From assembly GCA_944325145.1 (NCBI GenBank), contig CALYDL010000001.1, forward strand, positions 1-64,000: a DNA stretch of 64,000 nucleotides, in the 5' to 3' direction. Position numbers and translations under genes: made by a program. Under the pieces are notes generated by a model that was not told the origin of the DNA, did not search any database, and was given only the letters and a program-made list of their open reading frames with translations. This document shows positions 1-64,000 of the stretch, piece by piece. The first letter of the stretch is position 1. Every line of letters begins with the position of its first letter. This DNA is from Candidatus Gastranaerophilales bacterium (GTDB lineage Bacteria; Cyanobacteriota; Vampirovibrionia; Gastranaerophilales; Gastranaerophilaceae).

Positions 1-236
1 TGGAATTGTCCAACCAAAAGCCGATCCGTGGTGTTGTCTGCATTTTACTAAATACAAATTCAATGTATACAGAAAGAAATATATAAGGAGTGGGAGGGAT
101 TCCGCCGTAGTTGGCATTGTAGGAAAATCCAAAAGTTTAGATTTTCCCACAATGCTTATCTTTTGGTCTTTGGTTCGGAATAGTGTAGTGCTGGCGGTCT
201 ATCTCTTGTTTTCGGTTGCTTGCTTCCTTACCGTAC
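1..236. other. Segment of unlike composition with no assignable gene
   Basis: About 40% G+C by hand count against roughly one third in the neighbouring genes, with richer G and C runs. None of its frames matches the N-terminal half expected for the flavoprotein that begins immediately downstream. The minus strand holds a short open frame ending at the hairpin (positions about 140-239), which I could not identify. It may be the end of a mobile element, a rearrangement junction or an assembly join. Confidence 0.5.
114..155. repeat. Long imperfect inverted repeat (hairpin)
   Basis: Two 16-base arms (114-129 and 140-155) pair at 15 of 16 positions around a 10-base loop. The left arm begins GCATTGT and the right arm ends ACAATGC. 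There is no T-run on either side, so it is not a typical intrinsic terminator. Such hairpins occur near the ends of IS200/IS605-type elements and at recombination sites, but no transposase is visible here. Confidence 0.7.
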
Positions 237-869
237 ATGAGCATTGCAACAGGGCTTAAAACATACCCAAAATTAGCTGAAAATTATGGGCATACAATTG
301 AAGAAATTAAACCTGCTTTATGTGGTTTAAAGATTAAAGAAAAAGAATTTTTAACATTAAGAGGGGTAAGTTTTAATAATGTTATTTTTACAGATGTTGG
401 CGTTTCAGGCCCGTATATTTTTAAATTAAGCTCTATTAATGCTTATAAAAAATACCCCTATGAAATAAAAATTCCTTTAATTAACCCTGAAAGTTTAAAA
501 GAAAAGCTTAATGATAACCCTAAAAAACAGTTTAAAACGGTAGTTTCTTGTTTTATTCCAAATTCTTTAGCAAATATTTTAATTAAAAAAGATAAACAAG
601 CGGCAAATGTTTCAAAAAAAGAAATTGAAGAACTTGAATTTTTAACTTTAACTGTAACAGGCCCTGATAATAAAGGCGAAATTGTGCATAGTGGCGGCGT
701 TAACTTAGATGAAATAGATAAAAATTTTAAATCAAAAATTGCAAAAAATTTATGGATTATTGGCGAAGTTTTAAATATAGATGGTTTTACAGGCGGTTTT
801 AACCTTCAAAATTGCTGGTCAGATGCTGCAATTTGCGCTCAGGACATTGTAAAAACCCTTTATTCTTGA
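237..869 (+). pseudogene. BaiN/HI0933-family flavoprotein, C-terminal part only
   Basis: The protein matches the second half of the YhiN/BaiN/HI0933 family of FAD-dependent oxidoreductases, which are usually about 400 residues. Visible landmarks are ATG-x-x-TYP at the start, GVSGP near residue 56, GGVNLDEI near 153 and the family signature GE-VLNIDGFTGGFNLQ near the C-terminus. The N-terminal Rossmann half with its GxGxxG dinucleotide site is absent. The stretch that normally follows TYP (TGSxGDGY) is also missing, so residues jump from TYPK to LAENYGH. Upstream DNA does not encode the missing part in any frame. The ATG at 237 is only the first in-frame ATG (a TTG lies at 216) and has no convincing ribosome site. 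It ends in a 10-base convergent overlap with the radical SAM gene. It is probably a broken gene or an assembly chimera. Confidence 0.7.
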
Positions 870-1777
870 TATTTTGCCCCTTGATATGTATTTCTTTCAG
901 ATAATAACCTTTCAATTTTATTTTGGGTTTCAAACTTGTTTTTAACCCACATTGGTGCAACCAGTTCTGAAACAAGCCCTGTTCCTGCAGTTCTTTGAAT
1001 GCTTGTATTTGGGGGAAGAATTTCTAAAAAATCACATAAAATGTTGCAATATTCATCTTCAGATAACAACTTAAAAGGCTTTTCACAAAACAATTCATAT
1101 AAGGGCGCATTTTTTAAAACAGTTAAAACATGGAATTTAACCCCGTCTATTTTTAACCTTGCAAGCTCACGGGCAGTTTCCATCATATCTTCATAAGTTT
1201 CGTTTGGAAGCCCCAAAATTATGTGAGCACAAACTTCAATATCATATTTTTTGCACAAATTATAAGCATCCAAAAAACATTGATAATTATGCCCCCTATT
1301 AATTAATTTCAAAGTTTTATCATGGATTGTCTGCAAGCCAAATTCAACAATAGGGTTTTTATAAGTTGAAATTAATTTAACCTTTTCTTCATCAATGCAA
1401 TCCGGCCTTGTTCCAATTGAAATGCCGACAACTCTATCATCTGAAAAAGCATCATCATAAACTTGTTTTAATTTTTGAATAGGGGCATAAGTATTTGAAT
1501 ATGCTTGAAAATAAGCAATAAATTTCTTGGCATGGAACCTTTTTGGAAGGTTATCTATTGCCGTTTGAACCTGTTCTTTTATAGTTAACTTTGATGAATG
1601 TGCGCAAGAAAAACTTCCTGCATCATCGCAAAAAATGCACCCTTTATTTGAAATGGTGCCATCTCTGTTTGGACAGGAAAATTCGGCATCAAGCGTAATT
1701 TTATACACCTTTGTGCCGAATTTTTCTTCTAAATATGAACCAAATTTATAATATCTGTCTTTAGTTTTCCGCTTCAT
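860..1777 (-). CDS. Radical SAM protein, TIGR01212/YhcC family
   Basis: A 305-residue protein with the family's unusual cluster motif: Cys35, Cys47 and Cys50 in FSCPNRDG...GCIFC. It continues with the radical SAM barrel (YFQAYSNTYAP, GISIGTRPDC, EFGLQTIHD, AHIILGLPNET). The exact substrate of YhcC-like enzymes is not established. I chose the ATG at 1777 because family members start just before the RYYKFG segment. An earlier in-frame ATG at 1828 lies deep inside the upstream zinc-ribbon gene. This start overlaps the end of that gene by 17 bases, so the two are probably translationally coupled. Confidence 0.9.
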   Translation of the reverse strand: MKRKTKDRYYKFGSYLEEKFGTKVYKITLDAEFSCPNRDGTISNKGCIFCDDAGSFSCAHSSKLTIKEQVQTAIDNLPKRFHAKKFIAYFQAYSNTYAPIQKLKQVYDDAFSDDRVVGISIGTRPDCIDEEKVKLISTYKNPIVEFGLQTIHDKTLKLINRGHNYQCFLDAYNLCKKYDIEVCAHIILGLPNETYEDMMETARELARLKIDGVKFHVLTVLKNAPLYELFCEKPFKLLSEDEYCNILCDFLEILPPNTSIQRTAGTGLVSELVAPMWVKNKFETQNKIERLLSERNTYQGAKYQE

Positions 1778-1931
1778 CTGTTTGTTTTGGTGGGTATGTG
1801 TAATGTTCGCCGCATTTTGGGCATACAACTTCTTGTTGTTGACCTTCTTTTAATACAACAACTTCAAAAAGTTCCTTGCAGCTTGAATTTGAACATCTTA
1901 TTGCCCATGTTGGTCTTACAATTCTTGCCAT
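1761..1931 (-). CDS. Small zinc-ribbon protein (56 residues)
   Basis: A short gene of 56 codons plus stop. Cys13-x4-Cys18 and Cys37-x2-Cys40 form a plausible four-cysteine zinc ribbon. The spacer between the pairs is beta-like (ELFEVVVLKEGQ) and the tail is short and polar. A good ribosome site (AGGAG) sits 9 bases before the ATG. It is the first gene of a two-gene unit and overlaps the start of the radical SAM gene. I do not recognise a named family. A nucleic-acid-binding or partner role is inference. Confidence 0.75.
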   Translation of the reverse strand: MARIVRPTWAIRCSNSSCKELFEVVVLKEGQQQEVVCPKCGEHYTYPPKQTDEAEN

Positions 1932-1982
1932 CTTTAAAATCTCCTAAAAAATATACAAATATTTTATAATATGATTTCAAAA

Positions 1983-2012
1983 TTGGCAATAAAGCATTAT
2001 TTTTGTTATAAT
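1983..2012 (+). promoter_or_regulatory. Candidate sigma-70 promoter for surE-purH-MFS
   Basis: TTGGCA at 1983-1988 and TATAAT at 2007-2012 are separated by 18 bases. TG at 2004-2005 gives an extended -10 (TGtTATAAT). It would start a transcript near 2019, about 27 bases before the surE ATG. Confidence 0.6.
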
Positions 2013-2045
2013 TTTCTTGCATTTAGACTTTTTTAGGGGAATTTA

Positions 2046-2861
2046 ATGAAAATATTAATTTCAAACGATGACGGCATTGCCGCTATGGGTATTAAAGCCT
2101 TAATGAAGGAATTATCTAAAGACCATGAGGTTTATGCAATTGCTCCTGATAGAGAAAGAAGCGCAGCAGGCCATTCTTTAACCCTTCACACACCAATAAG
2201 AGTTGAAGAACTTGAACCCCAATTTGGCGCAAAAAGGGTTTGGGTAACATCAGGCACCCCGGGGGATTGCGTTAAAATTGGAATTAATGCCATTTTATCT
2301 AAAGAAGAACAACCCGATATTGTTATATCAGGGATAAACCACGGCCCAAACCTTGGAATAGACATTTTATACTCAGGAACCGTAAGCTGTGCTATGGAAG
2401 GCGCTATGCTCGGCATACCTTCAATTGCGGTTAGTTTAGCCAGCATGAGTATGGAACCGTTATATTTTGATGTTACGGCAAAATTTGTAAGAAGGTTTTT
2501 AAAAAGAATTGAAAAAATAAATTTCCCTGAAAAAACCATTTTAAATATAAACACTCCTGCTCTTGAAGAACAAGACACAGCAGGCGTTCAGATAACAAAA
2601 TTGGGTTCTAAAATGTTTACGGATGACTATGAAAAAAGAATAGACCCAAGGGGAAAAACCTATTATTGGATGGCAGGCGAATTAACAACCAAACACGAAG
2701 ACGACGGCACAGATATTGCTGCAGTTAGAAACAATATGGTGTCTGTTACTCCAATCACCTATCAAATGACCCATAAAGCAATTATGGCAGATTTAGAAAG
2801 AGAATTTTGCAAAGATGGCATTTGCGACTGGTGGGGTTTTGACAGCAAACAAGGAAATTAA
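2046..2861 (+). CDS. 5'/3'-nucleotidase SurE
   Basis: SurE is a metal-dependent phosphatase acting on nucleoside monophosphates. At 271 residues it has normal length. The metal site NDDG is at residues 7-10, the serine loop RERSAAGHSLT at about 38-48, and SGINHGPNLG near 95 supplies the conserved asparagine. A ribosome site (AGGGGA) precedes the ATG. It heads a unit with purH, which starts 18 bases downstream, and the MFS gene, which fits nucleotide metabolism. Confidence 0.97.
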   Translation: MKILISNDDGIAAMGIKALMKELSKDHEVYAIAPDRERSAAGHSLTLHTPIRVEELEPQFGAKRVWVTSGTPGDCVKIGINAILSKEEQPDIVISGINHGPNLGIDILYSGTVSCAMEGAMLGIPSIAVSLASMSMEPLYFDVTAKFVRRFLKRIEKINFPEKTILNINTPALEEQDTAGVQITKLGSKMFTDDYEKRIDPRGKTYYWMAGELTTKHEDDGTDIAAVRNNMVSVTPITYQMTHKAIMADLEREFCKDGICDWWGFDSKQGN

Positions 2862-2879
2862 CATTAGGAAGGATTTTAT

Positions 2880-4397
2880 ATGCAAACCGAAGCAAAAAAA
2901 CGTGCTTATATAAGCGTTTTTAACAAACAAGGAATTGAAGTTGCGGCAAAAAAACTTGCCGATTTAAACTACGAAATAATTTCAACAGGAAATACATATG
3001 AATATTTAAAAGAAAAAGGGTTTGATGTAATTGAAAGCTCAACCATAACAGGCTTTAGAGAATTATTATCAGGTAAGGTTAAATCTTTGCACCCTGAAAT
3101 TTTTGCCCCGATTTTAGCAAATGAAGATGAAATTAAAACGTTAAATAATCCGCCAATTTCAGTTGTTATTGTTAATTTATACCCTTTTGAACTTTACCAA
3201 GGTAAAAATGCTGACATTGAAACCTTAATCAAAAATATTGATATAGGCGGCGTTGCGCTTTTAAGAGCCGGTGCTAAAAATTATAAAAATGTTATTGTTA
3301 TTTCAGATATTGAAGACTATGGCACAGATTTTGAAAATATTAATGAAAAACAAAGAGAAGAATTAGCGCTTAAAGTTTTCAAAAAAACATCTAACTATGA
3401 TAGAGTAATTTTTTCTGAATTATCAAGAAATTTTGGCTTGAATGAAGAAAAAGATGAAGAATTTTTAAACTATTCATTTACTAAAAAACAACACCTAAGA
3501 TATGGTGAAAACCCGCACCAAATGGCTTCACTTTATGATTTCGGGCAAAAAAAGCTTGATTACGAAGTGTTAAACGGCAAAGAACTTTCATATAACAACA
3601 TTGTAGATGCAACAGCAGCATTGAATATTGTTTCAGAATTTTTTGACGTTAATGCAGCAGTTATTATTAAGCATACAAACCCTTGTGGCGTTGCGCTCGG
3701 CACAACTCTTGAAGACGCTTGGGATAAAGCGCTTGATTGCGACCCGCTATCTGCCTTTGGCGGCATTGTTGCTTTTACAAAAAAAGTTAATTTGAAATTA
3801 GCTGAAAAATTAACTTCAATGTTTTTAGAAGTTGTAATTGCACCTTCTTTTGATGAAGATGCACTTGAACAGCTCAAAACAAAGAAAAATTTAAGGGTTA
3901 TAAAGTTAAACACAAACCTTGAAGATTATAAAAATTTCCAAGAAAAAGAAATTAAATTAACCCCCTTTGGCGCTTTAATTCAAGAAACAGACAGAAAAGA
4001 ATTAGACCCTGAAACCTTTAAAGCGGTTACAAAAGAAAAACCAACGCCGGAGATGATTGAAGATATGGTTTTTGCATATAAAATTGCAAAACACTTAAAA
4101 TCAAATGCAATTGTTATTGCAAAAGACTTAAAAACAATTGGTATCTGCGGCGGCCAAACAAGCAGAGTTGGCGCTGTTGAAATTGCTTTAATGAGAGTTG
4201 TGGATTCCGCTAAAGATGCAATTTTAGCATCAGATGGCTTCTTCCCCGCAACAGACAACATAACAGTTGCAGCCCAACATAGAATTAAAGGTATAATTCA
4301 ACCGGGCGGAAGCATTAAAGATAAAGATGTTATTGAACTTGCAGATAAATTAAACATCTCTATGGTAACAACAGGAATTAGACACTTTAAGCACTAA
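2880..4397 (+). CDS. Bifunctional PurH: AICAR formyltransferase / IMP cyclohydrolase
   Basis: Catalyses the last two steps of de novo IMP synthesis. The N-terminal MGS-like cyclohydrolase domain has GKVKSLHP, VNLYPFE and IDIGGVALLRAGAKN, carrying the lysine, tyrosine and aspartate positions used by the family. The C-terminal transformylase domain has KHTNPCG near residue 262, SAFGGIVAF and GGQTSRVGAVEIA. At 505 residues it is full length. The usual HGGIL after the VKSLHP lysine loop reads FAPIL here, a local divergence. An AGGA ribosome site lies just before the ATG. Confidence 0.97.
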   Translation: MQTEAKKRAYISVFNKQGIEVAAKKLADLNYEIISTGNTYEYLKEKGFDVIESSTITGFRELLSGKVKSLHPEIFAPILANEDEIKTLNNPPISVVIVNLYPFELYQGKNADIETLIKNIDIGGVALLRAGAKNYKNVIVISDIEDYGTDFENINEKQREELALKVFKKTSNYDRVIFSELSRNFGLNEEKDEEFLNYSFTKKQHLRYGENPHQMASLYDFGQKKLDYEVLNGKELSYNNIVDATAALNIVSEFFDVNAAVIIKHTNPCGVALGTTLEDAWDKALDCDPLSAFGGIVAFTKKVNLKLAEKLTSMFLEVVIAPSFDEDALEQLKTKKNLRVIKLNTNLEDYKNFQEKEIKLTPFGALIQETDRKELDPETFKAVTKEKPTPEMIEDMVFAYKIAKHLKSNAIVIAKDLKTIGICGGQTSRVGAVEIALMRVVDSAKDAILASDGFFPATDNITVAAQHRIKGIIQPGGSIKDKDVIELADKLNISMVTTGIRHFKH

Positions 4398-4405
4398 GGT
4401 TTACT

Positions 4406-5584
4406 ATGAAATCAAATAAACAAGCAATAATTGGCCTATCTATGGGGCATTTTGTGGCAGATTTATACGCTTCTGCCATAGTTCCCCTGTACCCTTTAAT
4501 TACTCAAAAATTAGGAATTACATTAGCAAGTATAAGTTTAATTATTTCAATGGGACATTTGGTTTCATCTATGCTGCAGCCTTTATTTGGCTTTTTTGCA
4601 GACAAAATGAAAAAAAGAGCCTTTATGATAAACGGGCTTATAATGGGTGCTGTTTTTATTCCGCTAACCATAATTGCGCCTAATGCATTTTTATTGTGTT
4701 TGTTTTTAATGCTTGGCATGTGTGGAAATGCACTTTTTCACCCGCAAGTTACAAGCTTGGTTAAAACTTTTTGCTACAATAACCCAAACGTTTCAAAGTT
4801 CATGGGGCTTTTTATGGGTCTTGGAACAATCGGCTATTCTTTAGGGCCTGTTATTTCATCCAATTTGGTAGATAAATTTGGCCAAAACGGCTTATCTTAT
4901 ATTACTTTTATTGGAATTTTAACCGCAATTATTTTATATTTTGAAGTGCCAAAAATTCCAACTGAAGCAGTTTCAAAATCTAAAGAAGGCTTTGCTTCCG
5001 TTATGAAAGAAATTTTGAAAAACAAAGTTTGCATGAAACTTGTTTGGATAGCAATTGTAAAATCGGGCGTCAGCATTAGTTTTGGCACATACATTCCTTT
5101 TATTTTAAAAGATTTCGGCTTTTCATTAAATAAAGTTGGCTTAATTGTTACTTTGTTTTTTGCACTAAGCGGGCTTTCAATGATTGTTAGCAGCAAATTG
5201 GAAGAAAAAATTGGCGCTGTTAATATTATTAGGCTTTCCTTTTTTACAATTTTGCCGCTTGTGATTTTGTTCCATTATTTAATGAAAATAAACCCGACAT
5301 TGGGCGTTACAACCTTTATAATTTCAGGGTTTTTCATTTTCTTGTCAGTTTCTGTTACAATTGTTGCCGCTCAAAAAATTATGTCTAACCATACAGGCGT
5401 AATTTCAGGCGTTATGCAAGGCTTTTCTTGGGGCATTGGCGCGCTTTCACTTGCACCTTTAGGGTTTATCGGTGAAAAATTCGGAATTATTTGGATTTTA
5501 ATAATAATGGCAACATTGGCCCTTTTAACAGGCTTATTTGGGCTTGATAAGGCAACAAAAAAAGCTTTGGCAGATAAATATTAA
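4406..5584 (+). CDS. MFS transporter, fosmidomycin-resistance (Fsr)-like
   Basis: A 392-residue protein with about 12 hydrophobic segments. The segment order GHFVADLYASAIVPLYPLI, LFGFFADK, GNALFHPQ and GLFMGLGTIGYSLGP resembles the Fsr/YfnC branch of the major facilitator superfamily, where a FHP motif in the fourth helix region is typical. The substrate cannot be read from sequence. It follows purH by 8 bases and is probably co-transcribed, which does not by itself imply a purine substrate. Confidence 0.85.
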   Translation: MKSNKQAIIGLSMGHFVADLYASAIVPLYPLITQKLGITLASISLIISMGHLVSSMLQPLFGFFADKMKKRAFMINGLIMGAVFIPLTIIAPNAFLLCLFLMLGMCGNALFHPQVTSLVKTFCYNNPNVSKFMGLFMGLGTIGYSLGPVISSNLVDKFGQNGLSYITFIGILTAIILYFEVPKIPTEAVSKSKEGFASVMKEILKNKVCMKLVWIAIVKSGVSISFGTYIPFILKDFGFSLNKVGLIVTLFFALSGLSMIVSSKLEEKIGAVNIIRLSFFTILPLVILFHYLMKINPTLGVTTFIISGFFIFLSVSVTIVAAQKIMSNHTGVISGVMQGFSWGIGALSLAPLGFIGEKFGIIWILIIMATLALLTGLFGLDKATKKALADKY

Positions 5585-5686
5585 GAATTGTTAATACTTC
5601 CCAATTAAAAAAGTAAATTTCCAAATAAAAAAATACTTTATATAAGTACAAAGGATAAGGGAAATTTAATTTACGGGGAGCACACT

Positions 5687-5995
5687 ATGACAATAGGAGC
5701 AAAAGACAGAATTGACATATTACTTGTCAAAAAATATGCAACAATGAAAGTTGACAACCCAACTGTTCAGGTTTCTATGATTAGCCCTGATAAAATGTAT
5801 GAAGCAATGAATGATTATGCACAAGTTCATTTAGCAATGATAAATATGCAGCAAAATTTAAAAGAACTTTGTACAAAAGCAATTGCACAAAACATTCAAT
5901 ACAGAAAATCCCGCAATCTTAAGAAAAAAGTTCCGGGGGCACCGATTCCCCAAAAACCGAAACTTGGCGATGAAACGTTGCAAGGGGCAGGTTAA
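5687..5995 (+). CDS. Small uncharacterised protein (102 residues)
   Basis: I do not recognise this protein. It has a mixed helical N-terminal two thirds (residues 1-75) and a basic, proline-rich tail (KKKVPGAPIPQKPK). There is no signal peptide or membrane segment. A GGGGAG ribosome site lies 8 bases before the ATG. It is isolated: 102 bases of AT-rich DNA precede it and maf follows 29 bases later. It may share the maf transcript. Confidence 0.65.
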   Translation: MTIGAKDRIDILLVKKYATMKVDNPTVQVSMISPDKMYEAMNDYAQVHLAMINMQQNLKELCTKAIAQNIQYRKSRNLKKKVPGAPIPQKPKLGDETLQGAG

Positions 5996-6024
5996 AATTG
6001 AATTAAATCAGAGTTTAGGCTAGA

Positions 6025-6630
6025 ATGAAATTTATGAAGAACATAATTTTAGCTTCAAACTCGCCGAGAAGAAAAGAAATATTAAACCTTTTAGGAAGGA
6101 AATTTGAAATAAAAACATCAAAAGTTGATGAATTTTTCAGCAAAATTTTTGATGAAGAAATAATTAAAAAGAACTCTCTTATTAAAGCATCCGGCGTCAA
6201 ACAGGAAGGGGTAAGAAATGCTCTTATAATTGGCGCGGATACAATGGTAATCCTCGATAGTGTGTGTTTGGTTAAGCCTCAAAATGTCATTGAGGCTCTT
6301 TTTATGTTAAAAAAACTATCAAATAAAACTCATATGGTAGTTACTTCTCACACAATTATTAATTCTGAAACGGGCGAAAATTTAACCGAATTATCAAAAA
6401 GCTATGTAACTTTTAGAAAATTAAATTTATTTGAAATAATAAAATATATTTTAACTAAAAAGCCTCTGGATAAAGCAGGAAGCTATGGCATTCAAGACTT
6501 TATTTCAATTAATGAAATAAATAACCCCTCAAAAAATTCCTTCATTAAAAAACTGGATGGAAGCTACTATAATGTCATGGGTTTAGATATAGATTTAATC
6601 CAACAAATGCTTGAAAAACTTGAAAAATAA
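6025..6630 (+). CDS. Maf-like nucleoside triphosphate pyrophosphatase
   Basis: Maf proteins hydrolyse non-canonical or canonical NTPs to NMPs and have been linked to septum inhibition. The family opening LASNSPRRKEIL is at residues 9-20 and the catalytic GADTMV near 72. At 201 residues it is normal length. The ATG at 6025 has AGGCT upstream, and a second ATG nine bases later (6034) would also fit. The conserved (D/E)KPxxxxxA region is loosely kept as KKPLDKAGSYGIQDF near the C-terminus. Confidence 0.93.
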   Translation: MKFMKNIILASNSPRRKEILNLLGRKFEIKTSKVDEFFSKIFDEEIIKKNSLIKASGVKQEGVRNALIIGADTMVILDSVCLVKPQNVIEALFMLKKLSNKTHMVVTSHTIINSETGENLTELSKSYVTFRKLNLFEIIKYILTKKPLDKAGSYGIQDFISINEINNPSKNSFIKKLDGSYYNVMGLDIDLIQQMLEKLEK

Positions 6631-6697
6631 TTGCTATTTTTTATTTATGTAGTTAAATTAAAATTAGCAAGAAATAAGTTAAGAAGGGAGCTTTAGC

Positions 6698-7651
6698 GTG
6701 ATTGAGATTTTAAAAACCCAAGACGATAAAACCCTTAAGAAATTAACTTTAAATGAAGCCGAATCAGGCTCTTGGTTTAATCTTGTAAACCCCACATTTG
6801 AAGAAATTCAAAAAGTTTCCATTATTTTAGATTTAGAAGAAAACTTTTTAAGAAATTCTCTTGACGCAGACGAATTATCAAGAACAGAATATGAAGACGG
6901 CAATTTATTAATCATTACAAACATTCCTTTTTTGGATGACGAAAAAAACTTTGATACCTTGCCTTTGGGTATAATTTTAACTCACGAAGGCGTTATTACC
7001 GTTTGTTCTAAAGAAAATAAAATTATAAACTCTTTTAACGACGACACTTCAAAATTCTTTGATACTCGTGATAAAACAAACTTTATGCTTGCAATTTTGT
7101 TTAGAACGGCAAAATATTATTTAAGATATTTAAAAATTATAAATAAACAAACAGAAGAAATTGAAGATTCATTAAGAAAAACAACCAACAATAAAGCCCT
7201 TTTTAAGCTTATTGAAGCTCAAAAATCGCTTGTATATTTCACAACTGCCTTAAAAGATAATAGGGTTGTTTTGGAAAAAATTCTAAAATCAGTTAACTCT
7301 CAAAACCTTCAAGGCCTTTTAAAATTTGATGAAGATGACATTGATATGCTTGAAGATGTTATTATTGAAACAAAACAGGCTGAAGAAATGGTTGATATGC
7401 ACAGAACCATTTTAGAAAGCATGATGGATGGTTTTGCTTCAATTATTAATAACAACGTAAACCAAGTTATGAAATTTTTGGCTGCAATCACAATTATTTT
7501 ATCCATTCCAACAATGCTTGGCAGTTTTTGGGGAATGAACGTTCCCTTGCCTTTTGCAAATAGCGCCCATGGCTTTATTTATGTTATTTTAATTTCCACT
7601 TTGTGCGCTGTTGGCGCTGCATTTTTCTTTGGAAAAAAAGGGCTTTTGTAA
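6698..7651 (+). CDS. CorA-family magnesium/cobalt transporter
   Basis: A 317-residue homologue of the CorA pentameric divalent-cation channel. The cytoplasmic domain is followed by two C-terminal membrane helices, about 255-275 and 293-312. The selectivity loop GMN is at residues 279-281. Translation starts at GTG 6698, with AGGGAG 7 bases upstream. A weak promoter, TTGCTA (6631-6636) and TAAATT (6654-6659) with a 17-base spacer, lies in the gap. The last 63 bases overlap the convergent membrane protease gene. Confidence 0.95.
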   Translation: MIEILKTQDDKTLKKLTLNEAESGSWFNLVNPTFEEIQKVSIILDLEENFLRNSLDADELSRTEYEDGNLLIITNIPFLDDEKNFDTLPLGIILTHEGVITVCSKENKIINSFNDDTSKFFDTRDKTNFMLAILFRTAKYYLRYLKIINKQTEEIEDSLRKTTNNKALFKLIEAQKSLVYFTTALKDNRVVLEKILKSVNSQNLQGLLKFDEDDIDMLEDVIIETKQAEEMVDMHRTILESMMDGFASIINNNVNQVMKFLAAITIILSIPTMLGSFWGMNVPLPFANSAHGFIYVILISTLCAVGAAFFFGKKGLL

Positions 7652-8674
7652 TTTTTTATTTAAAAAATCTAAAATTAAGTTTTTAACTTTCAAACCCAAA
7701 ACGGCGCCGCCCGCAACAAAAGCAACATTTGAAAAATACCCCATAAATGCCCTTAAATAACAAGATTTAAATTTTTTATAATCAATTTTATCTAAATAAG
7801 GTTTTGCTGCCTTTAAGCCCCTTATTGAAGCTGTTCCTTCTTCTATAAGAAGGGGTGACGCTGCCAAAAATGCAAGTTTACCCACATTATTTTGCAAAAA
7901 TTCAATTGGTTTATTTTTCTTTTCTTTATCTTCTTGGCTTGGCAGCAAAATTGCGGCAATGCCAAGTGCTATTGCTGCATCATATTGAATTCTTGATAAA
8001 TTAGACAAAAATTTGCCGCCTTTTTTCAAGTTATAGTTAATGCTGTGGCCAAGTTCATGGAAAAAAGGAGTATTAATTTCAGAATCAGGCACAAAAATTG
8101 AATTTGTTGAAGTTGAAAACATTGCATTATCGGCAAATTTAATTGAAATATAAGTATCTAAATTAAATAAAGTATCATCAATGCCATCTGTACCGAACAA
8201 CATGTCTGCAAGGTGCTGCAGCCTTAAATTATCAGGGTTTTTTCTTAATAATTTCTCGATTTTATCGCACATTTTAGAATAAAATGTTTCAGAATCAGGG
8301 TATAGCGCATTTAAAATTTCTTCTTCTTTTGGAAATTTATCAATATCTGAAATAATATTTTTAATATCTTGCATTTTTTCGCTGTCATTTGCCCCTTTTG
8401 CAAGCGGAACAAAAAATAATTTTGCACCCTTTTCTTTTACTTTTGAATTTAAAAACGCCAAATTATAGGCATTTTTTGTTTTTTTAGGGTCAGCCAAACT
8501 CTCAACATTTGCCTTAGAATAAAAAATATCTGAAGCAAAATCTGCGGCAGAATAAATTTTATATCCGACTAAAAGCCCTGCTGCGCCAGAAACAGCAGGC
8601 GAAATATAATTATTATTTTTATTGCTTTTATTTGTAACTGTTAACAAAATTCTCTCAAAAAATTCGAATAGCAT
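7589..8674 (-). CDS. Putative membrane-associated zinc metalloprotease (HELGH)
   Basis: A 361-residue protein with a zinc-protease HExxH motif (HELGH, residues 206-210). A pair of glutamates at 278-279 (EEGTAS) is a plausible third zinc ligand. Hydrophobic stretches lie near 25-42, 231-245, 265-277 and 312-328, so membrane association is likely. I cannot assign a named peptidase family. The start lacks a clear ribosome site. The C-terminal 20 residues are encoded opposite the end of corA. The target is unknown. Confidence 0.75.
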   Translation of the reverse strand: MLFEFFERILLTVTNKSNKNNNYISPAVSGAAGLLVGYKIYSAADFASDIFYSKANVESLADPKKTKNAYNLAFLNSKVKEKGAKLFFVPLAKGANDSEKMQDIKNIISDIDKFPKEEEILNALYPDSETFYSKMCDKIEKLLRKNPDNLRLQHLADMLFGTDGIDDTLFNLDTYISIKFADNAMFSTSTNSIFVPDSEINTPFFHELGHSINYNLKKGGKFLSNLSRIQYDAAIALGIAAILLPSQEDKEKKNKPIEFLQNNVGKLAFLAASPLLIEEGTASIRGLKAAKPYLDKIDYKKFKSCYLRAFMGYFSNVAFVAGGAVLGLKVKNLILDFLNKKLQKPFFSKEKCSANSAQSGN

Positions 8675-8687
8675 TTATAAAAAACTT

Positions 8688-8701
8688 ATGAAAATTTTCA
8701 T
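8688..8701. promoter_or_regulatory. Perfect 14-base palindrome between divergent genes
   Basis: ATGAAAATTTTCAT is a perfect palindrome, 13 bases upstream of the protease start and 43 bases before dtd. A TATAAT for dtd lies at 8719-8724, with TTTTCA at 8695-8700 as a possible -35 inside the palindrome (18-base spacer). It could be an operator, but AT-rich palindromes arise by chance. Confidence 0.3.
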
Positions 8702-8744
8702 TTGCATAAATTCTTTTGTATAATTTAAAAAAAGGAGATACATT

Positions 8745-9182
8745 TTGAAACTTGTTATACAAAGAACAAAAGAAGCAACGGTTGAAATAAATGGCGATAT
8801 ATGTTCTAAAACCGGCAAAGGAATGCTGATTTTATTTGGCGTTGAAAAAAACGACAGTGAAGATAAAATTGATTATTTAGTTAATAAAGTTTTAAATTTA
8901 AGGTTTTTTGAAGATGAAAACGAAAAAATGAACCTTTCCATTAAAGATATTGAAGGCGAAATTATGGTTGTATCTCAATTTACCTTAGCCGCAAATTGTT
9001 CAAAAGGCCTTAGACCAAGCTTTGATAATGCAATGAAACCTGATATTGCAAATGAATATTATGAAAAATTTGTTTCAAAACTAAGAGAATCTAACCTTGT
9101 TGTTAAAACAGGGGTTTTTGGCGCAAATATGAAAGTTGCCCTTATAAACGATGGGCCTGTTACCTTTATTTTGGAAAAATAA
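8745..9182 (+). CDS. D-aminoacyl-tRNA deacylase
   Basis: Removes D-amino acids mischarged onto tRNA. It is 145 residues, the family length. It has the N-terminal IQR motif, the SQFTL motif near residue 78, the KGLRPSF segment and the C-terminal NDGPVTF loop whose Gly-Pro pair excludes L-aminoacyl substrates. The start is TTG at 8745 with AAAGGAG upstream. It is followed one base later by cca, so both genes of the unit act on tRNA. Confidence 0.96.
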   Translation: MKLVIQRTKEATVEINGDICSKTGKGMLILFGVEKNDSEDKIDYLVNKVLNLRFFEDENEKMNLSIKDIEGEIMVVSQFTLAANCSKGLRPSFDNAMKPDIANEYYEKFVSKLRESNLVVKTGVFGANMKVALINDGPVTFILEK

Positions 9183-9183
9183 A

Positions 9184-10299
9184 ATGAATTTATTAGATAA
9201 ACTTGAAGAAAAAGAAAAAAGAATAATAGATATAGTTTTAAATTCCAATAATGAATTTAAAAACAAAATTTATATTGTTGGCGGCGTTGTTCGTGATTTA
9301 TTAATGGAAAGAAAAATCAAAGATATTGATTTTTTAATTGAAGGAAGCGCAATTGATTTTATAAAAAAATCTAATTTAAAAATTAAATCAACCCATGAAC
9401 CGTTTAACACAGTTAAAGTTGAAATTTTAGGCGAAGAAATTGATATAGCATCAACAAGAATAGAAACTTATGACTATATGGGCGCACTTCCAACTGTTTT
9501 AAAAACAGGCGTTAATATTGAAGATGACCTTAAAAGGCGAGATTTTACAATAAATTCAATTGCTTATAACTTGCATTCAAATAAAATTATAGACCCATAT
9601 TTTGGGCAAAAGGACATTAAAAAAGGGGTGTTAAAAGTTCTTCATAAAAATTCCTTTTTAGATGACCCCACAAGAATTTTAAGAGGGCTTGATTTTAAAT
9701 ACAGGTTTAATTTTGAATTTGATAAAAATACGGCTTCTTTAATTGAAAATTGCCTTGAAACCTTTAATAATGAGCATTTAAGCATAGATAGAATTTATTT
9801 AACTTTAAATAAAATTTTTTCTTATTCTTATTCAAATAAAATTTTAAAAGAAATTTTAGATAAAAAAATATATAAAATTTGGCTGAATAAAACAGATTTA
9901 AAAGAAGAAGATATTGAAAAACTTGATTTGGCAAAAGAAATTTTTAATGCAGCTGAACAAAACAAACTCTACATTTCAGCCCTTGAAAGCTTCTTTTATA
10001 TAAAGCCGCCTTTAAAAAACAATTTTGAAATTTATGAATTTTTTAAAAATTTTAATAACGTTCAATTGGCACTTTATTATTTCAAAACAAATGATAAAAA
10101 CGCAGTTCAATTTTTAAATTTAAAAAATATAAAGCCCGAAATTAACGGCAATGATTTAAAAAGCCTTGGGTTTAATGAAGGCAAATTTATAGGAATTATT
10201 TTAAAAGATGTTTTAAAAGAAAAAATTTTAAACCCAAATAACTTTAAAACAAAACAAAATGAAATTGATTTTGTATTAAATAATTATTCACCTGATTAA
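9184..10299 (+). CDS. CCA tRNA nucleotidyltransferase / poly(A) polymerase family
   Basis: A class II nucleotidyltransferase of 371 residues. GGVVRDLL is at 33-40, the catalytic DxD (DID) at 47-49, RRDFTINSIAYN near 119-130, and DPTRILRGLDF marks the neck domain. No HD phosphohydrolase domain follows. Adding all of CCA or only part cannot be told from sequence. I chose the ATG at 9184, one base after the dtd stop. An earlier in-frame start would lie inside dtd. Confidence 0.93.
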   Translation: MNLLDKLEEKEKRIIDIVLNSNNEFKNKIYIVGGVVRDLLMERKIKDIDFLIEGSAIDFIKKSNLKIKSTHEPFNTVKVEILGEEIDIASTRIETYDYMGALPTVLKTGVNIEDDLKRRDFTINSIAYNLHSNKIIDPYFGQKDIKKGVLKVLHKNSFLDDPTRILRGLDFKYRFNFEFDKNTASLIENCLETFNNEHLSIDRIYLTLNKIFSYSYSNKILKEILDKKIYKIWLNKTDLKEEDIEKLDLAKEIFNAAEQNKLYISALESFFYIKPPLKNNFEIYEFFKNFNNVQLALYYFKTNDKNAVQFLNLKNIKPEINGNDLKSLGFNEGKFIGIILKDVLKEKILNPNNFKTKQNEIDFVLNNYSPD

Positions 10300-10330
10300 A
10301 AGGCCCTGCAATTTGCAGAGCCTTTTGTTT
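10298..10330. terminator. Bidirectional intrinsic terminator
   Basis: Arms at 10298-10311 and 10313-10326 form a long stem around CTGCA/TGCAG with one mismatch. A-rich and T-rich flanks on both sides let it serve cca (+) and the EF-hand coiled-coil gene (-). Confidence 0.85.
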
Positions 10331-12763
10331 TTATTTATCGTCTTCTTTTTCTTCTTTATCGTTTTCTTTTTCATCAACGTTTTTATTATCGAAATATTCT
10401 TTTGTAACTTGTTCGTGGGCTTCTTCTGCCTTGTCAGCTGCGCCGTCTGCATTGTTTCTTTCAGCCTCTGCTTCAGAATTTCTTCTTGCAGCATCTCTGA
10501 CGGCATTAACATATTCGCCCGATTTGCCGTCTGTTCCGACAAGCTCAATAAATGTGTCGAAATCAATTGGTAAATCAACAACTTCTTCGCTGTTTGCAGC
10601 TTCTTGAAGCTTATCTTCAAGCGTGTCTGCTACGTTGCCTAATTTGTCATATGCAGCTTTTGCTTCAGAGCCTGAAATAGACCAGTCTTCAAAAGCATTT
10701 TCAAATTGTTCGCTTGAAATATTTGATGAAATATTGCCTGCTTTACCTGCAATTTGGCCATAGAAAGTTTCAAGGTTTTCTTCTGTGTTCAACGTTTCAT
10801 TAGCAGTAATTTCTTCGCCGTCTTTTGTGATTGTAAATTGATTTATGATATTTGAACCATTGATATCTGAAAAACCTTCATCAACATTATCTTCACCGTT
10901 AATGTTGCCTGATTCTTTAATATCTCTTAAATCAATGCTTGTAATACCTGCCATTGAAGCAGAGGTATATGAAACATCAAAATCAACAGAGTTTGTATAA
11001 GCACCTTTGCCTTTGTAATTTGAGCCGTCTTTGTAGCCGTCAACATCTTCTGAACCAAGTTCGCCAACAGATTCGATTTGGTTATTTGAAATTAATGTTA
11101 ATTGGTCAAGTGCCTTGTTGCCGTCAGCATCAACGTCTTTGGCGTCAATAATGCCGTCATTGTTATAGTCAAAGGCAAGAAGTTCGGATATACCGTCTTT
11201 AGAACCTAATAAATCATTATTATTACCGTCGGTATAATCGAATTTACCGTTGTCATCTCTGTCTGTAATAAATGAATATGTTATGTTGCCGTCTTGGAAT
11301 GTGATAGGGTCATAGTGGCCTCTGTCTGTTTCAATTTCACCGGTGCCGTCTTCGGTTGAAGTTCCTGCGCCAACATTCCAACAATCAAGAATTTTTGCTG
11401 CTATATCTTGATATAATGTGCCTGTTTCAGCAGTATCTTGAACAATTTGATAGTTTCTGCCTGATGCTTGATTTGAAAGTGCATAATCAATTCCTGAATT
11501 TGGGAATGCTTTTGTCATAACATACATGGCTTCTTTAAATGTAAAGCCTGCTTTGTACATTTTATCCAAAGAACTTAACCCTAATTCTTGAAGTTTTTCA
11601 ACATTGCCTGCATCAACACTATCTGCTGTTTTTGGTTTTCCTGAAGTTGCAATTGCATTTAATTTTGAATAAACCGCTTCATCAGACCCTGCGTTATTTG
11701 GAATAACATATGAAATAGTACCATCTGCCTTAACGCTTCTTTTAATACCGCAATTCCAAGTATTCATAACAAAAGTCATTATTTCATCAGGAGTTGCACC
11801 CAAATTTTGAAGATCTTGAAGCATGCCTTCATTGTTAATTCTGTCACTTAAGTTTTGCAACTGCGGGTTTTTATCTATTGTTGCATACCAAGTTGCATTG
11901 TAGCCGGTGCCTTCATTTTTAGCTGCATAAGCCGCCATTGCATCATCAATTCTTTGTTGCTGCTCAGGAGTTCTTTCTTGAACGGCATTGTTATTATCGG
12001 GGTTTGGTGTATCGCCTGCATTTCCGACAAATGCAGCCGCATCGGCCAAAATTTCATCTGCAACTTCTGCTTTGGCACCTGAATAAACGGGAACTTTTGC
12101 GTCTAAGTCTTTGTTTTCATATGCAGCCTTAATTGTGTCTGACATATTATTTTTTGTTATTGTTAAAAGGTTAATTGTTGCATTTGTAGAGCTTAATTGA
12201 TTTTGCAAACCTTTAACTTTGTCTAAATCTGTTTGAATTTCCTGCATAACAGGGCTTAATTGGCCTTTTATTGAATCATATTGAGCGTATAAATTCTTAA
12301 TAATACCCATATTGCCGCCTGCAACAGTTCTAATTCTTTTTTCAAACGCTTGGTTGTAGCAGCTTTCATATGAATCATGGTTATCTTTATTATACGAATC
12401 AACAGCATCTCTTGCGGCAAGCCTTGCAGCTTCTTTTACATCTTGCTGGTATTCAATTGTTTCTTTTGAAATTTGTGAAATAACATCAGCCAAATCGTCA
12501 TTTTTGCCATTGATTTCATAGTTTTTATCTTCAATTTCAGCTGTTAATTTCTCAGCTTCTTCAGTTAGTTCATCAATTTTTGCTTGCAAGGCGTCAATTT
12601 GTTTTTGAATTTGTTCTTTGCCTTTTTCGCCTGCATTAAAATAACCGGTGTCTTCAAACAATGTTTGAAGCTCGTCTTTTGAGTAAGTAACTCCTCCGTT
12701 TACAGTGTTTTGAGCGATATTTTCGCATAATTTTGAAACGCTGCTGTTGTTAATAGATGACAT
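10331..12763 (-). CDS. Large acidic coiled-coil protein with EF-hand-like loops
   Basis: An 810-residue protein that I cannot place in a named family. Residues 47-110 and about 160-215 are predicted coiled coil by heptad pattern. Canonical calcium-loop spacing is seen at 501-512 (DRDDNGKFDYTD) and 532-543 (DYNNDGIIDAKD). The C-terminus is charged and disordered. There is no signal peptide or membrane segment. The start is ATG 12763 with AGGAAA upstream; an upstream in-frame ATG (12823) has poorer context. A domain beginning DPI-x-F (485) resembles the one at residue 250 of the protein encoded at 15709-17271. Both genes flank secA and are transcribed away from or alongside it. Confidence 0.8.
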   Translation of the reverse strand: MSSINNSSVSKLCENIAQNTVNGGVTYSKDELQTLFEDTGYFNAGEKGKEQIQKQIDALQAKIDELTEEAEKLTAEIEDKNYEINGKNDDLADVISQISKETIEYQQDVKEAARLAARDAVDSYNKDNHDSYESCYNQAFEKRIRTVAGGNMGIIKNLYAQYDSIKGQLSPVMQEIQTDLDKVKGLQNQLSSTNATINLLTITKNNMSDTIKAAYENKDLDAKVPVYSGAKAEVADEILADAAAFVGNAGDTPNPDNNNAVQERTPEQQQRIDDAMAAYAAKNEGTGYNATWYATIDKNPQLQNLSDRINNEGMLQDLQNLGATPDEIMTFVMNTWNCGIKRSVKADGTISYVIPNNAGSDEAVYSKLNAIATSGKPKTADSVDAGNVEKLQELGLSSLDKMYKAGFTFKEAMYVMTKAFPNSGIDYALSNQASGRNYQIVQDTAETGTLYQDIAAKILDCWNVGAGTSTEDGTGEIETDRGHYDPITFQDGNITYSFITDRDDNGKFDYTDGNNNDLLGSKDGISELLAFDYNNDGIIDAKDVDADGNKALDQLTLISNNQIESVGELGSEDVDGYKDGSNYKGKGAYTNSVDFDVSYTSASMAGITSIDLRDIKESGNINGEDNVDEGFSDINGSNIINQFTITKDGEEITANETLNTEENLETFYGQIAGKAGNISSNISSEQFENAFEDWSISGSEAKAAYDKLGNVADTLEDKLQEAANSEEVVDLPIDFDTFIELVGTDGKSGEYVNAVRDAARRNSEAEAERNNADGAADKAEEAHEQVTKEYFDNKNVDEKENDKEEKEDDK

Positions 12764-12857
12764 ACAATTTCCTTTCCGCACTATACGAATTATAAATTGG
12801 CCCGATAAGCACTTTATCGACAATTTGGAAAAGAAAATTCAATTTTTTTATGAAATT

Positions 12858-12869
12858 ATTAAAAAATGT
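12858..12869. promoter_or_regulatory. ATTAAAAAATGT motif copy
   Basis: This 12-base motif lies between secA and the 10331-12763 gene, 95 bases upstream of that gene's ATG. The identical 12-mer is at 45216-45227, and one-mismatch copies are at 27149-27160 (complement) and 63797-63808. It is embedded in a near-palindrome, AAATGTTTACATTT. Confidence 0.35.
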
Positions 12870-12886
12870 TTACATTTTAGATATTT

Positions 12887-15508
12887 TTACGCTTCATTGT
12901 CTGAATCAACAAATTGAATGCCAAATCTTACTCTAAAAATATGTTTAACGGTTTCAGATTGAATATCAAACATCATTTGGTTAAAGTAATCAAAAGCTTT
13001 CTTTTTGTATTCAAGCAACGGGTCTTTTTGTCCGTATGCAACCAAGCCTATTGAATCTTTAAGGTCATCTATGTTATTCAAGTGGTCAATCCATTTTTGA
13101 TCAACAACTTGCAATAAAATATCTTTTTCAATATGGCGAAGCATATTATCATCCGAAAATGCAACTTGGGGTTCATCAATTTGCCCGTATTTTGTCATAA
13201 CCTCATTAAATGCATCTATTGTTGCTTTTTCATGGTCTTTGTATGCATTAACAGATTCTTTTTTCAAAAGTTCTAAAATATCGGAATATCTTAATTTTTT
13301 AATGTCTTCCATTTTGATTTTATCTGATAGTTGCGGAAAAACAGTGTGAATTTCAGTTGTTAAAAGCTTAAGGTCATCTTCAACATATTCAGCAGGCGAC
13401 ATATCTTTTGAAATATATTGCCTCAACAACCTTTCACATTCTTTTTCAATCATATAAATAATATCTTCATATAAAGATTTATTTGATAAAACTTTCTTTC
13501 TTTGGGTATAGAATTTTTCCCTTTGAATATTAATAACATCATCATATTCAAGAACAGATTTTCTTATATCAAAGTTTCTTGTTTCAACTTTCTTCTGCGC
13601 AGATTGAATTTGTTTCGTAATTAAAGGAGATTCAATAGGAACATCATCCGGCATGAACGAAGCAATAATATTTCCGCCAAAAATTCTCATTAAATCGTCT
13701 TCCAATGAAAGGTAAAACCTTGTAGACCCAGGGTCGCCCTGACGAGCAGCACGCCCTCTTAATTGGTTATCAATACGCCTTGATTCATGGCGCTCTGTTC
13801 CTATAACATGCAAGCCGCCAAGTTTAACAACTTCATCGTGTTCTTTTTCCGTTATTTTTCTTGCTTCTAAAAGTGCTTTTTCTTTTGCTGTTTCATAATC
13901 TGGGTGCTCATATGTTATTCCCATGGAATCAAGCTTTTCTTTAGCCAAGTATTCAGGGTTACCGCCAAGAAGAATGTCTGTTCCACGGCCTGCCATGTTG
14001 GTTGCAATTGTAACAGAACCTAATCTTCCTGCTTGTGCAATTATATAAGCTTCTTTTTCATGGTGTTTGGCATTTAAAACATTATGTTTTATTCCCCTTT
14101 TCTTTAAAAGAGCAGATAAAATTTCCGATTTTTCAATGCTTATTGTGCCACATAAAACAGGGCGCCCGATTTTTGACAATTCTGCAATTTCATTTACAAC
14201 ATTTTCAAATTTTGCCCTTTGTGTTTTATAAATAACATCTGGGTGGTTAATTCTTATATCAGGTTTATTTGTTGGAATTGCCGTAACTTCCAAATTATAT
14301 ATTTTGCCAAATTCAGCTTCTTCTGTCATTGCAGTACCTGTCATACCCGATAATTTTGGGTATAACCTGAATAAATTTTGGAATGTAATGCTTGCTAGTG
14401 TTTGGGTTTCATCTTGAATTTTAACCCCTTCTTTAGCTTCAATTGATTGATGCAGCCCTTCAGACCATCTTCTGCCTTGCATTAAACGGCCTGTAAACTC
14501 GTCAACAATCATAACTTCACCGTTTCTAACGACATAATCCGTATCTTTAATATAAAGTTCTTTTGCTCTTAGGGCTTGAGTTAAGTAGTGAGCGTATTGG
14601 GTTTTAATATCATACAAGTCGTCAACTTGAAGAAGTTCTTGAGCTTTATCTATGCCATCTTCCGTAAATATAATATTTTTTGTTTTTTCATCCACTTCAT
14701 AGTGAACATTTTTTTCAAGCATTGGCGCAATTTTTGCCATTAAAATATAAGTTTCTGCTGATTGTTCAAGGCGGCCTGAAATTATTAAAGGCGTTCTTGC
14801 TTCATCTATTAAAATGCTGTCAACTTCATCAATAATTGCATAGTTATAAGGCCTTTGAACCAACATATCCAAAGATTTTGCCATATTATCTCTTAAATAA
14901 TCAAAGCCGAATTCATTGTTTGTGCCATAAGTTATATCGCATTCATAGGCTTTTTTCTTTTCTTCAAAGTCATATCCGCCTGCGGAAGACAAAATAACTC
15001 CAACAGTTAACCCCAAAAATTCAAAAATTTTACCCATCCAATCACGGTCACGTTTTGCAAGGTAATCGTTAACCGTAATAATATGAACGCCTTTTCCTGT
15101 TAGCGCATTCAAATAAGCAGGCAATGTTGCAACAAGGGTTTTACCTTCACCTGTTCTCATTTCTGCAATATGACCTTCATGAAGAAAAATGCCGCCAATT
15201 AATTGAACATCAAAATGGCGCATGTTTAAAACTCTTTTACCTGCTTCTCTCACAGTCGCAAAAGCTTCGGGCAAAATTTTATCTAATGCAGCTTTTTCAA
15301 GCGCCAAATCAGTTTTATAATCAGTTGATGTTTCTCTTTCAGATAAAATCTTTTTAAATTCAGCCGTTTTTGCCTTTAGTTCTTCATCTGTTAATGCTGC
15401 AAATTCAGGTTCTAAATTGTTAATATGGTTAACAATGGGCATAACCTTTTTAATTTTTCTGTCATTCGGGTCTTTAAAAATTTTAAGCAATACGTCAACA
15501 ACGCCCAT
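12887..15508 (-). CDS. Preprotein translocase ATPase SecA
   Basis: The motor of Sec-dependent protein export, 873 residues. It has the N-terminal EMRTGEGKTLVATL Walker A, DEVDSILIDEARTPLIISG Walker B/DEAD region, the GTERHESRRIDNQLRGRAARQGDPGSTRF helicase motif and the C-terminal helical scaffold. It ends at RFGIQFV without the cysteine-rich zinc (SEC-C) tail found in many SecA proteins. The GAGGA ribosome site supports the start at 15508. A divergent promoter region (15509-15708) separates it from the second EF-hand gene. Confidence 0.98.
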   Translation of the reverse strand: MGVVDVLLKIFKDPNDRKIKKVMPIVNHINNLEPEFAALTDEELKAKTAEFKKILSERETSTDYKTDLALEKAALDKILPEAFATVREAGKRVLNMRHFDVQLIGGIFLHEGHIAEMRTGEGKTLVATLPAYLNALTGKGVHIITVNDYLAKRDRDWMGKIFEFLGLTVGVILSSAGGYDFEEKKKAYECDITYGTNNEFGFDYLRDNMAKSLDMLVQRPYNYAIIDEVDSILIDEARTPLIISGRLEQSAETYILMAKIAPMLEKNVHYEVDEKTKNIIFTEDGIDKAQELLQVDDLYDIKTQYAHYLTQALRAKELYIKDTDYVVRNGEVMIVDEFTGRLMQGRRWSEGLHQSIEAKEGVKIQDETQTLASITFQNLFRLYPKLSGMTGTAMTEEAEFGKIYNLEVTAIPTNKPDIRINHPDVIYKTQRAKFENVVNEIAELSKIGRPVLCGTISIEKSEILSALLKKRGIKHNVLNAKHHEKEAYIIAQAGRLGSVTIATNMAGRGTDILLGGNPEYLAKEKLDSMGITYEHPDYETAKEKALLEARKITEKEHDEVVKLGGLHVIGTERHESRRIDNQLRGRAARQGDPGSTRFYLSLEDDLMRIFGGNIIASFMPDDVPIESPLITKQIQSAQKKVETRNFDIRKSVLEYDDVINIQREKFYTQRKKVLSNKSLYEDIIYMIEKECERLLRQYISKDMSPAEYVEDDLKLLTTEIHTVFPQLSDKIKMEDIKKLRYSDILELLKKESVNAYKDHEKATIDAFNEVMTKYGQIDEPQVAFSDDNMLRHIEKDILLQVVDQKWIDHLNNIDDLKDSIGLVAYGQKDPLLEYKKKAFDYFNQMMFDIQSETVKHIFRVRFGIQFVDSDNEA

Positions 15509-15612
15509 GGTAAAATCCTCATTCTAATCATATCTATTATATTTATATAGATAATATCACAAAAAGAAAATTCGTGAAGTTATCTTGTCATCTAGTTTAC
15601 AAGGTTTATTGT

Positions 15613-15622
15613 AAAGAAATGT
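15613..15622. promoter_or_regulatory. AAAGAAATGT motif copy in the secA divergent gap
   Basis: A relaxed copy of the ATTAAGAAATGT motif (here TAAAGAAATGTAAC), 86 bases before the ATG at 15709 and 104 bases from the secA start. A TATACT (15660-15665) and a TATATA (15667-15672) downstream could serve as -10 boxes for the plus-strand gene. The -35 spacing from TTGAAA (15640) is poor. Confidence 0.3.
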
Positions 15623-15708
15623 AACAAAAATCATTAATCTTGAAATTCAATATTCTGTATATACTTTATATATACATCAGTGACTTAGATAAATGAAAGG
15701 TATTGGTT

Positions 15709-17271
15709 ATGACTATTGATTCTATCGCTACACAGTATACAACTTGGACAAACGCTAACGGCAACACAATCGGCAATAACGGCGGCGTTGAAATTTCTTT
15801 TGAAGATGATATTTTAACATTTACAGAAGCAGATGGTGATACATATCAAGTTGACGGCAAAGGTTTAACAGACGCAGACATCCAAACACTCGCAGGCGAA
15901 TTAAACGCAACAATCAAAGGTGCAGATGAAGCTCAAACAACCGAAGCAACAACAGCAGATGACGCAGACTTAGATGCTAACAAAGAAAAGAAAGCTGAAC
16001 TTCAAGCACAATGGGATGCGCTCAACACATCAGCTGAAACAATTAAAGAAACTGTTGAAAAGTTAAGTGAAGAAATCAAAAAATCATTAGATGAAGCAAT
16101 TGATGCTCAAAAAGAAATAACAGAAGAAGAACAAGAAAGAGTTAAAGAATTAGTTTCAACACAAATCGAACAATTCAAAAAAGATAAAGAAGCAGGCAAA
16201 GACGTTAAAATGAGCGACCTTCAAGCTAACATCCAAGCAGGTCTTCAAGAAGGCGGATTTGACGAAGAAATGTCAGCAATTTTATCAGATTTAGTTGTTA
16301 CAAATACAAAAATGGTTACAATGGATTCATTATTAAGCGAACTCGGCGTAATCAACGGCCAAATGAAAATGTTAGACACAGAAATGGCAAACCTTGACAA
16401 AGTTATCGAAGAACAAGAAAAAGCAGCAGAAGAAGCAGCAAACTGCAATCCTTGCGACCCTATCGGCTTCAAAAATGAAGATGGCACAACATTTGAATTT
16501 GTAGTTGATAAAGATGGCAACGGCGAACTTTCAAACTTCTCAGAATTCTTAGGCTCAGAAAACTTCTTTGATGAAATGGTTGCTCTTGATGGTGACGGCT
16601 CAGGCGATGTAACAAACGAAGAATTGAATGACGCAGGCGTTATGGTTCTTGTTAAAGACGCTAACGGCAACCAAGAATTAAAATCAATTGAAGAAGCATT
16701 CGGCGGCGAAGATGTAAATGTTAACTTAAATAGCTACGCTGAAGCAGGTGAAGGCGCAGTTGCTGAAAACGGCCAAACACTTCTCGGCAACTTCGACATC
16801 TCAGTTGGCGATGATACATACGAAGGCTATTCAACATTAGATTCAGCTGAATACTTACTGGAAAACTATACATTCACAGATGAAAACCCAAACAACTTAA
16901 CAGTAGACGGTGCAGCAGGTGCTGAAGATGCTGAAAACATCGAAGGCGATGCTGAAAGAGGCCAAATTACAGCAGATATCGATAAATTCATCGAAGAATA
17001 TGAAGCAAAATTAACAGAATATGAAGCTCAATTCGAAAGCTTGACAGAATTATTAGGCTTAGATGAAGAATTAGTTGCAACAATCCACGAATTCGCTGAA
17101 ACACAAGGTGCAGCAGCAGCTCAATCAATCATTAAAGAAACTGAAGCAGCTGAAGCTAAAGAAGCTGAAGAAGTTGAAGCTGAAGATGAACAAGCAGCAG
17201 TTGTAGGTGCTGAAGGCGCTGAAAACGAAGAAGCTGATGACGAAGAAAAAGAAGAAAAAGAAGCAGCATAA
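15709..17271 (+). CDS. Acidic coiled-coil protein with paired EF-hand-like loops
   Basis: A 520-residue, very acidic protein with no family I recognise. Residues 90-160 and 205-245 have heptad-like coiled-coil character. Two loops fit EF-hand spacing, at 267-278 (DKDGNGELSNFS) and 294-305 (DGDGSGDVTNEE). The C-terminal 70 residues are almost only A, E, D and K. A CNPC motif sits at 246-249. There is no signal peptide. ATG 15709 has GAAAGG 8 bases upstream; a TTG at 15703 is less likely. Use of atc, ggc and aac codons is heavier than in neighbours, which suggests high expression. The DPIGF...LGS...ALDGDGSG block aligns with the 810-residue protein across secA. Confidence 0.82.
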   Translation: MTIDSIATQYTTWTNANGNTIGNNGGVEISFEDDILTFTEADGDTYQVDGKGLTDADIQTLAGELNATIKGADEAQTTEATTADDADLDANKEKKAELQAQWDALNTSAETIKETVEKLSEEIKKSLDEAIDAQKEITEEEQERVKELVSTQIEQFKKDKEAGKDVKMSDLQANIQAGLQEGGFDEEMSAILSDLVVTNTKMVTMDSLLSELGVINGQMKMLDTEMANLDKVIEEQEKAAEEAANCNPCDPIGFKNEDGTTFEFVVDKDGNGELSNFSEFLGSENFFDEMVALDGDGSGDVTNEELNDAGVMVLVKDANGNQELKSIEEAFGGEDVNVNLNSYAEAGEGAVAENGQTLLGNFDISVGDDTYEGYSTLDSAEYLLENYTFTDENPNNLTVDGAAGAEDAENIEGDAERGQITADIDKFIEEYEAKLTEYEAQFESLTELLGLDEELVATIHEFAETQGAAAAQSIIKETEAAEAKEAEEVEAEDEQAAVVGAEGAENEEADDEEKEEKEAA

Positions 17272-17292
17272 TCAATACTTAGTTAATAAAAC

Positions 17293-17325
17293 AAAAGGAA
17301 CGGTTTCATTCCGTTCCTTTTTTTT
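17293..17325 (+). terminator. Intrinsic terminator
   Basis: A perfect 11-base stem (17293-17303 and 17311-17321, AAAAGGAACGG core) with a 7-base loop runs into a T-tract. It ends the EF-hand gene. Its T-run overlaps the -35 box of the next promoter. Confidence 0.9.
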
Positions 17326-17352
17326 GACAAAAAAAATTCACCCCGTTAAAAT
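17324..17352 (+). promoter_or_regulatory. Near-consensus sigma-70 promoter for the transporter-ruvB unit
   Basis: TTGACA at 17324-17329 and TAAAAT at 17347-17352 are separated by exactly 17 bases. The predicted transcription start is near 17359, about 28 bases before the GTG start codon. Confidence 0.75.
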
Positions 17353-17370
17353 TAAACTGATTAGTTTAAT
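17351..17370. promoter_or_regulatory. Perfect inverted repeat overlapping the -10 box and start site
   Basis: ATTAAACT-GATT-AGTTTAAT is an 8-base perfect inverted repeat with a 4-base centre. It overlaps the last bases of the -10 box and the predicted transcription start, the usual position of a repressor operator. Confidence 0.45.
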
Positions 17371-17386
17371 TTTATAGGGAGGACAA

Positions 17387-18706
17387 GTGGAAACACTACA
17401 TGCGTTTATTCAGCAAAATGCCGTTATGGCAAGCGCAATAATTTTAGTAGTCGCATACATTTTTATTGCATGGGAAAAAATTTCAAAAGTAACAGTTGCG
17501 CTTTTAGGCGCGTCATTAACTTTATTTTTGGGTTTATTATCATCAGACAAAAAACCCGATGATTTAGTTCATTATTTTGCAAATTACATTGATTTCAACG
17601 TAATTTTCCTTTTGGTTTCAATGATGATTATAGTTCACATTTCAGCAAGTTCAGGCGTATTCAGATGGCTTGCAAATGAAATTTTAAAATTAACAAAAGG
17701 CAAACCAAAACTTGTTTTATTTGCTCTTGCTGTTTTCACGGCAGTTGCAAGTGCATTTTTAGATAACGTTACAACAGTTATTCTTGTTATGCCTGTTACG
17801 TTTGCAGCTTGCAAAAAACTGGATGTTAACCCGATTCCTTTTTTAATAACAGAAATTTTGTGTTCAAATATAGGCGGCACATCAACCTTAATTGGTGACC
17901 CTCCAAACATTATTATAGGTTCTGCAGCAGGCTTTTCTTTTATGGATTTTGTAAAAGAATTAACGGGCATTGTTGTTGCCATAATGCTTGTAGCAATTGC
18001 TATTATGATTTTTGTATTCAGAAAACAATTGAAAAGCACGCCTGAAAAAATGGCAGAAGTTGCACAAATTGATAATTCAAATTCAATTACAAGCAAAACT
18101 CTTGCAATTCGCTCAGTAATTGTTTTGGCACTTGTAATTTTAGGCTTTGTAACTCACGATATCACACACATTCCAACATATCTTGTTGCAATGATGGGTG
18201 CCAGCTTCTTATTAATTTTTGAAAAACCGCACAAAATTTTAATGGATGTTGAATGGAATACAATTTTCTTCTTCATTGGTTTATTTATAATTATTGGTGG
18301 TCTAGAAGCTTCCGGCGGTATAGATTTAATGGCAAAATGGCTGCTTGATGTTGCAAACGGTTCAAAAGAAATTATGGCAATGATTATCCTTTGGGCTTCA
18401 GGTATTTTATCGGGAATTATTGATAATATTCCGTACACCGCAACAATGGCGCCAATGCTTGCAACTATTCAAACAATTGAAGGTGCTGAGTATACTCGCC
18501 CTCTATGGTGGTGTTTATCATTAGGCGCATGCTTAGGCGGCAACATGACAATAATTGGTGCTGCGGCAAATGTTATTGTTTGTGAAACCGCAAACAAAGA
18601 CGGCTTTAAAATTTCATTTATGGAATATTTAAAATATGGTGTTACAATAACATTAGTTTCATTATTAATGAGCACCATCTATATTTATTTAAGATTTTTA
18701 AGATAA
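17387..18706 (+). CDS. ArsB/NhaD-type ion transporter
   Basis: A 439-residue polytopic membrane protein with roughly 11-12 hydrophobic segments. The signature SAFLDNVTTVILVMP near residue 124 and SNIGGTSTLIGDPPNI near 161 place it in the ion transporter superfamily of ArsB, NhaD and SLC13-like carriers. A mirrored SGIIDNIPYTATMAP sits in the second half. The substrate is unresolved. It starts at GTG 17387 with an AGGGAGG ribosome site. Its stop abuts the ruvB ATG, so the two are co-transcribed from the promoter at 17324. Confidence 0.88.
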   Translation: METLHAFIQQNAVMASAIILVVAYIFIAWEKISKVTVALLGASLTLFLGLLSSDKKPDDLVHYFANYIDFNVIFLLVSMMIIVHISASSGVFRWLANEILKLTKGKPKLVLFALAVFTAVASAFLDNVTTVILVMPVTFAACKKLDVNPIPFLITEILCSNIGGTSTLIGDPPNIIIGSAAGFSFMDFVKELTGIVVAIMLVAIAIMIFVFRKQLKSTPEKMAEVAQIDNSNSITSKTLAIRSVIVLALVILGFVTHDITHIPTYLVAMMGASFLLIFEKPHKILMDVEWNTIFFFIGLFIIIGGLEASGGIDLMAKWLLDVANGSKEIMAMIILWASGILSGIIDNIPYTATMAPMLATIQTIEGAEYTRPLWWCLSLGACLGGNMTIIGAAANVIVCETANKDGFKISFMEYLKYGVTITLVSLLMSTIYIYLRFLR

Positions 18707-19786
18707 ATGATTTTAAACGACAACGACAACAAGAATAATAAAGAAAATTTCAAGCCGCTTCAAAAACCACTGGAATTTGAGGCGGCTGAAATTGAATTTG
18801 ACCGCTCCTATGATAAAAATATTCGTCCAAAAACTTTTGACGATTATATTGGGCAAACTTCAATTAAAGAAACCTTAAAAATTACAATTGAAGCTGCTAA
18901 AAAAAGAAATGTTCAATTAGACCACATTTTATTATATGGCCCCCCAGGGCTTGGGAAAACGACATTAGCAAACATTGTGGCAAATGAATGCAAAGTTAAT
19001 ATAAAAATAACTTCAGCCCCGGCACTGGAGCGCCCAAGAGATATAATAGGCATTTTAATGAGCTTAAAAGAGGGCGAAATTCTTTTTATAGATGAAATTC
19101 ACCGTTTAAATAAAATAGCGGAAGAAATTTTATATCCTGCAATGGAAGATTTCACGCTCGACCTTACAACAGGAAAAAGCCAAACCGTTAAAACAATGCG
19201 AGTTCCACTGCAAAAATTCACTCTTATTGGTGCAACAACAAAAGCAGGGGCGCTATCAGGCCCCCTAAGAGACAGGTTTGGTGTAATTCACAGGCTTGAA
19301 TTTTATACAATTGATGAATTAAAACAAGTTGTAAAAAGAAGCGCCAAAATACTTAATCTTAAAATAGATGAAGAAGGCGCACTTGAAATTGCCAAAAGAA
19401 GCCGCCAAACACCAAGGATTGCAAACAGGTTAATTAAACGTGCAGGCGATTGGGCGCTTGTTAAAGGGAACGGCACAATTACAAAAAAAGATGCAAATGA
19501 CGCCCTAAATGCTCTCAACATTGATGAAAAAGGGCTTGATACAACAGACAGAGAACTTTTAAAATTAATAATAAATAATTATGATGGCGGCCCTGTTGGA
19601 ATTGAAACCTTAGCTGTTGCGCTTGGCGAAGATATAAGAACAATAGAAGATGTTATTGAACCTTATCTCTTGCAATCGGGCTTTTTAAAGCGCACACAAA
19701 GGGGCAGAATGGTAACAGACGTTGCATATAACCACTTAGGGATTAAAAATATAAACAAAAACGGGCAAATCGGGCTTTTTAATTAA
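18707..19786 (+). CDS. Holliday junction branch migration helicase RuvB
   Basis: An AAA+ motor that works with RuvA and RuvC in recombination repair. It is 359 residues, with Walker [12 protein letters not shown] near residue 80, Walker [10 protein letters not shown], sensor [18 protein letters not shown] and the C-terminal winged helix ending [12 protein letters not shown]. It begins directly after the transporter stop, without its own ribosome site. It overlaps the convergent HDOD gene by 8 bases. ruvA and ruvC are not in the window. Confidence 0.97.
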
Positions 19787-20600
19787 TATCCAAAATTTCA
19801 TAATAAGGAATTAATTTTTTCATGCTTCCCATTGAATACGGCATAATTTGTGTTTTTGAAAGCTGCATATATTGAAAAACTTTTTGGCTTTCTATTGTTA
19901 ATTTATTATTTTTATGCGCTAAAATATCTGCTAAATAAATAATTGAAGCAGCTTGAGGAAGCATTGCATCCAGTGGAAAATGATGATACCTGATTGAATC
20001 TGTCACAACAATGGGCAAATTCCAACATCTGCAAATATATTCGCTGATATCAGCATGGCAATATCCAAATTCGGCAACTTCTTCTTCTTGAGTATAAATT
20101 TTTACTTCGTTTCTGTCTTCAATTGAAGTTATCAAATATTTTGAGCCAAATTTATTTTTCATTGCAATTTTGCCTATATCATGCAAAAAACCCAATAAAA
20201 AAGCATCATGGGGGTTAATAAGTTTAAATTGCGCTGCAATATCTTTTGAATAATAAGCGGTTAATAAGGAATATTTGAATAATTCAACACATTCTGCTTC
20301 TTGAAAAACAGGGAACAAAGAAAATGCCAATACAACATTTTTAAATTTGTGCAGCCCCATTAAAGAAACACCCTTATTAACAGAAATATACCCTGATTTT
20401 GAAGGGTTTAAAACCTGATTAATATAGGTAAAAATTCTTGATGAAAGCAGGGGGTCAGCTAATAAAATATTCGCATAAGAATTTTTTGAAATGTTCAATT
20501 CACGGGTAAGTTCAATAAACTTAGCCATAACAGGCGGCAATTCAGGCAAACAGCCCAAAAAATCCTGTTCAATTGAATTGTTCACAAATTCTTTTTGCAT
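19779..20600 (-). CDS. HDOD domain protein
   Basis: A 273-residue protein with a single HDOD domain, a helical relative of HD phosphohydrolases usually found in signalling proteins. [16 protein letters not shown] and [16 protein letters not shown] are the typical opening. It also keeps an HD-type HDIGK ([14 protein letters not shown] near residue 147), so catalytic activity is not excluded. It is the last gene of the wecG-ftsE-ftsX unit, 3 bases after ftsX. A link to division is inference. Confidence 0.88.
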
Positions 20601-20603
20601 AAA

Positions 20604-21518
20604 CTAAACTTTCAAATGCTTTTTAATACACATCAAGCTGCCGCCTGCAGAAAAAATAATGCCGACAGCAAGAACAGACAGTATAACAATTTGTTGAGCA
20701 AAAAGAAAAGAAGGAATCATGAAAAATTCATGCACCTTATACAAATACCCTTGCACAACATTTATAGGAAATATTGCAATTATTGCGCCCAAAAAGCCAT
20801 AAATTGCCCCTTGCAAAACAAGCGGAAATTTAATATACCAATTAGAAACACCCATAAGGCGCATAATTTCAATTTCTTCTTTTCTTGATTGTATTACAAG
20901 CTGAATTGTATTATTTATAATTGTTATCGTTAACAAGCAAGCCACAATAACAACAAGGAAAGTAACCGTGTGAGAAACTTTGTTTAATGTTTGGAATTTT
21001 TTAACCCAGTCTTTTGCATAGCCTGTGTCTGAAACACCATCAACATGCTTAACTCGAACAAGAACATCATCCAGATTGTTAATCATATCCACTTTCACAT
21101 GCAAAGTGTCAGGAAGCGGATTTTCAACATCGGGCACATCAATTTCATTTTTAAGATCAGCCCATGCTTTTTGTTTTGATATAAACTTAACTTCCTTAAC
21201 ATGTTCGATTTTTTTAATTCTTGAAATAACAGCGCTGCTATCTGCATTTGGAGCAAGATATGCTGAAATTTGAAGTGTTCCGCCAAGTTCATTTACAATG
21301 CTTTGCAAAGAAAGAGATGACCTGAAAAGTGCGCCGAATATTGTTAAAATTGCAGCCATTGTAGTTACAATTGCAATATTTATAAGCCCTGTTTGTTGAA
21401 TACCTTTAAAGGTTTCAATCAACATGCGATACATAATTCTAACATCTGTCAGCCAATCTTTTGGAATATGAGATTTAACTTTTTGTTTTATTCTGTTTCT
21501 TGTTTGTCCGTTAGCCAT
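20604..21518 (-). CDS. Cell division protein FtsX
   Basis: The membrane partner of FtsE, which transmits ATPase cycles to peptidoglycan hydrolases at the septum. It is 304 residues, with a basic cytoplasmic N-terminus and four membrane segments: one near residue 40-60, then three in the C-terminal half. A periplasmic domain lies between TM1 and TM2. I chose ATG 21518, which overlaps the ftsE stop by 8 bases and has AGG upstream. An earlier in-frame codon would extend into ftsE by a further 27 bases. Confidence 0.95.
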   Translation of the reverse strand: MANGQTRNRIKQKVKSHIPKDWLTDVRIMYRMLIETFKGIQQTGLINIAIVTTMAAILTIFGALFRSSLSLQSIVNELGGTLQISAYLAPNADSSAVISRIKKIEHVKEVKFISKQKAWADLKNEIDVPDVENPLPDTLHVKVDMINNLDDVLVRVKHVDGVSDTGYAKDWVKKFQTLNKVSHTVTFLVVIVACLLTITIINNTIQLVIQSRKEEIEIMRLMGVSNWYIKFPLVLQGAIYGFLGAIIAIFPINVVQGYLYKVHEFFMIPSFLFAQQIVILSVLAVGIIFSAGGSLMCIKKHLKV

Positions 21519-22185
21519 AAGTACCTGCCTGTACGTCTTTAACAATTTGACCGTCGCACAATGTAATTACCCTTTTTCTAAAATAATCAACCATTGTGTG
21601 GTCATGGGTTGAAACTAAAATGGTAATGCCCCTTTGGTTAACCTGATCTAAAATTTCCATAACTTCCATAGAGTTTTTAGGGTCAAGATTTCCTGTGGGT
21701 TCATCTGCAATTAATAATGGCGGGCCGTTTACAATGGCACGTGCAATTGAAACTCTTTGCTGTTCACCGCCTGATAATTCAGATGGCTTTGATTTAGCTT
21801 TATGCTCTAAACCAACCACCTTAAGCGCGCCATAAACCCTTGCTTCAATTTCACGGGAAGAAATTCCCAAAGTTCTTATAACATAGGCAATGTTGTCATA
21901 AACTGTGTGATTTTGAAGAAGTTTAAAATCTTGAAAAACAATCCCCATGCACCTTCTTAGGTTTGGAATTTTGTTTGGGTGCAAGTTTGCAATGTTTATG
22001 CCGCCAATTATAACTTGCCCCCTAGTTGGTTTTTCTTCCATATATAAAAGCTTCATTAATGTTGATTTTCCGGCACCCGAAGGCCCCGTTAAGAAAACAA
22101 ATTCCCCCGGTTTTATGTGAAGGTTAACATTATACAAAGCGGGCTTATTTTTATACTGTTTTATAACATCTTTTAAAATTATCAT
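21511..22185 (-). CDS. Cell division ATP-binding protein FtsE
   Basis: A 224-residue ABC ATPase. Walker A is GPSGAGKST, the Q-loop is in FQDFKLL, the signature is LSGGEQQR and Walker B is LLIADEPTGNLD. Pairing with ftsX and its length identify it as FtsE rather than a generic ABC subunit. It lies 27 bases after the wecG/tagA-like gene. Confidence 0.96.
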   Translation of the reverse strand: MIILKDVIKQYKNKPALYNVNLHIKPGEFVFLTGPSGAGKSTLMKLLYMEEKPTRGQVIIGGINIANLHPNKIPNLRRCMGIVFQDFKLLQNHTVYDNIAYVIRTLGISSREIEARVYGALKVVGLEHKAKSKPSELSGGEQQRVSIARAIVNGPPLLIADEPTGNLDPKNSMEVMEILDQVNQRGITILVSTHDHTMVDYFRKRVITLCDGQIVKDVQAGTYG

Positions 22186-22212
22186 ACTTAAAAAAGCAAC
22201 CCTTTACTTGCA

Positions 22213-22944
22213 CTAATCCTTGTTTATCACACTATCAATTATACTTTGAAAAAAGAATATTGGCAAAGTCGGAAATATTCTTTTAAATCTTTCAGGCTGT
22301 TTTATTGTTCTATAAAGCCATTCTAAACCAAGTTTTCTGTAAATTTCAGGTGCCAATTGAACCTTTCCGGATAAAACATCAAAAGTACCGCCAACACCAA
22401 TCATAACGATTCCTTTTGCTTGTTTTTTTAATTCGGATATAAAAAATTCTTGTTTGGGAGAACCCATTGCGCAGAGCAAAAATTTTGCGCCTGAATTAAT
22501 TACATCTTTAATTATTGGGTCAAAATCGCTGAAATAACCGTCATGAGAATAAACAATATCAATATTTTCATATTTATTTTTCAAATTTTGAACAACAAGC
22601 TCTAAAATTTCAGGTTTAGCACCAACAAGTGCAACTTTAAATTTTTCATCTGCGGCAATTTCAAGCATTTTTTTAGATAAATCAACGCCTGTAACTTGTT
22701 CTTGCTTAATTCCTTTCATTTTGAGAGCAATTTTTATTCCGACACCGTCAGGTGTAACAATTTCTGCATCATTAATTATTTGTTTAAGTTCAAAATTTTT
22801 CTTTGCATTTTGAATAATTTCAGGGTTAATTGTAACAACATGAAGGTTTTTTTCATCATTAATTGCACAAACAAGCGCCTTGATAACATCATCAAAGCTC
22901 ATTAAATTAACATTAAACCCCTGAACTTTTGCTTTTCTTTCCAT
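22213..22944 (-). CDS. WecG/TagA/CpsF-family glycosyltransferase
   Basis: A 243-residue GT26 enzyme. These transfer an N-acetylmannosamine-type sugar to a lipid-linked acceptor in cell-surface glycan synthesis. Family segments include VVTINPEIIQNA, TPDGVGI (catalytic aspartate region), GVDLSKKMLE, GYFSDFDPII and MGSPKQEFFI. The start has no ribosome site: a TATTAT lies 6 bases before the ATG, so the message may be leaderless. It is the first gene of the unit with ftsEX. Confidence 0.93.
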   Translation of the reverse strand: MERKAKVQGFNVNLMSFDDVIKALVCAINDEKNLHVVTINPEIIQNAKKNFELKQIINDAEIVTPDGVGIKIALKMKGIKQEQVTGVDLSKKMLEIAADEKFKVALVGAKPEILELVVQNLKNKYENIDIVYSHDGYFSDFDPIIKDVINSGAKFLLCAMGSPKQEFFISELKKQAKGIVMIGVGGTFDVLSGKVQLAPEIYRKLGLEWLYRTIKQPERFKRIFPTLPIFFFQSIIDSVINKD

Positions 22945-22950
22945 AAAATG

Positions 22951-22978
22951 ATAATAACAAATAATAGAAGGTATTCAA
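22951..22978 (-). promoter_or_regulatory. Promoter for the wecG-ftsEX-HDOD unit, leaderless type
   Basis: On the minus strand TTGAAT (22978-22973) and TATTAT (22956-22951) are 16 bases apart. The -10 ends 6 bases before the ATG at 22944, so transcription would start at or next to the start codon. Confidence 0.55.
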
Positions 22979-22996
22979 GAAAAAGTTTTTGATTAT

Positions 22997-23024
22997 TTGA
23001 CTAATACGTTTTTTTATATAGAAT
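22997..23024 (+). promoter_or_regulatory. Candidate promoter for the Gfo/Idh/MocA gene
   Basis: TTGACT at 22997-23002 and TAGAAT at 23019-23024, spacer 16. This leaves a leader of about 43 bases before the ATG at 23074. Confidence 0.55.
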
Positions 23025-23073
23025 AAAAGAAGGCAAACTGCCCATATACAATGGAATTCAAGGAAGTTTTAAA

Positions 23074-24081
23074 ATGACAAACGAAACTAAATATGTTGGA
23101 GTTATAGGTTGCGGAATTTGGGGAAAAAACATTGTAAGAAATTTTTACAGTTTAAACGCCCTAAACACAGTTTGCGACCTTGATGATGAAACTTTAAGAA
23201 AAATTAGGGAAGATTACCCCGGAACAAACACAACAAAAGATTTTAACGAAATTATTAACAATAAAAACATTAAAGCGGTTTGCGTAATAACTCCAAGCCA
23301 CACTCATTTTAACCTTGTAAAACTGGCCTTAGAGCATGGCAAGCATGTTTATGTAGAAAAGCCTATTTCAATTAAAGCGGATGAAGCTTTAAAATTAAAA
23401 GAACTTGCAGATAAAAAAGGCTTAATCTTAATGGTTGGGCACCTTCTTTTGTATCACCCTGCGGTTAACCGTTTAAAAATGCTTATTGAAGAAGGGGTTT
23501 TAGGAAACATTAAATACGTTCAATCAGACAGATTAAATATTAACTACTTTAAAAATGACAGAAGCGTTATGTGGGATTTAGCACCCCATGACGTTTCAAT
23601 GACATCTTATGTTATAGGCTCTGAACCTGAAAAAGTTATTGCAGCAACAGGCGCTTCAACCGATGGAAACAATATTTTCGATATAACACACATTACAATT
23701 AAATATAAAAATGGCGTTATAGCACAAATTTCAGACAGCTGGATTCACCCCCAAAAATATGTAAAATTAATGGTAAGGGGAGATAAAGCAAGCGCTGTTT
23801 TGGATGACACTTTGCCCGAACACAAGTTAATTGTTTTTGATAATTCAAAACCCGGTCAGCAAAATATAGAAATTCCCGATTACATTGAAATTGAACCATT
23901 AAAACTGGAATGCCAGCATTTCTTGCATTGTATAGAAACAGGCAAAACTCCTCGTTCAGATGGCGAAAACGGTTATATAACAGTAAAAACGCTTGAAGAT
24001 GCCGAAAAAATCATGTTCGGCGCCCAACGTGATAAATTAGACAATGTAGACTACGCACTGTCAAGAGCTAAAAAGCACTAG
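23074..24081 (+). CDS. Gfo/Idh/MocA-family NAD(P)-dependent oxidoreductase
   Basis: A 335-residue protein with an N-terminal Rossmann fold (GVIGCGIWGKNIVRNF, residues 9-24), the family motif HVYVEKPIS near 93 and a C-terminal alpha/beta dimer domain (MWDLAPHDVSM). Members oxidise or epimerise sugars and related polyols. The closest described group may be UDP-sugar 3-dehydrogenases, but this cannot be settled here. It diverges from the WecG-like glycosyltransferase, which weakly suggests surface glycan metabolism. An AAGGAAG ribosome site is present. Confidence 0.9.
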   Translation: MTNETKYVGVIGCGIWGKNIVRNFYSLNALNTVCDLDDETLRKIREDYPGTNTTKDFNEIINNKNIKAVCVITPSHTHFNLVKLALEHGKHVYVEKPISIKADEALKLKELADKKGLILMVGHLLLYHPAVNRLKMLIEEGVLGNIKYVQSDRLNINYFKNDRSVMWDLAPHDVSMTSYVIGSEPEKVIAATGASTDGNNIFDITHITIKYKNGVIAQISDSWIHPQKYVKLMVRGDKASAVLDDTLPEHKLIVFDNSKPGQQNIEIPDYIEIEPLKLECQHFLHCIETGKTPRSDGENGYITVKTLEDAEKIMFGAQRDKLDNVDYALSRAKKH

Positions 24082-24095
24082 TAAAAATAAAAAAT

Positions 24096-24125
24096 AAAAT
24101 GCGCCTTTAATTCAGGCGCATTTTT
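24096..24125. terminator. Bidirectional intrinsic terminator
   Basis: A perfect 11-base stem (24096-24106 and 24114-24124, core ATGCGCCT) with a 7-base loop, flanked by A and T runs. It separates the convergent Gfo/Idh/MocA and proC genes. Confidence 0.9.
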
Positions 24126-24133
24126 AATTGAAA

Positions 24134-24940
24134 CTATTTCCCCTTGCCAAGTTCAATTGCTCTTGCACAGGTTTTTTCAACGGTTTCAAAAAGAACTTTT
24201 TCAATATCAGATTCATTTAAAACCTTGTTTCCTTCAGCCGTTGTGCCATTTGGAGTGGTTACCGCCGTAATTAATTCATCAGGCGTTTTGTTTGTTTCCA
24301 TAATCATTTTAGCGGCACCCAAGGCGGTTTGGGCAGACAATTTAAGCGCAACTTTATAATCAAGCCCCAAAACTTCGCCTGCACGCGCAATTTTATCAAT
24401 AATATAATAATAAAAAGCGGGGCCTGAGCCTGAAACAGCAGTTACAGCGTTAATTTGAGTTTCATCCAATGAAATTGCAGAACCTAATTTTGAAAATAAA
24501 TCTAAAACAAATTGAAGGTCATCATCCGTTGATTTATTTCCCCTGCAAACAACGCTCATTCCTTCATTTACCATAGCAGGGGTGTTTGGCATAACACGAA
24601 TAATTCTTGAATTTGGCAGGTTATCTTCATATTTTTGAATTGTAATGCCTGCTAAAATTGAAATAATAAGTTTATCATCGGCAACATTTTCTAAATTTGA
24701 TAAAACATCATCAATAACAAAAGGTTTTGTTGCAACCAAAATGTTTGAAACATTTTTTACCAATGTCTTAACATCTGAAACAGGGTTAATTTTAAGTTCA
24801 TTAGAAATTTCTTTTAAATGCTCAAAATTAACATCATACGCATATATATCAGAAGGCTTAATAAAGCCTGAATTAATAACACCCTTGCATATAGCCGAAG
24901 CCATTTTTCCAAAACCGATAAAACCAAGATTATTTGCCAT
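24134..24940 (-). CDS. Pyrroline-5-carboxylate reductase
   Basis: The last step of proline synthesis. It is 268 residues, with an N-terminal dinucleotide site GFIGFGKMASAI, VMPNTPAMVNEGMS near residue 114, and the C-terminal P5CR signature with SGSGPAFYYYIID and TPNGTTAEGNKVL. The start at 24940 has AAGGAG upstream. It diverges from rpmH. Confidence 0.96.
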   Translation of the reverse strand: MANNLGFIGFGKMASAICKGVINSGFIKPSDIYAYDVNFEHLKEISNELKINPVSDVKTLVKNVSNILVATKPFVIDDVLSNLENVADDKLIISILAGITIQKYEDNLPNSRIIRVMPNTPAMVNEGMSVVCRGNKSTDDDLQFVLDLFSKLGSAISLDETQINAVTAVSGSGPAFYYYIIDKIARAGEVLGLDYKVALKLSAQTALGAAKMIMETNKTPDELITAVTTPNGTTAEGNKVLNESDIEKVLFETVEKTCARAIELGKGK

Positions 24941-24963
24941 AATGCTTCACTCCTTATATAAAC

Positions 24964-24992
24964 TTGACAGCAGTTTTTGTCTAATTTATCAT
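24964..24992 (+). promoter_or_regulatory. Promoter for rpmH-rnpA
   Basis: A consensus TTGACA at 24964-24969 and TATCAT at 24987-24992 with a 17-base spacer. The start would be near 24999, leaving a 36-base leader with AAGGAG before rpmH. Confidence 0.7.
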
Positions 24993-25034
24993 AATAAATA
25001 CTGTAGTAAAAATCAACATCAAGGAGTAAATATA

Positions 25035-25187
25035 ATGCGTCGCACATTAGAAGGCACAAAAAGAAAAAGACAAAAAGTTTCAGGTTTCAGAGCAAGAATG
25101 GCAACTCCTGAAGGACAAAAAACTATCAACAGACGCCGCGCTAAAGGTCGTCATAAAGTAGCTATTGTTGCAAAGAACCGTGCTTAA
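25035..25187 (+). CDS. 50S ribosomal protein L34
   Basis: A 50-residue basic protein. RRTLEGTKRKRQ, SGFRARM and KGRH match L34, and the RTLxGT opening is the form seen in cyanobacteria rather than the KRTYQPS form of E. coli. The C-terminus is a few residues longer than usual (KVAIVAKNRA). ATG 25035 has AAGGAG 9 bases upstream. A longer in-frame ORF upstream is an artefact running opposite proC. Confidence 0.97.
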   Translation: MRRTLEGTKRKRQKVSGFRARMATPEGQKTINRRRAKGRHKVAIVAKNRA

Positions 25188-25548
25188 TAAAAAAAACAGA
25201 TTAAAAACAAACTCATCATTCAAGGCAACATACTGTCAAAACAGAGTTGTGTCTGATGAGTTTTTTGTTTTATTCGCAGGAAAAAACAAACCTGAATCTG
25301 ATTATGAACCAAAAATTGGCTTTGTGGTAAGCAAAAAAACTGATAAAAGAGCGGTTGTAAGAAATAAAATTAAAAGAAGGATGAGAGAAAGCTTTAAAAT
25401 TTATTTAAAAGAAAAAGAAATTCCTTATATGAGCTTAATTTTAACCGCTAAAGAAAGCGCCAAAAATATTAATTTTGAAATTACATTAAAAAGTGTTTAC
25501 AAACTGATGGATAAAATGGCAAACAAATTTATTCAGGAGTATTATTAA
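25180..25548 (+). CDS. Ribonuclease P protein component
   Basis: RnpA assists the RNase P RNA in 5' tRNA maturation. It is 122 residues, starting MLNKKNRL and carrying the family motif RNKIKRRMRE near residue 64. I chose GTG 25180, which overlaps the rpmH stop by 8 bases and gives the normal N-terminus. The longer frame from 25165 lies inside rpmH. yidC, the usual neighbour, is 27 kb away. Confidence 0.96.
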   Translation: MLNKKNRLKTNSSFKATYCQNRVVSDEFFVLFAGKNKPESDYEPKIGFVVSKKTDKRAVVRNKIKRRMRESFKIYLKEKEIPYMSLILTAKESAKNINFEITLKSVYKLMDKMANKFIQEYY

Positions 25549-25555
25549 ATTCATA

Positions 25556-26425
25556 ATGAACGCTTTAATTGAAACATATGATATAAAGAATAATAATCAA
25601 AAGCTTCAAAAGCCAAATTTTGATACAAAAATTGGCAGAGAATTTTTAGCGTTTTACCTTCAAACAAAATTCAAACAAGTTTTAAATTTCGACAAGAAAA
25701 ATGACGAACATTTATTTTTAGAAGTTAAGAATGATTTTATCCCTAATTTTTTGAACCGCTTGGTTAATTACCCCAATATGAAAATTTTAATTGGCATTAC
25801 AGGCGAATCTGCTTCGGGCAAATCTTCAATTTGCAGCGAAATTCAAAAAATTATAACAAAATTTAATATGCCAATAACAATAATTAATGCCGATAACTAT
25901 TTTAGAGATATTTCAGATTTAATTAAAAAATACGGCACTTTTGACAATTTAAGAGACAACGGCCATGATGTAGATGCGCCCGAAAACTTTAGGCTTGAGC
26001 TTCTGGCAGAACATGCCTATAACCTTAAAAACGGCAAAGATATTAAAGCGCCAAAATATTTAACAAATGGCACAGGGGTTTCTGTTTTAAATGCAATTGA
26101 TGTAAAAACAAACAAAATTGTTGTTATTGAAGGCATGGCAACAATGTTTGAACCCGTTAAAAGTTTGTTCGATATTAAAATTTATGTTGAAACAACAAGA
26201 AAAACAAGAAGAAAAAGGTTTTTAGACAGAGCCTCTGAAAGAAACCAAGATAAAGAAAACGCTTATAAACATTGGGATTATGTTGAAAAAGCAGGCGAAA
26301 AATATATAAAACCTGCTAAAAGCTTTTCAGATATTGTTGTTAACGGCGAATGCAGCCTTGAATATTTTACTCAAGTAATTGAATTTATTAACCACATTAC
26401 AAACTGTTTTAGTGAAGCTGATTAA
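25556..26425 (+). CDS. Uridine kinase / phosphoribulokinase-family P-loop kinase
   Basis: A 289-residue protein. After an extra helical N-terminal region of about 75 residues comes GITGESASGKSS (80-91), then NADNYF near 115 and the DAPENFRLELL segment, all typical of the uridine kinase/PRK family. VVIEGMATMFEP and RTRRKRFLDRASER complete the core. Substrate assignment to uridine is likely but not proven, because the N-terminal extension is unusual. It starts 7 bases after rnpA and overlaps the convergent kinase gene by 17 bases. Confidence 0.82.
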   Translation: MNALIETYDIKNNNQKLQKPNFDTKIGREFLAFYLQTKFKQVLNFDKKNDEHLFLEVKNDFIPNFLNRLVNYPNMKILIGITGESASGKSSICSEIQKIITKFNMPITIINADNYFRDISDLIKKYGTFDNLRDNGHDVDAPENFRLELLAEHAYNLKNGKDIKAPKYLTNGTGVSVLNAIDVKTNKIVVIEGMATMFEPVKSLFDIKIYVETTRKTRRKRFLDRASERNQDKENAYKHWDYVEKAGEKYIKPAKSFSDIVVNGECSLEYFTQVIEFINHITNCFSEAD

Positions 26426-26939
26426 TTTTTTTCTTTAAAAAATCAACCAAAGGCAAAATATTCTTTTTTAATTCCTCATAATCGCCGTCGTTGTTTAAAA
26501 TATAGTCAAAGCCCTTGTAATTATCAAGTTCAACTTCTGTTAGGTCATTTGTATTGGTAATTATTCCACGTTTATTTCTTGTTTCAAAACTTGCTTCAAC
26601 TCTAATTAAAATAGCACCTGCAGCCTTAAAAACTTCCGCTTCATGAATTAACCTGACATCAGGCACAATAACGTTTATATCTTGTTCAATAATTTTATTT
26701 AACCAAAAATCAGGATGAATGCTTCTGCCTTCATTTCCAAGCTCAATTAAGTCCGTTCTGTATTTTCCTTTATTCGCTTCAATTTCATCAAATGTAAGAT
26801 TATTTCTTTTGCCATATTCAATTTTTATGGCATCTGCAATTCCAATTCGAATAAAATTAGGAAAGGCATCTAAAATAAGCTTAGCTGCCGTGTCTTTACC
26901 TGAATATTGTTTTCCTGAAAAGCAAATTATATTTTTCAT
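26409..26939 (-). CDS. P-loop kinase resembling animal-type phosphomevalonate kinase or phage dNMP kinase
   Basis: A 176-residue single-domain kinase with P-loop FSGKQYSGKDT (residues 7-17). The order of segments follows the animal phosphomevalonate kinase fold as I remember it: an IKIEYGKRNNL helix, YRTDLIELGNEGR, PDFWLNKI, VPDVRLIHEAEVFKAAGA and FDYILNNDGD. T4-type deoxynucleotide monophosphate kinases share much of this layout, so the substrate is open. No other mevalonate gene is visible nearby. The ATG at 26939 lies 6 bases after a TATAAT (26951-26946) with no ribosome site, suggesting a leaderless message. Confidence 0.7.
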   Translation of the reverse strand: MKNIICFSGKQYSGKDTAAKLILDAFPNFIRIGIADAIKIEYGKRNNLTFDEIEANKGKYRTDLIELGNEGRSIHPDFWLNKIIEQDINVIVPDVRLIHEAEVFKAAGAILIRVEASFETRNKRGIITNTNDLTEVELDNYKGFDYILNNDGDYEELKKNILPLVDFLKKKINQLH

Positions 26940-26966
26940 ATACAAATTATATCAAAATATATACAT

Positions 26967-26996
26967 AAAGAAAAATCGCAATTAATAAATTGCGAT
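26967..26996 (-). terminator. Hairpin with T-run on the minus strand
   Basis: A perfect 9-base stem, ATCGCAATT (26975-26983) and AATTGCGAT (26988-26996), with a 4-base loop. On the minus strand it is followed by TTTTCTTT, so it reads as a terminator for something transcribed from about 27080 towards the kinase. It sits just upstream of the kinase -10 box. Confidence 0.5.
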
Positions 26997-27077
26997 TAAT
27001 GCCTTTTTCTCCATAAGTCCCAAAGCCATAGTAGCGGCTTTTATAGAATTCGTGTTTTTAGTGTCGTAGTAAGGGTT
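26982..27077 (-). other. Short coding-like frame, possible 3' remnant of a gene
   Basis: An open frame of 31 codons ends in a stop placed inside the terminator-like hairpin. Its translation (NPYYDTKNTNSIKAATMALG, then LMEKKALIAIY) looks protein-like, but the only ATGs are 15 and 10 codons from the stop, without a ribosome site. It may be the tail of a decayed gene or chance. Confidence 0.25.
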
Positions 27078-27144
27078 TTAGTAGTTTTTTCTTACACTAA
27101 TATAAAAACATTTAATATATACGAATTTCATATTTTATATATAA

Positions 27145-27169
27145 TGTTACATTTCTTAATATTAAGAAA
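27145..27169. promoter_or_regulatory. Motif copy fused to an 18-base perfect palindrome
   Basis: TGTTACATTTCTTAATATT runs from 27145, and TTTCTTAATATTAAGAAA at 27152-27169 is a perfect palindrome. The 15-mer ACATTTCTTAATATT (27149-27163) recurs exactly, on the other strand, at 63794-63808. A TATAAT at 27140-27145 directly precedes it. It lies about 100 bases upstream of the MGW gene pair and looks like an operator or activator site. Confidence 0.45.
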
Positions 27170-27269
27170 CTAAAAAGGCAATTTTAAAAAGTATATTTTT
27201 TTTATATACATGTACGAGAGATTACAAAGTTATAAAAGAGAGACTTAAGAAAGATTGGAGTAAAGACCA

Positions 27270-27758
27270 ATGGGCTGGGTTACACTGTCACTCAGAAAAA
27301 TGGTCTTGACTCAAAGGGTATCACAACTGGAAAACAGATTACTTCATTTGAGTCAGGAACAACAAACATTAGCCAACAGCTCGGCATATACCGAGAGGGC
27401 TATCGGTCTTGAAAAACAAGAAGCTTATACATCTCTTATGAATAACTACTCCGGCAGTTTGAACAATATATCGGATTTTGTATCAAGCGGAAATGCAAGC
27501 GATCCTGCATCATTGATACAATATCAAGCGCAAATGCAGCAATCACAACTTGATTATATGTACAACAAAATGGTGATTGATTCTGTATTTACACAAAAAG
27601 AACAAGCTTTGCAAGATCAGGTAAACAACAAACAAACATATGTAGAACTTGAACAAGAACAAGTAGAAACTCAATTAGAAGCGGCAAGAGCCGAACTTGA
27701 ACAATTAGATGAAGCTTGTTCACAAGATATTCAATCAAGTACGATTAGTTTAGTATAA
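27270..27758 (+). CDS. MGW-type coiled-coil protein, copy 1
   Basis: A 162-residue protein of unknown family. It opens MGWVTLSLRKM and is then mostly helix with heptad-like spacing (about 12-45 and 85-155), rich in Q, E, A and L. It has no signal peptide and no membrane segment. The single cysteine is at position 149, in ACSQDIQS. A GGAG ribosome site lies 9 bases before the ATG, after a 330-base gap. It is paralogous to the next gene almost without gaps. The C-terminal LEQEQVETQLEAARAE is identical, although the codons differ. Confidence 0.85.
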   Translation: MGWVTLSLRKMVLTQRVSQLENRLLHLSQEQQTLANSSAYTERAIGLEKQEAYTSLMNNYSGSLNNISDFVSSGNASDPASLIQYQAQMQQSQLDYMYNKMVIDSVFTQKEQALQDQVNNKQTYVELEQEQVETQLEAARAELEQLDEACSQDIQSSTISLV

Positions 27759-27811
27759 CACGATAACAAAACGATAAAACACCACAAGAAAAGGAAAAAG
27801 GAGAACACACT

Positions 27812-28297
27812 ATGGGCTGGGCAGCATTATCACTTAGAAAGATGACGCTCAAACAAAGAATCAACAACTTGGAACAAAGGCTTGTAAACATAAGCCAAGA
27901 ACTCCAATCTATGTACGATTCGTCATCTTACGCACAGCAAGCACTTGGCGTTGAAAAAACAAACGCACTTGCAAGCTTGCAACAAACTTATTCAAATAAC
28001 ACATCAACATTAGCAGGCACATATCAAGGTGCAACAGACACAGCTGCTTTGAATCAATACAACCAAGCATTGCAACAAGAACAATTATCTTTAATGTATA
28101 ACCAAATGATTCAAAATTCATTGTTCACTGCAAAAGAATCTGCAATGCAAGATTCAATAAACCAAGCAGAAACTCAATTACAATTAGAACAAGAACAAGT
28201 TGAAACCCAATTGGAAGCAGCAAGAGCTGAATATGATTCATTAGACCAAGCTTGCTCACAAGATATTCAATCGGGCGCAATCAAATTGATTTCGTAA
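27812..28297 (+). CDS. MGW-type coiled-coil protein, copy 2
   Basis: A 161-residue paralogue of the preceding gene with the same opening (MGWAALSLRKM), the same coiled-coil layout and the same ACSQDIQS tail holding its only cysteine. The middle third (about 60-85), rich in S, T and N, is the least similar part. AAAGGAG precedes the ATG by 9 bases and the gap to copy 1 is 53 bases, so they form one operon. The function is unknown. The layout would suit a self-assembling filament or a secreted structural protein. Confidence 0.85.
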   Translation: MGWAALSLRKMTLKQRINNLEQRLVNISQELQSMYDSSSYAQQALGVEKTNALASLQQTYSNNTSTLAGTYQGATDTAALNQYNQALQQEQLSLMYNQMIQNSLFTAKESAMQDSINQAETQLQLEQEQVETQLEAARAEYDSLDQACSQDIQSGAIKLIS

Positions 28298-28328
28298 AGT
28301 CTGATTAGTAATTCATGCTTGTTTAAAC

Positions 28329-28334
28329 TATAAT
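28329..28334 (+). promoter_or_regulatory. -10 box for a leaderless FAD-oxidase transcript
   Basis: TATAAT ends 7 bases before the ATG at 28342 and no ribosome site lies between. The -35 region is not convincing. Confidence 0.45.
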
Positions 28335-28341
28335 CGGTTTT

Positions 28342-29706
28342 ATGAATATAATCGATGAGTTTAAAAAAGCGAACATTGAAATTCTGTATGAAAAGGCAGA
28401 TGTATATCCATACGCCTTTGATACGGCGCCAATGAAAGAGGATGTAATTCTTCCCCTTCTGGTTGCACTGCCAAAATCAACAGAAGATGTTCAAAAAATT
28501 GTAAGAATTTGCAATAAAAACAATTTAAAAATAATTTCAAGAGGTGCAGGCACCTGCCACACATCAGGCTGCAAGCCGACAGATGGCAGTGTTGTAATTC
28601 ACTTTAGCAAAATGAATAAAATTCTTGAAATTAATAAAGAAAATTTAACAGCAATAGTGGAATCCGGTGTTATCGTCGGTCAACTTCAAAGTGAGGTTGG
28701 CCGTTTTGGTTTGTTTTTTCCGCCTGACCCGTCAAACCTTAAGGTGTCAACCATAGGGGGTGCAATTTCCTTATCTTCAGGCGGCGCAAGAGCTTTTAAA
28801 TATGGCACTACAAAAGATTACATTTTAAACTTAGAAGTGGTTTTAGCAGACGGCTCAATAATGCAAACAGGCAAAAATGTTGCAAAAAATGTAACGGGCT
28901 ATAATTTAACGCAATTATTTGTAGGCTCCGAAGGCACATTGGGAATTATTACGAAAGCAACCCTAAAGTTAATTCCAAAGCCTGAAACCACGCTTGTTAC
29001 AATGGCTTATTTCAACAATTTAGAAGAAGCTGCAATTGGCGTGAATAACATAATAAATTCGCTTCTTATGCCAAGCACAATTGATTTATTAGACAGAAAC
29101 ACAATTGAAACAATTGAAAAATTTAACCCATCAGGCTGGCTTTCATATGATGCCATGCTTTTAATTGAACTGGACGGCAATTTAGATGAAATTCAAAAGA
29201 AAAATGAAAAATTAAAAGAAGTTTTAATTAATTCTAATGCAGATAAAATAATTCAAGCAACAAATGAAAAAGAAAATGAAAAAATTTGGAACGCAAGAAG
29301 AAGCGCTTTTGCATGCACCGCCAAATTAAAGCCAAATGTTGTAACGGAAGATGTTGTTGTGCCAAGAAATAACATTGTTCCTTTAATAAAAGAAATTAAA
29401 AAAATATGCGAAGAAAACAACATAACTGTTTGCATTATGGGCCATGCGGGCGATGGAAACATTCACCCAAACTTTGCTCTGGATTTTTCTGACAGCGAAG
29501 AAATGGCAAAATTTAAAAAAGTAAAAGACAGGCTTTTTGAACTTGCTGTTGAAATGAACGGCACACTATCAGGCGAGCATGGAATAGGTTCAGAAAAAAA
29601 AGAATATCTTGATATGGCACTTGATAAAACAAGTTACTACTATATGAAAAAAATAAAAGAACTTTTCGATAAAGACAACAGATTAAATCCGGAGCTTATG
29701 TTTTAA
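28342..29706 (+). CDS. FAD-binding oxidase, GlcD / D-lactate dehydrogenase type
   Basis: A 454-residue flavoprotein. The PCMH-type FAD domain (ISRGAGTCHTSG near residue 65, PPDPSNLKVSTIGGAI, YGTTKDYILNLEVVLADG) is followed by the GlcD C-terminal domain (IMGHAGDGNIHPNF, LSGEHGIGSEKKEYL). It would oxidise an alpha-hydroxy acid such as D-lactate or glycolate. The partner subunits GlcE and GlcF are not present. It is followed one base later by a MATE transporter. Confidence 0.93.
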   Translation: MNIIDEFKKANIEILYEKADVYPYAFDTAPMKEDVILPLLVALPKSTEDVQKIVRICNKNNLKIISRGAGTCHTSGCKPTDGSVVIHFSKMNKILEINKENLTAIVESGVIVGQLQSEVGRFGLFFPPDPSNLKVSTIGGAISLSSGGARAFKYGTTKDYILNLEVVLADGSIMQTGKNVAKNVTGYNLTQLFVGSEGTLGIITKATLKLIPKPETTLVTMAYFNNLEEAAIGVNNIINSLLMPSTIDLLDRNTIETIEKFNPSGWLSYDAMLLIELDGNLDEIQKKNEKLKEVLINSNADKIIQATNEKENEKIWNARRSAFACTAKLKPNVVTEDVVVPRNNIVPLIKEIKKICEENNITVCIMGHAGDGNIHPNFALDFSDSEEMAKFKKVKDRLFELAVEMNGTLSGEHGIGSEKKEYLDMALDKTSYYYMKKIKELFDKDNRLNPELMF

Positions 29707-29707
29707 A

Positions 29708-31036
29708 ATGGATTTTTTAACCTTTAAAAAATATTTAAAAGAGCTTTTAATACTTGCCCTGCCAATTTTAGCGGGCAATATAGGCCAAATGCTTATAAAT
29801 ATAGGAGATGTTTACGTAGCAGGGCATTTTAACACAAATACTCTTGCTGCAATAAGCGTTGCAAGCGCTATTTTTATGACATTTATTATCCCCGGGATTG
29901 GGCTTTGCGCAGCAGTTACTCCAGTATTATCAAATTACAGAGGGGAAAGAAAACCTGTTAAAAAGCTTTTTGGGGTTACAATTGTTTTCTCTCAAGTTCT
30001 TGCAATAATATTTTTCAGCCTTCTTTGGCTTGTTATTCCATTGGTTTACAAAATAGGTTTATCAAATGAAATTATTCAAGGCACAATTGATTACCTTAAA
30101 ATTTCAACCTTTTCAATATTTGGAATATTTTTATATTCTGCCTTAAAAGAATTTTTACAATCCCATGAAATTGTTCTTTTTCCAAACGTAATGATGGGCT
30201 TGTGTGTTGTTATAAATCTTGCGCTCAATTTCATTTTCACTTTTGGCTACGGTTTTATTCCTTCAATGGGAACAATAGGGCTTGCTATTGCAAGTTTAAC
30301 GGTTAGAACATTGCTTGCAGCAACAGTATTTATATATTGCATGGGCTTTTTAAAAAGAAGCCGATTTGATAATATTAAGCGCTATGCAAAAGATTTAATT
30401 AAAATAGGGCTGCCAATTGCAGGCGCTATGTTTATTGAATTTTTAGGTTTTAATTTTGTAGCTGTTTTTGTAGGCAAATTTGACCCTCTTTATGCAGCTT
30501 GCCATAATATAATAATTTCAATTACAAGCTTAAGTTATATGATACCGTTTTCAATTTCAAGCGCATTATCCGTTAAAGTGGGCTATGCAAACGGCAGCAA
30601 AAACATTCAAGATATTAAAAAATACACTCTGACCTCTTTTATATTCATCTTAATTTATGCAATTATAACGGTTATTTTCTATTTGGCTTACAAAGAACCC
30701 GTAATGAGAATTTTTTCTAAAGACATTGAAGTTATAAAAACAGGCGCATCCATTATGCTTATTGTTGCAGGGTTTGTAACTTTTGACGGCATTCAAGCGG
30801 TTTGTGTCGGTGCCTTAAGAGGGTTGAAGCAAACTGTGCAAATTTTAATTATAATGTTTTTAAGCTATGCACTTGTAAGTATTCCCATGGGGCTTGTTTT
30901 AGCATATAAATATAACATTATTTTAGAAGGTTTTTGGCTTGGTTTAGCAGCAGGCATTTTAATTGCAGCGATAATATCCGGTGCAATTCTTATTAAACAA
31001 TACTTTTATTTAAAAAAACATTATATAGCTGATTGA
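29708..31036 (+). CDS. MATE-family efflux transporter
   Basis: A 442-residue membrane protein with 12 predicted helices in two similar halves. It opens LALPILAGNIGQMLINIGDVYVAGHF and repeats the pattern as IGLPIAGAMFIEFLGFNFVAVFVG near residue 240, as expected for MATE exporters. The substrate is unknown. It starts one base after the oxidase stop and is therefore in its operon. Confidence 0.92.
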   Translation: MDFLTFKKYLKELLILALPILAGNIGQMLINIGDVYVAGHFNTNTLAAISVASAIFMTFIIPGIGLCAAVTPVLSNYRGERKPVKKLFGVTIVFSQVLAIIFFSLLWLVIPLVYKIGLSNEIIQGTIDYLKISTFSIFGIFLYSALKEFLQSHEIVLFPNVMMGLCVVINLALNFIFTFGYGFIPSMGTIGLAIASLTVRTLLAATVFIYCMGFLKRSRFDNIKRYAKDLIKIGLPIAGAMFIEFLGFNFVAVFVGKFDPLYAACHNIIISITSLSYMIPFSISSALSVKVGYANGSKNIQDIKKYTLTSFIFILIYAIITVIFYLAYKEPVMRIFSKDIEVIKTGASIMLIVAGFVTFDGIQAVCVGALRGLKQTVQILIIMFLSYALVSIPMGLVLAYKYNIILEGFWLGLAAGILIAAIISGAILIKQYFYLKKHYIAD

Positions 31037-31088
31037 TTATGTTTCATTGTATAGTTTACAAAATTGATATTTAAAATATCTTTTTATT

Positions 31089-31664
31089 ATGAAACAAGAA
31101 ACAGATGACATTGAACTTTTAATTAAAGAAGCCAAAAATAACAATAAAGAAAGCTTGAAAAAACTTCTTTTAAAAAGCGAAAAATTAATTTATTTATCGC
31201 TTTATTGCCTTACAAAAGATGAATGCGAATTATCAGATATTGTGCAAGAAGCACTTTTGAAAATAGCAAAAAACATAAAAAATTTAAAAGATGCAGCTTC
31301 ATTTAAAAGCTGGATAAATAAAATTGCAATAAGAAGCTATTACGACCATTTAAGAAAAAATAAGAAAAATAAAAATTGCGCAAATTCTGAAACGGCAGAA
31401 AAAATTTTAGATGATGCAATTTGCGAAAAGCAAAAAGAACCCATTGAAAACTGCATTAATTCTGAACTTATAACAGTTATTAAAAATTCAATTTTAAAAT
31501 TGCCTGAACAATATAAGCTTGCAATAATTATGCGCGAATTTGAAGGGCTAACTTATGATGAAATTGCAAAAATCACAAAAACAAATGTAGGAACGGTAAA
31601 ATCTAGAATCGCAAGGGCAAGATGCCAGCTAAAAGAATATATAAAACCTTATATGGAGCATTAA
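31089..31664 (+). CDS. ECF-type RNA polymerase sigma factor
   Basis: A 191-residue sigma-70 family protein with region 2 (YCLTKDECELSDIVQEALLKIAK, then SFKSWINKIAIRSYYDHLRK) and region 4 (LPEQYKLAIIMREFEGLTYDEIAKIT with the recognition helix NVGTVKSRIARAR). Regions 1 and 3 are absent, as in ECF factors. The next gene, starting 2 bases later, encodes a zinc anti-sigma protein. Its target promoters cannot be named from the sequence. No clear ribosome site lies before the ATG. Confidence 0.93.
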   Translation: MKQETDDIELLIKEAKNNNKESLKKLLLKSEKLIYLSLYCLTKDECELSDIVQEALLKIAKNIKNLKDAASFKSWINKIAIRSYYDHLRKNKKNKNCANSETAEKILDDAICEKQKEPIENCINSELITVIKNSILKLPEQYKLAIIMREFEGLTYDEIAKITKTNVGTVKSRIARARCQLKEYIKPYMEH

Positions 31665-31666
31665 AA

Positions 31667-32161
31667 ATGTTAAAAGGCAATTTGAATTGCAGTGAAATTA
31701 ATAAATATTTAATAAGGTACATTAATTTTGACCTTAAAAGAAGCGATATGGCAAGAGTTGCCATACACTTAAGAAATTGCCCAAAATGCATGGAAAAATA
31801 TTCGGTTATTTTAAAAAGAAAAAATGAGCTTAGAAAAGTTTTTATAGAAATTGAAAAAAAATTAAGAATGCAAAACGAAATTTCAAGCTATATCGATAAC
31901 GAATGCGACAAAGAAAGCAAATTTATAACAGAAGCAATGATAATTTGCGACGAAGATTACAAAAATGAATTAAATTTAATGAATTTAATAAAAGAAAAAA
32001 TTGAGCGCACCAAAGAAGAAATAATAAACAATAAAAAAACAAATTACACGCAAAAAATTCTTGCAAAAGAAAGACGGAAAAAATTTGAAAGAATAAAATT
32101 TCTTAAGAAAATTATTCCGCTTTTTCCACGTTTACGCCGTGAGTTTGCAAAATTTGTATAA
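31667..32161 (+). CDS. Zinc-binding (zf-HC2) anti-sigma factor, apparently soluble
   Basis: A 164-residue partner of the sigma factor. The N-terminus has the anti-sigma pattern C-x6-YLIRYINFDL...HLRNCPKC, that is Cys8 plus HxxxCxxC. A second stretch (EISSYIDNECDKES) resembles the first helices of another anti-sigma domain. A basic tail follows, and I find no membrane segment, so it may sense a cytoplasmic signal. I chose ATG 31667 for its GGAG, 8 bases upstream, and its junction 2 bases after the sigma stop. The final 50 bases run opposite the WYD-repeat gene. Confidence 0.85.
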   Translation: MLKGNLNCSEINKYLIRYINFDLKRSDMARVAIHLRNCPKCMEKYSVILKRKNELRKVFIEIEKKLRMQNEISSYIDNECDKESKFITEAMIICDEDYKNELNLMNLIKEKIERTKEEIINNKKTNYTQKILAKERRKKFERIKFLKKIIPLFPRLRREFAKFV

Positions 32162-32447
32162 AATTGTTTGCAGCTTGCCTTTGAATATCTCTTGGTACAA
32201 CCCTTAATAGCTCAATTGTTAAAGAAAGAGTGGGGTCATGGTCATACCAACGGTTGCCCTTAATCATGGGCTTTACAATGGAATAAAACCTGTCTATTGC
32301 ATCTTTAGAAACTCTTTCTTCAACTTTTTTTAAAAAAATTTCAGCTTGGTTTTTCAATTCATCGGGGTATTCCCTCAAAAGGTCAACCACTTGCAATAAC
32401 AATGGGTCATAATCATACCATCTTTTATATTTTTTTTCTTCCGTCAT
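32112..32447 (-). CDS. Small protein with two WYD(Y/H)DP repeats
   Basis: A 111-residue protein made of two similar halves, each starting RWYDYDP or RWYDHDP (about residues 9 and 66). Each is followed by a helix (LLLQVVDLLREYPDEL versus TLSLTIELLRVVPRDI) and a second helix. I do not recognise a family with a known role. It is the last gene of the murE-murA unit, starting one base after the murA stop. Its end overlaps the convergent anti-sigma gene by 50 bases. Confidence 0.8.
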   Translation of the reverse strand: MTEEKKYKRWYDYDPLLLQVVDLLREYPDELKNQAEIFLKKVEERVSKDAIDRFYSIVKPMIKGNRWYDHDPTLSLTIELLRVVPRDIQRQAANNFIQILQTHGVNVEKAE

Positions 32448-32448
32448 A

Positions 32449-33789
32449 CTAACCCTTTACATTAACAAATTCAGATTGTTCATTAAACATATTTTCATCA
32501 GGTTGAAAATCAATTGGAACTCTCATGATTTTTGCGCCCAAACCGCTTAATTTTGCGGTAAACTTTTCATAGCCTCTATCAATATGATGAAGTGCTTTTA
32601 TAACAGATTCACCCTTTGCCATCAATGCCGCAACCACTAAAGCAGCACCTGCTCTTAAATCCGTACACATAACTTCAGTGCCCACTAAATAATCAACACC
32701 TTTAATTATTGCGTGGTTATTGCTTTGTCTTATATTTGCACCCATTCGCCATAATTCGTTTATGTGCATAAATCTGTTTTCATACAAACTTTCAGTTACA
32801 ACAGAAATACCGTTTGCTGTGGACAATAATGTCATGGCAAGAGCTTGAAGGTCTGTTGGGAACCCCGGGTATGGCTGAGTAATAAAGTTCATAGCATCAA
32901 GCCTTCTGTCAGCAGAAACTTCCATCACGTGAGGTTCAACAAGTTTAATTTTTGCACCCATCTCAAGCAATTTGCCCGTAAAAATTGTTAAATGGTTTGG
33001 ATAAACATTTTTAATATAAGCATGGCCTTTTGTTGCAATAATTGCAGATATATAAGTTCCGGCTTCAATTCTATCAGGAATTGTAGCGTGTTCTACCCCG
33101 TGGAGTTCATTTTGTTTAACACCTGTTACTACAATTTGGTTTGTGCCGGCACCTTCAATTTTTGCGCCCATAGCGTTTAAGAAGTTCGCAAGGTCAACAA
33201 TTTCAGGTTCTTGAGCAGCATTTTGAATAACAGTAACACCATCTGCCAAAACTGAAGCCATCATAATATTTTCAGTTGCGCCAACCGATGGAATATCAAA
33301 ACAAATATCAGCACCTTTTAATTCTTTTGCAACCGCATAAACGTAACCGTCTTTAATATCGCACTGGCAGCCCATTGCTTGCAAGCCTTTGATGTGAAAA
33401 TTAACCCTTCTCTCACCAATTTGGCAGCCGCCCGGCATTGCAACACAAGCTTCTCTCATTCTGCCAACTAAAGGCCCCAAAACAACAAAAGAAGCTCTCA
33501 TTTTCGAAACAAAAATATCGGATGCAACACAACTTGTAATATTTCTTGAATCTATTGTTAAAACGCCGTTAACCTTATCATAATGAACAATAGCGCCAAG
33601 TTCGGATAAAACATCCGTCATTATTTCAACATCGGATAATTCAGGAACATTTTTAATAACAGAAATATCACAAGGCAAAAGTGCTGCTGCCATAAGTTTT
33701 AAAACAGCATTTTTTGCACCTGAAATGCTGACTTCACCTGTTAAGGGAACGCCGCTTTGTATTATGAGCTTTTCTTGTGAATTTTGCAT
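32449..33789 (-). CDS. UDP-N-acetylglucosamine 1-carboxyvinyltransferase MurA
   Basis: The first committed step of peptidoglycan synthesis, using phosphoenolpyruvate. It is 446 residues. The catalytic cysteine is Cys122 in AMPGGCQIGERRVNFH, so fosfomycin sensitivity at this residue would be expected. GAKNAVLKLMAAALL (24-38) and TDLQALAMTLLS are also family landmarks. It lies 88 bases after murE. Confidence 0.97.
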   Translation of the reverse strand: MQNSQEKLIIQSGVPLTGEVSISGAKNAVLKLMAAALLPCDISVIKNVPELSDVEIMTDVLSELGAIVHYDKVNGVLTIDSRNITSCVASDIFVSKMRASFVVLGPLVGRMREACVAMPGGCQIGERRVNFHIKGLQAMGCQCDIKDGYVYAVAKELKGADICFDIPSVGATENIMMASVLADGVTVIQNAAQEPEIVDLANFLNAMGAKIEGAGTNQIVVTGVKQNELHGVEHATIPDRIEAGTYISAIIATKGHAYIKNVYPNHLTIFTGKLLEMGAKIKLVEPHVMEVSADRRLDAMNFITQPYPGFPTDLQALAMTLLSTANGISVVTESLYENRFMHINELWRMGANIRQSNNHAIIKGVDYLVGTEVMCTDLRAGAALVVAALMAKGESVIKALHHIDRGYEKFTAKLSGLGAKIMRVPIDFQPDENMFNEQSEFVNVKG

Positions 33790-33877
33790 GTAAAAAATCC
33801 GATTATTGCAAGCTTACAAGATTATTTTAATACAACAATCAAAGTTTTAAAAGAGTTTTAACAAAATTAATAATATT

Positions 33878-35335
33878 TTATGAGAAAACTTTTTGAACTT
33901 CTTCTCTATCATCAAAGTGAATTGTTCTGTCTTTTAAAATTTGATAATCCTCATGGCCTTTGCCTGCAAGAATAATAACATCATTTTTAGATGAAATTTT
34001 CTTTAAAAGTTCAATTGCAAGGTGCCTGTCAGGTTCAACAAAAACGGTTTTAGGATTAATTAATTTTAAGCCCGATAAAATATCCGTTATTATTTGCTGA
34101 GGGTCTTCAGACCTTGGGTTGTCTGATGTTACAACAATTTTATCGCTCAAGGATTGTGCAATATTTCCCATTTTTGGCCTTTTTGTAGCATCCCTGTCGC
34201 CGCCGCAGCCAAACATACAAATAAGTTCAGCATCTTTGGGGGTTAATTCTCTTGCGGCACGAAGAATATTTTCTAAGCCATCAGGCGTGTGAGCGTAATC
34301 TACAATAACCATAGGTTCATTGTGAACAATTTCAAAACGCCCTGCAACAGATTTTGTAGCTTCAAGAGCATCCTTGCATGAATTTAAAGAAATATCTGAC
34401 ATTAAGCCTACACCAATAGCGCAAAGTGCATTATAAACGCTAAACATACCGTTTAGCATTAATTTTATTTCAACTTGCTCACCATTGTAGCAGCAATCAA
34501 AAGAAACGCCACGAGATGTAAATACAATGTTTTTTGCCATTAATTTTGAATCGTTTTTAACGCCATAAGTTAAAACATTAACGCCTTCAGGAACTTTTTG
34601 AATAAACTTTTTGGCATATTTGTCATCGTTATTTATAACGGCATATGCGCCTTTTTTAAGATTGGAAAAAAGCTTTGCTTTAGCGTTAAAATAATTTTCC
34701 ATTGTAATATGAAAATCAAGATGATCTTGCGTAAGGTTTGTAAAAGCAGCGCCTTTGAATTCAGCATTTCTAACTCTGAATTGTTCAAGTGCATGGGATG
34801 AAACTTCCATAACAACATTATTTATATCAGACGCCAAAATTTTAGATAAAGTTAATTGCAATTCAGGTGCCTGCGGCGTTGTGTGTTTTGCTTCCAAATA
34901 ATCTGAATTAGATTGAAGCTTATAGCCTAAAGTTCCAATAAGAGCGCATTTTTTATTTTCATGTTCAAATATTTTTTGAACCAAATGAGTAACGGTTGTT
35001 TTGCCGTTTGTGCCTGTAATTCCAATTAAATTTAATGATTTTGAAGGATTATGATAAAAACAAGCGGCTAAATCTGCAATTTTTTGCTGAGTTGAATCTA
35101 CAATTAACTGCGGAATTTCAATGTTTAAAGGCTTTTCTGCCATAATAGCAACAGCGCCTTTTTCAAAGGCCATTTGTGCAAATTGATGGCCATCAACATG
35201 TTCGCCTTTAAGGCAAACAAAAATTTCATGGCTTTTTATTGTGTTTGAATTATATGAAATTCCTTTAATATCGACGTTTTTATAGTTTAAAATTTCTTTT
35301 GTTTCAATATTTTTAATTATATTGGCAAGTTCCAT
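33878..35335 (-). CDS. UDP-MurNAc-tripeptide synthetase MurE
   Basis: Adds the third amino acid of the peptidoglycan stem. It is 485 residues, with the ATP loop GITGTNGKTT, QDHLDFH and VIVDYAHTPDGL. The third-residue motif DNPRSE matches the DNPR form found in enzymes that use meso-diaminopimelate, so a DAP-type, Gram-negative-like wall is expected. I chose ATG 35335 with AGGGGG 8 bases upstream; the longer frame to 35353 runs into that ribosome site. Confidence 0.96.
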   Translation of the reverse strand: MELANIIKNIETKEILNYKNVDIKGISYNSNTIKSHEIFVCLKGEHVDGHQFAQMAFEKGAVAIMAEKPLNIEIPQLIVDSTQQKIADLAACFYHNPSKSLNLIGITGTNGKTTVTHLVQKIFEHENKKCALIGTLGYKLQSNSDYLEAKHTTPQAPELQLTLSKILASDINNVVMEVSSHALEQFRVRNAEFKGAAFTNLTQDHLDFHITMENYFNAKAKLFSNLKKGAYAVINNDDKYAKKFIQKVPEGVNVLTYGVKNDSKLMAKNIVFTSRGVSFDCCYNGEQVEIKLMLNGMFSVYNALCAIGVGLMSDISLNSCKDALEATKSVAGRFEIVHNEPMVIVDYAHTPDGLENILRAARELTPKDAELICMFGCGGDRDATKRPKMGNIAQSLSDKIVVTSDNPRSEDPQQIITDILSGLKLINPKTVFVEPDRHLAIELLKKISSKNDVIILAGKGHEDYQILKDRTIHFDDREEVQKVFS

Positions 35336-35402
35336 AAAGCTACCCCCTGACATTCAAATATATTTTACGTCAAGGGAAAATTTTAAACAAGAAAATTAAA
35401 AA

Positions 35403-35591
35403 TTATGAATCCCAATCATCAAAAATAGATGTAGAGTTATTATTATGAAAATCTTTTCCGCCAAAAGATGATGGTTCAAATTTTAAATCAAAAATTCCCG
35501 TATCTTCTTCAATATCTTTGGTTTTAAAGTTATCAAAGGAAAAGTTTCCTTTTGAAATGTCATTAACTCCAACCATCATAATTTTATCCAT
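35403..35591 (-). CDS. Small acidic protein of unknown function (62 residues)
   Basis: This protein has no family I recognise. It is acidic, with alternating short hydrophobic and asparagine/aspartate stretches (TGIFDLKFEP, STSIFDDWDS), and is probably mostly unstructured. A GGAG site lies 10 bases before the ATG. It sits between scpB and murE in a same-strand run, which supports it being a real gene. Its conservation is unchecked. Confidence 0.5.
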   Translation of the reverse strand: MDKIMMVGVNDISKGNFSFDNFKTKDIEEDTGIFDLKFEPSSFGGKDFHNNNSTSIFDDWDS

Positions 35592-35659
35592 CGATATAAT
35601 TCTCCAAATTCTTCCGATAGATAAATAAAAAAATTCTTTTAATAAAAATTGCCAAAATA

Positions 35660-36169
35660 TTACATATCTTTAAGTTCTTTTGTTGTATCCAAAAGCTTTG
35701 CAAGAGTTTTGGCATCGCCTTTTAATTTAAAATATTCTGCAAATTTAGGCGTAGTTTTTAAATTGAATGAACGGCCGTTTTTATCTTTGGTTCTAGATAT
35801 AAGCCCCTTTTCAATTAATTCTTGAATGTGTTCATAAGCATTTGATCTTAATTCTTTTAACTCTGTTTGCCTTATGGGCTCTTTTAGCGCAATAACAGTT
35901 AAAGTTTTCACAACAGCAGGTTTAAGGTCAACAGGGCAAAGTTTTTCAACAATATCTAAGTGTTCCGCTTTAACTTGGATTATATAGCCATCTTCATCAT
36001 CAATTTCAAGAGCACCTTCTCTTGATGAATAATCAAACATTAAATCCAAAAGGGCAGATTCAACATCTTCAACAGGAACTTTTAATATTTCAGATATTTC
36101 AATTGGCTGCATTGCTTTTGCAGTAACAAAGAGAACAGCTTCTACTTTCGACTTTAAATTTTCTATCAT
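35660..36169 (-). CDS. Segregation and condensation protein B
   Basis: ScpB forms the SMC-ScpA-ScpB complex that organises and segregates the chromosome. It is 169 residues with two winged-helix domains. The signatures are KVEAVLFVTAKAMQPIEISEIL at the start and TVIALKEPIRQTELKELRSN near 90. It overlaps scpA by 4 bases, the standard coupled arrangement. Confidence 0.95.
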   Translation of the reverse strand: MIENLKSKVEAVLFVTAKAMQPIEISEILKVPVEDVESALLDLMFDYSSREGALEIDDEDGYIIQVKAEHLDIVEKLCPVDLKPAVVKTLTVIALKEPIRQTELKELRSNAYEHIQELIEKGLISRTKDKNGRSFNLKTTPKFAEYFKLKGDAKTLAKLLDTTKELKDM

Positions 36170-37074
36170 TGGGCAATAACCTCAACTTCCGAATTTTCTT
36201 CACTTTTAATTGGAAGCCTTACAAAAAGGTCACCATAAAATTCTTTTTGTTCAATATCATATTTGCCCCTTGAACAAAGGTATAAAATTGCAATGTAGGC
36301 AGCAGGCTTTGAAAAACCAATAACTTTTAAATTAGAAAGTTCAATTTTTTCTTCTCTTTCCAAAATTTTTGTTAAGTTTTGGTCCATTTTGTCAACAAGT
36401 TCTTCAATATATTCATCCTGGGCCATATCCAAAATATCTGTTGTGGTTAATTTTGAATAGTTTTTTGTTCTGTTATGGTTTCTTTCAATTTGGTTTTTGA
36501 TTGTTTTTTTCTTTTCCAATTGTTCATAAAATTCCAAGTGGCGAATCAAATCATTCAATGTAATTGCGCGAGAACGAGTTAATTTAACACTTGTTCTTCT
36601 TTGAAGAACTTCATCAAAAGAAATAACATTATTAGATGGCAATTTTAATTGTTCAGCATCATAATCTCCATCCATAAGATCATCAATATAATCATCATCA
36701 ATTTCAGGTTCAGGTTCAAAATCTGCTAAACTGATGCCGTTTAAAACCTTTGATTTTAAATTCAATAAAATTGAAGCGAACAAAAACGCACGGCCAACAA
36801 ATTTTAAATTGTTTTGGGCGTTAAGTTCTGCCAATTTTTTCATATATTCATCATAAACTTTAACAATATCAATATTCCAAGGGTCTATTTTTCCTGTTTT
36901 TGCCATATCTACAATAATTTCAATAGCATCAACGGGGCTTTTTGTAGCGTTTGAAAATGAAGTAATCATTTCATATTCAAAATTGCCGCCAAGTGTCTGA
37001 TAGCCGCCTGACTCTTTTATAAATTGTTTAACACTATCTTTATTATCGCCATAAAAATTAATTGCGTTGTTCAC
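36166..37074 (-). CDS. Segregation and condensation protein A
   Basis: The kleisin subunit bridging the SMC heads. It is 302 residues. The N-terminal part has DAIEIIVDMAKTGKIDPWNIDIVKVYDEYM and AFLFASILLNLKSK, then an acidic linker. The C-terminal winged helix runs KPAAYIAILYLCSRGKYDIEQKEFYGDL. It is longer than many ScpA proteins because of the acidic linker and the polar middle. It starts 3 bases after smc. Confidence 0.95.
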   Translation of the reverse strand: MNNAINFYGDNKDSVKQFIKESGGYQTLGGNFEYEMITSFSNATKSPVDAIEIIVDMAKTGKIDPWNIDIVKVYDEYMKKLAELNAQNNLKFVGRAFLFASILLNLKSKVLNGISLADFEPEPEIDDDYIDDLMDGDYDAEQLKLPSNNVISFDEVLQRRTSVKLTRSRAITLNDLIRHLEFYEQLEKKKTIKNQIERNHNRTKNYSKLTTTDILDMAQDEYIEELVDKMDQNLTKILEREEKIELSNLKVIGFSKPAAYIAILYLCSRGKYDIEQKEFYGDLFVRLPIKSEENSEVEVIAQ

Positions 37075-37077
37075 TTA

Positions 37078-40000
37078 TTAACCGGCAAGTGCCGCCTCCT
37101 TGGTTTCTTCTTTTTGAAGTTTGACGCCGCTTATTTTTGTAACGCCCTTATCTTTTTGTGTAACGCCAATCATTCTATCGGCAGATTCAATCATCTGCGA
37201 CCTTTGGCTAATTACAACAAATTGAGTTTTCTTTGATTGTGCGGAAATCATTCTTGCAATGCGCTCTACGTTAAAGCCATCCAATGCGGCATCAACTTCA
37301 TCAAGCGCGTAAAACGGTGCCGGCAAATATCTTTGAACGGCAAACACCAAAGATAGCGCCATTAATGTTTTTTCACCGCCGCTCATGCCTGCTAACTTTT
37401 GGTTTTTCTTGTTCTTTTGCTGCCCTTCAACAGTTAAACCGCCCAAGAAAGGATTATCAGGATTTTCTAATATAAGCCTTCCCGAGCCATCTGTTAAATC
37501 GGCAAAAATTTCCATAAAGTAACCGTTTACGGCATTAAATGTATTTAGGAATGTTTCTTTTTTCAGGTTTTCATAGCCTGTCATTCTGTTTTGAATTTCT
37601 TGTTTTTCTTTTTCTAAAGTATCAAGCTTTTCTTTTAATTCATTTTGCCTTGAAATAACTTCTTCATAAGCATCGATAGCCCTCATATTAACAAGGCCCA
37701 ATTCGTCCATTTTCTTTTGAAGCTTTTGAATTTTAGATGTGATTTCATCTGTTGACATGGAAGATGGCTCAATTGAATTAACATCAACACCTTTTTCTTT
37801 TAATTCATCATGAACCTCTTTAAATTGCGGTTCAATTTCAGCTCTTCTAACTTTTGAAGATTCAATTTGTTCAACAATTCTTTCAATTTCATTTTGAATT
37901 AAATTTTTGCTATTTTGAGCTTTTAAAAGGTCATCTTGAATATTTTGCCTTAAGTTTTGAAGTTCAACCAAATTCTTACCAAGTTCAATTATTTGAGCTT
38001 CAAGATCTGCCAAATCTTTTTCTAAAACCTTAATTTCTGCTTCAAATTTTTCTTTATCAGCTTTTAGGTTAATGTTATCCTGCTGCAATTTATTAATATC
38101 AATTTCTTTTTGCTCAATCATTTTGTCATAGAAAATGATGTTTTGATTATCTCTTAAAATTTCGTTTTCAACATTTAAAATGCTTTTTTCGGTTTGTTTA
38201 ATTTCATCTTCAACGCCTTTTGTAAGGTCTTTAAGCTTGTTTAACTCGCCTTCATCGATAAATTTTTCAACTTCTTTAATTTCATCAGTTAATTTTGATA
38301 TTTTATCTAAAATGTTAACGTGTTTTTCTTCAAGCTTATCCAGTTTTGAATTAAGAGTTTTAATCTCTGGTTCAATTTCAGATATTTTTTTATTCAAATT
38401 ATCTAAAATTTCATTAGATTTTGAATTGTTTTGAACTAGGGCATTAAGCTCAATTTTTGCACCGTTATAAGAATTTGAAGCATTTGAAAAATCGTTTCTG
38501 ATTTTATCTAGCTTGCGCTCAAGCTCATCTTTTCTTTTTAACAATTCTTGATACGTTTTTTCAAATTCAATTAAGCGGGTTTTAAAGGTTTCTAATTCTT
38601 TATCATCCATTTTGCCAAATGTCATTTGGTTTTTTCTTTTTGCACCGCCTGTTATTGCACCTGATTTTTCAAAAATTTCACCATCTAAGGTAACAATTCT
38701 ATACTTACCCATTAATTTTTTAGCTGTTTCCATATTATCAACAACTAAAGTTTCACCAAGGGCAAAATAAAATGCATCTATATATTTATCATCAAAATCC
38801 ATTAAGTTAATGGCAAAATCAATAACGCCTTTTTCTTTTGGAAGCGGCAATTTAGATGGTGCCGGTTTTAACTTATTTAAAGGCAAAAATGTTGCTCTGT
38901 CTCTTCCTTGAGATTTTAAAATTTCAATTGCTTGAGATGCCACGTGTTCGTTTTCAACAATAACAAATCTTGCTCTGCCGCCCAATGCTTCATTAATTGC
39001 ATCAGTATATTCAGCATCAACATCAGCCAATTGCAACAAGGGGGCATGAACCCCTTTTAAATTAGATTGCATAATGGTTTCAACGCCTGCGCCAAGACCA
39101 AATGTTTTAAAGGCACGCTTATTTGCTTCTAATTCTGAAATTTTCTTATTTGAAAGCTGAATGTTATACATAACATCATTGATTTCATTTTTTGCTTTAT
39201 CCAAAGAATCAAAAGTAAGCTTCTGTAATAGCTTCATATCTTCCATTTCTTTAGATAATTTTTCAATCAGAAGTTCTAAGCGGTCTTTATCATCATTAAA
39301 TGTTTTTTGCGCTGATAACAAACCTTCTTTGCTTTTAATTGCAGAATTTAGTTCATTATTTAAAAATTCGAGCCTTGATTCAAAAGAAACTTTATCTTTA
39401 ACAATGTTTGTTTCTTCATCTTTAACTAAATCAAGCTCTTTTCTTAAATTTGCACGTTTTTCAATATAAGTATCTGCAGTTTTATTTAAACCTGTTACTT
39501 CTTCTAAAATTTTATTTAATTTTTTCTTTTGTTCATCTAAAGTTTTTTCAAGTTCAGCTTTTTGAACTTCTTTTTCCTTAATTGCATCAACTGAAACTTG
39601 TTTTTTGGAATTAAAATCTTCAATGCCGTTTTTTGAATTTTCAATTGTTTTATTGTTTTGGAAAATAACTTTATCTGTGTGAATTATGGAATCTTTCTTC
39701 CTTTGAATTTCACCTTTCTTTTCTTCCGCTTGGCGCTTAACTTCAAGCTGTTTATCTTCGCCTTGCGCTTTCACCTTAGCGCAAATTTCGTCATATTCTT
39801 GTTTTTTAGCTGCCAAAACAGAATCAAGTTCTGTTGATTCCTTTTCTTTAAGTTTTTTATTTTTTTGAGCTTCCAAAATATTTTGATGAACCATATCTAA
39901 AATTCTTTTGAAATCAAAATATTTAACAACCGTTATTTGGCTCTCAAGCTGGTCTTTGCTTTCTTTTAATTCTCTATATTTAAGAGCAACTTCTCTTTCT

Positions 40001-40608
40001 TCTTTTAACTGTTCAACCCTGTTTGTAATTTCGCCCAAAATAAGGTTTGAATTTTGAACCCTTTCTTCAACAGCATTAAGCTCATTTGTTGCCATCTCGA
40101 TTTTGCGGTCAAAATCGGCAGTGCCTGCTACTTCATCAATAAATTTTCTTCTTTCGTTTGATGAACAATTAACAAGGCTGATAACATCGCCTTGCATGAT
40201 AATATTGTTGCTGTTTGGGGTTATTTGATATTTTTCAAGCTCGTTGTGCACTTGTGTTAAGGTTTGGGGTTTGTCATTTATATAATATGTACTTTGATAC
40301 CCTTGGCTTGTTTTTTTAACCTTTCTTGCAAAAGAAATTTCTGTTCCTGCTTCATCATCAAGGTCAAAAACAACTTTAACGGAAGCTTCTCCTCTTTTAT
40401 TATGGGTTGAAATTAAATCTGCAACACCTTTTTCAGACCTTAATGCACGAGCGGATGATAAGCCCAAAGCAAATAAAACGCTATCTATAATGTTACTTTT
40501 GCCCGAACCGTTTATACCCGCAATAGCGGTAAACCCTGTCAAAAAAGGGATTTCTGTTTTGTTTGCAAAAGATTTAAAGTTATCTATTTCTAACCTTTTG
40601 ATGTGCAT
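37078..40608 (-). CDS. Chromosome segregation ATPase SMC
   Basis: A 1176-residue SMC. Walker A INGSGKSNIIDSVLFALG is near residue 32. Two long coiled coils flank the hinge (about 500-680, GLGAGVETIMQ to GAITGGAKRK). The C-terminal head has the ABC signature LAGMSGGEKTLMALSL and Walker B FYALDEVDAALD. It leads the smc-scpA-scpB unit. Its promoter region, shared with divergent mutS2, is the 123 bases 40609-40731. Confidence 0.98.
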   Translation of the reverse strand: MHIKRLEIDNFKSFANKTEIPFLTGFTAIAGINGSGKSNIIDSVLFALGLSSARALRSEKGVADLISTHNKRGEASVKVVFDLDDEAGTEISFARKVKKTSQGYQSTYYINDKPQTLTQVHNELEKYQITPNSNNIIMQGDVISLVNCSSNERRKFIDEVAGTADFDRKIEMATNELNAVEERVQNSNLILGEITNRVEQLKEEREVALKYRELKESKDQLESQITVVKYFDFKRILDMVHQNILEAQKNKKLKEKESTELDSVLAAKKQEYDEICAKVKAQGEDKQLEVKRQAEEKKGEIQRKKDSIIHTDKVIFQNNKTIENSKNGIEDFNSKKQVSVDAIKEKEVQKAELEKTLDEQKKKLNKILEEVTGLNKTADTYIEKRANLRKELDLVKDEETNIVKDKVSFESRLEFLNNELNSAIKSKEGLLSAQKTFNDDKDRLELLIEKLSKEMEDMKLLQKLTFDSLDKAKNEINDVMYNIQLSNKKISELEANKRAFKTFGLGAGVETIMQSNLKGVHAPLLQLADVDAEYTDAINEALGGRARFVIVENEHVASQAIEILKSQGRDRATFLPLNKLKPAPSKLPLPKEKGVIDFAINLMDFDDKYIDAFYFALGETLVVDNMETAKKLMGKYRIVTLDGEIFEKSGAITGGAKRKNQMTFGKMDDKELETFKTRLIEFEKTYQELLKRKDELERKLDKIRNDFSNASNSYNGAKIELNALVQNNSKSNEILDNLNKKISEIEPEIKTLNSKLDKLEEKHVNILDKISKLTDEIKEVEKFIDEGELNKLKDLTKGVEDEIKQTEKSILNVENEILRDNQNIIFYDKMIEQKEIDINKLQQDNINLKADKEKFEAEIKVLEKDLADLEAQIIELGKNLVELQNLRQNIQDDLLKAQNSKNLIQNEIERIVEQIESSKVRRAEIEPQFKEVHDELKEKGVDVNSIEPSSMSTDEITSKIQKLQKKMDELGLVNMRAIDAYEEVISRQNELKEKLDTLEKEKQEIQNRMTGYENLKKETFLNTFNAVNGYFMEIFADLTDGSGRLILENPDNPFLGGLTVEGQQKNKKNQKLAGMSGGEKTLMALSLVFAVQRYLPAPFYALDEVDAALDGFNVERIARMISAQSKKTQFVVISQRSQMIESADRMIGVTQKDKGVTKISGVKLQKEETKEAALAG

Positions 40609-40731
40609 ATATGCTTTTTAAACCTTAACAAAGGATAGTGTCACTTTCCTATTACACAATATATCGTTTTCGCATGTCAACTTCCTTAATAAATTGAATA
40701 AATTATACTTCTTTTAATGTAGAATAGTTTT

Positions 40732-43101
40732 ATGCAAAACCAATCACCAAATTATAAATATTTAACATCTCTTGAATTAGATAAAATTTTATCTGAACTT
40801 TCTGATTGCGCCATAACAAGCCCTGCAAAAGAAATGGCGCTTAATTTAGTTCCATATTCCAAAAAAGAAAAAATAGAAAAAGAAATTAATTTAACAACAG
40901 AAGCAAAAACTATTTTAGACAACAATGGAATTAATTCCATGCCTGTTGATTTTGCAATAGACCCCGACAAAATCTTAACAAATGCAATAATTTCAATTAA
41001 TAACATCATCGATTTAACAAAAATGTTAATTTCATCAAGAAAATTAAGAACATTTTTATTAAATAATAAAGAAGCCGCCCTTTTAAATGAAAAATTTACA
41101 GAAAACCTTTTTATTGATAGGGAACTTGAAGAAAAAATTGCTTCCGTTTTTGATCAAAATTATAATATTAAAGATGATGCAACAATTGAACTTTTAAATT
41201 TAAGAACATCATTGAAAGCGCAAGTTCAAAACCTTAAAAATGCAATTGATAATTTATTAAAAGATTCTACTTTTACATCATATCTTCAAGATACAATCGT
41301 AACAGAGAGAATGGGAAGAACCTGTTTTCAAGTAAAAGCAACGGATAAGTCAAAAGTTAAAGGCATTGTCCATGACGTTTCAGCCAGCAATCAAACATTT
41401 TTTATAGAACCTGAAATTTTAGTTAATATAAATAACAAAATAAGAACAATAGAATGCAAAATTGAAGCTGAAATTGAAAAAATTATTGCAGAATTATCAA
41501 GTGAATTTCACAAAATTAAAAATGAACTTAAAACATCCTATAATTCAATAAAAGAAGCAGATTTAATTTTTGCAAAAGCAAAATATTCAATTAAAACAAA
41601 TTCAACCCCTGCAATTATAACTGATAAAAAAATTATAAAATTGCATTCAATGTTTCACCCCCTCATCAGAAATAAAGAAAATTTGGTTAAAAATGATTTT
41701 GAATTAGGTGAAAATTTTAAATCTCTTTTAATTACAGGTTCAAACACAGGGGGTAAAACTGTAACATTAAAAACGGTCGGGCTAATTTGCTTAATGGCAA
41801 AACTTGGCATGCACTGCCCTTGTTCTTACGGTGAAATTTACCCATTTGAAAATGTTTATTCTGATATTGAAGAGAGGCAAGATATAACTCAATCTCTATC
41901 AACATTTTCAGCCCACATTAAAAATATAGCCTACATTATAGAAAATGTTACAAAAAATGACCTTGTTTTATTTGATGAACTTGGCGCAGGAACCGACCCT
42001 GAAGAAGGCGCAGCACTAGCAAGAAGCATTATTGAATATCTAAATTCAAAAGACGTTTTAACAATTTCAACAACACATTTGGGTGAATTAAAAATTTTAG
42101 AATATCAAAATAAAGATTTTAAAAACGCTTCGGTTGAATTTGATAATGTAACAATGAAGCCTACCTATAAATTAATTATAGGTTTAGCCGGAAGCTCTTA
42201 TGCAATAGACATTGCAAAAAATTGCAATTTAAAAGATGAAATTATCTTAAATGCAAGGGAATTTTTAAACAAAAATTCAAACCCCGATTCTAAAATTTTT
42301 AATAAAATTCAAGAAACACACCAAGAGCTTTTAAACCACACCAAAAAAATTGAAGAAACAAAAAATATAACAGTTAAAAAAGAAGAAGAACTATCTGAAA
42401 AATTAAAAGAAATTAAAGAGAAAAAGAAAAAAACTCTTGAATCTTTTAAGAAAAAATACCAATCTAATTTAGAAGCTGCAAGAGAAGAAATTAAAGAAAC
42501 TTTAAACGAATTAAGAAAAGAAAAAACCGAAAAAATAGTAAGAAGAAGCTATGCAAGGCTTGCTAAACTTGAAAATGAAATAAGGGCAGAATTTTCAAAA
42601 GATGAAGATGAACTTTCAGGCAAATATCCGCCCCTTGATTGGAATGAAATTAAAATCGGGCAAAATGTTTTGGTTGTTGGAATTAACCAGCCTGCAATTT
42701 TAAAATCAATGCCCGATTCAAAAGATATGGTTGAAATTCAAATCGGGCTTATAAAATCCAAAATTCATAAATCTAAACTTGCAAAAACAGATAAAAAAGT
42801 TTCAAAACAATTAAAAAAATTAAATGTTTCTTTTGATGATTTTCACTCAAGTGCAAGCTTTTCTCCAAGGCTTGATTTAAGAGGCATGAGAGTTGAAGAA
42901 GCACTTGATTCAATTGAACAGCATTTAGATAAAGCAATGCAAAAAAATATCCATGAATTTACAATAATCCATGGCCATGGCACAGGTGCTCTTAAAAAAG
43001 CAATAAGAGATTATCTGAATGATTCCCCTTACGTTTTAAAATATAGAGCAGGCGAAGACGTTGAAGGGGGAGACGGCGTTACCATTGTGGATGTAAAATA
43101 G
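40732..43101 (+). CDS. MutS2 endonuclease/ATPase
   Basis: A MutS homologue lacking the mismatch-reading domain. Related proteins act in suppressing recombination or rescuing collided ribosomes. It is 789 residues. Walker A is GSNTGGKTVTLKT near residue 338, Walker B LVLFDELGAGTDPEEGAALA, then a coiled coil and a C-terminal Smr nuclease domain (LDLRGMRVEEAL, IIHGHGTGALK). A TAGAAT ends 6 bases before the ATG and there is no ribosome site, so the message may be leaderless. It abuts the matrixin gene with no gap. Confidence 0.95.
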   Translation: MQNQSPNYKYLTSLELDKILSELSDCAITSPAKEMALNLVPYSKKEKIEKEINLTTEAKTILDNNGINSMPVDFAIDPDKILTNAIISINNIIDLTKMLISSRKLRTFLLNNKEAALLNEKFTENLFIDRELEEKIASVFDQNYNIKDDATIELLNLRTSLKAQVQNLKNAIDNLLKDSTFTSYLQDTIVTERMGRTCFQVKATDKSKVKGIVHDVSASNQTFFIEPEILVNINNKIRTIECKIEAEIEKIIAELSSEFHKIKNELKTSYNSIKEADLIFAKAKYSIKTNSTPAIITDKKIIKLHSMFHPLIRNKENLVKNDFELGENFKSLLITGSNTGGKTVTLKTVGLICLMAKLGMHCPCSYGEIYPFENVYSDIEERQDITQSLSTFSAHIKNIAYIIENVTKNDLVLFDELGAGTDPEEGAALARSIIEYLNSKDVLTISTTHLGELKILEYQNKDFKNASVEFDNVTMKPTYKLIIGLAGSSYAIDIAKNCNLKDEIILNAREFLNKNSNPDSKIFNKIQETHQELLNHTKKIEETKNITVKKEEELSEKLKEIKEKKKKTLESFKKKYQSNLEAAREEIKETLNELRKEKTEKIVRRSYARLAKLENEIRAEFSKDEDELSGKYPPLDWNEIKIGQNVLVVGINQPAILKSMPDSKDMVEIQIGLIKSKIHKSKLAKTDKKVSKQLKKLNVSFDDFHSSASFSPRLDLRGMRVEEALDSIEQHLDKAMQKNIHEFTIIHGHGTGALKKAIRDYLNDSPYVLKYRAGEDVEGGDGVTIVDVK

Positions 43102-43872
43102 TTAATCTTTTTTATTAAAATTAAATTTAATGTTATTAATTTGCATTAAATATTTTTTTAATTCGCCTATATTTGCGTTTTCTTGAATTAAGTCTTTGCC
43201 CGAAGGATTTCTAAGCCCATCCATTGTTTTCCCGAATTCGGATTTTTCACCCAATAAAAGGCTAACCAAATGGTCAAGGTTTTTAGCAGGGAATTGGGAA
43301 TATTGGTTTAAAATTTCTTGTGGTGTTTTTCCAACATCAAACTTATATAAAAACCTTGCTGTTAAAATATCATTTTTTGTAATTACCGTTCTTCCATATT
43401 GGTGCGGTGTGTACATAATATCTTCAATATTTGGAGAATGTCCCAAACCTATTGAATGCCCGACTTCATGGATAATTGTGTGAAAAACTTCATTTTCATC
43501 CATATATCTTTTATGAATAATGCCGTCTGATAAACCAATGTTTACTTCTGCAGAATAATATCTGCCAAGTTCATCATAATTAAATTGGCAATGCCCTAAA
43601 GATTTTCTTTCAACTCTTCGCCATTCAACATTTATGTGAGAATCATTCAAATTGGAAACAAAATTAAAAATAACCATGCCCCCTAAATGCGATTGCCACA
43701 TATTAAAAGCTTGCATGACCATATTGTTATATTTTTCGCCTTCAAACTGCCCTAAAGATTTATACCACCTAAAAGGCGCTATATAAACGTTTAATGGCAT
43801 TAAAGAAGCCGGCCACCTTGAAAGTTGACCCCTTTTTGATAAACAATGTTGTAGGTAAGTTTTACTTTGCAT
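43102..43872 (-). CDS. Matrixin-like zinc metalloprotease (metzincin)
   Basis: A 256-residue protein with the full metzincin motif HEVGHSIGLGHS and a Met-turn (DIMYTP) shortly after, the layout of family M10/M57 proteases. No signal peptide is evident from the ATG at 43872, which lies 10 bases after a TATAAT. A start at 43908 would add a short hydrophobic stretch (FIYYAIILIIM) that could anchor it, so the start and location are uncertain. The longest frame (43971) would run into ybaB. The substrate is unknown. The C-terminus is polar. Confidence 0.82.
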   Translation of the reverse strand: MQSKTYLQHCLSKRGQLSRWPASLMPLNVYIAPFRWYKSLGQFEGEKYNNMVMQAFNMWQSHLGGMVIFNFVSNLNDSHINVEWRRVERKSLGHCQFNYDELGRYYSAEVNIGLSDGIIHKRYMDENEVFHTIIHEVGHSIGLGHSPNIEDIMYTPHQYGRTVITKNDILTARFLYKFDVGKTPQEILNQYSQFPAKNLDHLVSLLLGEKSEFGKTMDGLRNPSGKDLIQENANIGELKKYLMQINNIKFNFNKKD

Positions 43873-43938
43873 TATAATTAGAATTATAGCATAATAGATA
43901 AACGACATAAATTTTTTAAAGAGGGGGAAATAAAAAAT

Positions 43939-44271
43939 ATGAATATGATTCAAATGATGCAGCAAGCACAAAAAATGCAGAAAAGATTAAAAGAAGTTCA
44001 AGATGAACTTGCAAATTCTGAAGTAACGGCAAAATCAAACGGCGGCGCTGTTGAAGTTACAATGAACGGCCAAATTAAATTTAAAAAAATTAAATTAACT
44101 AAAGCTGCAATTAACCCTGAAAACCCTGATAGTGTTGACGATGAAACAGTTGAAATGCTTGAAGATTTAATTACGCAAGCAATTATGAACGCAACAAGCG
44201 AAGCGGCTGCTTTAATGGAAAACAAAATGAAATCTGTTACAGGCGGCATCAGCATTCCTGGGTTGTTTTAA
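43939..44271 (+). CDS. YbaB/EbfC nucleoid-associated protein
   Basis: A 110-residue DNA-binding protein of the YbaB family, usually encoded directly before recR. It opens MQQAQKMQKRLKEVQDELANSEV and contains NGGAVEVTMNGQIKFKKI. An AGAGGGGGA ribosome site precedes the ATG. The gap to recR is 13 bases. Confidence 0.95.
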   Translation: MNMIQMMQQAQKMQKRLKEVQDELANSEVTAKSNGGAVEVTMNGQIKFKKIKLTKAAINPENPDSVDDETVEMLEDLITQAIMNATSEAAALMENKMKSVTGGISIPGLF

Positions 44272-44284
44272 TTAAAGGTTAAAA

Positions 44285-44881
44285 ATGGAATACACTAAGC
44301 CCTTACAAAAATTAATAGAATATTTTCAAAAACTTCCTTCAATCGGCCCAAAAACAGCGCAAAGGCTGGCTTTGCACATTTTAAAAATGGATAAATCAGA
44401 AGTTGAAAATTTTGCAAATGCCATGGTTGAAGCAAAAACCACAATTAAATATTGTTCAAATTGTTTTAATATTTCAAGTTCAGACCCTTGTGAAATTTGT
44501 TCTTCAATTTCAAGAAATAAAGAAACAATTTGTGTGGTTAGTGAAGCAAAAGATTTAATTGCAATTGAAAAAACCAATGAATATAACGGTTTATACCACG
44601 TTTTGCAAGGGCTTATTTCCCCAATAGATGGTATTGGGCCGGAAGATATCAAAGTTAAAGAACTTTTAAATAGGGTGCATAAAGAAAACATTAAAGAAAT
44701 CATTTTAGCCCTTAACCCTTCTGTTGAAGGTGAAGCAACAGCCCTTTATTTATCAAAACTTTTAAAACCGTTTGGAATTAAAGTTTCAAGAATAGCTTAT
44801 GGCATTCCATTGGGTTCTGAGCTTGAATATACAGACGAACTAACCCTTATAAGGGCATTAGAATCAAGGTTAGAAATGTAA
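44285..44881 (+). CDS. Recombination protein RecR
   Basis: Acts with RecO and RecF in loading RecA at gaps. It is 198 residues, with a helix-hairpin-helix start (LPSIGPKTAQRLALHIL), a four-cysteine zinc finger (CSNCFNISSSDPCEIC near residue 57) and a Toprim domain (CVVSEAKDLIAIE, ILALNPSVEGEATALYL). recO is also present, at 60298-61071. Confidence 0.97.
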   Translation: MEYTKPLQKLIEYFQKLPSIGPKTAQRLALHILKMDKSEVENFANAMVEAKTTIKYCSNCFNISSSDPCEICSSISRNKETICVVSEAKDLIAIEKTNEYNGLYHVLQGLISPIDGIGPEDIKVKELLNRVHKENIKEIILALNPSVEGEATALYLSKLLKPFGIKVSRIAYGIPLGSELEYTDELTLIRALESRLEM

Positions 44882-44883
44882 TT

Positions 44884-45138
44884 TTAAGCCATTACATCAA
44901 GTTTATTTCTTTTGCTTTTATTTTTTAGAGCTTTTGCTTGAGCCCTTGAAACTTTAGCTTGAGTTTCCGCTCTTAATTTTTCAGCTTCAATTTGGGCTTC
45001 TTTTCTTGCTATGGAGTTAAAATCGCCGCCTGAATTAATTAAGCTTTGTTGAGCTTGGCTTGCTCTAATTGCAGCCATTTCAGCTTGGTTTGCTCTCATA
45101 ATTGCAGATTGAGCGGCAAGTGAAGCAGCGATAGACAT
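44884..45138 (-). CDS. Small alanine-rich helical protein (84 residues)
   Basis: Unknown family. It begins MSIAASLAAQSAIMRANQAE and is one long amphipathic helix rich in A, Q, R and K, with a basic C-terminus (KNKSKRNKLDVMA). ATG 45138 has GGAGG 7 bases upstream, which decides the start over an in-frame ATG at 45177. It is convergent with recR (2-base gap). A copy of the ATTAAAAAATGT motif lies 78 bases upstream. Confidence 0.7.
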   Translation of the reverse strand: MSIAASLAAQSAIMRANQAEMAAIRASQAQQSLINSGGDFNSIARKEAQIEAEKLRAETQAKVSRAQAKALKNKSKRNKLDVMA

Positions 45139-45215
45139 TGAAAACCTCCAAATTTTGTCGACATTACTATAAAACAAGTAAAAAATAAAAATTGCTAAGA
45201 TAATTTTACAAAACC

Positions 45216-45227
45216 ATTAAAAAATGT
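45216..45227. promoter_or_regulatory. ATTAAAAAATGT motif copy
   Basis: Identical over 12 bases to the copy at 12858-12869. It lies in the 191-base gap between the divergent small helical gene (start 45138) and nifJ (start 45330). A TAGAAT at 45296-45301 is a possible -10 for nifJ. Confidence 0.35.
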
Positions 45228-45329
45228 GCAAGAAATTTAATTATAAACTTGTAATCAGACTGTTTTTTAATTACATTATTATATTATTGATAGCATAGAA
45301 TAGTGTAATTTGAATGGAGGTCATTAAAT

Positions 45330-48300
45330 ATGCAAAAAACTATCACTGTTGACGGTAATTATGCCGCAGCGCATGTGGCATATGCCTTAAGTGAAGTGTC
45401 TGCCATTTATCCTATTACACCATCTTCAACGATGGGCGAATGGGTTGATGAGTGGGCATCACAAGGAAAGAAAAATATTTGGGGCAAAGAGGTAAAAGTT
45501 GCCGAAATGCAATCTGAAGCAGGTGCAGCAGGTGCTGTTCATGGTTCTTTGGCTGCAGGTGCCCTAACTTCTACATATACAGCATCACAAGGCTTATTGT
45601 TAATGATTCCCGTAATGCACAAAGCAGCAGGCGAAATGCTTCCGCACGTTATTCACGTTTCAGCTCGTGCATTAGCTGCTCAATCATTAGCAATTTTTGG
45701 TGACCACACAGACGTTATGGGTTGCCGTAACACAGGTTATGCAATGTTAGCTGCTAATTCAGTTCAAGAAGAAATGGATATGGCACTTGTTGCTCACCTT
45801 TCAACTTACAAAGCAAAAGTTCCTTTCCTTCAATTCTTTGATGGCTTCAGAACATCTCATGAAGTTCATAAAATTGAAGAAATTTCTTATGAAGATATTG
45901 CAAGCTTAGTTGAACCAAAATACATTGAAGAATTCAGACAAAGAGCAATGAGACCTGAAGCTCCTATTTGTAAAGTTGGTGCTCAAAACACAGACGTTTA
46001 CTTCCAAGGAAGAGAAACAGTTAACAAATACTATGAAATGGTTCCTGACATTGTTCAAGAATATATGGATAAAGTTGCAAAAGTTACAGGCAGACAATAT
46101 CACCCGTTTGATTACGTTGGTACACCTGATGCAACAGATATCATAGTTGCAATTGGTTCATCTTGCGAAACAATTGAAGAAACAATTGAATACTTAAATG
46201 AAACAAGAGGCACAAAATACGGTTTAGTTAAAGTCAGATTGTATAGACCTTTTGATGTTAAACGCTTCAATGCAGCATTACCAAAAACAACAAAACGTAT
46301 TGCTGTTTTAGACAGAACAAAAGAACCCGGTTCAATCGGCGAACCTTTATACTTAGACGTTGTTGCAGCATTAGACAATAAAGACGTTAGAGTAATTGGC
46401 GGCAGATATGGTTTAAGCTCAAAAGAATTTACACCTTCAATGGTTCTTGCAATTTACAAACACCTTGAAAATAATGGTTTCCACGGCTTTACCGTTGGTA
46501 TTGAAGATGACGTTACAAACAAATCTTTAAAAATTGAAGAACACATTGTAACAGAACCAAAAGGCACAACAAACTGCATGTTCTGGGGCTTAGGTTCAGA
46601 CGGTACGGTTGGTGCAAATAAAAACTCAATTAAAATTATCGGTCAATATACAAACAAAGATGCTCAAGCATACTTTGCATATGATTCTAAAAAATCATTC
46701 GGTGTTACCGTTTCACACTTAAGATTTGGCGATAAACAAATTAAATCAACATACCTTATCACAGCTCCCGATTTTGTTTCATGCTCTGCTCATGCATACA
46801 TCGGAAGATATGATTTATTAAAAGGTATTAAAGAAGGCGGCACATTCTTATTAAATAGCCCCTATTCAAAAGAAGAAGCATTTGCTCACTTAACACGCGA
46901 TATGCAAAAAACAATTATAGATAAGAAAATTAAATTCTATAATGTTGATGCTGAAAAATTAATCGAACAACAACCGGGGTTAAGAGGCAAAGGTGCAAAC
47001 ACAGTTATGATGGTTGCATACTTCAAAGTTTCAGGCATCATTCCTTTTGAACAAGCGTTAGAGGGCATGAGAGAAATGACAAAGAAAACCTTTAAGAAAA
47101 AAGGTGATGACGTTGTTAATATGAACTTAGCCTTAATTGATGCTGCAGTTAACGCAACAGAAGAAGTTGCTGTTCCTGCAAGCTTAGATGGTGTTTGTGC
47201 TGCGGATGAAATCAAATTAATTCCTGATAACGCAGATGAATTTGCTAAGAAAATTATTGAACCATCTATGAGACAAAAAGGTGACGACATTCCTGTTTCT
47301 GCTATGAGCGTAGATGGCGTTATCCCAACAGGCACAGCTTGCTTAGAAAAAAGAGGTATTGCACCGAGAGTTCCAAAATGGAATCCTGAAAATTGTATTC
47401 AATGCGGCATTTGTGCATCAGCTTGCCCGCATGCAGCAATCAGAACAAAACTTGCAACACCTGAAAGCTTAAAAGATGCTCCTGAATCATTCAAAACAAT
47501 TAATGCAAGACCGGGAGACGGCGAACAATTCAAAGTTCAAGTTTATTGCAAAGATTGTACAGGTTGCGGCGTTTGTGTAGATCAATGTCCTGCAAACAAA
47601 AACCCTGACAAAAAAGCTTTAACATGGTCAACAATTGAAAAAGAAGAAGCAGCTTGTGAAGTTGTAAATGAAAAATTCTTCGATTCATTGCCTGATAACG
47701 TTATGGGCAAAAACACAACCAAAACAATCAAAGGTGCAATGTTAAGAAAACCGTTGTTTGAATTCTCAGGTGCATGTGCCGGCTGCGGTGAAACACCTTA
47801 CGTTAAACTTGTTTCACAATTATTCGGTGAAAATGCAATTGTAGCTAACGCAACAGGTTGTTCATCAATTTATTCGGGTACATTCCCAACAATTCCATAC
47901 ACAAAAACAAAAGAAGGCAGAGGCCCCGCTTGGGCAAATTCACTTTTTGAAGATAACGCTGAATTTGGTTTTGGTATGAGATTAGCGGTTGATCAAAACA
48001 GAGATACATTAAAATTATATGTTGAAAAAGTTTTGAACAACGAAAAAACACCTGCCGACTTAAAAGAAGCACTTGAAGCTGCTATGAGCCACTTTGACAA
48101 TTCAAAAACAGATGAAGCAATTAAAGCTCAAGACAATGCTAAAAAAGTTATTGCAAAATATGCAGACTGCGGATGCCCTGATTTAGCAAAAGTTAGAGAA
48201 CTTCAAGATTACTTCACAGATAAATCCGTTTGGATTATTGGTGGTGACGGCTGGGCAAACGACATCGGCTACGGCGGTATCGACCACGTTTTAGCACAAA

Positions 48301-48860
48301 ACAAAAACGTAAACATTTTGGTTCTTGATACTGAAGTATATTCAAATACAGGCGGTCAAGCTTCAAAATCAACACCAACAGGTGCCGTTGCCAAATTTGC
48401 AACAGGCGGCAAAAAGACATATAAGAAAAATATGGGCTTAATGAGCATGAGCTATGGCTATGTTTATGTTGCATCTGTTGCTTTGGGTGCTGATAGAATG
48501 CAAACCTTAAAAGCATTCCAAGAAGCTGAAAGCTATGATGGTCCTTCAATCATCTTTGCTTACGCTCCTTGTATCGCTCACGGTATTGATATGTCAAAAA
48601 CTCAAACAGAACAAAAACGTGCAGTTGAAGCAGGTTATTACCCATTGTACAGATACAACCCTGCAAACCCTGAAGCGCCATTTACTTGGGATGCTAAAGA
48701 CCCCAAAGAAAGCTATATGGACTTCATTAAATCTGAAGGACGTTATAAATCACTTACAAAAACCAATCCTGAAGCTGCAGAAGAACTCTACAAACAAGCA
48801 GAAGCTGATGCAGCAAAAAGAATGGCTGTATTCAAAGCAGTTGGTGAATTGGTTAAATAA
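45330..48860 (+). CDS. Pyruvate:ferredoxin (flavodoxin) oxidoreductase
   Basis: A single-chain PFOR of 1176 residues. It converts pyruvate and CoA to acetyl-CoA, CO2 and reduced ferredoxin. The N-terminal part is typical (HVAYALSEVSAIYPITPSSTMGEW). Two 4Fe-4S clusters sit in CIQCGICASACPHA and CKDCTGCGVCVDQCPAN. The thiamine-diphosphate domain has CAGCGETPY and GGDGWANDIGYGGIDHV. Codon choice favours C-ending codons more than neighbours, which suggests high expression. A GGAGG site lies 9 bases upstream. It indicates anaerobic pyruvate metabolism. Confidence 0.98.
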   Translation: MQKTITVDGNYAAAHVAYALSEVSAIYPITPSSTMGEWVDEWASQGKKNIWGKEVKVAEMQSEAGAAGAVHGSLAAGALTSTYTASQGLLLMIPVMHKAAGEMLPHVIHVSARALAAQSLAIFGDHTDVMGCRNTGYAMLAANSVQEEMDMALVAHLSTYKAKVPFLQFFDGFRTSHEVHKIEEISYEDIASLVEPKYIEEFRQRAMRPEAPICKVGAQNTDVYFQGRETVNKYYEMVPDIVQEYMDKVAKVTGRQYHPFDYVGTPDATDIIVAIGSSCETIEETIEYLNETRGTKYGLVKVRLYRPFDVKRFNAALPKTTKRIAVLDRTKEPGSIGEPLYLDVVAALDNKDVRVIGGRYGLSSKEFTPSMVLAIYKHLENNGFHGFTVGIEDDVTNKSLKIEEHIVTEPKGTTNCMFWGLGSDGTVGANKNSIKIIGQYTNKDAQAYFAYDSKKSFGVTVSHLRFGDKQIKSTYLITAPDFVSCSAHAYIGRYDLLKGIKEGGTFLLNSPYSKEEAFAHLTRDMQKTIIDKKIKFYNVDAEKLIEQQPGLRGKGANTVMMVAYFKVSGIIPFEQALEGMREMTKKTFKKKGDDVVNMNLALIDAAVNATEEVAVPASLDGVCAADEIKLIPDNADEFAKKIIEPSMRQKGDDIPVSAMSVDGVIPTGTACLEKRGIAPRVPKWNPENCIQCGICASACPHAAIRTKLATPESLKDAPESFKTINARPGDGEQFKVQVYCKDCTGCGVCVDQCPANKNPDKKALTWSTIEKEEAACEVVNEKFFDSLPDNVMGKNTTKTIKGAMLRKPLFEFSGACAGCGETPYVKLVSQLFGENAIVANATGCSSIYSGTFPTIPYTKTKEGRGPAWANSLFEDNAEFGFGMRLAVDQNRDTLKLYVEKVLNNEKTPADLKEALEAAMSHFDNSKTDEAIKAQDNAKKVIAKYADCGCPDLAKVRELQDYFTDKSVWIIGGDGWANDIGYGGIDHVLAQNKNVNILVLDTEVYSNTGGQASKSTPTGAVAKFATGGKKTYKKNMGLMSMSYGYVYVASVALGADRMQTLKAFQEAESYDGPSIIFAYAPCIAHGIDMSKTQTEQKRAVEAGYYPLYRYNPANPEAPFTWDAKDPKESYMDFIKSEGRYKSLTKTNPEAAEELYKQAEADAAKRMAVFKAVGELVK

Positions 48861-48879
48861 GAAACGGGCTTTCAATAAT

Positions 48880-48915
48880 AAAACGGGTGGTATAAAAGCC
48901 ACCCGTTTTTTATTT
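48880..48915. terminator. Intrinsic terminator after nifJ, overlapping the tadA end
   Basis: A perfect 11-base stem (48880-48890 and 48899-48909, core ACGGGTGG) with an 8-base loop and a T-tract. The tract lies over the last codons of tadA, so it can also act on the minus strand. Confidence 0.88.
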
Positions 48916-49350
48916 TCTTAAATTTTTAAAATAATCATCTAAAAGCTTATCGCCAAAATCTTCCATAATGCCGCCATAAACTTTTATTTTGTGGTTTGAA
49001 ATATCAGATAAATTAATTTTAGAGCCTATTGCACCATATTTTATATCATATGATGAAAAATAAACGGCATTAATTCTTGAATTTAAAATTGCCCAAGCGC
49101 ACATCGGGCATGGTTCAAGCGTTACATATAAATTACACCCTAAAAGCCGCCAAGAATTAAGCTTATTGGAAGCTATTTTAATTGCAAGAATTTCAGCGTG
49201 CGCCGTTGGGTCATTATTTAATTCTTTTTCATTATGAGCCCTTGCAATAATTTCGCCATTAAGTTCAATAATGCAGCCAACAGGAATATCAGACTTTGAT
49301 TTTTTAGCCTCAATAAAAGCTTCTTCCATAAAATTAAACGGCTTCATCAT
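48910..49350 (-). CDS. tRNA-specific adenosine deaminase TadA
   Basis: Makes inosine at position 34 of tRNA-Arg. It is 146 residues. The zinc and catalytic residues are His51 and Glu53 (HAE) and Cys81/Cys84 (PCPMC). It is the last gene of the yidC-ribH-two-component run and overlaps the histidine kinase gene by 17 bases. No ribosome site of its own is evident. Confidence 0.95.
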   Translation of the reverse strand: MMKPFNFMEEAFIEAKKSKSDIPVGCIIELNGEIIARAHNEKELNNDPTAHAEILAIKIASNKLNSWRLLGCNLYVTLEPCPMCAWAILNSRINAVYFSSYDIKYGAIGSKINLSDISNHKIKVYGGIMEDFGDKLLDDYFKNLRK

Positions 49351-50998
49351 ATTCCTTATTCATAAAATCTAAAATAACAGAAAATCTTTCATCTTTATTT
49401 TCAATATTAACTTTTATATTCATGGCATTACATAGCCCTTTAACAATATAAAGGCCAAGGCCTGTTCCTCTTGTTGTTCTTGTTAAATCAGAATCAAGGC
49501 GAATAAATTTATCATAAAGTTTTTCTAAAATTTCAGGGGGAATATTTTCCGATTTATTTGTAATTCTTAATTGAACACCGACATCTGTATTTTTAATTGA
49601 AATTTTAATTGGGGTTTCATCAAGATTATATTTAACAGCATTATCGCAAAGGTTAATTATAATTTGAATTAACCTGTCATAATCAGCATAAACTTGGTTT
49701 AATTTTTCATCTTGTTCAATTTCAAATTTAACATTTTTTGTATTTGAATATTCGACACAAAGTTCCAAAACCTTTGGCAATTCTATTAATTGAGGGTTAA
49801 TTGAAAGATGAAAGCTTTCAATATCAGGAATTGTTAAAAGGTCATCCACCATTCTTGATAGCCTTTGAGCCTGCTGTTTTATAATATGCAGCGATTTCAT
49901 CTTCATATCTTCATCAATTACAATATCTTGCCTCATAAGGCGGCTTGAATAGCCGATTATACTTGTCAGAGGGGTTCTAAACTCATGGGAAATTGCACTA
50001 ACTAAAGAATCCCTATATTCATTTAACCTTTTTAATTCAAGGTTTTTTTCAGATATTTCGGAATAAGTTTGAGAAACTTTTTGTGTCATATAGTTAAATT
50101 CTTTTTCCAAAAAAACAATTTCATGGGGAGTAAAAATGCTTTTTAAAAGGCGAATTTTCCTGTCATAGCTTCCTTTTGAAATAGCAATAATGCCTTTAAA
50201 TAATTGCCTTATATTAATGTAAAGGTAATATGTATAAAGCCCCACTGTTAAAAATATGCAAAAAGCAGCAACAAGAAGGCTTAAAATAATTTTTTCCCTT
50301 GCTCTATCTATTGTGTTTTTTGTAACAGATGGGTTTGTCATAACAACAACAACCCAATTAGGCTCTTGCATTTGAAAATAAGCTAAAGGCTGGTTTTTAA
50401 TTTTAGAAAATAAAACCCCTTCATCCAGTTTTCTATTTTTAGGCAACGCCCTCATAACTTCTTCAAGCGCTTTTTTATCTTGGCTGTTTGCAGCCACAAG
50501 TGCCATTTCATCATCAAAAACAAAAATAGTTTGAAGCATATTATTGGCTCTTTCGCCAATTAATTTTTCTAAGCCCTTAAAAGAAAGCTCGCCTGATAAA
50601 AAGCGGTTGCCTTCTATTTTTGCAAACAATAAAACAGATTTTGAATTTGGATTAAATTCATATTTATTGTATTCAGGATTATTAAGCCTTACAATTTTTA
50701 AATTCTTATATTTATCAGATTTCTTTTCAATTTCATTTAAATATTTATTGGTTAAGGTTTTAGAAGGAATTTCATGAACGGCTGATGCAATATAGCCAAA
50801 TTCATTATCTGAAGCTTTAATAAAACTTGAAATAGTATCTGCTATATAGCTTGAAATTTGGGTTACACCATAGTTTAATTCACGGCGAACCGATTGTTGA
50901 GAAACATTTGAAATAATAAGGCCGATTGTAACAAAAGGAACAATAACCGCAAATAAAATAACAATTAAAATTTGCTGAACAATTCTAAGCCTTTTCAA
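49334..50998 (-). CDS. Membrane sensor histidine kinase
   Basis: A 554-residue two-component kinase. TM1 is at about 9-30, an extracytoplasmic sensor region at 31-236 and TM2 at about 237-260. A HAMP-like linker follows, then the phosphorylation motif SAISHEFRTPLTSI with His338. The ATPase domain has NLCDNAVKYN and GTGLGLYIVKG. The sensor region is double-Cache-like in size, but the ligand is unknown. It overlaps the response-regulator gene by 4 bases, so it is the cognate partner. Confidence 0.94.
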   Translation of the reverse strand: MKRLRIVQQILIVILFAVIVPFVTIGLIISNVSQQSVRRELNYGVTQISSYIADTISSFIKASDNEFGYIASAVHEIPSKTLTNKYLNEIEKKSDKYKNLKIVRLNNPEYNKYEFNPNSKSVLLFAKIEGNRFLSGELSFKGLEKLIGERANNMLQTIFVFDDEMALVAANSQDKKALEEVMRALPKNRKLDEGVLFSKIKNQPLAYFQMQEPNWVVVVMTNPSVTKNTIDRAREKIILSLLVAAFCIFLTVGLYTYYLYINIRQLFKGIIAISKGSYDRKIRLLKSIFTPHEIVFLEKEFNYMTQKVSQTYSEISEKNLELKRLNEYRDSLVSAISHEFRTPLTSIIGYSSRLMRQDIVIDEDMKMKSLHIIKQQAQRLSRMVDDLLTIPDIESFHLSINPQLIELPKVLELCVEYSNTKNVKFEIEQDEKLNQVYADYDRLIQIIINLCDNAVKYNLDETPIKISIKNTDVGVQLRITNKSENIPPEILEKLYDKFIRLDSDLTRTTRGTGLGLYIVKGLCNAMNIKVNIENKDERFSVILDFMNKEYDEAV

Positions 50999-51714
50999 TT
51001 TTCCTCTAAGCCCCCAAATGGTGTTAATTTATAGCCGACATTTGTCACTGTGTGCAAATATTTGGGGTTTCTTGAATCTTCTTCTATTTTTTGCCTTAAA
51101 CCGCCCACATGAACCCTTACCATTCGAACATCTTCATCAGAGCCATAGCCCCAAACTTCATCCAATAAAACAGCCAAAGAAACAGGCTTATTCAAATGCT
51201 GCATAAGACAATATAAAATTTCAAACTCAGTCGGTGTTAATTTAACTTTTTTACCTGCAACAATGGCTTCCAGAGAATCTGCTAAAATTTCAATGTCGCC
51301 TGCTCTTAAAATTTCTTTTTCTGTTTTTTGTTCAATTTTATTATCATTTCTTCTTAATAGCGCACGAATTCTAAGTAAAACTTCCTGAATTTCAAAGGGT
51401 TTTACAAGGTAATCATCCGCACCAACATCAAAACCTTCTGTTTTATCCTTAATTGAACCTTTGGCAGTTAGCATTAAAATAGGCACATCGGGTTTAACAA
51501 GCCTTATATTTTTGCAAACTTCATAGCCTGTCATTTTTGGCATCATTACATCTAAAATAATAAGGTCATAATTATTTTCTAACGCTTTTTTTAGCGCAAT
51601 TTCACCGTCTTGAGCAGAATCAACTATATAACCTGATGATTGAATATCAAAGACAAGTAAATCTCTAATTTGGTCATCATCATCTGCTATTAAAAGCCTT
51701 TTATTTGAGTTCAT
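50995..51714 (-). CDS. OmpR/PhoB-type response regulator
   Basis: A 239-residue regulator. The receiver domain has the acidic DDDD pocket at 11-14, phospho-acceptor Asp55 (LIILDVMMP) and the KPF switch lysine. It is followed by a winged-helix DNA-binding domain (LTPTEFEILYCLMQH, VRVHVGGLRQKIE). It precedes the kinase gene and overlaps the small membrane protein by 14 bases. Targets are unknown, but the operon context (yidC, NfeD-like) suggests an envelope signal. Confidence 0.95.
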   Translation of the reverse strand: MNSNKRLLIADDDDQIRDLLVFDIQSSGYIVDSAQDGEIALKKALENNYDLIILDVMMPKMTGYEVCKNIRLVKPDVPILMLTAKGSIKDKTEGFDVGADDYLVKPFEIQEVLLRIRALLRRNDNKIEQKTEKEILRAGDIEILADSLEAIVAGKKVKLTPTEFEILYCLMQHLNKPVSLAVLLDEVWGYGSDEDVRMVRVHVGGLRQKIEEDSRNPKYLHTVTNVGYKLTPFGGLEEN

Positions 51715-51946
51715 TGTCTGCCTCCTTATTTTTAAAATAGGGTTTCATTGCAAAATAAATAAATGGAATAAAAAAGAAAAAAGAGACCGCTTGAACAAAA
51801 ACAACATCAGGAAGCCTAAATGCAACCGCGGATGTCATCAAAAAAGAACCTGCAAGAACAATAGGCAATGTTCTTTTCCAAAATAAAAGCGAAAAAAGAA
51901 AAACAAAGCCTGCAATTGCCCAATATTGATATAATTCAAGAGCCAT
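51701..51946 (-). CDS. Small membrane protein, NfeD-like
   Basis: An 81-residue protein with three hydrophobic segments (about 8-22, 28-42 and 48-68), followed by a short charged tail. Size and topology resemble the membrane half of short NfeD proteins, but no soluble OB domain is present. ATG 51946 has GGGG 6 bases upstream. Coupled by overlap to the response regulator, it could be an accessory to the sensor system. That role is inference. Confidence 0.65.
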   Translation of the reverse strand: MALELYQYWAIAGFVFLFSLLFWKRTLPIVLAGSFLMTSAVAFRLPDVVFVQAVSFFFFIPFIYFAMKPYFKNKEADNELK

Positions 51947-51999
51947 AATCTTCCCCAAATATATATGCAAATTATAGCAGATAATTTTAATTAAATAAA

Positions 52000-52464
52000 T
52001 TATAATTCACTAATTAAATTAACAACTTCAATTGCAGATTTTGCAGCATCAAAACCTTTATTGCCAGCTTTTGTGCCTGCACGTTCAATTGCTTGTTCAA
52101 TATTATCTGTTGTTAAAACACCAAATATAACAGGAATTTCTTCTGATAATGAAACTGAAGCAATACCTTTTGAAAGTTCATTTGCAACAAAATCAAAATG
52201 CGGTGTTGAACCTTTTATAATAGCGCCCAGGGCAACTATTGCACCATATCCTTTTTTTGCCATTTTTTTGCACATTAAAGGAATTTCAAAGGCACCCGGC
52301 ACCCAAACAATATCAATGTTTTCTTCGCTTACCCCATGGCGAATAAAAGCATCCATTGCACCTTGAAGAAGTTTTGAGCCTATAAAATCATTAAATCTTG
52401 AAATTATTATGCAAAATTTATCTGTTGGTTTTGCAGTTAATTTGCCTTCATATACTTTTACCAT
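52000..52464 (-). CDS. 6,7-dimethyl-8-ribityllumazine synthase
   Basis: The penultimate step of riboflavin synthesis. It is 154 residues with family segments [32 protein letters not shown] (catalytic histidine region) and [11 protein letters not shown]. It follows yidC by 8 bases. No other riboflavin gene is in the window. Confidence 0.96.
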
Positions 52465-52472
52465 AATTCAAC

Positions 52473-53555
52473 CTATTTACTTTCTATGACTTTTGCGTCA
52501 ATTACAGCTTCTTTCGCTGAATTTGCTTTTTTATTTTCGTCTTCTTTTTCAAGTTGTTTGTTGATTATAACAGTTTGAACAATTTGGAAGATGTTTGATG
52601 TAACAAGATATAATAACACGCCTGCAGGAATTGGAACAAAAAGGAATGTAACTGTTATCATTACAGGCATGACAGTTGTCATGGATTTTTGAATGGCTGC
52701 CTGTTGGGGGTCTTGGTTTTGGGTTTTTGTTTGCGCCATCATAACTTTTTGCATTAAAACCATTGTTAAAACAAATAATACAAGCAAGAAAATTACATCA
52801 TAGTGAATAGTTTCAACAGCTTTAATTGTTGGAACTTGCGCCGTTAAAATGTCGCCTGTTCTATTAAACGTAACGTTTTCAGTTTCTCTTGTTTGAGCAT
52901 TTGAAACTTTAACTTCAACCTTTTGAATATTGTTCAAGGTTGCAAAATTTAAGTTTAAATTGTCCATTTGAAGCTTAAGATCAATGGGTTCCCCCGGGGT
53001 AATTTCGCCTTGAACGGTAACTGCTTTTTGCGGGTTTTGAATTTTAACGTCATCTAAAATTTTGCCGTCTTTTAAGAATACTTTTGCAACTTTGCCCGAT
53101 TGCAGCCTTACATATCTTTCAACTTGGAATTTGCCGTCGTTTGATAAGCCAGCATTGCTTCTGATTGTAGCATCTAACCTTTTTACAAAAAGAAAATCCG
53201 CATTGCCTGCTTGTTCAATGAAATATGGGCTCATTAAGGCAGAATATAAAAGAATAAATATTGGAAGTTGAATTAACATAGGCAAACACCCAGCCATCGG
53301 GTTTACCTTGTTTTCCTTCCAAAATTCCATCATTTTTTGTTGCATCATTTCAGGGTTAGATTTATATCTTTCCTGAATTAATTTAATTTTCGGCTGAACC
53401 ATTTGCATGGTTTTCATGGATTTTTGTTGTGAAACGTTAGCAGGCCAAAGAGCAAACCTTATAATTAAAGTTAATATTATAATTGCAACGCCCCAGTTGC
53501 CGACTAAATCAGCTAAAAGCTTTAAAAATTGTATTGTTAATGCTGTAAAATCCAT
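52473..53555 (-). CDS. Membrane insertase YidC with an extracytoplasmic insert
   Basis: A 360-residue insertase that helps Sec-dependent and independent membrane proteins fold. The core begins VGNWGVAIIILTLIIRFALWP, with the cytoplasmic coiled pair (QPKIKLIQERYK) and GCLPMLIQLPIFILLYSAL. About 110 beta-rich residues (about 130-245) are inserted on the outer side before the next helix (YDVIFLLVLFVLT), a position where I recall cyanobacterial YidC also carrying an insert. The large N-terminal domain of E. coli YidC is absent. It heads the operon running to tadA. Confidence 0.94.
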   Translation of the reverse strand: MDFTALTIQFLKLLADLVGNWGVAIIILTLIIRFALWPANVSQQKSMKTMQMVQPKIKLIQERYKSNPEMMQQKMMEFWKENKVNPMAGCLPMLIQLPIFILLYSALMSPYFIEQAGNADFLFVKRLDATIRSNAGLSNDGKFQVERYVRLQSGKVAKVFLKDGKILDDVKIQNPQKAVTVQGEITPGEPIDLKLQMDNLNLNFATLNNIQKVEVKVSNAQTRETENVTFNRTGDILTAQVPTIKAVETIHYDVIFLLVLFVLTMVLMQKVMMAQTKTQNQDPQQAAIQKSMTTVMPVMITVTFLFVPIPAGVLLYLVTSNIFQIVQTVIINKQLEKEDENKKANSAKEAVIDAKVIESK

Positions 53556-53633
53556 ATTTTCTATATTTCTCCATTTTAAATAATTTTAATCGTTACTGTT
53601 GATTTTATTATAAACATGATAATATTTACAATT

Positions 53634-54962
53634 ATGAGTAACTTTTTTGATACAATTTGCGCAATAGCAACTCCAATGGCAAAAGGGGGCGTTGGAATTA
53701 TAAGAGTTTCAGGGGAAACTTCAAAAGATGTTGTTAAAAAATTTTTTAACAAAGAAATAATTCCAAATAAAATTAACCATGGCTGGATTATTAATGAAAA
53801 TAAAAAAATAGATGAAGTTATTGTTTTATATTTTGTATCACCAAGAAGTTTTACAGGGGAAGATGTTGTTGAAATTCAAACCCATGGCTCACCCGTTATT
53901 TTAAAAGAAATTTTAAATCTTCTTTTAACAAATGGCGCAAGGCTTGCTACCAAGGGCGAATTTACAAAGCGTGCTTTTTTAAACCACAAAATGGATTTAT
54001 CTGAAGCAGAAGCCGTTTTGGAATTAATTGAATCAAAAAGCGTAAAATCTGCTTCATTAAATGCTTCGAATCTTTCAGGCAGCTTAAGAGAAGCAATTGA
54101 AAATATGAGAGATGAAATTATTGAAATTTTAGCTAAAATTACAGCTTCAATAGATTTCCCCGAAGATGTCCAAGAAGTTCCTTATGAATTAATTGAAGAA
54201 AAATTAACCAAAATAAAAGAAAAAATTGAAAATATTTTAAAAGGTGCAAAATCACACAATATTTTAAGAGAAGGCATAAAAATTGCAGTTGTCGGCCGCC
54301 CGAATGTGGGTAAGTCATCCCTTTTTAATGCACTTTTAAATTTAAAAAGAGCAATTGTAACAGATATTGCAGGCACAACAAGAGATATAATAACAGAAAG
54401 CTTTGATATTAATGGAATTAATGCCACTTTAACAGACACCGCAGGCATTAGAGAAGATAATAAAATTGATACTGTTGAAAAAATTGGCATCAATAAAGCA
54501 AAAGAAACAATTGAAGATTCAGACATTGTTTTATTGTTGTTTGATGGAACAGTTGGCATAACAAACGAAGATGAAGAAATTTTTGAATTAGCCAAAAACA
54601 AAAAAACAATTTTAATTTCAACAAAGCAAGATATTAATGAAAAAACCTATAAAGGGGCGCTTCCAATAAGTTCTAAAACAGGCAAAAACATTGAAGAATT
54701 AAAAGAATTAATTTATAAAAATGTTATTGACGTTGATGTTGATAACATTGAATTTACAACAAACCAAAGACAGCAAGAAGGCCTTCAAAATGCGCTTATT
54801 GCAATAAACAATGCGCTTTTAGGCGCAAAAAACGAAGAACTTCAAGATTTAATTTCAATAGATATAAAAACAGCCTTAATTTCACTTGGTGAAATAACGG
54901 GTGAAGTTATAAACGATGAAATTTTAAACAGTATTTTTGATAAATTTTGTATTGGAAAATAG
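53634..54962 (+). CDS. tRNA modification GTPase MnmE
   Basis: Works with MnmG to modify U34 of certain tRNAs. It is 442 residues. The N-terminal folate-binding domain starts DTICAIATPMAKGGVGIIRVSG, and the G domain has GRPNVGKSSLFN near residue 224 and DTAGIRE. The C-terminal FCIGK carries the conserved cysteine. I chose ATG 53634 from the family N-terminus; the frame runs back to 53616. A GATAAT at 53618-53623 is a possible -10. The gene abuts the next, convergent gene with no gap. Confidence 0.96.
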   Translation: MSNFFDTICAIATPMAKGGVGIIRVSGETSKDVVKKFFNKEIIPNKINHGWIINENKKIDEVIVLYFVSPRSFTGEDVVEIQTHGSPVILKEILNLLLTNGARLATKGEFTKRAFLNHKMDLSEAEAVLELIESKSVKSASLNASNLSGSLREAIENMRDEIIEILAKITASIDFPEDVQEVPYELIEEKLTKIKEKIENILKGAKSHNILREGIKIAVVGRPNVGKSSLFNALLNLKRAIVTDIAGTTRDIITESFDINGINATLTDTAGIREDNKIDTVEKIGINKAKETIEDSDIVLLLFDGTVGITNEDEEIFELAKNKKTILISTKQDINEKTYKGALPISSKTGKNIEELKELIYKNVIDVDVDNIEFTTNQRQQEGLQNALIAINNALLGAKNEELQDLISIDIKTALISLGEITGEVINDEILNSIFDKFCIGK

Positions 54963-55748
54963 CTATTCTTGCCTTAAAAGCCACATTCTTTTTTTAGGGT
55001 TAAATTCATAACTGTTTAATTCATTATCGTCATTTTGAATTGTTACAGCAGATGGCATAGCATCATCATAATGAAGTTCAAGTTCAACAACCGTTTCTTT
55101 TGGGTTGTCGTTTTCATCTTTTTTGCCTAAGAAATAATAAAACCCTTGTTTAGAAGGAACAAATTCACGAATTGTGCCGTCATTTTTGTCTAATTGAGAA
55201 TGATAGATAATTTTTCCGTCCAAATAATTTGAAATTAGCTCATATCCTTCATTTGAATAATCTTTCTTTTGAAAATTTGAAAGCCCGTCGTATAGTTCAA
55301 AAGCTTCAACTACATTAAAACCGCCTTTTAAATTAACAACACTAACTTCTCTTGGAAGCCCTGTTTTTTCATCAATTTCGCCAAAAAGAAGTTTTTTACC
55401 CTTCTTTTCATCAAGGTTGATATAGCCTTTATAATTATGTTCAGCACCAATTGCAAGATATTGTTTTAATATAATCACTTCCAATTTTGCATCTTTTTGC
55501 AATCTTTTTGAATGCTTATCCAAAGAATAAACCATATCTGAAATTTCATCGCTGGTTTCTGCTTCAGGAGTTAGGTGTGCAATGTCTTCAATAATAAATT
55601 TTTTAAACCTGTCTATTAAAGAAGGCTTTTTATCGTTTCCTGAAAAAGAAACAACATCTTGGCTTTTAGGTACCTGAATAGGAGAATTTGCAGCTGCAAA
55701 AGTTGAATAATTTTTATAATTATATGAATTAATTTTATCTGCTCTCAT
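54963..55748 (-). CDS. Uncharacterised protein (261 residues)
   Basis: I do not recognise this protein. A polar N-terminal 40 residues (with DVVSFSGNDKKP) have no signal peptide. A helical segment (about 45-105) follows, then a beta-rich C-terminal domain with repeated short strands (KGYINLD, KLLFGEIDEKTG, KIIYHSQLDKNDGTI, FYYFLGKK, TVVELELHYDD). The strand repeats may form a small barrel or propeller-like fold. It stands alone on the minus strand between mnmE and metG. Confidence 0.75.
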   Translation of the reverse strand: MRADKINSYNYKNYSTFAAANSPIQVPKSQDVVSFSGNDKKPSLIDRFKKFIIEDIAHLTPEAETSDEISDMVYSLDKHSKRLQKDAKLEVIILKQYLAIGAEHNYKGYINLDEKKGKKLLFGEIDEKTGLPREVSVVNLKGGFNVVEAFELYDGLSNFQKKDYSNEGYELISNYLDGKIIYHSQLDKNDGTIREFVPSKQGFYYFLGKKDENDNPKETVVELELHYDDAMPSAVTIQNDDNELNSYEFNPKKRMWLLRQE

Positions 55749-55810
55749 TAAAAAACCTCAAAAAAATCTAATGCAGTAAACAAAACCGATGAATATAATT
55801 TTTTGCTTTA

Positions 55811-55819
55811 TGCTATAAT
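55811..55819 (+). promoter_or_regulatory. Extended -10 promoter for metG
   Basis: TGcTATAAT at 55811-55819 is an extended -10 box. No -35 at normal spacing is evident. The start would be near 55826, with GGAG before the ATG at 55843. Confidence 0.5.
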
Positions 55820-55842
55820 TTTTTTATTTGGAGTAATTAATT

Positions 55843-57405
55843 ATGGAAAAATTTTCAATCACAACAGCAATAGATTATGTAAACGGCGAACCGCATATTG
55901 GCCATGCATATGAAAAAATCTTTACGGATGTTATTTTCAGGCACTTTAAAAAAAGAAGCGAAAAATCTTTCTTTTTAACAGGAACAGATGAACATGGCAT
56001 AAAAATTCAAAAAACAGCAAAAACATTAAACATAACACCAAAAGAACTTTGCGATAAAAACGCAAATTCATTTATTGAAGCTTGGAAACTTTTAGATATA
56101 AATTATTCGCATTTTATAAGAACAACAGATGATTACCACGAAAAAACCGTTCAAGATATTTTTGAAAAACTTTTAGAAAAAGGCGATATTTATAAACATA
56201 AATATACAGGCCTTTATTGTTCAGGCTGCGAGTGCTTTTTAGCTGAAAAAGATTTGGATGAAGAAGGCAATTGCCCAATCCATGGCAAAAAGCCCGAAGT
56301 TGTATCGGAAGAAAATTATTTCTTTAAACTGACAAAATATAAAGATAAAATTATAAACCATATTAAAAATAACCCTAATTTTATTCAACCAAGCTATAGA
56401 GCCCAAGAAGTTTTAAACCAATTGGAAAATATTGAAGATATTTCCGTTTCAAGGGCAAAAACAAATGTTGAATGGGGAATTGAAGTAAAATCTGACCCAA
56501 GCCAAGTTATTTATGTTTGGATTGACGCGCTTTCAAACTATATTACGGGCTTAGGTTACAAAGTAAATTCAGAAAGCGAAGAAAATTACAAAGAATTTTG
56601 GCCTGTTAATTACCACATTATAGGAAAAGACATTTTAAAATTCCATTCAATTTATTGGATTGCAATTTTAATGGCGCTTGATTTAGAACTTCCAAAAAGC
56701 ATATATGCCCATGGCTGGATTATGATTGATAAAAACAAAATGTCTAAATCAACGGGAAATGTTATTTCTCCAAAATCTGTTATGGAAGCTTTCAATTTAG
56801 AAAAGCCTGATGCCCTAAGATATTTTATGGTAACAGCAGCAGTTAACGGCAAAGACGGCAACTATTCAGACGACGACTTTAAAGAAAAAGTAAACGCAGA
56901 CCTTGCAAACAATATGGGCAATTTGCTGAATAGAACCTTAAATATGCTTGTAAAATATTTTGATGGTGAAATTAAAGCTGAATTCATTAATAATGAACTT
57001 ATAAATGAAACAAAAGAAACTATTGATTCTGTTTTAAAATATTTTGATGAAATGGAACCCGCTCTTGCTGCAAATAAAATTATTGAGCTTGTTGATAGCG
57101 CCAATAAATTTGTAAACGATAAAGCACCTTGGGCATTAGCTAAAAATGGCGATATGGTTGAATGCGGCAAAACCTTATATTCAATTTTGAATTTAATGGC
57201 AAAAGTTGCAATTTTAATTGAACCTTATTGCCCAAATATTGCATCAGATATGGCAAAACAGCTTAAAATTGATGTTAATATGAAATATTCAGAAATTGAA
57301 GATTTAATGGTAAAAGAAGGCAAATTGATTACAAAAGAAGAAATTCATCCCGTATTTTTAAGGTTAGATTCTGAAATTATGGGTGATAAGAAAAAACAAA
57401 ATTAA
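55843..57405 (+). CDS. Methionyl-tRNA synthetase
   Basis: A class I synthetase of 520 residues. The HIGH-like motif is PHIGHAYEKI (17-26), a zinc finger with CSGCECF and CPIHG lies near 126-145, WIDALSNYITG binds in the active site, and the KMSKS loop is KMSKSTGN near 300. The C-terminal tRNA-binding (EMAP/Trbp111-like) extension found in some MetRS is absent. Confidence 0.97.
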   Translation: MEKFSITTAIDYVNGEPHIGHAYEKIFTDVIFRHFKKRSEKSFFLTGTDEHGIKIQKTAKTLNITPKELCDKNANSFIEAWKLLDINYSHFIRTTDDYHEKTVQDIFEKLLEKGDIYKHKYTGLYCSGCECFLAEKDLDEEGNCPIHGKKPEVVSEENYFFKLTKYKDKIINHIKNNPNFIQPSYRAQEVLNQLENIEDISVSRAKTNVEWGIEVKSDPSQVIYVWIDALSNYITGLGYKVNSESEENYKEFWPVNYHIIGKDILKFHSIYWIAILMALDLELPKSIYAHGWIMIDKNKMSKSTGNVISPKSVMEAFNLEKPDALRYFMVTAAVNGKDGNYSDDDFKEKVNADLANNMGNLLNRTLNMLVKYFDGEIKAEFINNELINETKETIDSVLKYFDEMEPALAANKIIELVDSANKFVNDKAPWALAKNGDMVECGKTLYSILNLMAKVAILIEPYCPNIASDMAKQLKIDVNMKYSEIEDLMVKEGKLITKEEIHPVFLRLDSEIMGDKKKQN

Positions 57406-57411
57406 TAACTT

Positions 57412-57445
57412 AAAAGCGGGGAAATTTAACCCCGCTTTTTATTTT
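57412..57445. terminator. Bidirectional intrinsic terminator
   Basis: A perfect 10-base stem (57412-57421 and 57430-57439, core AGCGGGG) with an 8-base loop and flanking A and T runs, between convergent metG and the cysteine-cluster gene. Confidence 0.88.
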
Positions 57446-57870
57446 AAATATTCAATGAATTTTTTATCAGGTTCAAATTTAAACCCGCAATTATCTAAAG
57501 TTGTTCCCCCCATTTGAATAAATTTCTTATTAATTGAAGGGTAATCACGGCAAAAAATCGGGCGAAAAAGATAAATTGAACAACGGTTATTTTTTAAAAA
57601 TTTACATTTAAATAAAATTGTGCCATCTAGATCTTCCCCTTCATTTTGAACGGTTCCGTTTGGAGAAAAAAACCTGTATATAAGATGGTTTTTCTGCATT
57701 ATTTTAAAATCGTCTTCATTTTTTATATAGCCGTTTTCATTTGAAAAAAGAATGTTTTTGCAGCATTCGCCACACATTTTACATTTACCTTTAACAACGT
57801 ATTTAGATGAAGTTAAATGGTTTTTAAAAGATAAAAAAATGTCTTCAAAAAAATTTTTAATTTTGTTCAA
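57439..57870 (-). CDS. YkgJ-family cysteine cluster protein
   Basis: A 143-residue protein with a spaced cysteine set: CKMCGECCKN near residue 31, then CKFLKNNRCSIY and RPIFCRDYP. This is the YkgJ/UPF0153 pattern, thought to bind iron-sulfur or zinc. The role is unknown. It is the last gene of the pilT-recO-TPR run and overlaps the lipoprotein gene by 14 bases. Confidence 0.85.
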   Translation of the reverse strand: MNKIKNFFEDIFLSFKNHLTSSKYVVKGKCKMCGECCKNILFSNENGYIKNEDDFKIMQKNHLIYRFFSPNGTVQNEGEDLDGTILFKCKFLKNNRCSIYLFRPIFCRDYPSINKKFIQMGGTTLDNCGFKFEPDKKFIEYLK

Positions 57871-58267
57871 CTTTCACCATTCCAATCGCAACAGGCTGTT
57901 TAAAATCTGTAAAATCAAAAATTTGAAAAATGTAAAAACCTGTATTATTTATAACAACATAATCAGAAAATGTTGTTTTATTTTTTAATTCCAAGGTTCT
58001 GTTATACAAATATTCATAGCCCCAAAATTCAGATTTTTCATTTTCTTTTTTAAAAACTTGCAGCTTTAAAAGGCGGGTTTTAAACTGTTTTGGGTTATAA
58101 ACGGCAAAATAAATTCTCTCTCCCACTTTGAATTCATTTGTTGTATTATACAAGGTTTCTTTTGTAAAGGGCGTTTTAGAAAATGCAATAACGGGCTTTT
58201 CTTTGTCGCAGCCTGTTATAAAAAAAGTTGCTACAAAAATAAAAAGAATTAAAAAGAACTTTTTCAA
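57857..58267 (-). CDS. Small predicted lipoprotein
   Basis: A 136-residue protein with a lipoprotein signal peptide: basic MKK, a hydrophobic core and lipobox ITGC with Cys20. The mature part is beta-rich (KVGERIYFAVYN, FYIFQIFDF). No family is recognised. It overlaps the TPR gene upstream by 4 bases and the cysteine-cluster gene downstream by 14, so translation is probably coupled. It may work with the exported TPR protein, which is inference. Confidence 0.8.
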   Translation of the reverse strand: MKKFFLILFIFVATFFITGCDKEKPVIAFSKTPFTKETLYNTTNEFKVGERIYFAVYNPKQFKTRLLKLQVFKKENEKSEFWGYEYLYNRTLELKNKTTFSDYVVINNTGFYIFQIFDFTDFKQPVAIGMVKVEQN

Positions 58268-60285
58268 TCTACAAGCCCTTCATATAAAGATTTAATTTTT
58301 AATTCAGCCTGTTTTTTAAGTTCAGGGTTATCAGCTGCTTCAATAAATTTTTCATAATAATAAATTGCACTATCTTTGTTTTGTTTCTTTTCAAAACACT
58401 TCCCCAAGCCCCAATAAGCATAAGCATATTTAGGATTTATGCCAAGCGCTTTTTCAAAGTTTTTAATAGCAGAATCATAATCGTTTTTATCAAAATCACA
58501 AAGCCCAAGGTTAAAATATGCATTTTCATTGCTTGGGTTAATTTGAAGTGCTTTATTATAATTTTCAATTGCTTTAATGTCATCTTTTAAATATTTATAC
58601 ATAGAGCCTATTTTAATGTATAAATTATCGTCATTTGGGTATTTTTCAAGGCTTTTTTGGTAAAGTTCAAGCGCCCCTTCAAAATTGCCCGTTTTTGTGT
58701 AGCTATCTGCTAAAAGTTCAAGCGAATCATCATCTGATGTGTCTAATTCGTAAGCTTTTTTATAAGCATTTTGCGCAGTTTGCTCTTCATTTAAGCCGCT
58801 TAAAGATTTACCGTATTCTTTATAAACTTCTTTATCAGTTGGCGCTACTTGAATTGCTTTTTCATAAGATTCAACAACTTTTGTTTTTGCGCCCAAGCCT
58901 TCATAAGTTTTTGCTAAACCTAAATATGCCTTTGAATTTTCGGGGTTTTCAGCAACAGCAGCCGTATAAATTTCTTTTGCCTTTCTATAATCTTTTTCTT
59001 TCACAAGTGAATTAGCCCATTCAACAGAATTTGAATAAATGCTGTTTGAAATATCTGTTTTTTTAATGCCAAATTCAGCCAAATCGCTTGGTTCAAAATA
59101 AGAAAGCTTTCTATAAATACTGTCTGCTTCTCTAAACTGTTTCATTGCTTCTAAACAAAGCCCTTTGTTATAAGCAGCTCTTAAGTTTTTAGAATTAACT
59201 GCAAGTTCTTCTTCATAAATATTTAAAGCATTTTGAAATTCGCCGTTTTGAAAATAGCTTTTTGCAAGTTCGTTTTTAATATCAAAATCGGATGAAACTT
59301 TAACGCCTTTTTGAAGAACGCTGATTGCATAATTTGGATTATTATTTTTTTGATACAAAATGCCAAGGTTCATATAAGCATTTTTATCGTTTGGATATGC
59401 CTTTATGTAATCTTGATAAGCGGCAACTGCTTCATCTGTTTTTCCCATTTGTTCCAACAATTTGCCGTAATCAAATTTTAAATTGTTCAATTCGGGATTC
59501 AATTGAAAAGCTTTTTGGTAATTTTGATAAGCTTCTTCATTTTGTTTTAAGTGAGATTGAACAACAGCCAAATTGCCATATGAAATATAATCATCAGGGT
59601 TCATTTTAACGGCATTTTCAAAGTTTTCTTTAGCTTTTAAATATTCACCGTTTCTTAAATAAGCAAGCCCTAATTCAGAATACCCTTTAAAAGTTTCAGG
59701 GTTTTGCTTTTTAACATTTTCGAACTCTAAAATTGCATTTTTATAATCTTTTAAATTCAAATAGCTGTTGGCTAAAAGGTTTTGTGCTTCCTTGTTATAA
59801 GGGTAAGCTGACATAAACTTTTGATAAAAGCCAATTGCATCATTATATTCTTCACTGTAAAATTTCGAATTTGCCAAATTCAAATAGTTATATTTATAAT
59901 CAGGCATAATAATTTGCGCTTTTTGGTATTGTTCAAAAGCTTTTTTATAATCGCCTTTTTGCTGGTAAATGTTGCCTAAGCTAATGTATAAAAAAGCATC
60001 ATTTGGGCTTAGTTCAATTGCTTTATTGTAATAGTTAATTGCATTTTCAATTTCGCCGTTTCTTGCATAAAGCCCGGCTAATTTAACAATTAAGGTTAAT
60101 TCATCTTTAGAATTGCTTAAGGCTTTTTGTATAAGGTCAATTGCATCATCAAAGCGATTATAATTTTCAAATTTAATTGCTTCCTGATACAATTTGTTAG
60201 CTTCAGGAGACATTTTTGCATAGCTTGGAAGGCAGACAAGCAAAGACAAAAGAAATAATGTGGTTATATTTTTTGCTTTTTTCAT
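58264..60285 (-). CDS. Exported protein made of tetratricopeptide repeats
   Basis: A 673-residue protein. A Sec-type signal peptide (about 1-23, ending PSYA) is followed by roughly 16-18 TPR units across almost the whole length. Examples are AINYYNKAIELSPNDAFLYI, GYAYLRNGEY-like turns and AIENYNKALQINPSNENAYF. TPR arrays form superhelices for protein binding. The protein should lie in the periplasm or on the cell surface. It lies between recO and the lipoprotein gene. A scaffold for envelope or pilus assembly is possible, but sequence alone does not show it. Confidence 0.9.
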   Translation of the reverse strand: MKKAKNITTLFLLSLLVCLPSYAKMSPEANKLYQEAIKFENYNRFDDAIDLIQKALSNSKDELTLIVKLAGLYARNGEIENAINYYNKAIELSPNDAFLYISLGNIYQQKGDYKKAFEQYQKAQIIMPDYKYNYLNLANSKFYSEEYNDAIGFYQKFMSAYPYNKEAQNLLANSYLNLKDYKNAILEFENVKKQNPETFKGYSELGLAYLRNGEYLKAKENFENAVKMNPDDYISYGNLAVVQSHLKQNEEAYQNYQKAFQLNPELNNLKFDYGKLLEQMGKTDEAVAAYQDYIKAYPNDKNAYMNLGILYQKNNNPNYAISVLQKGVKVSSDFDIKNELAKSYFQNGEFQNALNIYEEELAVNSKNLRAAYNKGLCLEAMKQFREADSIYRKLSYFEPSDLAEFGIKKTDISNSIYSNSVEWANSLVKEKDYRKAKEIYTAAVAENPENSKAYLGLAKTYEGLGAKTKVVESYEKAIQVAPTDKEVYKEYGKSLSGLNEEQTAQNAYKKAYELDTSDDDSLELLADSYTKTGNFEGALELYQKSLEKYPNDDNLYIKIGSMYKYLKDDIKAIENYNKALQINPSNENAYFNLGLCDFDKNDYDSAIKNFEKALGINPKYAYAYWGLGKCFEKKQNKDSAIYYYEKFIEAADNPELKKQAELKIKSLYEGLVD

Positions 60286-60297
60286 AATAAACTCCTT

Positions 60298-61071
60298 TTA
60301 GCCAACATAGGTTTCTTCCATTACTTTAAAAGCTTTGCTTTTTTTATTGCTTGTTATTTCAATATACTTCTTTAAAAGATTAAAGCAACTATTTGTAACT
60401 TTTTCATTCACTATATCATCATATTTTGTTTTAACATCAACAGGCGTTTCATTTAGTGCAATTAAAAATTCCCTTATTTTTTCATGAAGCTTTACATAAG
60501 AAACATTGTCAATAGCGCAATCAACGCAGGCGATGCCGCCAGTTTCTGTTGAAAACAAGACGGTTCCTTTGGGTTCTTTTGAACACTTTAAGCACCTTCT
60601 AAGTTCAATTCCAAAACCCGATAAATTCATAAAAGCAAGCTGAAATTTAATTTCAGCCAACAAAATTTGAGTTTTGTTTTGGGCATTTTGAATATTATCA
60701 AGCGTTTTATACAAAAGGTTGTAAATGGCTTCATTTTGGTCGTTATCAATGTTTTCAGATACGCAAAACGTGTTTATTGTTTCAGCCGTATAAATTGCCA
60801 TTGTTAACTTGTCAAGGTCATATCTTAATTTGTTAAAAGAATTAATTGCGCTTGCTTCTTTAATAATATCAAGGTTTCTTCTTTGCGACATAACTAAGCT
60901 GTTTGCAACAAGAGCTTGCGAGGCTGCACCAAGTTTGCTTTTCGGGCGTTTAACCCCTTTTGCAACTCCTCTAATCAGCCCCATATCTTTTGAAAACATT
61001 ACAACAATGTTGTCATATTCACTTATTGGGTATGTTTTAATATTTATTGCATCTGTTGAATAGTTTTGCAT
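60298..61071 (-). CDS. DNA repair protein RecO
   Basis: A 257-residue partner of RecR. The N-terminal OB fold begins DAINIKTYPISEYDNIVVMFSKDMGLIRGVAKGVKR in two parts. A C-terminal zinc motif has CLKC and CVDC (CLKCSKEP...GGIACVDC). It starts 3 bases after the upstream sirtuin-like gene and lies 12 bases before the TPR gene. Confidence 0.95.
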   Translation of the reverse strand: MQNYSTDAINIKTYPISEYDNIVVMFSKDMGLIRGVAKGVKRPKSKLGAASQALVANSLVMSQRRNLDIIKEASAINSFNKLRYDLDKLTMAIYTAETINTFCVSENIDNDQNEAIYNLLYKTLDNIQNAQNKTQILLAEIKFQLAFMNLSGFGIELRRCLKCSKEPKGTVLFSTETGGIACVDCAIDNVSYVKLHEKIREFLIALNETPVDVKTKYDDIVNEKVTNSCFNLLKKYIEITSNKKSKAFKVMEETYVG

Positions 61072-61074
61072 TAT

Positions 61075-62577
61075 TTAAGCTGTAACCTTAATTGTAGACA
61101 TTTCGGAATTAATAAATTCTTCACACAAAGAATCTTCAGTTATAAAATCAGTTTTAACTTCAATTGAAGAATCAATTTCCATAAACATTTGCTTATAGTA
61201 TTCCTTTTTCGTTGTTTCTTTAGATAAAATATAAACCTTTTTAGGTTTTGAAACTTCAAACGCCGTTTTTAAGAAATTTGAAGTTAAGGCGCGAGAACTT
61301 TCTAATGGCGGATTAATTAAAATCCAAGTTTCAGCTTGCGCCATAGCTCTTATTCCCGAGATAAAATAATACGGATTAGCATTTGTTTCAAAATTAAGCG
61401 CTTCGTATAAATCAGGATACAAAACGCCGGAACATTCCCTGCATTGGGCGGTTAAAATTTTATTATCTTTATTAATAACCGTTTCTTTTCTGCCGCATTT
61501 TGGGCAATAGAAAATGTTAGATAAGCCAAATAAGGGAATTAATTCAATCTTTTTGCCTTCATTTTCTTTTGTTATTACATTTGGAATTTTAAAATTAATG
61601 CCTGAACCAACAAAAGTATTGAGCAAATTTTCGCTTTTAGATGTTGTTACAAAATAAACATCACCTTTAATTGTATTCAGCATTTTTAAAATTTCTGAAA
61701 ATTCATCTGTTTGAATATCAACCGTATTTTTACAAATAGCAGCATCTTCAAGAGGGCGGCCGTCATTTTTTAATAAAATAGAATCAAGTTCATGCCTGAA
61801 ACTTTTATTTTTAAGATAATCAATAAAAGGCGCCTTGTCATCATAAAAAACAGCAACATTATTTAAAGTGAGCTCTTCTTCTTGAATAATTTTAAATGAA
61901 GGCGCTTCGGGTTCAGCTTGCGGCTTAAAATTGGATGAAGGCATTATGGGTTCATCATCAATTTTATTTACCATATCAATAACGGCATCTTTTGGAGTAA
62001 AAATAACGGGTTCTTCTTCTTTTTTTTCATTATTTTCAATCAAAGAAGAATCTTGAGAAAAAGTTTCTTCCTCTAATTTAGCGGAATTATCTTCAAAACC
62101 GTTTGAAAAACTGTTATTTGAAATAGTTTCAGACTGGCTGCTAAATTCAAATTTTTTCTCTTCAAAATGCGGAAAACTTGAAATATCTGAATTTTGGCCG
62201 GCAACATCTTCTTCTTTCGGCTCAACAAAATTACTTGAAGGTTGAACAAAAGGTTCAACTTTTTTATCAACAATTTCTTGAATTTCTTCTTTTTCTGTTT
62301 GTTCTTCAGCTGCATAAGAAGATGTTTCAGGTTCTTTATTGTTTAAAATATCAGTAATGGTTTTAATTAAAAGTTCTTTTATATCGTTTGGAATTTGCTG
62401 TTCTTCAACATAAGACAAAATTTGCCTTAAATCATCCAACAGTTGAAATTTGTAGCCGGTGTGGTATTTTTCGTGCAATTTGTGTGCACCCATTTGTAAT
62501 AGTTGCATGTCATCTCTTTTAAGAGCAACATACAATCTTTTTACGGTCATATCTTCTGCTTCCGGGAATGGCGCCAT
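61075..62577 (-). CDS. Multidomain protein with sirtuin-like zinc-ribbon region
   Basis: A 500-residue protein I cannot assign firmly. Residues 1-85 are helical. About 86-240 is acidic and low in complexity (many E, S, N). The C-terminal half has a four-cysteine ribbon, CPKCGR and CRECSG, followed by VLYPDLYEALNFE and later WILINPPLESS. That order resembles the zinc module and following strand of Sir2 deacylases (CxxC, CxxC, G-x-LRPDVVxFGE). The NAD-binding GAGxS motif and the catalytic histidine are not evident, so it is probably a degenerate or non-enzymatic relative. It sits between pilT and recO. Confidence 0.65.
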   Translation of the reverse strand: MAPFPEAEDMTVKRLYVALKRDDMQLLQMGAHKLHEKYHTGYKFQLLDDLRQILSYVEEQQIPNDIKELLIKTITDILNNKEPETSSYAAEEQTEKEEIQEIVDKKVEPFVQPSSNFVEPKEEDVAGQNSDISSFPHFEEKKFEFSSQSETISNNSFSNGFEDNSAKLEEETFSQDSSLIENNEKKEEEPVIFTPKDAVIDMVNKIDDEPIMPSSNFKPQAEPEAPSFKIIQEEELTLNNVAVFYDDKAPFIDYLKNKSFRHELDSILLKNDGRPLEDAAICKNTVDIQTDEFSEILKMLNTIKGDVYFVTTSKSENLLNTFVGSGINFKIPNVITKENEGKKIELIPLFGLSNIFYCPKCGRKETVINKDNKILTAQCRECSGVLYPDLYEALNFETNANPYYFISGIRAMAQAETWILINPPLESSRALTSNFLKTAFEVSKPKKVYILSKETTKKEYYKQMFMEIDSSIEVKTDFITEDSLCEEFINSEMSTIKVTA

Positions 62578-62595
62578 AACAATTTCTCCTTATAC

Positions 62596-63693
62596 CTAAA
62601 TTAAATTGCCGGATGAAGGGTCGTTTAACCCATGGTAAATGCCTCTCATCATTTGATAAAGTTCGGTTGGGTTGTCACTGTATTCAATTGCAGTTTCTTT
62701 TTCAACCAAGTGAAGTTTGTATAAATTATAAATAGAAGAATTCATTGTACATAATGTAGAATTGTTTGAACGTGCAATTAATTGGTCAATATCGCTCATT
62801 TTATCTTTTGCAATATAATCTGCAATTGCAGGCGTTGCAGACATTATTTCTAAAGCAGGAACAAGCCCGCCGCCGATTTTTGGCAGCAATTTTTGTGCAA
62901 TTGTACCTTTAAGAGCAACAGAAAGCCTTTTTCTGATAAAATCTTTTTGGTCAGATTCAAATAAACCTACAATTCTGTTTATTGTTTGAGTTGCAGAATT
63001 AGTGTGAATTGTAGACAAAACAAAGTGGCCTGTTTCGGCTGCGGCAATTGCGGCTTCAACGGTTTCTTTATCTCTGATTTCACCAATTATGATAATGTCG
63101 GGGTCTTGTCTTAAGGCATATTTGATGCCTGACGGAAAATCAGGAACATCAATGCCTAAACCTCTTTGTGTAATTAAACAATTTTTGTCGGAATACAAAA
63201 ATTCAACAGGGTCTTCAATTGTAATAATATGTCTTCTTTGTGTTTTATTAATATTTTCAATCATAGATGCAATTGTTGTAGATTTACCGGAACCCGTTGC
63301 ACCCGTTATTAAAAGAATACCTGAATTGCATTCGGTAAATTGCTGAATTGAAGGCGGGAGCATTAACTGTTCAAATGTTGGAATGTCATATGGAATAAGC
63401 CTCATTGTAATTTTTGGCATTCCTAAATCTTTACAGTAATTAACCCTATACCTTGAAACGCCTTTTAGTTCATAGGTAAAATCAAGGTCGGTTGCATCTT
63501 TTAATTTATATTGAATATCTTTATGTAAAATTGTAGCCAAAATGCCGTCAAAATCTTCTTCTGTTAAAGCAGGGGTATCAAGCCTTTGAATTTCGCCTGA
63601 AATCCTTAAAGAAGGCTGTTTGCCAAGCATTAAGTGAACATCTGACGCTTTTATTTTAGAAATTTTTGCTAAAAAATTGTTAATCTCAAACAT
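62596..63693 (-). CDS. Twitching motility ATPase PilT
   Basis: The retraction ATPase of type IV pili, 365 residues. Walker A is GATGSGKST (131-139), the Asp box and HIITIEDPVEFLY follow, Walker B is in IIIGEIRDKETV, and the His box is HFVLSTIHTNSA. The opening SDVHLMLGKQPSLRISGE is the PAS-like N-terminal domain. The C-terminus is about 15-20 residues longer than many PilT proteins. No other pilus gene is in the window. It leads the minus-strand run to 57439. Confidence 0.96.
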   Translation of the reverse strand: MFEINNFLAKISKIKASDVHLMLGKQPSLRISGEIQRLDTPALTEEDFDGILATILHKDIQYKLKDATDLDFTYELKGVSRYRVNYCKDLGMPKITMRLIPYDIPTFEQLMLPPSIQQFTECNSGILLITGATGSGKSTTIASMIENINKTQRRHIITIEDPVEFLYSDKNCLITQRGLGIDVPDFPSGIKYALRQDPDIIIIGEIRDKETVEAAIAAAETGHFVLSTIHTNSATQTINRIVGLFESDQKDFIRKRLSVALKGTIAQKLLPKIGGGLVPALEIMSATPAIADYIAKDKMSDIDQLIARSNNSTLCTMNSSIYNLYKLHLVEKETAIEYSDNPTELYQMMRGIYHGLNDPSSGNLI

Positions 63694-63793
63694 AAAATAA
63701 AATACTAATCCTCAAATAAACATAGTTAATACACAATTATATAATAACTTATTAAGAAAAAGCAGGCATTTTTTGTTACAAACTTATTATTAA

Positions 63794-63808
63794 AATATTA
63801 AGAAATGT
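63794..63808. promoter_or_regulatory. AATATTAAGAAATGT motif copy
   Basis: This 15-base sequence is the exact complement of ACATTTCTTAATATT at 27149-27163. It lies in the 210-base gap between divergent pilT (start 63693) and the unknown gene at 63904, about 100 bases from each start. Confidence 0.4.
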
Positions 63809-63903
63809 TAATTAAATTCAAAACCGAAAGCAATTTATGAAAAATTAAAGTTTTTATTAAATTGTAAGGTTAGTATTAGAAAGTATTTCGGAAGGAAGTT
63901 TTT

Positions 63904-64000
63904 ATGGGACTAGCAACAATTAACAGCCAATACACAGGCTTAAACGGTTTATCCGGTTATGGTTCAACTTATTTTACAGGCGGCGGCCTTTATTCTGATT
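63904..64000 (+). CDS. Start of an uncharacterised gene, cut by the window end
   Basis: The first 32 codons only. Translation begins MGLATINSQYTGLNGLSGYG and continues with a glycine-rich stretch (FTGGGLYS). There is no signal peptide so far. A GGAAGGAAG ribosome site lies 6 bases before the ATG. The opening, with MG plus small and aromatic residues, recalls the unknown MGW and MTI proteins elsewhere in the window, but the family cannot be judged from this fragment. Confidence 0.6.
   Translation, partial: MGLATINSQYTGLNGLSGYGSTYFTGGGLYSD

What the first reader, a model, noticed from the sequence alone, without database searches (positions are those of the whole stretch)
27270..28297. Tandem paralogous coiled-coil proteins with a strict MGWxxLSLRKM start and ACSQDIQS tail
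Two adjacent genes encode about 160-residue proteins that align almost without gaps. The N-terminus and the last 36 residues are strongly conserved (16 identical residues at LEQEQVETQLEAARAE) and the middle diverges. Codons differ at many identical residues, so selection is on the protein rather than recent duplication. There is no signal peptide or membrane segment, and each has one cysteine near the C-terminus. This layout suits a self-assembling filament, a translocated structural protein or a scaffold. The preceding 330-base gap carries a palindromic motif.
Basis: partly seen in the sequence, partly recalled or inferred. Interest (0 to 1): 0.6.

Follow-up and report, generated by a model that had tools for sequence, protein, structure and literature searches.

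The report
Hairpin protein family, secretion-linked gut bacteria
Two neighbouring genes of an uncultured gut bacterium (non-photosynthetic cyanobacterial lineage) encode long helical hairpins of a previously undescribed, many-copy protein family, which probably are exported by, or built onto, a hook- and filament-less flagellum-like secretion machine that almost every relative carries.

Summary
In detail: ORFs 27270-27758 and 27812-28297 (+) encode 162 and 161 aa paralogues, 53% identical, under purifying selection, conserved in all species of the genus found. Both are predicted two-helix hairpins; no signal peptide or membrane segment; no specific Pfam, PHROG, NCBIfam, PDB or phage match. The cysteine is not conserved, and the pair is a genus-level tandem duplication of one gene found at the same locus in at least four other genera.

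They belong to a large new superfamily (7-16+ matches per genome) whose minimal form is a 109-aa hairpin (MGxAASQAR...DPxSP...IxxTFKTF); the window proteins and longer members carry extra sequence at the turn. It is in every sampled Gastranaerophilaceae genome and four related families, and in none of five other class families tested. The holders whose FlhA was examined share one clade of FlhA from a rod-bearing flagellum-type export system; the window genome has that system but no flagellin or hook. In 32 of 77 genomes (7 genera) the minimal gene lies 6.5-15 kb from that flhA.

Best explanation (0.45): subunits or substrates of that export apparatus, assembling outside the cell like needle/filament proteins. 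Export and assembly are inferred, not shown. A cytoplasmic coiled-coil role is the main rival.

The parts
27270..27758 (+). P1, 162-aa helical-hairpin protein, first of the tandem pair
   Evidence: AF2: helices 3-72 and 79-161, mean pLDDT 82
27812..28297 (+). P2, 161-aa helical-hairpin protein, second of the tandem pair
   Evidence: AF2: helices 2-70 and 77-160, mean pLDDT 88
27257..27260 (+). GGAG, likely ribosome-binding site of P1
   Evidence: sequence; upstream region conserved in relatives
27798..27803 (+). AAGGAG, likely ribosome-binding site of P2
   Evidence: sequence
   Evidence: no Rfam match

Best explanation
P1 and P2 are two-helix hairpin proteins of a new superfamily (called here the ASQAR superfamily after its minimal 109-aa form). 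SHOWN by computation: common ancestry with the minimal hairpin family; predicted hairpin fold of P1 and P2; many diverse copies per genome; extra sequence at the hairpin turn; no signal peptide; restriction to lineages that carry one clade of a flagellum-derived type III export apparatus, which in the window genome has rod, MS-ring, FliE, FliH and FlhA genes but no detected hook, hook-associated protein or flagellin; synteny of the minimal member with that apparatus in 7 genera. INFERRED: the proteins leave the cell through this export gate, with the conserved N-terminal helix serving as the recognition segment; the conserved N- and C-terminal helices pack into a tube or sheath on the rod, in the way needle, hook and flagellin cores do; the variable insert at the hairpin tip faces outward and differs among paralogues. 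P1 and P2 would then be abundant short-insert subunits or secreted companions of such an appendage.
For: End-to-end profile match of the window family to the minimal family: hhalign probability 97, E=4.8e-11; reversed and eight heptad-block-shuffled controls gave E of 0.009 or worse. AF2 hairpins for both proteins. Distribution: all Gastranaerophilaceae in the phylum sample, none of the five sampled f3 genomes, and only five weak single hits outside the class; in the class panel all 14 genomes of f2, f41, f45, f46 hold it, none of 14 with other FlhA clades (f3, f42, f43), none of 8 from f40/f44, which show no FHIPEP. The holders' second FlhA (f1, f41, f45, f46) is one 100/100 clade. FHIPEP in 94 of 95 family genomes, flagellin in only 40 and none in this genus. 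Operon in G032: two FlgF/G-like, FlgB, FlgC, lytic transglycosylase-like, FliE, FliF, an unmatched protein, FliH, FlhA, FliI-type ATPase; own-genome genes for rod, FliE, FliF, FliH, FlhA. Minimal gene 6.5-15 kb from this flhA in 32 of 77 genomes, 7 genera (chance about 2% per genome, but the genomes are related). Codon usage suggests high expression: four of the top five of 165 own-genome genes by C-ending codons are members; Mann-Whitney p=4e-4. Inserts are rich in S/T/N/G/Y (41% against 27% in the core), as in many exposed surface proteins.
Against: No member matches a needle, rod, hook, EspA-type or flagellin model; the single weak needle hit of P1 (18 bits against a cut-off of 29.4) is absent from the most-matched families of the superfamily scans. 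The P1/P2 locus itself is not near export genes, and neither are most paralogues. The taxonomic association is essentially one evolutionary event, so it may be shared ancestry only. Synteny fails in the remaining genera, including the window's. The f3/f42/f43 lineages have a sister FlhA clade without the family. The slightly higher GC of the members (about 0.36 against 0.33) could contribute to the codon signal. AF2 models were monomers from 14 close sequences, and Foldseek found no specific fold match.
Confidence: 0.45

Rival explanations
1. Cytoplasmic coiled-coil scaffold: the hairpins self-assemble inside the cell (cytoskeleton, envelope organiser or chaperone-like cage) and have nothing to do with export; the association with the export system is shared ancestry.
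For: No secretion signal recognised by standard means; dispersed single genes; closest library hits are generic coiled coils, with Vipp1 and SMC among weak fold hits; the taxonomic association amounts to one clade.
Against: Long members carry large S/T/N/G/Y-rich inserts, a few with Ca-binding-like DxDxDG motifs, unusual for cytosolic scaffolds; synteny of the minimal gene with flhA in 7 genera; 7-16+ matches per genome with divergent inserts.
Confidence: 0.3
2. Secreted helical-hairpin proteins of another route, working like WXG100/ESX (type VII) substrates or secreted effectors/adhesins, independent of the flagellum-like apparatus.
For: Size (about 100 aa), hairpin fold, multi-copy habit and lack of signal peptide resemble WXG100 proteins; one marginal LXG hit among 19 compact members; weak EspC-family hit of P2, E=0.27.
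Against: No WxG motif at the turn; the conserved Trp of the window family is at position 3 and absent from the minimal family. A type VII ATPase was not searched for.
Confidence: 0.12
3. Remnant or domesticated phage/mobile structural proteins (tail, internal virion or scaffold).
For: Coiled-coil hairpins are common in phage proteins; weak fold hits to viral proteins, E of 0.007 and above; P2 alone has a weak PHROG hit of unknown function, E=4e-4.
Against: No PHROG hit for P1, no tblastn match of P2 in 50,697 phage records, conserved chromosomal synteny next to rnpA and kinase genes over several genera, purifying selection, taxon-wide retention.
Confidence: 0.05

Closest known systems
Type III secretion needle proteins (PF09392; MxiH, PrgI, YscF)
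   Same: Small helical hairpins with a proline-containing turn, no signal peptide, exported by a FlhA/SctV gate; the minimal ASQAR members (108-110 aa, turn DPxSP) have the same layout.
   Different: No sequence match above cut-off; 109 aa rather than about 80; 7-16+ paralogous matches per genome; large inserts at the turn in many paralogues; mostly not encoded in the export operon.
Flagellin (PF00669/PF00700)
   Same: Conserved terminal helices that would pack together, variable central domain, multiple paralogues, exported without signal peptide.
   Different: No Flagellin_N match; the window genome and genus have no flagellin at all; core is shorter and has its own conserved motifs.
Incomplete flagellar gene sets of Gastranaerophilales (Di Rienzi 2013, PMC3787301; Soo 2014, PMC4040986)
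   Different: Those papers read the sets as lost or reduced flagella. Here one FlhA clade with rod genes is kept across nearly all sampled species, with or without flagellin, which fits a retained machine; no protein family had been linked to it in the papers held.
WXG100/ESX proteins
   Same: About 100-aa helical hairpins, multi-copy, exported without signal peptide.
   Different: No WxG turn motif and no detected type VII context.

Membership tests
Type III secretion needle (PF09392) | Match to the family model above its curated cut-off | tested here: not met
   P1 18 bits against 29.4, P2 no hit; not among the 25 most-matched families in scans of 69 members or of 19 minimal members
Type III secretion needle (PF09392) | Helical hairpin | tested here: met
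   AF2 of both window proteins; minimal members not folded, inferred from the alignment
Type III secretion needle (PF09392) | Encoded within, or exported by, a type III system | tested here: inconclusive
   Minimal member 6.5-15 kb from flhA in 32 of 77 genomes, not inside the operon; export not testable here
Flagellin | Flagellin_N domain PF00669 | tested here: not met
   Pfam scans list none for P1/P2; no PF00669 match anywhere in the own genome
WXG100 / ESX | WxG motif at the hairpin turn | tested here: not met
   Alignments A1, A5, A7
WXG100 / ESX | EssC-type ATPase in the genome | not tested
Phage structural protein | Homologue in phage records or PHROG families | tested here: not met
   none for P2; none for P1, only weak unknown-function hits for P2; only weak generic coiled-coil fold hits
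ASQAR superfamily (new, defined here) | End-to-end profile homology of N- and C-terminal helices to the 109-aa form | tested here: met
   hhalign E=4.8e-11 with negative controls of 0.009 or worse

The most novel reading that the evidence does not exclude
The gut cyanobacterial lineage keeps a dedicated flagellum-derived type III machine that ends in a rod and lacks hook and filament; it exports and displays a large, diversified set of helical-hairpin proteins unrelated to known needles or flagellins, forming a new kind of bacterial surface appendage or secreted repertoire. P1 and P2 are two of its short-insert subunits.
Probability: 0.3. Interest if true: 0.82.

Novelty: new variant of a known kind. 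Interest (0 to 1): 0.55.

Why it matters
Gastranaerophilales are common but poorly cultured gut bacteria. Their incomplete 'flagella' have been read as decay. If this family is what the conserved machine exports, it would give that machine a purpose, identify what these cells show to the host or to neighbouring microbes, and add a family of axial or secreted proteins to the type III field. The claim is directly testable by metaproteomics and in vitro assembly.

Tried and rejected
Needle homology: the weak PF09392 hit of P1 was followed up and not reproduced. Phage origin: judged unlikely. PDB sequence and fold searches: only generic coiled coils. Rfam and tRNA scans: nothing at the locus. A small conserved ORF antisense to the intergenic block was considered and dropped because the frame looked broken in L009 (read by eye).

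Full report
OBSERVATION. The two ORFs are present as described: P1 27270-27758 (162 aa) and P2 27812-28297 (161 aa), both on the + strand, 53 bases apart, each with a purine-rich ribosome site. They are 53% identical with four gap positions (E=4e-57). Identity is 58% over the first 40 residues, 41-48% in the middle and 74% over the last 38. Only 42 of 87 identical residues keep the same codon, and orthologues evolve with dN far below dS, so the pair is an old duplication under purifying selection. The single cysteine is lost in about half of the proteins of the genus alignment.

ORGANISM AND LOCUS. The closest public relatives are 'Candidatus Gastranaerophilales' and 'Ca. Galligastranaerophilus' assemblies (94-96% identity for P2). 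The pair lies at the same place in all the assemblies of this group examined: rnpA, a P-loop kinase, a divergent nucleotide kinase, P1, P2, an FAD-linked oxidase and a MATE-type transporter. In other genera of the family (g22, g36, g37, g39) one family member sits next to the same kinase genes, so the tandem is a genus-level duplication. The palindrome upstream is a conserved hairpin with compensatory changes between the divergent genes; it looks like a terminator and is not linked to the proteins.

FAMILY. A third full-length paralogue is at G000:C2:50680-51219, and a 20-sequence alignment (A1) finds further, shorter matches in the own genome on contigs C4, C20 and C45. These led to a second group of 232-448 aa proteins starting MGxAASQARxLxLTAR and ending DNVExTFKTF, with larger relatives elsewhere (open frames up to 780 aa), and to a minimal form of about 108-110 aa, present once in the window genome (L103:6472-6795) and in many copies in families f41, f45 and f46. 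Profile comparison of A1 with the minimal form aligns both ends over the whole length with the extra residues in the middle: E=7.7e-11, repeated as 4.8e-11, while the reversed profile and eight heptad-block shuffles, which keep composition and periodicity, give 0.009 or worse. The resemblance is therefore not just coiled-coil composition. AF2 predicts two long helices with a short turn for both window proteins (mean pLDDT 88 and 82). No curated family matches specifically, nor does any solved structure, phage record or viral fold.

LINK TO AN EXPORT APPARATUS. FHIPEP (FlhA/SctV) is present in 94 of 95 Gastranaerophilaceae genomes, while flagellin is present in only 40 of 95 and absent from the window's genus. 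Full-length FlhA sequences fall into two types: a canonical flagellar one (about 870 bits) in a subset, and a second one (about 720 bits) nearly everywhere. In a 29-sequence tree the second type from f1, f41, f45 and f46 is one fully supported clade, next to a separate clade from f3, f42 and f43. The superfamily occurs in every f1 genome of the phylum sample and in all 14 tested genomes of f2, f41, f45 and f46, and in none of 14 genomes of f3, f42 and f43 nor of 8 from f40 and f44 (FHIPEP status). The FlhA type of f2 was not examined. The second-type operon is intact in G032: two FlgF/G-like proteins, FlgB, FlgC, a lytic transglycosylase-like protein, FliE, FliF, an unmatched protein in the FliG position, FliH, FlhA and a FliI-type ATPase. 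The window genome holds the same rod set on contig C12 and the FliE-FliF-FliH-FlhA set split over contigs C16 and C5, and Flg_bbr_C finds only two proteins there, both rod-like, against up to eight matches including hook-sized ones in flagellated relatives. In 32 of 77 genomes, from seven genera, the minimal superfamily gene lies 6.5-15 kb from this flhA, as a neighbour and not inside the operon in the loci read (L161, L163). These genomes are related, so this is conserved synteny, not 32 independent events. Of 165 own-genome genes, four of the five with the strongest C-ending codon preference are superfamily members (p=4e-4 in a slightly wider gene set), which suggests high expression; GC differs slightly.

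MECHANISM. Putting these together, the most likely reading is that the superfamily consists of subunits or substrates of this hook-less, filament-less flagellum-type export machine: the conserved terminal helices would form the packing core, and the insert at the hairpin tip would be exposed, as in flagellin or needle-like assemblies. Homology, predicted fold, distribution and synteny are shown computationally; export, assembly and surface exposure are inferred. The main rival is a cytoplasmic coiled-coil role with only shared ancestry behind the association.

KNOWN WORK. Di Rienzi et al. [quoted passage not shown] Soo et al. 2014 (PMC4040986) reported that six of nine Gastranaerophilales had only a subset of flagellar genes and inferred loss of functional flagella. 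Searches of the held library found no paper on a type III system or on this protein family in the group; subscription papers and preprints outside the library were not searched. Whether the apparatus is a decaying flagellum or a retained secretion device is therefore open, and the near-universal retention of its FlhA in species without flagellin favours the second.

VERDICT. Real, new as a family, probably part of a known kind of system used in an unusual form. Confidence in the export/appendage reading is 0.45.

Noticed in passing
G000:C1:101021-102052 (L100:8995-10443, - strand), 482 aa: A membrane-less FHIPEP paralogue holding only the C-terminal FlhA-like domain, seen in many genomes of the family; it could be a soluble docking platform for export substrates.
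   Followed up: partly
window 26974-27045: Conserved hairpin with compensatory changes plus an adjoining conserved block of about 40 nt between divergent genes; no Rfam family. Possibly a terminator, attenuator or small RNA of the divergent kinase gene.
   Followed up: partly
L219:8453-9490 (G000:C12): 345-aa protein without family match directly upstream of the rod genes, in the position where a length-control (FliK-like) protein might sit.
   Followed up: no
L102:1413-2492 and L223:4690-5637: 315-359 aa protein between FliF and FliH with no Pfam match, in the FliG position of the type-b operon.
   Followed up: no
L103:7250-8062; L161:4585-5403; L163:4886-5707: A conserved 270-aa protein (starting M(S/A)YKND) and a 90-aa basic protein accompany the long and minimal ASQAR genes in a four-gene cluster in several genera.
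   Followed up: partly
G092: 23 Flagellin_N matches in one genome, far more than in its relatives.
   Followed up: no
L042:1564-3276 (G000:C2) and L100:14221-16623 (G000:C1): 570-aa and 800-aa coiled-coil proteins with DxDxDG-type calcium-binding-like motifs and no apparent signal peptide; possible further export substrates.
   Followed up: no
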